In this document: positions 1 through 33,618 of the stretch, one piece after another | Layout of the letters: each line of letters starts with the position of its first letter | Numbering within the stretch: position 1 is the stretch's first letter | DNA from: Candidatus Gastranaerophilales bacterium | Lineage (GTDB): Bacteria > Cyanobacteriota > Vampirovibrionia > Gastranaerophilales > Gastranaerophilaceae | Assembly (NCBI GenBank): GCA_944325895.1 | Contig: CALVCA010000015.1 | Span: 1 to 33,618, forward strand | Reading direction: 5' to 3' | Length of the DNA: 33,618 bases | Translations under genes and position numbers: made by a program | Notes under the pieces: model-generated | The model's database searches: none | What the model was told of the DNA's origin: nothing | The model's input: the letters and a program-made list of their open reading frames with translations, nothing else

Positions 1-23
1 TCTAAAGCATCTTTATCAGTCAT
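1..23 (-). CDS. Possible 5' end of a gene running off the left edge
   Basis: On the minus strand an ATG at 23-21 opens a frame reading M-T-D-K-D-A-L to the window edge. An AGGA sequence lies about 14 bases upstream, which is far for a ribosome binding site. Only seven residues are visible, so no product can be named, and the reading may be chance. Confidence 0.25.
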
Positions 24-101
24 TAACTTTTATTTCATCCTTTGCAATTTTATATATGTTATAAAATAATTCTTGTTCTTTTTATTAATTATATCATATG
101 T

Positions 102-120
102 GTCTTTTGGCACAAAAGAC
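102..120. repeat. Perfect 8-bp inverted repeat in a gene-free stretch
   Basis: GTCTTTTG and CAAAAGAC flank a GCA centre. There is no T-tract after it on the + strand, so it does not look like a terminator. It could be an operator for a leftward gene. The rest of 24-250 shows only AT-rich sequence and a short direct repeat (GTAAACTTTT twice, near 199-231). Confidence 0.4.
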
Positions 121-329
121 GCAACTACTGGTGCATAATCATAACCATTATAAAGCAATGTTCAGTCACTAACTTGTAAATGATATTCATTCCAAAATAG
201 TAAACTTTTGTAACAAAAATGTAAACTTTTCTGATGAAATGTTTTTATATATAGGTAATTTTTATTTTTGAAAGAAAGTGTAGCAATATAGGTTTAGAAA
301 AATTCGCATTAGAACAAACTGAAAAAATT

Positions 330-722
330 GTGGAACATGAACAGATTTCTCGTGAAACGTTGAGAATTTTACTTGAAATTGCAAGTCGTTTTGAAGAATT
401 TACTGCGGGAATGAAATCGCCCTGGAAAGATGCATTAGAAAAAGTAGCTAAAAACGGTAATACTGTAATTATAGGGAAAGCAGGTGCAAAACTTATTGAA
501 AATCCTGCAGGAGAAACATTAGTTTGCAGAAGGTTTTTAGGTTATGGACCAGATTTACCTGACGGAACACCAACTTTAAGGTTTAAGCTAGTACGCCCGA
601 GTGGTGAAACAAGATTGATTGTAAAACCTAACGTAAATGGGACTTTTTCACCTGTAAGGTTATAGCTGGTTTCAGATAAACTTGCTCAAATTATGAAAAA
701 TATTGCAGGGAATGATGATTAA
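330..722 (+). pseudogene. Unknown protein gene interrupted by an in-frame TAG
   Basis: The frame from a GTG at 330 runs 111 codons to a TAG at 663-665. The same frame then continues for 18 sense codons (LVSDKLAQIMKNIAGNDD) to TAA at 720-722. It is also open upstream of 330 as far as a stop at 252, with coding-like residues (GLEKFALEQTEKI) but no ATG and no clear ribosome binding site. The N-terminal part looks helical and charged; the middle (about residues 45-100) looks like a small beta-rich domain. I recognise no family. The missing start, internal stop and two broken neighbours suggest a degraded gene. A genuine 111-aa protein ending at 665 is the alternative. Confidence 0.45.
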
Positions 723-874
723 TAAAAATCATTCAATGCAAGATTATGCAACACAACAAATGTTAATAAATAATCAAATAAGCTTAATGCTATGCAAATG
801 CACCAATAAGCAGCAGACACAGCTTTGTAAGCTCATAATACGGCAGTTTAAATGACAACCGAACGGATATAAAT

Positions 875-2168
875 ATGAAAATTTTACCCCAAAAAAACGT
901 AAATAGTATTGTAAGACAAGCTGCAGGAGTTGCAAGAAATATAACTCAGGCCAAAGTTACCGAAACTTTAACGGAACTTCCCCGGTTTTCTTCTCCTGAA
1001 ATGATTATGGCACGCAATTTAAATAAAATTGCATTAAGAGATATAAAAGTTCCTAAGACATATACATTTCCGAAAGCAACACCGCAGGATTTAAAACGTT
1101 TAACGTCTAATACGGTAAAAGATAGTTATTCAAGAGTAACGTGGACAAATCCAAAAAACGGCAAAGTTTATCATATCCTGAAAGAATCTGAATTGTCAGA
1201 TGGCAATATATCAGTCAGGATTTTGAATGAGGACGGTTCATTTCTTAAAAATGCAAGTATTAAACCGAAAAAGATAATTATTATAGATGATTTTGAACAA
1301 AACCAAAAGTCTATTTACGGTATTTCTCATGGCGAAATTGTTACTACTAAGACGTAATAATCCTTTTGCACAAATTGAAACAATAAATACAGGGTTGGCT
1401 GATACAATGAACCCTGAATTTTTTGAACCTTTTAAGAAAATTCTTGAAAGAATTAAAAATGGTGAAAAAATAGATTATATAAGCTGTTCAAAAGGTGCTA
1501 TTTGCTATTCGACATGTAAAAATATGCGTGGAAAAGTTCCGCAATTTCAACCGATAACGGATGTAGCTGATAGCGGAACACGTGTATTGTTTGCTTCCGG
1601 AAATTCTATTGATAATCCGACAGGTACAACAAATCAAGTATTATTACTTGCTGATAAAATTGAGGGAGTTGGTTCTCTATCACCTCAAACACACAAATTG
1701 TCGAAATTTTCATCCGCACGAAATTCTTTCTTTACACAACATTATGAAGTTGGAGAACATTATATCAGACCCACTGAATATGGTGCTAATATTACAGGAT
1801 TAAGCGGAACAGATATTGTTATTGACAACCCAAAATACAAACAAGAAGTTGAAAATAACATTTTGATAGGTAAAACAAAAGAACGAGCGGATAGACTATT
1901 GGATAAAATTCAATCTGAAATAACAGAAGTTCAACAAAAAAGAGTTGGGCTGGTGAGGGGCAGAATAGATTTTAACGCTTTGCGTAAACTGGAGCAAAGA
2001 CAAAATACATTGGAACAACGCAGGATTAAACTAATTCAGTTAAGAAATGCCACACAACTTGAGAACGGTAAATATGAAGCAGCTGAAAAATTTTTCGGTA
2101 CAAGTTTTTCAACTCCTATACGTACTGCAAAACTGGCACTAACTGATATGTTACAAGATGTAATTTAG
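875..2168 (+). pseudogene. Subtilase-like (S8-type) protein, split by a frameshift
   Basis: Two frames make one protein. The first part (875-1357, 160 aa) ends in IIIIDDF (about 134-140) and SHGEIV (151-156), which match the Asp and His motifs of subtilisin-type proteases. The second frame becomes coding at about 1350 and runs to 2168. It carries DYISCSKG (strand-and-loop motif before the oxyanion region), FASGN (oxyanion Asn motif), VGSLSPQTHKLSKFSS and GLSGTDIV where families have SGTSMA. The nominal ATG of the second frame (1287) lies inside the first part and is not a credible start. A one-base insertion near 1345-1354 explains the break. SGTD in place of SGTS suggests that the catalytic Ser is lost, although an alternative alignment to GLS is possible. 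The last ~100 residues are a charged coiled-coil-like segment. There is no signal peptide. The domain call is by motif order only. Confidence 0.5.
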
Positions 2169-2203
2169 GTAATTATCCTTAGAAAATTTGCAGGATATTA
2201 ATT

Positions 2204-2532
2204 TTATTTTCTTTTCACGGCAATTTTTTTTGCAGAAGTGCAGAGTTTGTAGATATATTTGTGATATTTTTTCAGTGCATCCCAAACATGTCTGTTGGTA
2301 TCTACCGACAATTCTCCGCAGTCAATAATGTCCATGTGGTATTTTATCTCTTTAAAAGTCGCTTCAAGTTTTTGATACTTGGCTAAAATATATTCAGCTT
2401 TAAGGCGGTATTTCCTTTTTGGTGATTTAAAAAGTCAAACAAATAATCATCTCAAACAATTTTTGCCCATTTGTTGCTAAATCTGATTGTAATATTGTTA
2501 AAATCTTTGTCTAGAATTTCTGTAGTAAGCAT
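2204..2532 (-). pseudogene. Degraded small unknown gene
   Basis: Reading the minus strand from ATG at 2532, MLTTEILDKDFNNITIRFSN... meets an in-frame TGA after 26 codons. It then resumes (DDYLFDFL) and shifts frame near 2430. The second frame (KSPKRKYRLKAEYILAKYQK onward) stays open to TAA at 2204-2206, ending in ...SAKKIAVKRK. The composition is coding-like on both sides of the lesions. One stop and one frameshift make this a likely relic. No family is recognised. TGA is used as a true stop elsewhere in the window (mazG), so recoding is not the simple explanation. Confidence 0.45.
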
Positions 2533-2713
2533 GACGACTCCTATATACTACCTAACAGGTGAACTTATCTGTCCAACAGTAATATTTATGCAAAATCAGC
2601 AGAAAAGTCTACAGGCTGCTGTTGTATAATTGAAATATTGATAAAAATTTGTTAATATGAACAAAATATATCATGATTTCGTTGTAGTGATGCAGGTATA
2701 GGAAAGGAGAATT

Positions 2714-3013
2714 ATGAAGAAGAAAATTTTATCATTACTGATTGCAGGTATTATGTTGACAGGTTCCTGGTTGAATGCTGCTTGTTTTGCAGCCCCTAAC
2801 CATCATCGACCTAATGCTGTCCACAGTGAACAGCCTAAAAAACATAAAATTCAGAAAAAAGCACCAAAGCGTGTCGGTAAATCAAATTTAAAACATCAGG
2901 ACAAAAAACAGTTCAAAAAATTCCATAAAAATAAAAAACAAATGGTTAAAAGACACCAAAAACAACACAAAAAATTTCAGCGAAGATCGTCCAAACGTCA
3001 TTTCAGAAGATAA
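2714..3013 (+). CDS. Small secreted Lys/His-rich basic protein
   Basis: 99 aa. An N-terminal signal peptide (MKKK, a hydrophobic stretch at 5-24, then a likely signal-peptidase I site near CFA|A) is followed by an extremely basic tail made almost entirely of Lys, His, Arg and Gln, with recurrent K-K-x-x-K/H patterns. The start is fixed by AAAGGAG about 5 bases upstream of the ATG. The cysteine in the signal region lacks a good lipobox, so a lipoprotein is unlikely. The protein is probably exported to the periplasm or surface and could bind polyanions (cell-surface polymers, nucleic acid) or metal through its histidines; that is inference from composition only. I recognise no family. Confidence 0.7.
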   Translation: MKKKILSLLIAGIMLTGSWLNAACFAAPNHHRPNAVHSEQPKKHKIQKKAPKRVGKSNLKHQDKKQFKKFHKNKKQMVKRHQKQHKKFQRRSSKRHFRR

Positions 3014-3060
3014 ATTGATGTGTCAAACTGAAACTTTTACAAACAGTTCAAAACATTTCA

Positions 3061-3088
3061 TTGATGGGTTTTACCCATCAATTTTTTT
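3061..3088 (+). terminator. Intrinsic terminator after the small basic protein gene
   Basis: A 9-bp perfect stem (TTGATGGGT / ACCCATCAA) with a TTT loop is followed by seven Ts. The right half of the hairpin overlaps the last codons and stop of the converging mtaB gene, so the terminator is built partly from coding sequence. Confidence 0.85.
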
Positions 3089-4357
3089 GCCGTATATTTT
3101 TCCGTTTTTGTATTCGGTCAACAAAACAGAACATACGGTATTTGTTAAATTTAAATCCGAAGAATTTAGATGAACGGTTAAATAGTTGGGAGTTACACCT
3201 TTAAGGCATCCGTCATTTTTATCAGGATGTTTTTCAATTAAAACATTACGAATTTTACCGATATTTTTTTGAACAAATTCATTGTATTTTTTAGCGGAAA
3301 TTGATTTAATAATATCAGCTCTCATTTCTTTTGTTTTGTCATCAACTTGATCGGGCATGCCGGCACCTGCGGTGCCCTGTCTTACGGAATACGGGAATGT
3401 ATGGATTTGAGAGAGTCCGGATTTTTCCAAATTTTTGCGGGTGATTTCAAAATCTTCTTCTGTTTCACCGGCAAAGCCTGTTATTATGTCACTTCCTAAA
3501 AACGGCATGTCAAATTTTGAATTGATTTTATCAATAAGTTTCAGATAATCGTCAACTTTATAAAATCTGTTCATAGAACGTAGTGTTTTATCACAGGCAG
3601 ACTGCAGCGAAAGATGAAAATGCGGGCAGAATTTTTCTGATTTGCTCAAAAATTCTAAAAGTTCATCTGTTATTTCTGAGGGGTTTAAAGAGCCGAGGCG
3701 GTATCTTTCTATGTTTGTTTTTCTTTCTGTTTGTATCAATAAATCCAAAAGATTTTTGCTAAACTCTTTACCCCAAAGCCCTATGTGTATTCCTGTAAAA
3801 ACAACTTCTTTAAATTCGTGTTTTTCAAGGTTTTTTATTTCATTTATGATAAAATCAATATCCGCACTTCGGCTTTTGCCTCTGGCATACGGAATTATAC
3901 AGTAACTGCAGCGGTTGTCGCATCCGTCTTGAATTTTCAGACTTGCACGAGTTTTTTTTGAATTATCTATTGAAATTCCGGTAAAATCATTCTTTTCCAT
4001 TATGTTTGTAACCGCAAATTTTTTATTCTCAATTTGTTCATACATATGGAGTTTATCATCGTTTCCGATAATATAATCAATAAAATCGTATTTTAATAAA
4101 TTCTCTTTTTCAATTTGTGCAATACATCCTGTTAAAATAGTTTTTATTTCAGGTTTTTTGTGTTTGGCATTTCTTAAAAGATAAAATGCTTCGTTGTCGC
4201 TTTTATGAGTAACGGAGCACGAATTCAGTATGTAAAAATCAGCCTCTTTAAGGTTAAAAACCCTTTTAAATCCGTGTTTTGTCAAATTTTCTTCAATTAT
4301 AATTTCTTCAAACTGATTGGACTTGCAGCCCATTGTGTGTATTACGAATTTTTCCAT
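3071..4357 (-). CDS. mtaB: tRNA t6A37 methylthiotransferase MtaB
   Basis: Radical SAM enzyme that converts t6A at position 37 of ANN-decoding tRNAs to ms2t6A. At 428 aa it matches the family. The N-terminal UPF0004 domain holds the three auxiliary-cluster cysteines: C11 in GCKSNQ, C47 in NSCS and C78 in TGCIA. The radical SAM cluster is CDNRCSYC (C146, C150, C153), followed by the family signature IPYARGKSRS. The C-terminal ~60 residues fit a TRAM RNA-binding domain. GCKSNQF favours MtaB (GCKxNQ) over MiaB (GCQMN). The start has no Shine-Dalgarno sequence but is the only sensible ATG, and the N-terminus aligns with the family. It is a single gene, convergent with the small basic protein gene. 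Confidence 0.93.
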   Translation of the reverse strand: MEKFVIHTMGCKSNQFEEIIIEENLTKHGFKRVFNLKEADFYILNSCSVTHKSDNEAFYLLRNAKHKKPEIKTILTGCIAQIEKENLLKYDFIDYIIGNDDKLHMYEQIENKKFAVTNIMEKNDFTGISIDNSKKTRASLKIQDGCDNRCSYCIIPYARGKSRSADIDFIINEIKNLEKHEFKEVVFTGIHIGLWGKEFSKNLLDLLIQTERKTNIERYRLGSLNPSEITDELLEFLSKSEKFCPHFHLSLQSACDKTLRSMNRFYKVDDYLKLIDKINSKFDMPFLGSDIITGFAGETEEDFEITRKNLEKSGLSQIHTFPYSVRQGTAGAGMPDQVDDKTKEMRADIIKSISAKKYNEFVQKNIGKIRNVLIEKHPDKNDGCLKGVTPNYLTVHLNSSDLNLTNTVCSVLLTEYKNGKIYGKKIDG

Positions 4358-4428
4358 TTTTATATATTAGTTTAAATAAAATTATATGTAAATATTTATT
4401 AAGAAGGATTAATAAACTAACAAAATAA

Positions 4429-4458
4429 TTTACTTTTTTGTTTTTATTGTTGTATAAT
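4429..4458 (+). promoter_or_regulatory. Putative sigma-70 promoter
   Basis: A perfect -10 TATAAT (4453-4458) has a weak -35 (TTACTT, 4430-4435) 17 bases upstream. The predicted transcription start near 4465 lies downstream of the TTG at 4438, which argues for the ATG at 4483 as the true start of the next gene. Confidence 0.55.
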
Positions 4459-4482
4459 AGAAGTGCGAAAGGTGTGTGTGGC

Positions 4483-5337
4483 ATGCAGGTTAACGCAATT
4501 GGGACAAATGTCCAAAGGAATTCTCAACTTCGTCAAAATTTTGAAGGCAAACGTGATAATATAGATGCGTTTATTAACCTTGATGATGAAGCATTAAAAA
4601 TGGCAGCGTATGAAGAAACTGTCAAGAGTGTTAATGATAAAAAACATAAAAAATTAAATAATTTATTGGTAGGATTAATACCTGTAGCAGCCGGTGTTGC
4701 ATCAGCGGCAATTACAAAAAAGAGTTTTACACAAACCGGCAGGTTAGAAAAGTTAGCCGGATTTACTTCATCGTCGGTAGGTTTGCTGGCAAGTTTCGGT
4801 GTTATAGATTTAATATGCAAAGCACAGAAAAAACTTGCGGAAAAATCAGAAAAGGTTAAGAATTTTTCCAAAAACAATCCGCTTTTAACGTTTTTAGGTA
4901 CAATAGCCGTTTCTTTGGGAGCTATAGCAGGCGGCAGCAAGTTGTTAAGCAATACTCTCGGCAAAGTTGCAGGTAAAAATGCCAAGCTTGTTTCCAAAGC
5001 CGGTAACTTACTAGTAAAAGCAGGTGGAAAATTAGATAAAAGCAGAGTTTTAAACAGGATTTCCAGGAGTTTTTCAAAACTTGCACAAAAGACACCGTCA
5101 GCATTGAAGGCGGCTGGTAAATCAGTTGTTAAAAATGCTCCGTTCCTGCTTGCGTTTGGTGCACTTTTCCATTCGTTAAATCACAGTGCGGTTAAAAATC
5201 GTGAATTCAATAAGCATTACGATTTTTATAAAAATAAACAAGTTGAACTTGCTCAAAAAAGAGTATCAGAGTTAAGTCTGCAAAATGATTTTATGTTAAC
5301 GAATCCAAAGAATGCAGAGGATTTGGAACAGTTGTAA
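4483..5337 (+). CDS. Lineage-type hydrophobic/basic protein with NFEGK N-terminal motif
   Basis: 284 aa from ATG 4483, preceded by GAAAGG. The N-terminus reads MQVNAIGTNVQRNSQLRQNF followed by EGKR. A similar NFxGK motif occurs in the orphan gene at 12617. The middle has two or three moderately hydrophobic segments (about LLVGLIPVAAGVASAAI, SSVGLLASFGVIDLI and LLTFLGTIAVSLGAIAGG) separated by Lys-rich stretches. A fourth (NAPFLLAFGALFHSL) precedes a charged tail. This could be a membrane-associated protein or an effector-like protein. No cleavable signal peptide is seen and no known family is recognised. The longer reading from a TTG at 4438 is disfavoured because it would start inside the promoter. 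Confidence 0.7.
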   Translation: MQVNAIGTNVQRNSQLRQNFEGKRDNIDAFINLDDEALKMAAYEETVKSVNDKKHKKLNNLLVGLIPVAAGVASAAITKKSFTQTGRLEKLAGFTSSSVGLLASFGVIDLICKAQKKLAEKSEKVKNFSKNNPLLTFLGTIAVSLGAIAGGSKLLSNTLGKVAGKNAKLVSKAGNLLVKAGGKLDKSRVLNRISRSFSKLAQKTPSALKAAGKSVVKNAPFLLAFGALFHSLNHSAVKNREFNKHYDFYKNKQVELAQKRVSELSLQNDFMLTNPKNAEDLEQL

Positions 5338-5359
5338 AATCCAAAAACAGATCAGTTTA

Positions 5360-5382
5360 AGTCAGGCAATGCCTGACTTTTT
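5360..5382 (+). terminator. Intrinsic terminator upstream of the ribosomal cluster
   Basis: GTCAGGC-AAT-GCCTGAC forms a perfect 7-bp stem (8 with the flanking A/T) and is followed by TTTTT. It insulates the ribosomal operon from the gene before it. Confidence 0.88.
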
Positions 5383-5475
5383 AGTATAAATTTAACGGAA
5401 TTGTTCAAATGTTTTTTGTGCATTTTTATTTAAAAATCTCTTTTAACAAAAATTAACAAATAAGCAAAATCATTA

Positions 5476-5504
5476 TTGACACGGAACTATGTTTGTTTTA
5501 CTAT
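5476..5504 (+). promoter_or_regulatory. Strong sigma-70 promoter of the S10 operon
   Basis: Consensus -35 TTGACA (5476-5481), a 17-bp spacer and -10 TACTAT (5499-5504). The predicted transcription start near 5511 gives a leader of about 78 nt before rpsJ. This is the best-matching promoter in the window, as expected for ribosomal protein genes. Confidence 0.85.
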
Positions 5505-5588
5505 CAATATGCTTGAAGCCGAAATTTAGCCTAAAGCAGCTCTAAAAAATAGGGTTTACACGTAGTACAAACAAGAAAAGGAATACAC

Positions 5589-5909
5589 ATGGCAAGCAGT
5601 ACAAAAAGACAAAGAATACGAGTTTGTTTAAAGGCATACGATCACAAACTTATTGACGTATCATCCGACAAAATCGTAGAAACAGCAAAAAGAACAGACG
5701 CTACAGTAGCCGGTCCTATTCCTTTACCTACAAAAAGACGTATATATTGCGTTTTGAGATCACCCCATGTTGATAAAAAATCACGTGAACATTTTGAATT
5801 AAGAACTCACAAACGTATAATAGATATATACGACCCGACTCAACAGACAACTGAAGAGTTAAGCAGATTAGATTTACCTGCTGGTGTTGATATTGAAGTA
5901 AAATTATAA
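5589..5909 (+). CDS. rpsJ: 30S ribosomal protein S10
   Basis: 106 aa, the normal S10 length. Family features include [45 protein letters not shown] and the C-terminal [11 protein letters not shown]10 sits in the 30S head and also pairs with NusB in antitermination. AAAAGGA lies just upstream of the ATG. It is first in the operon, directly behind the strong promoter, and is separated from rplC by an unusually long 169-nt spacer. Confidence 0.97.
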
Positions 5910-6078
5910 TATCAAACCTTGAAAATTTAATAGCATTATGCATAATAATGTGAACTGCGACTTCCTGAAAGCAGGATGAGAGGTGAAAGTCCTCAAAGGT
6001 AAAGAAAACGTAGCGATCGCAAGAGAAGAATGCAAACCGACGGAAAATCCGTATCGGCGAGCTAGAAAGGCAGAGAAT
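5910..6078 (+). promoter_or_regulatory. Long structured spacer between rpsJ and rplC
   Basis: 169 nt without a convincing coding frame. Adjacent short hairpins can be drawn: CCTG-AAAG-CAGG (5964-5975), GAGG...CCTC (5980-5994) and ACGGA-AAA-TCCGT (6040-6052). A GCGATCGC palindrome also occurs. The phrases GCGAC, GGTGAAAGTCC and GGCGAGCTAG resemble domain I of bacterial group II introns, but no domain V is seen. It could be a relic of such an element or a regulatory RNA structure for the L3/L4 genes. The frame open from GTG 5983 through this region into rplC is not family-like. Confidence 0.5.
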
Positions 6079-6714
6079 ATGACACTAGGTGTAATAGGAA
6101 CAAAAGTAGGAATGACCCAAATTTTTGACGAACAAGGTTTGGCAATTCCGGTAACAGTAATCAAAGTTGATGAAACTGTAGTAACACAGGTAAAAACAGT
6201 TGAAACTGACGGTTATAATGCAATACAGGTAGGAACAGTTCCTGCAAAAGAGAAGCATTTAACCAAAGCCGAATTGGGACATTTCAAAAAGAACAGCCTG
6301 AATAATTACAGACACTTGCAAGAGTTCAGAGTTGATAACCCGCAGGATTATAAAGTGGGTGATAAGATAGAATTGTCAGTGTTAGACAATGTAGAAAAAG
6401 TAGATGTAACAGGCAAATCAATAGGTAAAGGTTTCCAGGGTACCGTAAAAAGATGGAACTTTGGAAGAGGACCGATGGGTCACGGTTCAAAAAATCATAG
6501 AGAACCCGGTTCAATCGGTGCAGGTACAACACCATCCCGTGTAATCAAAGGTAAAAGAATGGCGGGGAATATGGGTAACGAAAGAGTTACGATTACTAAA
6601 TTAAAATTAGTAAGAGTAGATGCAGCCAATAATATTGTATTAGTAAAAGGATCAGTACCGGGCTGCGAAGGAAGATTGGTAACAATAGTTCCTACAAGAA
6701 CAAAATGGAACTAA
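6079..6714 (+). CDS. rplC: 50S ribosomal protein L3
   Basis: 211 aa from ATG 6079, where the family N-terminus begins (MTLGVIGTKVGMTQIFDEQG). AGAAAGG lies at 6064-6070. The L3 signature GFQGTVKRWNFGRGPMGHGS is followed by KNHREPGSIG, the loop that reaches the peptidyl transferase centre. An in-frame GTG at 5983 would add 32 residues from the structured spacer and is rejected. L3 starts 50S assembly at the 3' domain of 23S rRNA. Confidence 0.97.
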   Translation: MTLGVIGTKVGMTQIFDEQGLAIPVTVIKVDETVVTQVKTVETDGYNAIQVGTVPAKEKHLTKAELGHFKKNSLNNYRHLQEFRVDNPQDYKVGDKIELSVLDNVEKVDVTGKSIGKGFQGTVKRWNFGRGPMGHGSKNHREPGSIGAGTTPSRVIKGKRMAGNMGNERVTITKLKLVRVDAANNIVLVKGSVPGCEGRLVTIVPTRTKWN

Positions 6715-6814
6715 TCGGCGGTGAAAACAGATAAGTTTTAAAAATCCCGGGTTGCCATATAAAACGGAAAATTCCGAAAGGGGCAACAGGCAGTTAAAAG
6801 AAAAGGAAAATAAA
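6715..6814 (+). promoter_or_regulatory. Structured spacer between rplC and rplD
   Basis: 100 nt with a two-tier hairpin: an outer stem GTTGCC (6751-6756) with GGCAAC (6782-6787) enclosing CGGAA-AA-TTCCG (6765-6776). No T-tract follows, so it is not a terminator. In other bacteria L4 represses the S10 operon through RNA structure; a similar role here is only a possibility. Confidence 0.45.
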
Positions 6815-7441
6815 ATGTCAAAAGAAATATTAAGTACAAACGGAGAAAAATTAGGCGAAATTACTTTGAATAAAGAAGTATTCGGAGTAGAGCCGAATTT
6901 ACATGTAATGCATTTGGCATTAAGAAGACAGTTGAATAACGCACGTCAGGGTTCAGCTTGTGCAAAAACAAGAGCGGAAGTTTCAGGCGGCGGTAAAAAG
7001 CCGTGGAAACAAAAAGGAACAGGCAGAGCAAGAGCAGGTTCTTTAAGATCACCGTTATTTGCAGGCGGCGGCGTAATTTTCGGACCAAAACCAAGAGATT
7101 ACGGTTTTGCAATGCCGCAAAAAGCAAGAAAATTAGCTTTGAAATCGGCTTTATCTGCAAGAGAAGCTCAATTGGTTGTAGTAAAAGACTTTTCAGCAAT
7201 ATCGGAACCGAAAACTAAGCTGATGGTTAGTGCGTTAAAAACATTAAATGTAAGCGGTAAAACTTTAATTGTAGCTGACACAAAAGCAGAAGAAAACAAG
7301 AATTTGGAATTATCGGCAAGAAATATTCCGAGCGTAAAGGTTATATTACCGTCAAATTTAAATGTAAAAGATTTACTGGAAGCTGATTTCGTCGTTATGA
7401 CAGAATCTGCTGTAAATGAAATAACTGAAAGGTTACAATAA
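6815..7441 (+). CDS. rplD: 50S ribosomal protein L4
   Basis: 208 aa from ATG 6815 (MSKEILSTNGEKLGEITL), preceded by AAAAGGAAA. An upstream in-frame start at 6752 would add 21 non-family residues encoded by the hairpin spacer. The family core is clear: RQGSACAKTRAEVSGGGKKP, GTGRARAGSLRSPLFAGGG and VFGPKPRDY-like IFGPKPRDY, the extended loop that lines the exit tunnel. Its stop overlaps the ATG of rplW by one base (TAATG), indicating translational coupling. Confidence 0.97.
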   Translation: MSKEILSTNGEKLGEITLNKEVFGVEPNLHVMHLALRRQLNNARQGSACAKTRAEVSGGGKKPWKQKGTGRARAGSLRSPLFAGGGVIFGPKPRDYGFAMPQKARKLALKSALSAREAQLVVVKDFSAISEPKTKLMVSALKTLNVSGKTLIVADTKAEENKNLELSARNIPSVKVILPSNLNVKDLLEADFVVMTESAVNEITERLQ

Positions 7442-7749
7442 TGAGTAAAGAAAGAACAAACACAGAAAAGTTATACGATGTAATCAAAAAGCCGTTGATT
7501 ACAGAAAAATCAGTAGGTGCAACTACAATGGGTCAGTACACTTTTGAAGTAAACAAAGACGCAACAAAAGTAGAAATTGCACAAGCAGTAGAATTAGCTT
7601 TTCCGGGCAGAAAAGTTAAGAAAGTAAGAACGGTTTATATGCCGTCTCATGCCAAAAGAATGGGCTATAAATTCGGAAGAACTGACAGTTCTAAAAAAGC
7701 TATCGTAACAATAGAAGGCGATCCGATAGAAGAACTCGTCGGAGCATAG
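7441..7749 (+). CDS. rplW: 50S ribosomal protein L23
   Basis: 102 aa. Begins at the overlapping TAATG with rplD. Contains the L23 motifs IKKPLITEKS, YTFEVNKDATKVEIAQAVE and GRKVKKVRT. L23 lies at the tunnel exit and is the docking site for trigger factor and SRP. It is followed by a 116-nt spacer before rplB, unusual for this operon. Confidence 0.96.
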   Translation: MSKERTNTEKLYDVIKKPLITEKSVGATTMGQYTFEVNKDATKVEIAQAVELAFPGRKVKKVRTVYMPSHAKRMGYKFGRTDSSKKAIVTIEGDPIEELVGA

Positions 7750-7865
7750 CAGGGCAGATGTCCTGTGAGGACAATAACGGCAAGGACTTGTCCGAGCAAT
7801 AATCCAAGATTCACTAAAGGGGCGAAAGGCATAAGTCCCAAAGCCAAAAAAAGGAGAAAACAAAA
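7750..7865 (+). promoter_or_regulatory. Structured spacer between rplW and rplB
   Basis: 116 nt without a gene. CAGG...CCTG and GGAC-TT-GTCC can pair, and a GGC...GCC pair lies near the end, just before the rplB ribosome binding site (AAAGGAG). No terminator-type T-run is present. The function is unknown; it could be an internal regulatory or processing site. Confidence 0.35.
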
Positions 7866-8693
7866 ATGGCAATCAGAAAAATTAATCCGACATCTCCGGG
7901 ACAAAGAGGTATGACAAAGAGTGATTATCAGGAAATTACGTCTACCACACCTGAAAAATCATTGTTAAAATCTTTGAAAAAAACAGCCGGAAGAAATAAT
8001 ACAGGCAGAATTACCTGTCGTCACAAAGGCGGCGGTGTAAAAAGGGCATACCGTGTAATAGATTTTAAACGTGAAAAATTCGGTGTTCCTGCAACAGTAA
8101 AGACAATAGAATACGATCCGAACAGAAATGTAAGAATTTCACTGGTATTCTATGCAGATGGTGAAAAAAGATATATATTAACACCGGAAGGTTTAAACGT
8201 AGGTGATGTAATTGTATCAGGACCGGAAGCACCGGTACAAACAGGTAATGCAATTCCTTTGGAATTGATACCTTTAGGTACAATAGTTCATAATATAGAA
8301 CTTACTCCGGGTAGAGGCGGTGTATTGGTAAGATCAGCCGGAAATGCCGCTCAAGTAATGGCAAAAGAAGGCAATTACGTAACTATAAAATTACCGTCAT
8401 CAGAAATGAGAATGGTAAGAAAAGAATGTCTTGCCACAATAGGTACATTAGGAAATGCTGAGTTTAAAAACCTTTCAATCGGAAAAGCCGGCAGAAAACG
8501 TTATTTGGGTGTAAGACCAACAGTACGTGGTGTTACAATGAACCCTTGTGATCACCCGCACGGCGGCGGTGAAGGTAAAACAGGTCCGGGCGGACATCCT
8601 AAGACACCTTGGGGTAAACCGGCATTAGGACAAAAAACAAGAAAAATCGGAAAAGCTTCTGATAAATTAATAGTCAGAAGACGGAAAAAATAG
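7866..8693 (+). CDS. rplB: 50S ribosomal protein L2
   Basis: 275 aa, full length. The N-terminus reads [20 protein letters not shown]. The OB-fold core holds [17 protein letters not shown], and the C-terminal signature [20 protein letters not shown] carries the conserved histidine near the peptidyl transferase centre. AAAGGAG precedes the ATG. L2 is needed for subunit association and peptidyl transfer. Confidence 0.98.
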
Positions 8694-8774
8694 CGGCACA
8701 CAATGATGTGACGAGCATCCGCAGGCAGTGATGCCAAAGCAATAATATACTCAAACAAATTAAAGGAGAAATTA
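8694..8774 (+). promoter_or_regulatory. Spacer between rplB and rpsS
   Basis: 81 nt with the start-proximal AAAGGAG of rpsS at its end. Short G/C-rich complementary segments (such as GGCA...TGCC) can be drawn, but nothing strong enough to name. It is longer than the 12-20 nt gaps found in the rest of the cluster. Confidence 0.3.
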
Positions 8775-9056
8775 ATGGCACGTTCATTAAAAAAAGGTCC
8801 ATATGTAGAACATTCTCTACAAACAAAAATAGAAAAAATGAATGCGAACTCTGAACATAAAGTTATAAAAACTTGGTCAAGAGCGTCAATGATAGTACCG
8901 GATATGTTAGGACATACAATAGCGGTACATAACGGAAAAACTCATGTACCTGTATATGTAACAGAGCAAATGATTGGACACAAATTAGGTGAATTCGCAC
9001 CTACAAGATTGTTTAAAGGACACGCAGGTTCTGATAAAACCGCAAAAAGAAAATAA
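8775..9056 (+). CDS. rpsS: 30S ribosomal protein S19
   Basis: 93 aa. Family sequence from the start ([15 protein letters not shown]), with [40 protein letters not shown] and LGEFAPTR. S19 sits in the 30S head next to S13 and contacts the A-site finger. Good AAAGGAG before the ATG. Only 12 bases separate it from rplV. Confidence 0.97.
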
Positions 9057-9068
9057 AGGAAAGTAAAA

Positions 9069-9401
9069 ATGGAAGCAAAATCAAGACAAACAGATATCAA
9101 AATGACAGCAAGAAAACTTCGCAGAGTAATAAACGAAGTAAGAGGAAAAGCTGTTAAAGATGCTCAAGATATGTTACGTTTTATGCCTTACTTTGCAGCA
9201 AGAGTGGTAGAGAAGAACTTGAAAGCCGCAGTTGCAAACGCACAGGAAAAATACGGTGTAGGTGCTGAAAACTTGAAAATTTCAGAGATATACGCAGATG
9301 AAAGCGTTACATATAAAAGAGGTAAACCAAGAGCACAAGGTCGTATATATAAAAGATTAAAACGTACATCACACCTTACATTAAAAGTTAGCGAAAAGTA
9401 A
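9069..9401 (+). CDS. rplV: 50S ribosomal protein L22
   Basis: 110 aa. Contains KMTARKLRRVINEVRGK, the beta-hairpin region that reaches into the exit tunnel, and the C-terminal signature RGKPRAQGRIYKRLKRTSHL. The ribosome binding site is AAAGGAAAG. The start and length match the family, with a short charged N-terminus (MEAKSRQTD). Tight spacing (12 nt each side) places it inside one transcription unit with rpsS and rpsC. Confidence 0.96.
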   Translation: MEAKSRQTDIKMTARKLRRVINEVRGKAVKDAQDMLRFMPYFAARVVEKNLKAAVANAQEKYGVGAENLKISEIYADESVTYKRGKPRAQGRIYKRLKRTSHLTLKVSEK

Positions 9402-9413
9402 AAGGAATAAAAA

Positions 9414-10136
9414 ATGGGACAAAAAACACATCCAACCGGATTTAGAGTAGGAATAATTCAACCTTGGGCAAGCACCTGGTTTGCAAAGGTTAAAGAGTAC
9501 GGCGAATTTGTAGCAGAAGACGCTAAGATCAGAAAATATATCAAGAAAAAATTGTATGCAGCCGGAATATCAAAGATATTGATTTCTAGAAAGGCACAGA
9601 ATACAACAATTACGGTAGTAACCGCAAAACCCGGTATAGTAGTAGGCAGAGGCGGTCAAGGTATCGATGAATTAAGACAGGACGTAACAAAATATTTAGG
9701 AAAACCTGTAGTAATAAATGTTGTTGAAGTAGCAAGAATAGATGCAGATGCACAATTGGTAGCCGAATCTATAGCACAACAGCTGGAAAAACGTGTAGCA
9801 TTCAGACGTGCTATGAAACAGGCAATGCAAAGAACAATGCGAGCAGGTGTTCAAGGTATAAAAGTTATGGTGTCAGGTCGTTTGGGCGGTGCAGAAATTG
9901 CACGTTCAGAATGGGCAAAAGAAGGAAGAATACCACTTCAGACATTAAGAGCTGATGTAGATTACGGATTTACTGAAGCTGATACTATAATGGGTAAAAT
10001 TGGCGTAAAGGTATGGATTTTCAAGGGTAATTTATTACCTGGAGAAAAAGCAGACCAAAACATAAAAACAAAAAGCGGCAAAGGCGAAGAAAAAGGTATC
10101 AGACGCCCGAGACGCAGAGCAATCGAAACAGAATAA
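9414..10136 (+). CDS. rpsC: 30S ribosomal protein S3
   Basis: 240 aa. Begins [20 protein letters not shown]. The type II KH domain includes [16 protein letters not shown]. The C-terminal domain has [20 protein letters not shown] and [14 protein letters not shown], with a basic tail ([13 protein letters not shown]). S3 lines the mRNA entry tunnel and contributes to helicase activity. AAAGGA lies upstream of the ATG. Confidence 0.98.
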
Positions 10137-10150
10137 AGGAGTAAATAATA

Positions 10151-10558
10151 ATGTTACAGCCTAAAAAAACAAAATATCGTAAAATGATGAAAGGCAGAAT
10201 GAAGGGAACCGAAACAAGAGGAACAAAACTTGAATTTGGCGGTTATGCACTTCAAGCCTTAGAACCGGGCTGGATAACCAGCAGACAAATAGAGGCTGCA
10301 CGTCGTGCAATGACTCGTGAAATCAAACGTGGCGGTAACGTTTGGATAAAAATATTCCCGGATAAACCGATTACGGCAAAACCGGCAGAAACTCGTATGG
10401 GTTCAGGAAAAGGTAATTTGGAATACTGGGTAGCAGTCGTAAAACCGAACAGAATACTTTTTGAACTTGATTATTTTGACAGAAATGTTGCAATTCATGC
10501 ATTAGAATTAGCAGCTCAAAAACTTCCTATCAAGGTCAAAGTTGTAGAAAAAGCATAA
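10151..10558 (+). CDS. rplP: 50S ribosomal protein L16
   Basis: 135 aa. Starts [20 protein letters not shown] and contains the L16 signatures [40 protein letters not shown] and [16 protein letters not shown]. It organises the A-site region of the 50S subunit. AAAGGAG is positioned 5' of the ATG, 14 bases after rpsC. Confidence 0.97.
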
Positions 10559-10570
10559 GGAAATACAGAA

Positions 10571-10753
10571 ATGAAATTAAGTGAAATGCGTGAAAAAACT
10601 GTTGATGAGTTAAAAGAACAAATTGTAAATTGGAAGAAAGATTTGTTTAATTACAGATTGCAGCTTTCAACACACAAATTGGAAAACACAGCGTTGATTT
10701 CTAAGACAAAAAGACTTATAGCTCAGGCAAAGACAGTAATAAAAGAAAAATAA
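10571..10753 (+). CDS. rpmC: 50S ribosomal protein L29
   Basis: 60 aa. Typical two-helix L29: MKLSEMREKTVDELKEQIVN, then KKDLFNYRLQLSTHKLENTA and a basic C-terminal helix. It sits near the exit tunnel next to L23. Position between rplP and rpsQ is the universal gene order. The upstream AAGGAAA is a fair ribosome binding site. Confidence 0.95.
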   Translation: MKLSEMREKTVDELKEQIVNWKKDLFNYRLQLSTHKLENTALISKTKRLIAQAKTVIKEK

Positions 10754-10772
10754 ATTTTCAAAGGAGAAATAA

Positions 10773-11018
10773 ATGCCTAAAAAAGAAAAACAAGGAATGG
10801 TAATCAGCAATAAGATGGACAAAACAGTCGTTGTAAAAGTGGCTGATTATGAACCACATCCTAAATACAAAAAAATTATGGAATCAAACAAAAACTATAA
10901 AGCTCATGACGCAGAGAATGTATGCAATGAAGGCGACATTGTAAGAATAGTAGAATCCAAGCCGCTTTCAGGCGACAAACGCTGGGTAGTTGCTGAAGTA
11001 GTTGAAAAAGCACGTTAA
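10773..11018 (+). CDS. rpsQ: 30S ribosomal protein S17
   Basis: 81 aa. OB-fold protein that binds 16S rRNA early in assembly. Contains GMVISNKMDKTVVVKV, HPKYKKIMESNKNYKAHD, NEGDIVRIVESKPLS and KRWVVAEVVEKA. AAAGGAG lies upstream of the ATG, with a 19-nt gap after rpmC. Confidence 0.96.
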   Translation: MPKKEKQGMVISNKMDKTVVVKVADYEPHPKYKKIMESNKNYKAHDAENVCNEGDIVRIVESKPLSGDKRWVVAEVVEKAR

Positions 11019-11038
11019 CGATATAAAGGAAACGAAAA

Positions 11039-11407
11039 ATGATACAACAAGAAACAAGACTAGAAGTAGCAGATAACACAGGGGCAAAAGAACTTTTGTG
11101 TATTCGTGTTATGGGAAGCTCAAATAAAAAATTTGCGGCTGTAGGCGATGAAATAGTAGCGACAGTAAAGGATGCTACTCCGAATATGGCAGTAAAGAAA
11201 TCGGAAGTTGTAAGAGCTGTTGTTGTAAGAACCAAAGCTGATATCAAACGTAACGACGGATCTGTAATCAGATTTGATGAAAACGCAGCAGTAATTATAA
11301 ATAAAGACGGCAACCCGAGAGGAACACGTGTTTTCGGACCAGTAGCCCGTGAATTAAGAGACAAGGGTTATATGAAAATAGTTTCTCTTGCACCGGAAGT
11401 TATCTAA
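11039..11407 (+). CDS. rplN: 50S ribosomal protein L14
   Basis: 122 aa, exact family length. [20 protein letters not shown] is the standard N-terminus. The core signature includes [40 protein letters not shown] and VARELRD. L14 forms inter-subunit bridges and is the docking site for RsfS. The ribosome binding site is AAAGGAAA. Confidence 0.98.
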
Positions 11408-11429
11408 AAAATACAATTGGAGAAAAGAA

Positions 11430-11768
11430 ATGACAGAGAAAAATAAAAAATTCTTGCACGTAAAAACCGGTGACAGGGTCATGGTAATCGCAGGAAAAGA
11501 CAAAGGAAAAACAGGTAACGTAAAAAAAGCTTATCCTCAGGAAGGAAAAGTTTCAGTGGAAGGCTTGAATATGGTTACTAAAGCACAAAAACCGATGCCT
11601 GCAGCAGGAATTCAAGGCGGCTTAATTCAGCTTGAAGCACCAATGGACGCTTCAAAAGTAATGATAGTTTGTCCGGCTTGCGAAAAACCGACCAAGGTAA
11701 AGCATAGTGTCGTAGACGGCAAAAAAGTACGTGTTTGTAAAAAATGTGGTGAACAATTAGATGTGTAA
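11430..11768 (+). CDS. rplX: 50S ribosomal protein L24 (with two CxxC pairs)
   Basis: 112 aa from ATG 11430. A longer in-frame reading from 11388 overlaps rplN and adds non-family residues. TTGGAG precedes the chosen ATG. The KOW motif is [20 protein letters not shown]. The C-terminal part has CPAC (about residues 76-79) and CKKC (about 105-108), which could bind zinc. L24 starts 50S assembly at the 5' end of 23S rRNA. Confidence 0.95.
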
Positions 11769-11806
11769 CGGAAAGCGCCAATCATCTTAAGAAAAGGAAA
11801 AAGAAA

Positions 11807-12361
11807 ATGACAACAACTGAAAGCTTAAAGAAAAAATACGACAAAGAAGTTAAATCAGCATTAAAAGAAAAATTTGGTTACAAAAACGACCATCAAATTC
11901 CTAAACTTCACAAGATAGTTTTGAATATGGGGGTAGGTGAAGCTTCTCACAATTCCAAAATAGCTGAATCAATTGAAGCACAGTTAACCAAAATAGCCGG
12001 TCAAAAAGCTGTTATCACAAAGGCTAAAAAATCAATAGCATCTTATAAATTAAGAGAAGGAATGCCGGTTGGAGCCATGGTAACATTACGTGGAGAAAGA
12101 ATGTATGATTTCTTGCAGAAAATCATTTGCGTAGTTCTTCCTAGAATTCGTGACTTTAGAGGAATAAGCCCCAAAAGTTTTGACGGCAGAGGAAACTATA
12201 CATTAGGTTTGAAAGAACAGGCATTGTTCCCTGAAATTACATATGAAGAAGTTGATTTGGTAAAAGGTATGAACGTATCTATTATCACAACAGCAGAAAC
12301 AGATGATGAAGCAAGAGAATTGTTAAAATTACTCGGAATGCCTTTCAAAGGAATGAAATAA
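11807..12361 (+). CDS. rplE: 50S ribosomal protein L5
   Basis: 184 aa. Contains [40 protein letters not shown], the core [20 protein letters not shown] and the C-terminal motif [17 protein letters not shown]5 binds 5S rRNA and forms bridges with S13. AAAAGGAAAA lies upstream of the ATG. Confidence 0.97.
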
Positions 12362-12386
12362 TTAGGTAAATAAAAAGGAGAAATTC

Positions 12387-12593
12387 ATGGCTAAAAAAGC
12401 GATGATAAACAAAGAAGAAAAAAGAAGAATGCTTGCTGCAAAGGGCAAATACCCGACAGTAAGACTTCATAACAGATGCAGCATATGCGGCAGACCTCAC
12501 GGATTTCATAGAGATTTTGGCTTATGCAGAATTTGTTTGAGAAAAATGGCACATCAGGGATTATTACCCGGTGTTACCAAAGCAAGCTGGTAA
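12387..12593 (+). CDS. rpsN: 30S ribosomal protein S14, zinc-binding type
   Basis: 68 aa. The [20 protein letters not shown] segment supplies a CxxC...CxxC zinc site, so this is the short type Z (C+) S14 rather than the ~100-aa zinc-free form. It has an N-terminal extension of about seven residues and ends [11 protein letters not shown], the family C-terminus. The ribosome binding site is AAAAGGAG. It is the last gene before a terminator that breaks the ribosomal cluster. Confidence 0.97.
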
Positions 12594-12618
12594 AAAGCAC
12601 CCATAGGGTGCTTTTTTT
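12592..12618. terminator. Terminator between converging rpsN and the orphan gene
   Basis: AAAAAGCACCC-ATA-GGGTGCTTTTTTT: a GC-rich 6-bp stem extended by five A-T pairs, flanked by A- and T-runs, so it can act in both directions. It overlaps the rpsN stop on the left and touches the TAA (12617-12619) of the minus-strand gene on the right. Confidence 0.9.
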
Positions 12619-12910
12619 AAGCTAATTTGTCAAAGTTTTGTCCGACTTTAGACATACTTGTTTCAAATATGGCATCCATATCGTCAGGAAAATCCAATTC
12701 TAAATTACATGGTGCAGATGGATTTTTTTTGTACATATCTTTGTAAAAATTTTCTAATTGTTTAGCCGCTTTTTGACCGTTTTTTGCATAGCTGCATGCT
12801 GTGCCCAGCATATAATCACGTTTCAAACAAGCTTCTTCATCAGGCATTGTTTGGTTGGCATTGAGCCGGTATTTTCCGGCAAAGTTAAGATTTGAGTTAA
12901 TTCCATTCAT
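12617..12910 (-). CDS. Small lineage-type orphan protein inverted inside the ribosomal cluster
   Basis: 97 aa from ATG 12910 (the codon before it is a GTG that could also initiate). The minus strand carries AAAGGCGG about 7 bases upstream. The N-terminus MNGINSNLNFAGKYRLNANQ shows the NFxGK motif also seen in the protein at 4483. The rest is helical and charged, with three cysteines and an acidic stretch (LDFPDDMDA). It has no signal peptide and no membrane segment. I recognise no family. It sits on the opposite strand between rpsN and rpsH, where other bacteria have no gap, suggesting insertion by rearrangement. Confidence 0.7.
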   Translation of the reverse strand: MNGINSNLNFAGKYRLNANQTMPDEEACLKRDYMLGTACSYAKNGQKAAKQLENFYKDMYKKNPSAPCNLELDFPDDMDAIFETSMSKVGQNFDKLA

Positions 12911-13018
12911 CACACTACCGCCTTTCTTTTTATGTTAAAACGTATGAATTTAATTAATTGCTTTAAATATTGTCAGGCATTAAGAAATGTAAAGCAGATT
13001 ATTCTAATTATTAACATG

Positions 13019-13061
13019 TTGCAACAAATTACTTGTAAAATAAAAATATTTGTAATAAAAT
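13019..13061 (+). promoter_or_regulatory. Putative promoter for rpsH-rplF-rplR
   Basis: Because rpsN ends in a terminator and an inverted gene follows, rpsH needs its own promoter. Two overlapping candidates are visible: TTGCAA (13019-13024) with TAAAAT at 13036-13041 preceded by TG (an extended -10, short spacing), and TTGTAA (13034-13039) with TAAAAT (13056-13061) at 16 bp. Neither is decisive. Confidence 0.45.
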
Positions 13062-13131
13062 AAACGTGTTAACTGCCGAAAGAAGCTTTAATATGAGCAA
13101 CAATTAATTCGGTAAGAACGGGTAGAAGGAG

Positions 13132-13149
13132 CCGATTATAATCGGTTTT
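13132..13149 (+). promoter_or_regulatory. Hairpin with T-run in the rpsH leader (possible attenuator)
   Basis: CCGATTATAATCGG is a perfect 14-bp palindrome followed by TTTT, about 23 bases before the rpsH start. It could be a weak attenuator or a ribosomal-protein binding site; S8 is the known autoregulator of spc operons in enterobacteria. The stem is only 5-7 bp and partly AT. Confidence 0.4.
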
Positions 13150-13171
13150 CGCAAGCAGTAAAGGAAAAAAT

Positions 13172-13567
13172 ATGAACACAGATCCGATAGCAGATATGCT
13201 TACAAGAATCAGAAATGCCAGTATGGTTTTTCATGAAACAGTTTCAATTCCTTCTTCAAAATTGAAGATTGAATTGGCAAAATTGTTGAAAGAAGAAGGT
13301 TTTATCACAGATTACGAAGTAAAAGAAGACGGGAAATTTAAATCAATTCTTATTACTTTAAAATATGATGAAAAACATAAACCTGTAATTACAAAGCTGG
13401 AAAGAGTTTCAAAGCCGGGCTTAAGAAGTTATTCAAAGGCTAAAAATTTACCGCAGGTATTAGGCGGAATGGGTGTAGCAATTGTTTCTACAAGCAAAGG
13501 CTTGTTGACAGACAGAAAAGCCCGCAAAGAAAATATAGGCGGCGAAGTTCTTTGTTACATATACTAG
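13172..13567 (+). CDS. rpsH: 30S ribosomal protein S8
   Basis: 131 aa, family length. [20 protein letters not shown] is the classical S8 start. The C-terminal domain has [20 protein letters not shown] and [21 protein letters not shown]8 binds helix 21 of 16S rRNA and represses spc operons in enterobacteria. AAAGGAAAA precedes the ATG. It heads the second ribosomal transcription unit here. Confidence 0.97.
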
Positions 13568-13626
13568 AGTCAGACATAATTGGTAGAAAAGTCTGATAAA
13601 ACAATATACCAAAAGGAGAAATAAAA

Positions 13627-14166
13627 ATGTCACGTATAGGTAAGAAACCGATTGAAATTCCGCAAGGAGTTGAAGTAAAAATAGAAGGTCAAACAGTTAC
13701 GGCGAAAGGACCTTTAGGCGAAGAAACAGTTGAAGTTCGTCCTGAAATAGCCGTAAAAATTGAAGATAACCATGTTGTATTGTCAAAGGTTGGAGAATCA
13801 AGAGAAACCGATGCATTGTACGGGTTATTCAGAACGCTTGTTGCTAATGCTGTTCACGGTGTAAAAGAAGGTTTTGAAAAGAAATTGGAAATACAAGGTG
13901 TAGGTTATCGTGCACAAATGCAGGGAACAACTTTGAATATGCAGTTAGGCTATTCGCACCCTGTAGATATAGTACCGCCTAAAGGTATTACGATTTCAGT
14001 AGAAGCAAACACAAAAATCACCGTAAAAGGTTCAAATAAGCAAACTGTTGGTGATGTAGCAGCAGAAATCAGAGGCAAACGTCCGCCGGAAGTATATAAA
14101 GGAAAAGGTATCAGATACGAAGGTGAACACATCAGACGTAAAGCAGGTAAAGCAGGTAAAAAATAA
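13627..14166 (+). CDS. rplF: 50S ribosomal protein L6
   Basis: 179 aa. MSRIGKKPIEIPQGVEVKIE at the start, the two repeated L6 domains, GVGYRAQMQGTTLNMQLGYS and the signature GDVAAEIRGKRPPEVYKGKG with GIRYEGEHIRRKAGKAGKK at the end. L6 lies near the sarcin-ricin loop and the factor-binding site. The ribosome binding site is AAAAGGAG. The 59-nt gap before it contains a TCAGAC/GTCTGA inverted repeat. Confidence 0.97.
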   Translation: MSRIGKKPIEIPQGVEVKIEGQTVTAKGPLGEETVEVRPEIAVKIEDNHVVLSKVGESRETDALYGLFRTLVANAVHGVKEGFEKKLEIQGVGYRAQMQGTTLNMQLGYSHPVDIVPPKGITISVEANTKITVKGSNKQTVGDVAAEIRGKRPPEVYKGKGIRYEGEHIRRKAGKAGKK

Positions 14167-14229
14167 GCCCGCATAAACCCTTAAAGGCGGTCTTTAAGAA
14201 GGTTTGGGTAAAATGAAAGGAAAAATAAA

Positions 14230-14598
14230 ATGATTAAACAAAAGACAAGAAAACCGCAAGTACAAAAAAGACACAGATCAATCAGAACAAAAGTATCAGG
14301 AACATCAGAATTCCCGAGATTGGCTGTATACAGAAGTACAAAACATATATATGCACAATTAATTGACGATGAAAATCATGTAACATTATGTTCAGCTTCA
14401 TCAGTTGATAAAGATTTAAAAGAAAAATTATCACACGGCGGCAATATTGATGCTGCAAAAGTTGTCGGTGAGGCGATAGCTAAAAAAGCAAAATCAAAAG
14501 GTATTGAATGCGTAGTATTTGACCGTGGAGGATTTTTATATCACGGTCGTGTCGCAGCCTTAGCCGATGCGGCAAGAGAAGCCGGCTTAATGTTCTAG
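14230..14598 (+). CDS. rplR: 50S ribosomal protein L18
   Basis: 122 aa. Contains [40 protein letters not shown] and the C-terminal signature [21 protein letters not shown]18 binds 5S rRNA together with L5. The 63-nt gap before it holds a perfect 7-bp hairpin (CTTAAAG-GCGGT-CTTTAAG). In most bacteria rpsE follows directly; here a strong terminator follows instead. Confidence 0.97.
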
Positions 14599-14604
14599 TA
14601 AAAA

Positions 14605-14633
14605 AAGACTTCCTCATCGGAAGTCTTTTTTTT
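14605..14633 (+). terminator. Strong intrinsic terminator after rplR
   Basis: AAGACTTCC (14605-14613) and GGAAGTCTT (14619-14627) form a perfect 9-bp stem with a TCATC loop, followed by an uninterrupted T-run to 14633. It closes the truncated spc operon. Confidence 0.93.
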
Positions 14634-14741
14634 GCCTTTTTAACTGTAATCATTAAGTAATTTGTATGAAATTCATGTTTTTTTCTACATAGAACGTATG
14701 ATTTTAGTGTATTAAGTTAACTCAAACCGGCAAAATTGCGG

Positions 14742-14752
14742 TAGAATATAAT
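14742..14752 (+). promoter_or_regulatory. Putative -10 region of the flagellar operon
   Basis: Overlapping TAGAAT (14742-14747) and TATAAT (14747-14752) lie 17-22 bases before the fliE start. No convincing -35 is found at the right distance. The sequence does not fit a sigma-54 site (GG and GC are only 7 bases apart) or a clear sigma-28 site. Confidence 0.4.
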
Positions 14753-14768
14753 AAGAAAGGCAGGGCGA

Positions 14769-15095
14769 ATGTATAACAATTTTCATTATGACTTGGCGGG
14801 GCGAATACAGCATACAAAACTTGATACCATAATGCCTTCAGCCCGATTGGACAGAGTAGAAACGACATCATCACCTGACTTTAAGCAGGTAATGTCCGGG
14901 CTTATTGAGAATTTTAATGCTGAACTGAATGAGCCGGATAATTTGTTGAAAGATGCAATGTCAGGGAACGGAAATGTTGATATTCACGATGTTATGACCG
15001 CAATGGCGAAATCAGAAATCAGCGTGAATGTAGCAACACAGTTAGTAGGAAAAGTTATACAGGCATATGAAAAAGTTATGCAAATTCAAGTGTAA
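14769..15095 (+). CDS. fliE: Flagellar hook-basal body protein FliE
   Basis: 108 aa. The C-terminal half matches FliE: DVMTAMAKSEISVNVATQLV followed by GKVIQAYEKVMQIQV, the helix that connects the MS ring to the proximal rod. The N-terminal half is variable, as usual in the family. AAAGG lies 8 bases before the ATG. It is the first gene of the operon, 16 bases before fliF, the same order as the common fliE-F-G-H block. Its presence points to a flagellar rather than a non-flagellar type III system. Confidence 0.88.
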   Translation: MYNNFHYDLAGRIQHTKLDTIMPSARLDRVETTSSPDFKQVMSGLIENFNAELNEPDNLLKDAMSGNGNVDIHDVMTAMAKSEISVNVATQLVGKVIQAYEKVMQIQV

Positions 15096-15111
15096 AGATT
15101 AAGGATAAAAA

Positions 15112-16755
15112 ATGGATTTTCAAAAACTACTTCAAAACAAACCATTATTATACGGGATAATAGGCGGTGTCATATTACTTTTGGCATTATTTATAACCAT
15201 AGGTATAGTAAATTCGTCAAAAGGCGGAAACGGTGCTGCTAAAGTAGTGAGCGAAAAAGTTATAAAAGAGCCTTTGGATTTGTTGACAACGGATAATTTA
15301 GGAAAAGCAATAGAAATTCAGGCACTTTTGGCAAGAGAAGGGATAACGGCAAGCAGAAAATTAGACGGAACAAAGTCAACGGTATTTTTGGCAGAATACA
15401 CTCAAAGCCAGCGGGATGCAGCACTTTTGGCAATAGTTAAAAGCGGGTTAATGGATCAAAACGTTGGTTTAGAGATTTTTGATAAGGGTGATTTCACATC
15501 AACAAAAGAGGATAAGCGGATAAGACTTGCCAGGGCAATCAACGGCGAACTTGCAAGATTAATTCGTAAAATTCCTCCGATAGAAAACGCATCTGTATTT
15601 ATATCAATACCTGAACAAACAATGTTTACGTCAATGCAAAAACCAGTAACGGCGACAGTTCAGATAACAATTCCTGCAGGCGACAGACTGGATCAGATAA
15701 AAGTAAAAGCCATAACAAATCTTTTATTGGGCAGTGTTACGGGTTTGACAGCAGAAAATATTGCAATAACCGATACAAACGGCAATGTTTATACGAGCAT
15801 AATTGATGCTCAAGACGAAATGCTTGAAAGGCTGCAGGAAAACGATAAATATATGCAGCAAAAAGTTGCAACGCAATTGGACAGATTAATCGGTAAAGGC
15901 AATTATGTAGTAACCGTCAGTACGTTTTTAAGACAGGCTCCGGTAGAAAAATACACGATTGAATATGATCCGACCAAAAAAACTGCGGTATCGGAACAAA
16001 ATTTTACGGAAGGTTTGGGCGATCAAACACAGGATTCAAATAAAAATGTGAGTGCTGTTAGTGTATATTTGCCGAACGGGCTGGCACAGGGCGGATCTGA
16101 CTCGACTCAAAACAGAAATTATTCAAGATCTGCAACAGAGACTCAGTACGGAGTTACAAAAACACAAACAAATGAATATATAAAACCCGGTGTTGTTGAA
16201 GAAATTTCTGTTGCTGTAACATTGGAAAAATCAGCATTACCGGCAAATACAACTTTAGAAGAATTAAAAGATTTGATAGCACATGCAGCAAGTCCGAAAG
16301 TAGATCCGGAAAATGTATCAATAGCATTTTCAGATTCAACAGATCCTTACCTTGCTTCAGACAGACCTGTTAATTTGCCAAAGCCGGATGAAACAGGAAA
16401 TCCGTGGTGGCTTGCTATTGCTTTAAGCGGTGCCGGTTTGTTAATTTTATTCAAGGTTGTATCAGATAAAGTAAACAAAGTCAGAGAAGCTAATTTGAGA
16501 GAAGTTGAACAATTGAAACAAAAAACTGCGGCACAGGAAAAACAATTAAGTGATATTAACAACCGTGCGGCACAGTTGACGGAAAGACAGACAGAATTGG
16601 CACAAAATCTTTTGGAACAGCAGCAGAGAGAATATATACCGCAGCAGGATGAAGGTCAATTGCTGGATTCTTTGGCAAATATTTCAGCAGAAATATCTGA
16701 CGCTGATGATGAAGAAGCAGCAGAAAAAATAAAAAGTTGGATTGAACAAGGTTAA
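15112..16755 (+). CDS. fliF: Flagellar MS-ring protein FliF
   Basis: 547 aa, normal length. One N-terminal membrane segment (about residues 12-32, LLYGIIGGVILLLALFITIG) and one C-terminal (about 432-450, WWLAIALSGAGLLILFKV) flank the periplasmic YscJ/FliF ring-building region. That region contains LARAINGELARLIRKIPPIE, NASVFISIPEQ and TVQITIPAGDRLDQIKVKAI. The cytoplasmic C-terminus ends in an acidic helix (ISDADDEEAAEKIKSWIEQG), which in the family binds FliG. Its stop overlaps the next start (TAATG), so the two proteins are made in a coupled way. Confidence 0.95.
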   Translation: MDFQKLLQNKPLLYGIIGGVILLLALFITIGIVNSSKGGNGAAKVVSEKVIKEPLDLLTTDNLGKAIEIQALLAREGITASRKLDGTKSTVFLAEYTQSQRDAALLAIVKSGLMDQNVGLEIFDKGDFTSTKEDKRIRLARAINGELARLIRKIPPIENASVFISIPEQTMFTSMQKPVTATVQITIPAGDRLDQIKVKAITNLLLGSVTGLTAENIAITDTNGNVYTSIIDAQDEMLERLQENDKYMQQKVATQLDRLIGKGNYVVTVSTFLRQAPVEKYTIEYDPTKKTAVSEQNFTEGLGDQTQDSNKNVSAVSVYLPNGLAQGGSDSTQNRNYSRSATETQYGVTKTQTNEYIKPGVVEEISVAVTLEKSALPANTTLEELKDLIAHAASPKVDPENVSIAFSDSTDPYLASDRPVNLPKPDETGNPWWLAIALSGAGLLILFKVVSDKVNKVREANLREVEQLKQKTAAQEKQLSDINNRAAQLTERQTELAQNLLEQQQREYIPQQDEGQLLDSLANISAEISDADDEEAAEKIKSWIEQG

Positions 16756-17756
16756 TGGCAATAAAAGGTTTTAATTATCAGGAATTTGCACAAAATTTAA
16801 CGGCACAGGCACAAGAACTTGTACCGCAGGATTTTTCGCCGCAAGATAAACAATATGTAGTAAACACATTGCTCAATTTTTCCACTTTAGCCGGTGAAGC
16901 GATTTATAATGATACTGAATCGAATTTCAATGCAGATCAGGCAATGATGATTACCCAAATAATTGCGGAATGGTCGTTCCACAAATCGGTTGATTTAGTG
17001 CGATCAGAGTTGCCTCAGCAGTTTTGGGATCCGATAATGCAAAAGATTGCATTTACGATTTTTGAGATAGCAAAACAAACTTTTAAGCAGGGGCTTCCTC
17101 AGGATCAGATATTACAATTAATAGAACATCACGTTAAGAAAACATACCTTGACGCAATTGCGGAATTGAAAGATAAAGGTATGATAAATGAAGCCTTGAT
17201 GGAGCAGGCAGCAAAGCAATCGAATATAGATGCTATGATGCAGCAAATGAGTGAAACGGAGCAAGAAGTTCCTCAAGAAGCACCTCAAGGAGTACCTCAA
17301 CAAACACCCCAAAGAGCACCGCAAGAAGCACCTCCACCGCCTGCTACAAGTTCAAAAGTTTTAAAACTTGCAACGGTTGCTTTGTTGTTTAGAAAAATGA
17401 AACAGGAAAAAGTTCAGTCGATTTTGAATAAATTTAATCCTGAAGATGCTCAAACTGTTATAAAATATATGGGTATGCCTGATTTAGAAAGCAGGGTGAG
17501 CGTTAATACAGCGTTAAGATGTTTAAATGAAATAAGAACTAATTTACCCAAACCCCAGGAATTCAGTCCGAGTAAAATTGTGGCAAAAATTCAAAATGTT
17601 ACACAAGGGATAGAACGGCAACAATTGGAAACAATATTGAAACATGAAAGAATGAAGGTAAGACGCCTTGTATTCAATGCTTTAGAGGGAGAATATTATG
17701 AAGTACCGCCAAAAGTTGCTAACATTATTGCCACCCATATACAAGATAGTGTATAA
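16755..17756 (+). CDS. Divergent FliG-like protein (FliF partner, no visible motor domain)
   Basis: 333 aa in the fliG position, coupled to fliF by TAATG. Residues ~1-170 are helical and not recognisably FliG. A Pro/Gln linker follows (about 172-198: repeated PQEAP, PQQTP, PPPP). The C-terminal ~135 residues resemble FliG armadillo units: KLATVALLFRKMKQEKVQSI and LNKFNPEDAQTVIKYM recall the AAILLxxLGEExAxxVLKxL helix pair. QQLETILKHERMKVRRLVFN recalls the EHPQ segment of the middle domain. The protein then ends at HIQDSV. The FliG C-terminal torque domain with its charged helix and rRxMF-type motifs is not seen. It is probably the switch/C-ring adaptor, but only context and weak similarity support this. 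Confidence 0.6.
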   Translation: MAIKGFNYQEFAQNLTAQAQELVPQDFSPQDKQYVVNTLLNFSTLAGEAIYNDTESNFNADQAMMITQIIAEWSFHKSVDLVRSELPQQFWDPIMQKIAFTIFEIAKQTFKQGLPQDQILQLIEHHVKKTYLDAIAELKDKGMINEALMEQAAKQSNIDAMMQQMSETEQEVPQEAPQGVPQQTPQRAPQEAPPPPATSSKVLKLATVALLFRKMKQEKVQSILNKFNPEDAQTVIKYMGMPDLESRVSVNTALRCLNEIRTNLPKPQEFSPSKIVAKIQNVTQGIERQQLETILKHERMKVRRLVFNALEGEYYEVPPKVANIIATHIQDSV

Positions 17757-17767
17757 TAATATTAATC

Positions 17768-18442
17768 ATGATTATCAAAAAGAAAAAAAATGAACCGAAA
17801 GAAGAAGTTGCTGAGCCTAAGAAAGCCGATGATGATTCAATCGACCTTTTTAATTTGGATAACATTGACTTCAAGCAACGGAATGAACGCCGCAGGGGCG
17901 ACAGGCGAAGGGGCTTCAGAAGGATTGATGACAGGAATTTAATATCCAGGGCACGGGAAGAAGCTGATGCAATTCGAGAAGCTGCGGCAAAGGAAGGGTA
18001 TCAAGACGGTTTGACTAAAGCCCATGATGACATTGAATATTTAAAAAATTCAATGGCGGAATTTATCAATGCAAAACAGGATGTTTTTGATAAAATTGCA
18101 CCTGAAATTCTTTCAATAAGTGTTGATATAGCAAAAAAAATCATTAAAAACGAAATAACCCAAAATCCCGAACTTTTGGCATCAAGCGTAATGGAAATAT
18201 TAAAAGGACTTTCAAAAGAAGAAAGTAAAATTACAATACGCACAAGTCCTTTACAAGTGAGTTTGTTAAAAGGGCAAATTCCTGAGATGGCAGAACAGTT
18301 GGGTTTAGATGCAAAAATATCGGTCATCCCTGATGAATCGATTTCTGAAGGCGGTTGCATAGTAACAACGACAAACGGTATAGTAGATGCTACAATTGAT
18401 ACACAATTGGCAATAATCAGCGAGGCTTTAAAAGAAGTTTAA
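17768..18442 (+). CDS. fliH: Flagellar export ATPase regulator FliH
   Basis: 224 aa. An acidic/basic N-terminus (including an Arg-rich RRRGDRRRGFRR stretch at about 40-52) leads into a long helix with small-residue spacing (REEADAIREAAAKEGYQDGL), typical of FliH/SctL stalks. The C-terminal domain has SVDIAKKIIKNEITQNPELL and the ending SEGGCIVTTTNGIVDATIDT. FliH normally holds the ATPase FliI at the export gate, but no fliI gene follows; flhA overlaps its stop by one base (TAATG). Confidence 0.9.
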   Translation: MIIKKKKNEPKEEVAEPKKADDDSIDLFNLDNIDFKQRNERRRGDRRRGFRRIDDRNLISRAREEADAIREAAAKEGYQDGLTKAHDDIEYLKNSMAEFINAKQDVFDKIAPEILSISVDIAKKIIKNEITQNPELLASSVMEILKGLSKEESKITIRTSPLQVSLLKGQIPEMAEQLGLDAKISVIPDESISEGGCIVTTTNGIVDATIDTQLAIISEALKEV

Positions 18443-20535
18443 TGGCTCAAGGTAGTACAGGCAACAATCCAATAAGTGAAATTTTTCTGGCGGTATTTGT
18501 ACTGGCACTTCTTTTAATATTGCTTGTTGAAATGCCGACCTGGATTATCAATTTTTCAATAAGTTTAAACATAACCCTCGGAATTGTACTTTTGATGATA
18601 GCTTTATACGTTCAAAAAACGCTTGAACTAGCGGCATTTCCGTCAATAATCCTTTTAGGAACCATGTTCAGGCTTGTATTATCAATAGCATCAACGAGGT
18701 TAATTTTGGCAAAAGGTGAAGCTGGCGAGGTAATTCATGCATTCGGAACATTTGTAACCGGCGGAAACATGATTGTAGGCGGTGTAATTTTCTTAATTAT
18801 AACGGTTGTACAATTTATGGTAATCACAAAAGGTGCGGAACGTATAGCTGAGGTATCTGCAAGATTTGCATTGGACGCTATGCCCGGTAAACAAATGACA
18901 ATTGACGCTGATTTTAACGCTGGTTTAATTTCGCCGGAAGAGGCTACCAAAAAGCGTGAAGATTTACAAAGGGAGTCAAACCTTTTCGGTTCCATGGACG
19001 GTGCTATGAAATTCGTAAAAGGGGATACAATTGCCGGTATAATTATTGTAATTATAAATATTGTCGGCGGGTTGTGTGTCGGATGTTTGATGAATCAAAT
19101 GCCGCTTGCAGACGCTGTTTCAAAATATACTATTTTGACAATAGGTGACGGTTTGGCATCGCAGGTTCCTTCACTTTTAATGTCAATAGCTGCCGGTGTA
19201 TTTATGACCCGTTCATCAGCGGCAAGTGCTTCGTTAGGTGCTGATGTTGCCGGTGAAATTTTAAGTAAACCTTATTCACTGTTTTTTGCCTCGGGATTTT
19301 TAATGCTGCTTGCAATAACCGGTCCTATAACAGGGTTGCCGTGGCTGCCGTTTTTGGCTTTTTCAATAGGAATAGGCATTGCGGGATTTTCAGTATTAAT
19401 TAACGCTGATGTTCAATCGCAGTTAGGTCAGTTAGAGAATGTTCGGCAAAACATGCAGGATTTGGTTAACCCGAACAGGATGTATGAACGTTTAGGTGTT
19501 GATGTTTTAAGTTTGCAGGTAGGATCTAACCTTCTTGTAATAGCTGACCCTGATCAAGAGGGACAATTACTTGCTAAAATTGCCGCATTACGTCAAAGGG
19601 TTACCGATGAATTGGGATACATTCTTCCGAATATAAGAATTATGGATTCATCAGCTTTGGATGCAAATGAATATATGATATCTATCCGTGGAAATACCGT
19701 TGCAACAGGCTATGTTTATCCGGGCAGGCTTATGGTAATTGCGGATCAGTGGGATTCTATGAGAAAAGAAGTTCCTGATGATGCGATAATCGGTATTGAC
19801 CCGACTTATCAAACTCAAGCTTACTGGATTACGGCTGAAGATGCCAAAACTGCACGTTCTGTTACGGCAGTTGATTCTACTGATGTTATCGTGACACACC
19901 TTCAAGAATGCGTCAGAAAATACGTTGACGATGTTATGACAAAAACTGATGTATTAAAACTTATGGAACTCGTTCGTTCACAAGACCCGACTCTTGTTAA
20001 TGACCTTGTGCCGACTATTATTTCCACAAGCGATTTGAGAAAGATTTTTGTTAACCTTATTCGTGAAAAAGTTTCTATTAAAGATATTATTTTTGTATTT
20101 GAAAGATTGTGCGATTACGCAAGATTTTCAAAAGAACCTGATATATTATCGGAACGATTAAGAGCTGCTTTGGGACGTCAAATTTGTTTGTCTAACGTTC
20201 AGGAAGACAAAGTTTTGTATGCACTGACGCTTTCTCCCGAATGGGAAAAGATATTAGATGACAGCTGCCAAAGAACAGAGCTTGGAACAATGTTTTTATT
20301 GAATCCTATGCAGGTGCAAGAACTTATTGAAACGGCTGCAACCACGTTAATGCGTGCACATCAGGCATGCGGCAAGCAGCCGGTTATTCTGTGTTCTCCA
20401 AGAATCAGACTCCCGCTTTATCAGCTGCTTGAACGTCATATCCCGACTATTGTCGTTATTTCGTATTCGGAATTGATTACGGATATTAAGGTCGAAGCAC
20501 TTGATACTATCGGTGAATCTTATGCAGTGGAATAA
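18442..20535 (+). CDS. flhA: Flagellar export gate protein FlhA
   Basis: 697 aa, full length. The N-terminal half has eight predicted membrane segments and the FHIPEP-family signatures [20 protein letters not shown] and [29 protein letters not shown] follows, the cytoplasmic loop with the Asp implicated in proton use. The C-terminal cytoplasmic domain (about 350-697) forms the ring that docks export substrates and chaperones. FliE in the same operon supports FlhA over the SctV paralogue of injectisomes. Translationally coupled to fliH upstream; its last codons overlap the start of yidD. Confidence 0.95.
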
Positions 20536-20737
20536 AAAACTGGTCACGATTTTGATTACAATTTATCAAAAGATATCACGGCTAACCCCTCCGGTATGCC
20601 GCTTTACACCTACGTGCTCAGAATATATGAAACAGGCCGTTCAAAAATACGGTGTTTTAAAAGGCGGCTGGCTCGGTATAAAACGTATTTGCCGCTGTCA
20701 TCCGCTTAACCCCGGCGGTTATGACCCTGTTCCTTAG
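20522..20737 (+). CDS. yidD: Membrane protein insertion efficiency factor YidD
   Basis: 71 aa from ATG 20522, where the family begins. An earlier in-frame start at 20501 would lie deeper in flhA. The YidD signature is complete: [40 protein letters not shown] and NPGGYDPVP, with the conserved cysteines. It helps YidC-dependent insertion of inner-membrane proteins. It usually sits in the rpmH-rnpA-yidD-yidC cluster; here it overlaps the end of flhA by 14 bases and its stop overlaps that of the converging apt gene. Confidence 0.93.
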
Positions 20738-21264
20738 TATTTCAGCATTGAAATTACTTTCAAATTTTTGTCAAATTTTTCTCTGCCGTTTAAATCTTCA
20801 AGCTCTATTAAAAACGCTATCCCGATAAGATTGCCTCCGGTCTTTTTAATAAGTTTGCATGCTGCCTCGGCGGTTCCGCCTGTTGCCAGTAAATCGTCCA
20901 CAATCAAAACATTTGCACCTTTTTCTATTGCATCTGTATGGACTTCAATTTTGTCACTACCGTATTCCAGTTGATATTCCTGGCTGATGGTTTCTGCCGG
21001 AAGTTTGTTCGGCTTTCTTATCGGAACAAAACCTGCGTTGAGTTTGTATGCCATTGGCATGCCGAATATAAACCCGCGGCTTTCTATTCCGGCTATATAA
21101 TCAATTTTTTCATCTTTGAATTGGTCGCAAAGATAATCTATCATATCTTTTAAAGTCTCAGGATCCTTTAATGCCGTTGTTATATCTCTGAATATTATTC
21201 CTTTTTTGGGAAAATCTTTTACTGATCTTATTTTGCTTTTTACATTTGCAACAGTGTCTGTCAT
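20734..21264 (-). CDS. apt: Adenine phosphoribosyltransferase
   Basis: 176 aa. Converts adenine and PRPP to AMP (purine salvage, cytoplasm). [20 protein letters not shown] is the family N-terminal motif, [20 protein letters not shown] the adenine-site region, and [20 protein letters not shown] the 13-residue PRPP-binding motif. AGGAG overlaps the stop of the upstream glycosyltransferase gene, so the two are probably co-translated. Tail-to-tail overlap of 4 bases with yidD. Confidence 0.97.
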
Positions 21265-21275
21265 TTATATTTCTC

Positions 21276-22649
21276 CTATTTTGCTGATAATAATTTTTTA
21301 AGTTCTTCTTTTGCGGCTTTAATTTTTTGTTTAGCCCTCTGAATTGCGTGTTCGTGTTGTACAAGCCCGTGGGTTGTTTTCCCCCAATTCATGTCCTTTT
21401 TCATAAATAATATTTTAAATCCGATAAATAGCACCAGCGGAAACCAAATAATTAAAAGATATATAGAGGTTTCAAATGCCTGATTAAATGCATCAAGTCT
21501 TGACAGATTGTCATATCGTCTTAAGCTGTATCTTGCAGCGACAAAAAATCCTATACCGATAACACAGCTTATTATAACTGATGAATAGAGCATGTGCGGT
21601 GAAGCATCTTTTGCCAAAACTTTAAACACTCTTATCAAAAATTCCATAATGAGCCATGCCGGCATGATAAATTCTGAAATATAAGCTATCAAATCTAAAC
21701 TCACTCTTAAAGGCATGTCTTTTGAGGTTAAGATATCGCCCGCATATTCCAAATAACGTCTTATTGTTCCCTCAAGCCAGCGTCTTCTCTGTCTGTATAA
21801 CGGCCAAAGATACATAATACCTTCTTCATAAACAATGGCATCTTTACAAAATCTTACATCCCATCCTTTTATATGGAGTCTTGTCGACATATCCAAATCA
21901 TCAGTAATAGTGTAATTGTTCCATCCGCCTATATCTTCAAGAGCTGTTCTTTTTATCAGCTCACCGTTTCCTCTGAGTTCCACCGCTCCCTTAACTGAAT
22001 CTCTGCCTACTTGAAAGTGTGTATCCATTGTCATTTCATTGTTTTGACAGCGGGTTAAAAGGTTTACATCTTTATTTCGGATAACTTTTCTTGCCTGCAC
22101 TGCTCCGACGTCTTTTGGCTCTAAATTCGGAATGAGCTTTTTTAAGAAATCTTTTTCAACTCTTGCATCAGCGTCAAATACTAATATTGCTTCGCCTTTT
22201 GCATATTTAAGTGCATCGTTTAAAACAGCGGATTTACCCGGAAATGCGTCTTTGGGTCTGATTAATGCTTTTACTTTATCGTATTTCTTTTCCAAATCCG
22301 TTACGACAAGAGCGGTATTATCAGTGCTTCTGTCGTCAATTACAATTATTTCAAACGGGTCATAATCCATTTCCAAAATATTTTCAACGGTTTGAGCAAT
22401 AACGCTTTCTTCGTTGTGTGCAGGTATCATTACTGATACAAAAGGTTTGTAATTTTCATTAATAATCTGCGGGTATTTTTGAAGCCGGCGGCTTTTTATT
22501 TTGCATGCTAAATTGGTTACTAAAGCATATAGTGCCATTCCCGTTATTAAAAATGCCAGCCCCCAAACAGTGTTAAAGTAGCTTTGGAATATATAAATAA
22601 ATACTCCCAGCCCAAAAACTATTATAAATAGTAATACTCTTTCTTTCAT
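21276..22649 (-). CDS. Membrane GT2 family glycosyltransferase (processive type)
   Basis: 457 aa from ATG 22649 (a TTG codon directly before it is in frame). Two membrane segments at the N-terminus (about 5-22 and 27-48) and about three near the C-terminus (315-415) flank a GT-A domain. The GT-A domain shows all the processive GT2 motifs: VIDDRSTDNT, FDADA, TDDLD (catalytic base) and QRRRW (product-binding). This layout is shared by PgaC, NodC, hyaluronan and cellulose synthases, so the product is probably an extracellular beta-linked polysaccharide or lipid-linked sugar. The substrate cannot be told from the sequence. No Shine-Dalgarno sequence precedes the start; a TACAAT lies 7 bases upstream, suggesting a leaderless transcript. 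Confidence 0.88.
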   Translation of the reverse strand: MKERVLLFIIVFGLGVFIYIFQSYFNTVWGLAFLITGMALYALVTNLACKIKSRRLQKYPQIINENYKPFVSVMIPAHNEESVIAQTVENILEMDYDPFEIIVIDDRSTDNTALVVTDLEKKYDKVKALIRPKDAFPGKSAVLNDALKYAKGEAILVFDADARVEKDFLKKLIPNLEPKDVGAVQARKVIRNKDVNLLTRCQNNEMTMDTHFQVGRDSVKGAVELRGNGELIKRTALEDIGGWNNYTITDDLDMSTRLHIKGWDVRFCKDAIVYEEGIMYLWPLYRQRRRWLEGTIRRYLEYAGDILTSKDMPLRVSLDLIAYISEFIMPAWLIMEFLIRVFKVLAKDASPHMLYSSVIISCVIGIGFFVAARYSLRRYDNLSRLDAFNQAFETSIYLLIIWFPLVLFIGFKILFMKKDMNWGKTTHGLVQHEHAIQRAKQKIKAAKEELKKLLSAK

Positions 22650-22729
22650 CAATAATATTGTATCAAAAACTTTAAAAAATAACCTTATTTTATTGAATTT
22701 ATTACTTTTTGTATACTAATGTAAAGTAC

Positions 22730-22757
22730 TTGCATAATCAAAAACTTTCGGTATAAT
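22730..22757 (+). promoter_or_regulatory. Sigma-70 promoter of the HU gene
   Basis: -35 TTGCAT (22730-22735), a 16-bp spacer, -10 TATAAT (22752-22757). Transcription would start near 22764, giving a 26-nt leader with AAAAGGAG before the ATG. Confidence 0.8.
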
Positions 22758-22789
22758 TAGCATGTACACAAAGAAAAGGAGTTTTATTT

Positions 22790-23068
22790 ATGAACAAAGA
22801 AGAATTAGTACAAGAGATTTCAAAAAAAGCAAATGTTACTCAAAAAGAAGCTGCTGAAGTTTTAAGTGCTTGGGTTGATACAATCCAAAAAACAGTTTCA
22901 AAAGGTAAAAAAGTAACATTAGTAGGCTTTGGTACTTTTGAACCTCGTAAGAGAGCTGCAAGAATCGGCAGAAACCCTCAAACAGGTAAAGAATTGAAAA
23001 TCGCTGCAAAAACAGTTCCTGCATTTTCAGCAGGTAAAAAATTCAAAGAAGCTGTTAACAAAAAATAG
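22790..23068 (+). CDS. hup: HU-family nucleoid protein
   Basis: 92 aa. MNKEELVQEISKKANVTQKE begins the dimerisation helices. VTLVGFGTFEPRKRAARIGR and NPQTGKELKIAAKTVPAFSA form the DNA-binding arms with the conserved Pro of the intercalating tip; GKKFKEAVNKK is the C-terminus. Binds and bends DNA without strict sequence specificity. It is a monocistronic gene with its own promoter and terminator. Confidence 0.97.
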   Translation: MNKEELVQEISKKANVTQKEAAEVLSAWVDTIQKTVSKGKKVTLVGFGTFEPRKRAARIGRNPQTGKELKIAAKTVPAFSAGKKFKEAVNKK

Positions 23069-23073
23069 TTTCG

Positions 23074-23101
23074 AAAGCGGCTTAAAGCCGCTTTATTTTT
23101 T
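23074..23101 (+). terminator. Terminator of the HU gene
   Basis: AAAGCGGC (23074-23081) and GCCGCTTT (23087-23094), extendable by two A-T pairs, are followed by ATTTTTTT. A compact GC-rich stem directly after the stop codon. Confidence 0.9.
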
Positions 23102-23134
23102 TGTGTTGTTACCTTGTGTATTTTCAGTGGCACC

Positions 23135-23207
23135 GTCATTCAGAGGGCTTTAGCCCGAAGAATCTCAGGAAAAGCTTGATGAGATTCTTCGTTTCGCTCA
23201 GAATGAC
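23135..23207. repeat. Palindromic repeat element (REP/MITE-like)
   Basis: A 73-bp element with nested inverted repeats: outer GTCATTCAGAG / CTCAGAATGAC (one mismatch), inner perfect 11-bp GAAGAATCTCA (23157-23167) / TGAGATTCTTC (23180-23190), and a small GGGC-TTTA-GCCC hairpin. The end sequence CGCTCAGAATGACG recurs at 23256-23269 and 24225-24238, so the element belongs to a dispersed family. No coding capacity. Confidence 0.7.
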
Positions 23208-23237
23208 GTGTAGAAGACAATGCAAAACCTAATGTGT

Positions 23238-23310
23238 CTACGTGCGTAGCACCTTCGCTCAGAATGACGTGTTGATGGGAATAAGTTCGTTAATAAATTA
23301 TTTTTGCATA
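23238..23310. repeat. Left flanking direct repeat of the pilin locus
   Basis: Contains in order CTACGTGCGTAGCACC, the CGCTCAGAATGACG end and GGGAATAAGTTCGTTAATA with an AT tail ending TTTTGCATA. The same modules in the same order and orientation occur at 24205-24303, on the other side of the pilin gene body. Confidence 0.75.
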
Positions 23311-23347
23311 ATAACAGCTTAAATTAGGTGAACACCCAGTGCCGGTA

Positions 23348-24373
23348 TTAAAACCATGGATAATCATCAGGGATTTTCCACCCATTTTTTTGTATTACAG
23401 CCCCGCAATATGCAGAAGTGCTCAGACCTCGACCTTTAGCCGTGCATGCCCAAATAATTGTTCCATCTCCATTCATTAGGTATTCATAAGAATGATCAAA
23501 GCCGTACATTTTAAGGGTGTTATTGCCGCTGTATAATTGCATTGTAAATATATCTTTGCTAACAGTATTTGGCTTTTGAGGACCGTTTATGTCAACATAT
23601 ATTAACATATTTCCCATGGTAAAATCCCCTTGATAAGAGTCGAATGCTAAGATAACCAAAGTGGAATTATTCAAAATAAATCTATACATTCCTCTTAAAT
23701 CAATCTTGCTTCCGTCAGTAGAATACATTGTATAATCACATTTTTTTGTTGTTCCGGTTTCGCAATCTGATGCAACTCGTAAATAGGGGAATAGATATGT
23801 GTGTGTAAATGAACGGTAAGCGTCATTTAAAGGTGTGTTGTCGCCGTCTACGGGATTTTTTGGTTTAAAACTCCATGAGGACATATCACCGTGATCTTTT
23901 TGAGCCATCGTAAAAGCATTGGAAAGAGTAGAAAAAGTTTTCTTTAGCTGAGTGGCTGTAACAATTTTTTGGTATTCATTAATAAGATTAGGAATAGTCA
24001 ACGCAGCGACAACCCCAATAATCCCGAGGGTGATGAGAACCTCAGCGAGGGTGAAGGCGGCACGATGATTATTGTCAAACGTACCTACGTGCGTAGCACC
24101 TTCGGCGAGGGCGAAGGCGGCACGACGATTTTTGCCAAACATACCTACGTGCGTAGCACCTTCGGCGAGGGTGAAGGCGGCACGACGATTTTTGCCAAAC
24201 ATACCTACGTGCGTAGCACCGCTCCGCTCAGAATGACGGATGGAAGGGAATGAGGGAATTAGGAAATAAGGGAATAAGTTCGTTAATAAGTTATTTTGGC
24301 ATAGTGCCATAGTAACTTTATTAAAAAATCTACCCTTTATTTTTTCAACCCAATTTACCCTTTTATAATTCAT
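23348..24373 (-). CDS. Type IV pilin-like protein with a tandemly repeated processing region
   Basis: 341 aa from ATG 24373. Residues 107-130 are a classic prepilin N-terminus: FTLAE followed by VLITLGIIGVVAALTIPNLI, with Glu at +5, so cleavage before F107 by a prepilin peptidase is expected, although the residue before it is Ala rather than Gly. The ~105 residues before it are far longer than a normal leader (5-30). They contain three 20-residue copies (52-71, 72-91, 92-111), each ending RRAAF(T/A)LAE or HRAAFTLAE. The body (about 135-341) is a pseudopilin-type domain with several Cys and a DINGPQKPNTVSKDIF segment. The start is supported by a consensus promoter placing the RNA 5' end at the ATG. 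Shorter products could start at Met58 or Met78 inside the repeats. Confidence 0.75.
   Translation of the reverse strand: MNYKRVNWVEKIKGRFFNKVTMALCQNNLLTNLFPYFLIPSFPSIRHSERSGATHVGMFGKNRRAAFTLAEGATHVGMFGKNRRAAFALAEGATHVGTFDNNHRAAFTLAEVLITLGIIGVVAALTIPNLINEYQKIVTATQLKKTFSTLSNAFTMAQKDHGDMSSWSFKPKNPVDGDNTPLNDAYRSFTHTYLFPYLRVASDCETGTTKKCDYTMYSTDGSKIDLRGMYRFILNNSTLVILAFDSYQGDFTMGNMLIYVDINGPQKPNTVSKDIFTMQLYSGNNTLKMYGFDHSYEYLMNGDGTIIWACTAKGRGLSTSAYCGAVIQKNGWKIPDDYPWF
24041..24220. repeat. Three 60-bp tandem repeats inside the pilin gene
   Basis: Units at 24041-24100, 24101-24160 and 24161-24220 are exactly 60 bp, so copy number can change without shifting the frame. Copies 2 and 3 differ at a single base (24112 versus 24172). 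Copy 1, next to the pilin body, has diverged at several sites. Each unit ends with CTACGTGCGTAGCACC, also found in the repeat at 23238. Confidence 0.95.
24205..24303. repeat. Right flanking direct repeat of the pilin locus
   Basis: CTACGTGCGTAGCACC (overlapping the last tandem unit), CGCTCAGAATGACG (24225-24238), a short purine-rich insertion, then GGGAATAAGTTCGTTAATA and an AT tail ending TTTTGGCATA. It lies within the 5' coding part of the pilin gene, where it is translated as MALCQNNLLTNLFPYF and SIRHSERSG. Confidence 0.75.
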
Positions 24374-24382
24374 AATACTAGA

Positions 24383-24411
24383 ATTATAGTTTGGAATAAG
24401 AAAGAAGTCAA
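24383..24411 (-). promoter_or_regulatory. Consensus promoter of the pilin gene
   Basis: On the minus strand: -35 TTGACT (24411-24406), a 17-bp spacer, -10 TATAAT (24388-24383). The A of the pilin ATG (24373) lies 10 bases past the -10, so the mRNA would have a leader of about 0-4 nt. Confidence 0.75.
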
Positions 24412-24455
24412 TAAACTTAAAAAATGCCGGAAAGCGTTCAGCTACTTCAGGTTTA

Positions 24456-24464
24456 GGGGGGGGG
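24456..24464. repeat. Run of nine G in AT-rich DNA
   Basis: A G9 tract lies between the accC stop (24488) and the pilin promoter (-35 ends at 24411). It is the only such tract in the window. It could be a slippage-prone phase-variation tract or an assembly/sequencing weak point. Confidence 0.7.
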
Positions 24465-24487
24465 CGACTATCTTATCCGCTGATTTT

Positions 24488-25849
24488 TCAATCGTTCTCA
24501 TAACTCCCTTTCCTTTTATAATAATCTTCAATAAATCCGGTGTTAAAGTTCCCGCTTATAAATACTTCATCTTCAACAATATCCTGATGAAACGGGATAG
24601 TCGTTTCAATACCTGTTATGACATATTCTTTTAAAGCCCTGTACATTCTTCTGCGGGCTTCGTTTCTTGTTCTGCCCCAGCAGATTAATTTGCCTATCAT
24701 AGAATCGTAATAAGGCGGAATTGTATAATCCTGATATACGTGTGAATCAACTCTTACACCGAAACCGCCGGGTGTTACATAACCTGTTATCTGTCCCGGA
24801 TTAGGCATAAAATCTTTTTCGGGATTTTCCGCATTAATCCTGCACTCTATAGCATGACCTCTTAAAACAATTTCTTCTTGAGTGAAGTCAAGCTTTTCGC
24901 CTGCTGCAACCATTATTTGTTCACGTACTAAATCAACGTTTGATATCATCTCTGTTACGCAGTGTTCTACCTGAATACGGGTGTTCATCTCCATAAAATA
25001 CCATTTGCCATCGTGGTCGAGCAAAAATTCGCACGTTCCTGCTCCTTCATAGTTAATTGCTTTTGCTGCCCGTACCGCAGCCGCTCCCATTTCACGTCTT
25101 GTTTCTTCATTTATTGCCGGTGACGGAGCTTCTTCTATTAATTTTTGATGTCGTCTTTGGATTGAACAGTCACGTTCTCCCAAATGAACTACATTCCCGT
25201 ATTGATCAGCAAGGATTTGAACTTCTATATGTCTTGGATTTTCCAAATATTTTTCGGCATAAACATCAGGATTGCCAAAGAAATTTTGAGCTTCTGACTG
25301 GCAAAGGTTCATGTTTGTTTCTACTTCGTCATCGCTTCTAACTATTCTCATGCCTTTACCGCCGCCGCCTGCGGTCGCTTTTAATATAATAGGATAGCCT
25401 GCCTGTTTTGCAAACGCTTTTACTTCTTCCGCTGTTTTTAAAATACCTGTTCCGGGAGTTACAGGAACGTTATTTTCTATCATTGTTTTACGTGCTGTTG
25501 CTTTATCTCCCATTTTATGCATAGCTTCAGGTGTAGGCCCTATAAATTTGATATTATGTTTAGCACAAATTTCTGCAAAATCAGCTCTTTCTGACATAAA
25601 GCCGTAGCCTGGATGTATTGCATCTGCTCCTGATACAAGTGCTGCCGAAATTATTGCAGGAATACTCAAATAACTCTGTGCACTTGCTGCCGGTCCTATG
25701 CAATAAGCTTCTGTAGCTAATCTTACATGCAGCGAATTTGCATCAGCCTGTGAATATATTGCAACTGTCGGTATCCCGATTTCTCTGCAAGCTCTTATAA
25801 TCCTGACCGCTATTTCCCCGCGGTTTGCTATCAATACTTTTCTAAACAT
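24488..25849 (-). CDS. accC: Acetyl-CoA carboxylase, biotin carboxylase subunit
   Basis: 453 aa, full length. Carboxylates biotin on AccB using ATP and bicarbonate, the first half-reaction of fatty acid synthesis. [20 protein letters not shown] is the family start. The ATP-grasp glycine loop is [30 protein letters not shown] and [14 protein letters not shown] carry active-site residues (the last usually reads VEHPVTE, so Cys replaces Pro). It follows accB by 10 bases on the same strand. Confidence 0.97.
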
Positions 25850-25859
25850 ATCTATTCCA

Positions 25860-26288
25860 TTATTCTATATACATTAATACTTGTCCGAATTCTACCGGTT
25901 GTCCGTTCTCTACACATATTTCCACTACCTTGCCTGAAAATTCGGATTCGATTTCGTTCATTAATTTCATTGCTTCTATAATGCATACAACATCACCTTT
26001 TGAAACAGTTTGTCCGACTTCTACAAACGGTTTTGCATCCGGTGAAGGAGATTTGTAAAATGTCCCTACCATAGGCGATGTCACAGGTTGACCTTTTTTG
26101 ACTTCTTGTGCTGTTTGTACAGGTTGTACAGGCGGTACAGCCTGCTGTACAGGCATTGGTGCCATTGCGGATAATACTTCTTTTCTTACCGTTATAGCTT
26201 GGTTGCCGTCTTCCAAAGAAATTTCCGTCAAACCTTTTTGGGCTATTATGTCTGCTAATTTTTCTATATATTCTGTGTCAAATTTCAT
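25860..26288 (-). CDS. accB: Acetyl-CoA carboxylase biotin carboxyl carrier protein
   Basis: 142 aa from ATG 26288, preceded by GAAAGG at good spacing. A longer frame from 26318 overlaps the efp stop and lacks a ribosome binding site. The N-terminal domain ([17 protein letters not shown]) is followed by a Pro/Gln/Val-rich linker (about 50-75). The biotinyl domain has [20 protein letters not shown] and the biotinylation site EAMKLMNE. Carries the carboxyl group between AccC and the carboxyltransferase. The efp-accB order is characteristic of cyanobacteria. Confidence 0.96.
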
Positions 26289-26311
26289 AATATCATGCCT
26301 TTCGTTTTCTG

Positions 26312-26869
26312 TTAGCATCTGTCTAAATATTCGTTTGTTCTTGTATCAACTCTGATTTTATCACCGTTTGAGATAAAGAACGGTACGTTTACTACTGCAC
26401 CTGTTTCAAGAGTTGCAGGTTTTGTGCCGCCTTGAGCTGTGTTGCCTTTTTCTGACGGCGGTGTATCTACAACTTCCAATTCAACGTGTGCCGGTATATC
26501 TACGCCAATTATTCTTTTATCGTGCATTAATACCTGTACTACCATATTCTCTTTTAAATATTTGACCCCTGAACCTACTTGATCTTCGGTTAATTGTAAT
26601 TGTTCATATGTTTCCATATCCATCATTACAAATTCTTTGCCTTCTTTATACAAGTATTGCATTTCTCGTCTGTCCAGCATTGCTTTTGCTACTTTTTCGC
26701 CTGCTCTGAAGGTCTTTTCAACCACTTGTCCGGTTTCTACGTTTTTAAGTTTTGATCTTACAAAAGCTGCACCTTTTCCCGGCTTAACGTGCAAAAACTC
26801 GACTACTGACCATAGACCGTTGTCTAGTTCCAAAGTCAAGCCTGTTTTTAAGTCGTTTACTGATATCAT
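26312..26869 (-). CDS. efp: Elongation factor P
   Basis: 185 aa, three-domain length. [20 protein letters not shown] is the family start. The domain I loop [10 protein letters not shown] carries the Lys at the tip that reaches the peptidyl transferase centre, here in the form that fits lysine. The C-terminal signature [16 protein letters not shown] is complete. It relieves stalling at polyproline. It starts the efp-accB-accC unit with its own promoter; AAAAGGGG lies before the ATG. Confidence 0.97.
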
Positions 26870-26897
26870 ATTTTTCCCCTTTTACTAATGTATTTTG

Positions 26898-26925
26898 ATT
26901 TTAGCACAAAAATCGAAAATTTCAA
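26898..26925 (-). promoter_or_regulatory. Promoter of efp-accB-accC
   Basis: -35 TTGAAA (26925-26920), a 16-bp spacer, and an extended -10 TGCTAAAAT (-10 hexamer at 26903-26898) on the minus strand, about 28 bases before the efp start codon. Confidence 0.65.
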
Positions 26926-26955
26926 AATCATTTTACATTCGTTAATGTAGGGAGC

Positions 26956-28800
26956 TTATTCTACAGTAACTGATTTAGCAAGATTTCTCGGCTGATCCAC
27001 GTCTTTGCCTAAAAATTCCGCAATATAATACGCTATCAATTGCAGCGGTATTACTGCTATTATGGGTGATAAAAATTCCTGTACGTCGGGAACTTTTATT
27101 ATAAAATCAAATAAATTGTCAAGTTTTGGGTCATTTGAATTTGTCAAAGCTATCATTCTAGCATTACGTGCTTTGGCTTCTTCGCTGTTTGACAGCAATT
27201 TTTCATATACAATACCCTTCATTAATATTGATAATACCGGCATTGATTCATCAAGCATGGCTATAGGTCCGTGTTTCAATTCCCCTGCGGCATAACCCGT
27301 TGCGTTTATGTAGCTTATTTCTTTTAACTTTAATGCTCCTTCAAGTGCTGTCGGAAGATTTATTCCTCTTGCAATGTAGATGAAATCTTTCGTGTTTGAA
27401 TATTTTCTTGCACATTGTTGGATAGCTTCGGTATTTGCTAATATTTGTTCAATTTTTTGCGGTAAAATCATTAATTCGTTTTTGACTGATTGTATAATTG
27501 ATAAATCAGTGCTGCCTTTGATTTCTGCCATATACAATGCCAAAAGATAAAATGCCATCAACTGGGCTATATAAGATTTTGTTGCGGCTACAGAAACTTC
27601 AATCCCTGCATTTACCGATAACAAACTGTCTGCTTCTCTTGCCATGGAAGAATCCGGACGGTTTGTAATGATTAAAATATGCGAACCTCTTGATTTTGCC
27701 TGTTTTATTGCGGTTAGTGTATCCGCTGTTTCTCCCGATTGGGAAACCCCTATTACAAGAGTGTGTTCATCGGTTACGGTTTTTCTGTAAATATATTCGC
27801 TTGAAGCTTCAACATCAACCGATATGCCGCAGAAGGTTTCTATTAAATATTTTCCGACCATCGCTGCATGCAATGATGTTCCGCACGCTATAATTTGTAT
27901 ACGGTTTAAGCTTTTTAAGGTTTCTTTTGTCAGTTTGACTTCGTTTAATATAACGGGTTCTGCTGCTGTATGTAGTTTCCCGACTAATATATTTCTTATA
28001 ACATCCGGCTGTTCGTGAATTTCTTTAAGCATAAAGTGCTTGTATCCCATTTTGCTCAAAGCAACCGGTTCCCACGGCAGCATTTCTATTTTTTGCGGAA
28101 CTTCATATCCGTTTTCATCCGTTAATTTTATTGAATTTGGTGTTACCGTCAAAATTTGATTATCGCTTAAATACATTGCTTTTTTTGTGTATTTAATAAT
28201 TGCCGGAACATCTGAGGCTATAAGGTATTCTCCTTCGCCTATTCCGGCTAATAAAGGTGCATTACGTTTTGTTGCAACAATAGTGTCTTTATAATCATTA
28301 TGCATAACACATAGTGCATATGCCCCTTCAATTTCTTTTGCCGCCAGTCTGACAGCCTCCGTTAAATCGTGTGTTTCGTTGTATTTTTGTGCTATTAAGT
28401 GGGCAGCTACTTCGGTATCAGTTTGGGACTTGAAAACACATCCTTTTTTTTCCAGTTTTTCACGCAGTTCTTTGTAGTTTTCTATGATGCCGTTATGAAC
28501 AAGCACTAAATTGCCATGGTTACATGTGTGCGGGTGTGCGTTTAAAACCGTCGGTGCCCCGTGGGTCGCCCAGCGTATGTGTCCTATTCCCATTGTCGAT
28601 TTTTCAAACTCTTTTACGTGCGATTTTAATTCTTCCCGTAAATTGTTTAATTTCCCAATCGCTTTATAAACTTTTATGTCGTTCGGGCATTTTACGGCAA
28701 TACCTGATGAATCATATCCCCGGTATTCAAGCTGCTCCAAACCGTCTAATAATATATCCGCTACGGATCTATAACCTACATATCCTACTATTCCGCACAT
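26956..28800 (-). CDS. glmS: Glutamine--fructose-6-phosphate aminotransferase
   Basis: 614 aa. Makes glucosamine-6-phosphate, the first step to UDP-GlcNAc for peptidoglycan and lipid A. MCGIVGYVGYR gives the N-terminal catalytic Cys of the glutaminase. GHIRWATHGAPTVLNAHPH and HNGIIENY are further glutaminase motifs. Two SIS domains follow (CGTSLHAAM and SQSGETADT in the first; ARGINLPTALEGALKLKEIS in the second). The C-terminus DQPRNLAKSVTVE is conserved. The leader before the ATG is only about 20 nt, so no glmS ribozyme is present. AAGGAG is the ribosome binding site. Confidence 0.98.
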   Translation of the reverse strand: MCGIVGYVGYRSVADILLDGLEQLEYRGYDSSGIAVKCPNDIKVYKAIGKLNNLREELKSHVKEFEKSTMGIGHIRWATHGAPTVLNAHPHTCNHGNLVLVHNGIIENYKELREKLEKKGCVFKSQTDTEVAAHLIAQKYNETHDLTEAVRLAAKEIEGAYALCVMHNDYKDTIVATKRNAPLLAGIGEGEYLIASDVPAIIKYTKKAMYLSDNQILTVTPNSIKLTDENGYEVPQKIEMLPWEPVALSKMGYKHFMLKEIHEQPDVIRNILVGKLHTAAEPVILNEVKLTKETLKSLNRIQIIACGTSLHAAMVGKYLIETFCGISVDVEASSEYIYRKTVTDEHTLVIGVSQSGETADTLTAIKQAKSRGSHILIITNRPDSSMAREADSLLSVNAGIEVSVAATKSYIAQLMAFYLLALYMAEIKGSTDLSIIQSVKNELMILPQKIEQILANTEAIQQCARKYSNTKDFIYIARGINLPTALEGALKLKEISYINATGYAAGELKHGPIAMLDESMPVLSILMKGIVYEKLLSNSEEAKARNARMIALTNSNDPKLDNLFDFIIKVPDVQEFLSPIIAVIPLQLIAYYIAEFLGKDVDQPRNLAKSVTVE

Positions 28801-28826
28801 TTATAATCTCCTTACCTATATTTTGT

Positions 28827-28855
28827 ATTCTATCATCAAAATAATATGTTTTGAA
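28827..28855 (-). promoter_or_regulatory. Putative promoter of glmS
   Basis: On the minus strand: TTCAAA (28855-28850), a 17-bp spacer, TAGAAT (28832-28827), about 26 bases before the glmS ATG. Confidence 0.55.
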
Positions 28856-28884
28856 TATTTTTATAAAAGTTTTACATTTGTAGT

Positions 28885-28914
28885 TTGACATTAGTGCAGG
28901 ATTTTTTGTATAAT
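28885..28914 (+). promoter_or_regulatory. Consensus promoter of mlaE, apparently leaderless
   Basis: -35 TTGACA (28885-28890), an 18-bp spacer, -10 TATAAT (28909-28914); both hexamers are perfect. The mlaE ATG begins at 28922, 8 bases past the -10, which is where transcription would start. No ribosome binding site can fit. Confidence 0.8.
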
Positions 28915-28921
28915 TGTTTGT

Positions 28922-29731
28922 ATGGGGATATTAAAAAAATATTTCAAGCAGTCTGCAACATATAAACTCTATAAAGGAATATCCGGAATATTTTTTGATT
29001 TTGTGGATACACTCGGTAAAATTACTGAAAACGGACTTGAAGTAATAAAATTTATTTTGAAAGGCGAGATTAACAGAAAAGAATTGGTGGAACAGTGTTC
29101 CAGGTTTGGGGTAAGTTCTTTGCCGATTACTCTTACAATAGTAGGTATGACATCCGTAATTGTTGCCTCTCAGGTCGCATTGGAAATGGTAAAACAAGGC
29201 GGCGGACATTTTATCGGTATGATGATGACTATACTTATTATAAGAGAAGTCGCCGTTATAATGTCAGGGTTTGCAATAATATCTATGATAGGCTCCTCTC
29301 TTGCTTCTGAACTCGCTACCATGCGTGTAACCGAGCAGATTGACGCTATAAAAGTCTTGAAAGTTAATCCTGTTAGTTATTTATTTATTCCCCGTGTGCT
29401 TTCGGGGATAATTATGATGCCGTTTGTAACTATTTTGGCGGCTGCTATAGGAATTATCGCCGGTGCGGTAACTTCGGATATGTTTGCGGGGTTAAGCTAC
29501 AGAGCATATTTTGATTCTGCCTGGCTCGGTTTGTATATGAAAGATTTATGGGTAAGCTTATTAAAAGCAGTATTCTTCGGCGGGACAATTGCTCTTATAA
29601 GCTGTTCTTGCGGTTATTTTGCCTCCGGCGGTGCTAAAGGCGTCGGGCTTGCTACTACAAAAGCCGTTGTTTGGTCTTTTGTTGCAATAGTTATTTGGGA
29701 TATGATATTTGCTATAGCTTTTTTCTTTTAA
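28922..29731 (+). CDS. mlaE: MlaE-type ABC transporter permease (lipid transport)
   Basis: 269 aa. Permease of the MCE/Mla system that moves phospholipids between the inner and outer membranes. SRFGVSSLPITLTIVGMTSV and ASQVALEMVKQGG start the MlaE core. EVAVIMSGFAIISMIGSSLA, SELATMRVTEQIDAIKVLKV and NPVSYLFIPRVLSGIIMMPF form the family signature, and five or so membrane segments are visible. The cognate ATPase follows 15 bases downstream, but no MCE-domain substrate-binding (mlaD) gene is in this operon. Implies a double-membrane cell. Confidence 0.93.
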   Translation: MGILKKYFKQSATYKLYKGISGIFFDFVDTLGKITENGLEVIKFILKGEINRKELVEQCSRFGVSSLPITLTIVGMTSVIVASQVALEMVKQGGGHFIGMMMTILIIREVAVIMSGFAIISMIGSSLASELATMRVTEQIDAIKVLKVNPVSYLFIPRVLSGIIMMPFVTILAAAIGIIAGAVTSDMFAGLSYRAYFDSAWLGLYMKDLWVSLLKAVFFGGTIALISCSCGYFASGGAKGVGLATTKAVVWSFVAIVIWDMIFAIAFFF

Positions 29732-29746
29732 ATTATAGGTAAGGTT

Positions 29747-30481
29747 ATGAGTATTGAAGTTAAAAATTTAATAAAAAAATTCGGTAATAAAACGGTTATA
29801 AATAATGTTTCATTTAAGGTTAATGATGGTGAAACTCTTGCGATAGTCGGTTTTAGCGGTTCAGGTAAAAGTACAATTCTAAAGCTTATTTGCGGGCTTA
29901 TTCCAAAAGACAGCGGTGAAATTATTACTTCTGAAGGTGATATTGCCATGGTGTTTCAGTATTCGGCATTATTTGACTCTTTGGATGTTGCTGATAATAT
30001 ATCATTTGCGTTGCGTGAAAGACGTGATTTAAGAAAAAAATTTAGTGAAAAACAAATTAAAGATATAGTTGCTCAAAAACTTGAACTTGTAGGGTTGAAA
30101 GGTATTGAACATCTTTACCCGTCTGAACTTTCAGGCGGGATGCAAAAACGTGTAAGTTTTGCAAGAGCTATAGTGACCGAGCCTAATTCAATACTCTATG
30201 ATGAGCCGACGTCAGGGCTTGATCCTATATCTTCAACTTTAATTGAAAATTATATTGTAAGGCTAAAAGAAGAAACAAAAGCCGCATCTGTTGTGGTTAC
30301 ACACCAAATGTCAACGATTACCCGTACCGCTGACAGGGTTATTATGCTTTATAACGGACAAATTGTCTTTGAAGGTACACCTGATGAGATGCTGAAACAA
30401 GATAATCCCTATACAAAACAGTTTGTTACCGCATCTTTAAACGGTCCGATGAAAATGACGGAAAGGAATAATAATGAGTAA
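29747..30481 (+). CDS. mlaF: MlaF-type ABC transporter ATPase
   Basis: 244 aa. Complete ABC ATPase: Walker A GFSGSGKST (35-43), Q-loop VFQYSALFDSL (69-79), signature LSGGMQKR (128-135), Walker B ILYDEPTSGLD (149-159) and H-loop His186. FQYSALFDSLDVADNISFAL is typical of the Mla/Ttg2A branch. Powers MlaE. Its last eight bases overlap the next gene's start, so the aminotransferase is co-transcribed and probably coupled. Confidence 0.94.
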   Translation: MSIEVKNLIKKFGNKTVINNVSFKVNDGETLAIVGFSGSGKSTILKLICGLIPKDSGEIITSEGDIAMVFQYSALFDSLDVADNISFALRERRDLRKKFSEKQIKDIVAQKLELVGLKGIEHLYPSELSGGMQKRVSFARAIVTEPNSILYDEPTSGLDPISSTLIENYIVRLKEETKAASVVVTHQMSTITRTADRVIMLYNGQIVFEGTPDEMLKQDNPYTKQFVTASLNGPMKMTERNNNE

Positions 30482-31718
30482 TTTTAAAGAAAATCTGTTT
30501 AACAAAGATGTTATGTCATTAGATACTTACATCATGTTTAAATTAAAAGAACAAACAGCAAAGCTGGAACCGGAATTGACAGCTAGAAACAGGGCTCCTA
30601 TTTCGCTTTCTATGGGTGCCCCGACAGCTAATCCGCCTAAAGTTCTTGTTGAAAGATTAAAAGAAATACTTGATGAAGACGGTATTCATACTTATTCTAC
30701 TCCAAAGGGAGAAAGTTATTTTAGAAAAGCGGTTGCTCTCAGAATGAAAAATCGTTTTGGTGTTGATATGGATCCTGATAAAGAAATTTTTTCACTTGTA
30801 GGTTCCAAAGAAGGCATATCTAATCTTATCAGATTTTTGATAACTCAAAAAGATACGGATAAAGATATTATTATGGTGCCTGATCCTTGTTATGCCTCGT
30901 ATTTCCAATTTATCCAATGTGCAGGCGGTTTGGCTTATCATGTGCCTTTAACCAAAGAAAATAACTACATGCCCGATTTGGACAAGGTTTACGAAAAATT
31001 TATTCAAGACGGTTATAATCCGGATAATTTGAAAGCATTGATTATAAATTACCCTAATAATCCTCTAGGTGTCAGTGCTACCCGTGAATATGTGCAATCC
31101 GCAGTGGATTTTTGCAAAAAACATAAAATCCTTTTGATATCGGATTTGGCATATTCTGATTTGTATTTTAGCGATGATGAAAAACCTTTCAGCGTTTTTG
31201 AGCTTAAAGATGCAAAAGATATTGCCGTTGAATTCCACAGTTTTTCAAAACCGTATGCTGTGACCGGCTGGCGTTTAGGTTGGGTTTGCGGAAATGAATT
31301 CGTTGTACAGCGTTTCGGAAAAGGTAAATCTACTATTGATAACGGTATTTTTAAAGCTCTGCAAAAAGCTTGTGCTGAAATCCTTAATTCTAAAGAAGGC
31401 GATGATTATATTGAAGAAGGTAATTTAGGCTACAAACGCAAACAGCAAATTATGGTAAAAGGATTGAGTGAACTCGGCTGGGATATGTCAAATGTTCCTC
31501 ATACCACTTTTTATCTTTGGCTTCCCATTCCGAAAAAATATAAATCTTCTTTTGAATTTTGTGAAGATTTGTTAAAAAAATCAGGCATAGTTGTTGTTCC
31601 GGGCAATGCCTTCGGACATTGCGGAGAAGGCTTTTTCCGGCTTTCTTATGTCTGCTCCGATGAAAAATTATATGAAGTTATTGAAAGAATGAAACAAGAC
31701 GGATTTACATATAACTAA
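30474..31718 (+). CDS. PLP-dependent class I/II aminotransferase
   Basis: 414 aa. Fold type I aminotransferase: MGAPTANPP (substrate loop, about 47-55), TYSTPKGESYFRKAVALRMK, NYPNNPLG (Asn196), SDLAYSDLYF (Asp224) and SFSKPYAVTGWRLGW with the PLP lysine K259 and substrate Arg267. Overall resemblance is to the aspartate/LL-diaminopimelate aminotransferase group. The substrate cannot be fixed from motifs. GAAAGGA lies upstream of the ATG, which overlaps the mlaF stop. Diaminopimelate or aspartate metabolism is the leading guess. Confidence 0.88.
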   Translation: MSNFKENLFNKDVMSLDTYIMFKLKEQTAKLEPELTARNRAPISLSMGAPTANPPKVLVERLKEILDEDGIHTYSTPKGESYFRKAVALRMKNRFGVDMDPDKEIFSLVGSKEGISNLIRFLITQKDTDKDIIMVPDPCYASYFQFIQCAGGLAYHVPLTKENNYMPDLDKVYEKFIQDGYNPDNLKALIINYPNNPLGVSATREYVQSAVDFCKKHKILLISDLAYSDLYFSDDEKPFSVFELKDAKDIAVEFHSFSKPYAVTGWRLGWVCGNEFVVQRFGKGKSTIDNGIFKALQKACAEILNSKEGDDYIEEGNLGYKRKQQIMVKGLSELGWDMSNVPHTTFYLWLPIPKKYKSSFEFCEDLLKKSGIVVVPGNAFGHCGEGFFRLSYVCSDEKLYEVIERMKQDGFTYN

Positions 31719-31759
31719 ATTTATGTTATAGTATTTAAGAATATTCATCAAATTTATAT

Positions 31760-31787
31760 AGCCCTCATAAATATTATGAGGGCTTTT
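31760..31787 (+). terminator. Terminator after the aminotransferase gene
   Basis: GCCCTCATAA (31761-31770) and TTATGAGGGC (31774-31783) form a perfect 10-bp stem with a 3-nt loop, followed by TTTT. It closes the mlaE-mlaF-aminotransferase operon. Confidence 0.88.
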
Positions 31788-31814
31788 CTTATATTATTAT
31801 ATAATTATTTGTTG

Positions 31815-32177
31815 TTAGCTTAATGCCATTAAAGCTTTTACGGAACGTGCATTTTCACGAACTTCTTCGTCTGAATGCATTTCAACAGTATCTGTTAAAA
31901 TTTTCAAAGCTTCTTCTTTATTGTCTAATGCAAGTAATTCATTAATCGTGCTCATTGCAACGACAGTTGACATATCATTGATGCCTTTACCTTTATTAGT
32001 AATTGCAACTGCTAATGAATCGTGCTGATTTTTTCTTATTAATGCACGGGCAGTCAATTCTCTGACTTCATCATCGCTGCAATTTGTTCCCATTTCTTCT
32101 AAAACTCTTACAGAATCAGGGTCTTGGTGCAAGCATAAAGCCTCTATGATATTTCTGATTTTTCTGATGTCTTTCAT
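31815..32177 (-). CDS. Small all-helical protein with HEAT-like repeats
   Basis: 120 aa. Three to four helix pairs with similar phrasing: DPDSVRVLEEMG...SDDEVRELTARALIRK and NKEEALKILTDTVEMHSDEEVRENARSVKALM. These suggest HEAT/armadillo-like repeats, a scaffold or protein-binding fold. No signal peptide or membrane segment. An ideal AGGAGG lies 7 bases before the ATG, so it may be strongly translated. The gene follows the 32190 gene by 12 bases and probably forms an operon with it. No known family is recognised. Confidence 0.75.
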   Translation of the reverse strand: MKDIRKIRNIIEALCLHQDPDSVRVLEEMGTNCSDDEVRELTARALIRKNQHDSLAVAITNKGKGINDMSTVVAMSTINELLALDNKEEALKILTDTVEMHSDEEVRENARSVKALMALS

Positions 32178-32189
32178 TTAAATTCCTCC

Positions 32190-32642
32190 TTATGCTGCAA
32201 TATTCAAACCTGAAACTTCTTTCCACATTGCTTCCAGTGTTTTTGGATCATTTTTTCTTAGTTTGGAAACGCTGTAGTTATCAATCATTGATGTGAAACC
32301 TGATTTGATAGCTTTGCCCATGCCGGCGAAGTTTATGGAAATTTCCGTGCTGCCTATTTCGTTAATTTTGTGTACTGCTGATGAAAATCCTTCTTTCATT
32401 CTTTTTCCGAATGCAGCAACTGATTCAATACCTTTTCTGAATGTAGGGAATGCATCACCTATTGAACCTACAAAAGTGCTGAGTTTTAATTTGTTTTTGG
32501 CTTTTGATGATACAAAAACATCTGCCGGTAAAACACTGCCCTTAAATGTTGACGGGTCAAAGGGGTTTGAGGAGTTTTTTACTACTTTGCCGGTCTTAAT
32601 AGGGGTGTTGAGAATTTGACCAATCTTTGCAATTATTGCCAT
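32190..32642 (-). CDS. Lineage-type hypothetical protein (NPFDPSTFKG motif)
   Basis: 150 aa. N-terminal MAIIAKIGQILNTPIKTGKV, then NSSNPFDPSTFKGSVLPADV (about 24-43). I associate this type of segment with hypothetical proteins of Gastranaerophilales, but I cannot confirm this here. The rest alternates basic amphipathic helices (GKRMKEGFSSAVHKINEIG, GKAIKSGFTSMIDNYSVSK). GAGAGG lies before the ATG. No known domain. First gene of a two-gene minus-strand unit, divergent from mazG. Confidence 0.7.
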   Translation of the reverse strand: MAIIAKIGQILNTPIKTGKVVKNSSNPFDPSTFKGSVLPADVFVSSKAKNKLKLSTFVGSIGDAFPTFRKGIESVAAFGKRMKEGFSSAVHKINEIGSTEISINFAGMGKAIKSGFTSMIDNYSVSKLRKNDPKTLEAMWKEVSGLNIAA

Positions 32643-32744
32643 ACTTATACCTCTCGCTAACTATTCACATTTTATAGAATATCATAGTATTTAAATAAAA
32701 AATCCTCCTTTTGATGTATTATTTATAATTTTATTTAAAATTTG

Positions 32745-32753
32745 TGATAAAAT
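32745..32753 (+). promoter_or_regulatory. Extended -10 promoter next to the mazG start
   Basis: TGATAAAAT gives an extended -10 (hexamer TAAAAT, 32748-32753). The mazG ATG (32763) is 10 bases past it, leaving a leader of about 0-3 nt. No clear -35 and no ribosome binding site are seen. Confidence 0.5.
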
Positions 32754-32762
32754 TTAGTTAAC

Positions 32763-33509
32763 ATGAAAAACGTTCAAGAATTAATAGAGATAATAAAAAA
32801 GCTGCGTTCGCCGGGCGGTTGTGAGTGGGACAGAAAGCAGACGCATATGTCTTTGCGTCCTAATATGCTTGAAGAAGCTTACGAGGCTTGTGATGCCATA
32901 GATGATAATGATATGAAGCATCTCAAAGAAGAACTCGGTGATGTGCTGCTTCAAGTTGTTTTACATGCTCAAATTGCTTCAGAAGAAGGTGCTTTTGATA
33001 TTGAAGATGTTGCAAAAGGTATTAAAGATAAGCTTATACATAGACATCCGCATGTTTTCGGCAATGTGAAAGTTAATTCAACTGATGAAATAATTACTAA
33101 TTGGGAAAAGTTAAAATCCGAAGAAAAGCCGCACAGAAAATCTGCCATGGACGGTGTTTCGAAATCTCAGTCCGCTCTTATGAGTGCTCAAAAAATAAGC
33201 AAAAAGGCTGTTAAAACCGGATTTGAATGGCCGGATGAAAAATCTTTGTATGATTGTTTATATTCAGAAATCGATGAATTTAAAAACGCTTCAGATAAAG
33301 AGGACGAACTCGGTGATATATTATTTTCAGTGGTTAATTTAGCGAGATGGAATAAGATAGATGCCGAGCAGGCTCTTTTGCGTGCTAATAAAAAGTTTGA
33401 AAAGCGGTTTCGTAAAATGGAAGAATTAAGCGAAAAACCTCTTAATGAATGCAGTTTTGAAGAATTTGACAAGCTATGGAAAGAAGCTAAAAACAGTTTA
33501 AGATATTGA
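32763..33509 (+). CDS. mazG: Nucleoside triphosphate pyrophosphohydrolase MazG
   Basis: 248 aa, two MazG domains. It hydrolyses (d)NTPs to NMP and PPi, a housecleaning enzyme. The first domain shows LRSPGGCEWDRKQTHMSLRP and the Mg-binding EEAYEACDAIDD...LKEELGDVLLQVVLHA (EExxE/ExxD pattern). HRHPHVFGN separates the domains. The second has SEIDEFKNASDKEDELGDIL and FEKRFRKMEE. It ends in TGA, showing that TGA is a stop in this genome. Start codon without a Shine-Dalgarno sequence (see the promoter). Confidence 0.95.
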   Translation: MKNVQELIEIIKKLRSPGGCEWDRKQTHMSLRPNMLEEAYEACDAIDDNDMKHLKEELGDVLLQVVLHAQIASEEGAFDIEDVAKGIKDKLIHRHPHVFGNVKVNSTDEIITNWEKLKSEEKPHRKSAMDGVSKSQSALMSAQKISKKAVKTGFEWPDEKSLYDCLYSEIDEFKNASDKEDELGDILFSVVNLARWNKIDAEQALLRANKKFEKRFRKMEELSEKPLNECSFEEFDKLWKEAKNSLRY

Positions 33510-33542
33510 GAAAATATTTTTATTATGTTATAAATTGAATAT

Positions 33543-33615
<73 letters not shown>

Positions 33616-33618
33616 TTT

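Follow-up and report, generated by a model that had tools for sequence, protein, structure and literature searches.

FliG is normally required both for the building and for the turning of the flagellum. Its N-terminal domain (FliG_N) binds the tail of FliF, at approximately residues 520–560 (PMC4768692). In Buchnera, motorless hook-basal bodies are formed without motA/motB and flagellin (PMC8109811). Among Melainabacteria, Di Rienzi et al. (2013) listed 13 shared flagellum-related genes and read the MEL.A1 set as reduced; for ACD20, the list includes gene numbers 21 (fliF) and 23 (fliH) and omits number 22 (PMC3787301). The literature searched, in which few subscription papers were covered, yielded no paper describing the apparatus analyzed below, the genes of which were counted as flagellar in earlier papers.

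Here, we describe a protein of 333 amino acids, denoted P1, that occupies the FliG slot of a flagellar-type gene cluster in a Candidatus Gastranaerophilales bacterium and is devoid of the torque domain. The DNA analyzed, referred to as the window, is a stretch of 33,618 nucleotides that constitutes contig C15 of a 1.69 Mb genome with 99.8% completeness. P1 (16755..17756, plus strand; characterized by ORF translation, Pfam, and AlphaFold2) is not a FliG that has been damaged, nor does it belong to a motor; it is a component of a second, class-wide export apparatus of the flagellar type. On the same strand, the P1 gene is preceded by fliE (14769..15095; Pfam FliE, 63.6 bits) and by the fliF gene for the MS ring of the second system (15112..16755; Pfam YscJ_FliF and YscJ_FliF_C, and tail comparison), and is followed by fliH (17768..18442; Pfam FliH, 80.5 bits) and by the flhA gene of the second system (18442..20535; Pfam FHIPEP, 719 bits), which the tree separates from flagellar FlhA. 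All these neighbors exceed the Pfam cut-offs, and the ATG of P1 shares the sequence TAATG with the fliF stop codon, which couples the two genes. The gene order that points to FliG, the coupling, and the exact boundaries of the P1 frame are all as given in the initial annotation, which was made from the sequence alone. Elsewhere in the window, a 98-aa ORF lies antisense within the ribosomal protein cluster upstream of fliE (12617-12913, minus strand), and a prepilin-like protein (23348-24373, minus strand), the start of which resembles that of the product of L047:13115-14089, carries the sequence ATHVGMFGKNRRAAFTLAE two to three times at its N-terminus, ahead of the genuine FTLAEVLITLG motif.

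The P1 frame is not a chance ORF, because a homolog is present in 143 of the 146 genomes of the order Gastranaerophilales and dN/dS is about 0.07 (0.065–0.068, compared to 0.01–0.09 for the neighboring genes, in comparisons of the window with two near relatives). P1 is thus under strong purifying selection. In public records, the homologs with informative source names come mostly from Candidatus Gastranaerophilales, which are gut Melainabacteria. With a P1 profile, relatives were also detected in further families of the class (e-values from 1e-4 to 1e-25), most of them encoded in the same cluster.

No Pfam or NCBIfam family reached its cut-off at any point along P1, and searches of PDB sequences with P1 or the P1 profile returned nothing useful. 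The best match to a FliG family was FliG_N at residues 207–241, with 12.4 bits where 25 are required; two P1 relatives matched the same model with 16.4 and 14.6 bits. Matches of P1 to Abi_2, p16-Arc, and SrfC, all under their cut-offs, were judged to be due to chance. The AlphaFold2 model, built with 80 homologs (pLDDT 82), consists of a confidently predicted N-terminal helical bundle of no known family (residues 1–168; 16755..17258, plus strand) with helices at 8–22, 29–52, 60–84, 88–112, and 116–140 followed by two short ones; a disordered Pro/Gln-rich linker (residues 164–196; 17244..17342, plus strand; pLDDT < 50); and a C-domain (residues 197–333; 17343..17753, plus strand) in which the first 70–90 residues or so are predicted to be FliG_N-like and are followed by a small helical bundle. 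The helical part of the C-domain starts at residue 200, for a domain length of 137 aa, and the model stops at its last helix; when modeled separately, the C-domain reached a pLDDT of 86.5. This architecture closely reproduces the division into about 170 novel residues, a Pro/Gln linker, and about 135 residues resembling FliG that had been proposed from the sequence.

Foldseek searches with the full model and with the C-domain produced no significant e-values. After re-ranking with VIA-align, the top five rows for the C-domain were all FliG and three of these were FliG_N: 8umx_B (Z 6.4, 66 aa, 3.4 Å, FliG residues 1–66), the FliF-FliG structure 5wuj_B (Z 6.4, 69 aa, 3.9 Å), and the FliFc:FliGn complex 5tdy_D (Z 6.0, 85 aa, 4.9 Å). 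Rows four and five were 4fhr and 1lkv, with MgtE next, and the first unrelated chain scored Z 3.3, compared to 6.0–6.4 for the FliG_N rows. With the full P1 model, FliG chains from three C-ring structures aligned to approximately residues 196–333, and 8vib_G aligned to 198–267. An hhalign comparison of P1 with FliG proteins of the same order was weak, and the alignment was spread over several FliG regions. We read the C-domain as probably a FliG_N-like, FliF-binding domain rather than the FliG middle domain, an assignment that is not certain because the Foldseek e-values are not significant, helical domains readily reach Z scores of about 6, and the profile-profile signal is weak. The earlier proposal, in which the FliG-like part ends about where the middle domain ends, is corrected in this respect, the best structural matches being to FliG_N.

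Structure prediction and the structural searches with the full model and with the C-domain revealed no complete FliG fold. The absence of the torque domain noted initially was borne out by the lack of any PF01706 (FliG_C) match in P1 or elsewhere in the source genome. The EHPQR-type FliM-binding motif was not found in the P1 translation; the flagellar FliG proteins of the same order show ENPQLIA in this respect. No fold could be assigned to the N-domain, for which the VIA-align rows represent common helical arrangements and are not proof of a new fold. In other contexts, the N-domain occurs alone, ahead of transmembrane helices, or fused to the cytosolic domain of FlhA. The N-domain, transmembrane helices, and an FlhA cytosolic domain follow one another in a single frame of 694 aa at L059:9722-11803; at L058:9768-10457, L060:6621-7604, and L050:10846-11406, the N-domain stands alone or is followed by hydrophobic, probably membrane, segments. 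In one family (L207, L208), P1 is only about 130 aa long and corresponds to the C-domain alone; the core of the protein would accordingly be the C-domain, and the N-domain an addition. In other families, loci L050, L051, L202, and L204 contain an extra helical gene of about 170–190 aa between fliF and P1; for two of these loci (L050 and L051), the interval was noted to hold an N-domain copy in tandem.

The presumed partner of the C-domain is encoded immediately upstream. The fliF gene in the window ends in a conserved C-terminal helix, AEKIKSWIEQG, which from its sequence is presumed to be the P1-binding tail. This helix is kept across the class with an invariant Trp (IKNWIESS, IQSWIEST, and LQIWLEEG in the second-system FliF of other families) and can be compared with E. 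coli VALVIRQWINNDHE. In the same order, flagellar FliF proteins have a different ending, for example, ARLLLSYVKE.

Canonical FliG_C exceeded the cut-off in 52 of the 146 genomes of the order, and nearly the same genomes encode MotB (52/146) and flagellin (54/146). Counted from the lists of genomes with P1 homologs and with FliG_C, P1 and a canonical fliG occur together in 50 of the 146 genomes, P1 being missing from just two of the 52 genomes with FliG, G095 and G030. In those genomes with both for which the loci were inspected, the P1 operon lies apart from the flagellar fliE-F-G-H-I genes, and a fliF is present at either locus. Flagellate genomes also encode two full-length FlhA proteins (approximately 870 and 720 bits) and, in addition to FliM and FliN, a third SpoA protein. 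The P1 set is retained in genomes without flagella, including the source genome, which has no match to the MotB plug or to Flagellin_N. A search for a second, canonical FliG, as recommended in the initial annotation, found none in the source genome and one, at a site away from P1, in 50 genomes of the order; the implied picture of a single, odd flagellum gives way to one in which P1 belongs to a second apparatus that coexists with the canonical fliG and flagellum in those 50 genomes.

The remaining parts of this apparatus are dispersed in the source genome, and together the second system comprises flagellar-type MS ring, rod, and export genes. Contig C6 (locus L047) encodes a 395-aa SpoA protein, fliO, fliP, fliQ, a 120-aa protein, and fliR. 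An alignment with FliM covers about the first 230 residues of the SpoA protein and, further on, its SpoA domain (272–343), such that the protein looks like the FliM and FliN parts in a single chain. The 120-aa protein in the fliQ-fliR interval (L047:11860-12219) has an N-terminal hydrophobic stretch and matches T2SS-T3SS_pil_N (PF13629) with 22.5 bits at a cut-off of 23, a borderline similarity that is the only hint seen of a possible outer-membrane partner or secretin. Contig C43 (L145) encodes FlgB, FlgC, and two FlgF/G-like proteins, and contig C25 (L146) carries FliJ-like, FliK-like, and hook-like genes, with the Pfam support residing on the counterparts in L053. In early-branching genomes, a single long cluster encompasses two FlgG-like genes, FlgB, FlgC, a transglycosylase, FliE, FliF, P1, FliH, FlhA, and FliI, and in some of these genomes, also FliJ, FliK-like, and hook-like genes. 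In the source genome, FlhA is matched a second time by a 490-aa soluble protein (L197:8649-10118, contig C8) that contains the FlhA cytosolic domain without the membrane domain.

Next to the SpoA gene on contig C6 lie members of a protein family in which the ends, MG(L/M)xASQARxLxLTARK... and ...ELRLRQLDTEQEALQTEMEAVKKVIEKNIESTFKTFE, are conserved and the middle is variable; no fitting Pfam family was found. Flagellins are likewise laid out as conserved ends around a variable middle. The family is represented in 30 of the 80 fetched P1 loci, with 31 members compared to about 7.5 expected at the genome density, the loci being related and not independent. In the order, 144 of the 146 genomes have members, and 11 matches fall in the source genome; because both this family and P1 are nearly universal in the order, their co-occurrence is not independent evidence. 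The family is the lead candidate for the filament or cargo of the apparatus. Members, with conserved helices at the N-terminus (MGLxASQARLLxLTARK) and the C-terminus, were recorded on contig C6 (L047:7246-8988, 988-2109, and 478-810) and at L065:808-2040, L084:639-968, L112:48-1730, and L159:16604-17512.

The FlhA tree places the second system in one clade (100/100) on a long stem, and SctV forms its own clade (100/100) apart from it. The split between the second system and flagellar FlhA received 86/88 and is not decisive, and a joint clade of the second FlhA with the flagellar FlhA of the same lineage, as would result if the former were a copy of the latter, was not rejected (p-AU 0.185). 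The FlhA encoded in the window scored 695 bits with the flagellar model and 583 bits with the SctV model.

We consider it fairly probable (roughly 0.75) that P1 is the MS-ring adaptor of a second type III export apparatus of the flagellar type that has no motor. The C-domain would clamp, or co-fold with, the C-terminal IKSWIE helix of FliF, and the N-domain on its flexible linker may, as a guess, recruit the SpoA protein, FliH-FliI, or both as the cytosolic platform, along with cargo; the fusion of the N-domain to the FlhA cytosolic domain in L059 hints at the export gate. The static ring would export a rod- or hook-like tube and, probably, the conserved-end family, and would turn no propeller. 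More tentatively, and with the odds somewhat against so broad a claim, the system might represent a third deep branch of the type III export family, in addition to flagella and injectisomes. Such a branch would extend throughout the class of the non-photosynthetic sisters of Cyanobacteria and would have P1 as its own ring adaptor, a platform protein of the FliM+FliN-like type, and a multi-copy filament or cargo family of flagellin architecture that is dedicated to it and made by non-motile gut bacteria.

Partial gene sets of this kind were interpreted as reduced flagella by Di Rienzi et al. in 2013 (PMC3787301) and by Soo et al. in 2014 (PMC4040986), and the source genome, which has no filament gene and no MotB, might appear to be a case in point, with P1 a truncated, decaying fliG left from a flagellum that is being lost together with its motor and filament. 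We regard this as very improbable: the P1 frame is open in 143 of the 146 genomes, its dN/dS is low, the system has its own fliF and flhA, P1 extends to other families of the class, and the intact canonical fliG beside it in 50 genomes is already contradictory, such that a degenerate flagellum is rejected because of coexistence with the canonical one and selection. Less probable still is an apparatus that continues to rotate, with another protein or the new and conserved N-domain of P1 engaging an unrecognized stator, given that 94 of the 146 genomes, nearly all with P1, lack MotB, the source genome has no flagellin to turn, and the N-domain also occurs ahead of transmembrane helices and fused to the FlhA cytosolic domain. 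Of the two possibilities raised initially, an apparatus without the usual kind of rotation is supported by the lack of FliG_C, MotB, and flagellin in the source genome, and nothing was found to suggest that a different protein supplies the motor domain.

An injectisome-like, genuinely non-flagellar device for the delivery of effectors to other cells via an outer-membrane pore, with P1 as an adaptor on the SctK/SctD side, has more in its favor, namely the motorless export core, the resemblance of the SpoA protein to SctQ-type FliM/FliN fusions, and the borderline pilus/secretin N-terminal (PF13629) protein between fliQ and fliR. It is nevertheless unlikely in view of the position of FlhA outside the SctV clade, its better fit to the flagellar model, and the presence of FliE, FlgB, and FlgC, the absence of which defines non-flagellar type III secretion systems; under the Abby and Rocha criteria, these three genes make the second system flagellar in type (PMC3459982).

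If P1 is the adaptor of a motorless flagellar-type export apparatus, the genes shared among published Melainabacteria genomes, which the accessible papers interpret as a flagellum that is either complete or in decay, fit this second system instead; the omitted ACD20 gene 22, between fliF and fliH, fits P1. A flagellar-type machine with a ring-anchor-like domain and a new domain in the FliG slot, kept by an abundant and uncultured gut lineage, suggests that torque-free export can last over long periods of evolution. It would be a case of change from flagellum to secretion in bacteria other than Proteobacteria and Chlamydiae, and gives an indication of possible secreted products of gut Melainabacteria.

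Like FliG, P1 is encoded between fliF and fliH, and its C-domain is probably FliG_N-like; unlike FliG, it has neither FliG_C nor an EHPQR-type motif, and it possesses an additional N-terminal helical domain. Non-flagellar type III secretion systems, including the secretin-less form of Myxococcales, similarly combine a motorless export core with a SpoA-domain platform protein, but lack FliE, FlgB, and FlgC, all of which the second system has along with an FlhA outside the SctV clade (PMC3459982). The nearest functional precedents are the hook-basal bodies of Buchnera and the FliF-FliG fusion of Chlamydia. As in Buchnera, rod, MS ring, and export genes are retained without MotB and flagellin, but Buchnera has the ordinary FliG, FliM, and FliN of a reduced flagellum, whereas the second system is separate and in relatives stands beside intact flagella (PMC8109811). 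As in Chlamydia, a FliG fragment without the torque domain is found in a non-flagellated bacterium, but the chlamydial fragment is the M region, joined to a FliF of reduced length (the FliF-FliG(M) fusion), whereas P1 is a protein in its own right, FliG_N-like and equipped with a new domain, that accompanies a full-length FliF (PMC4768692).
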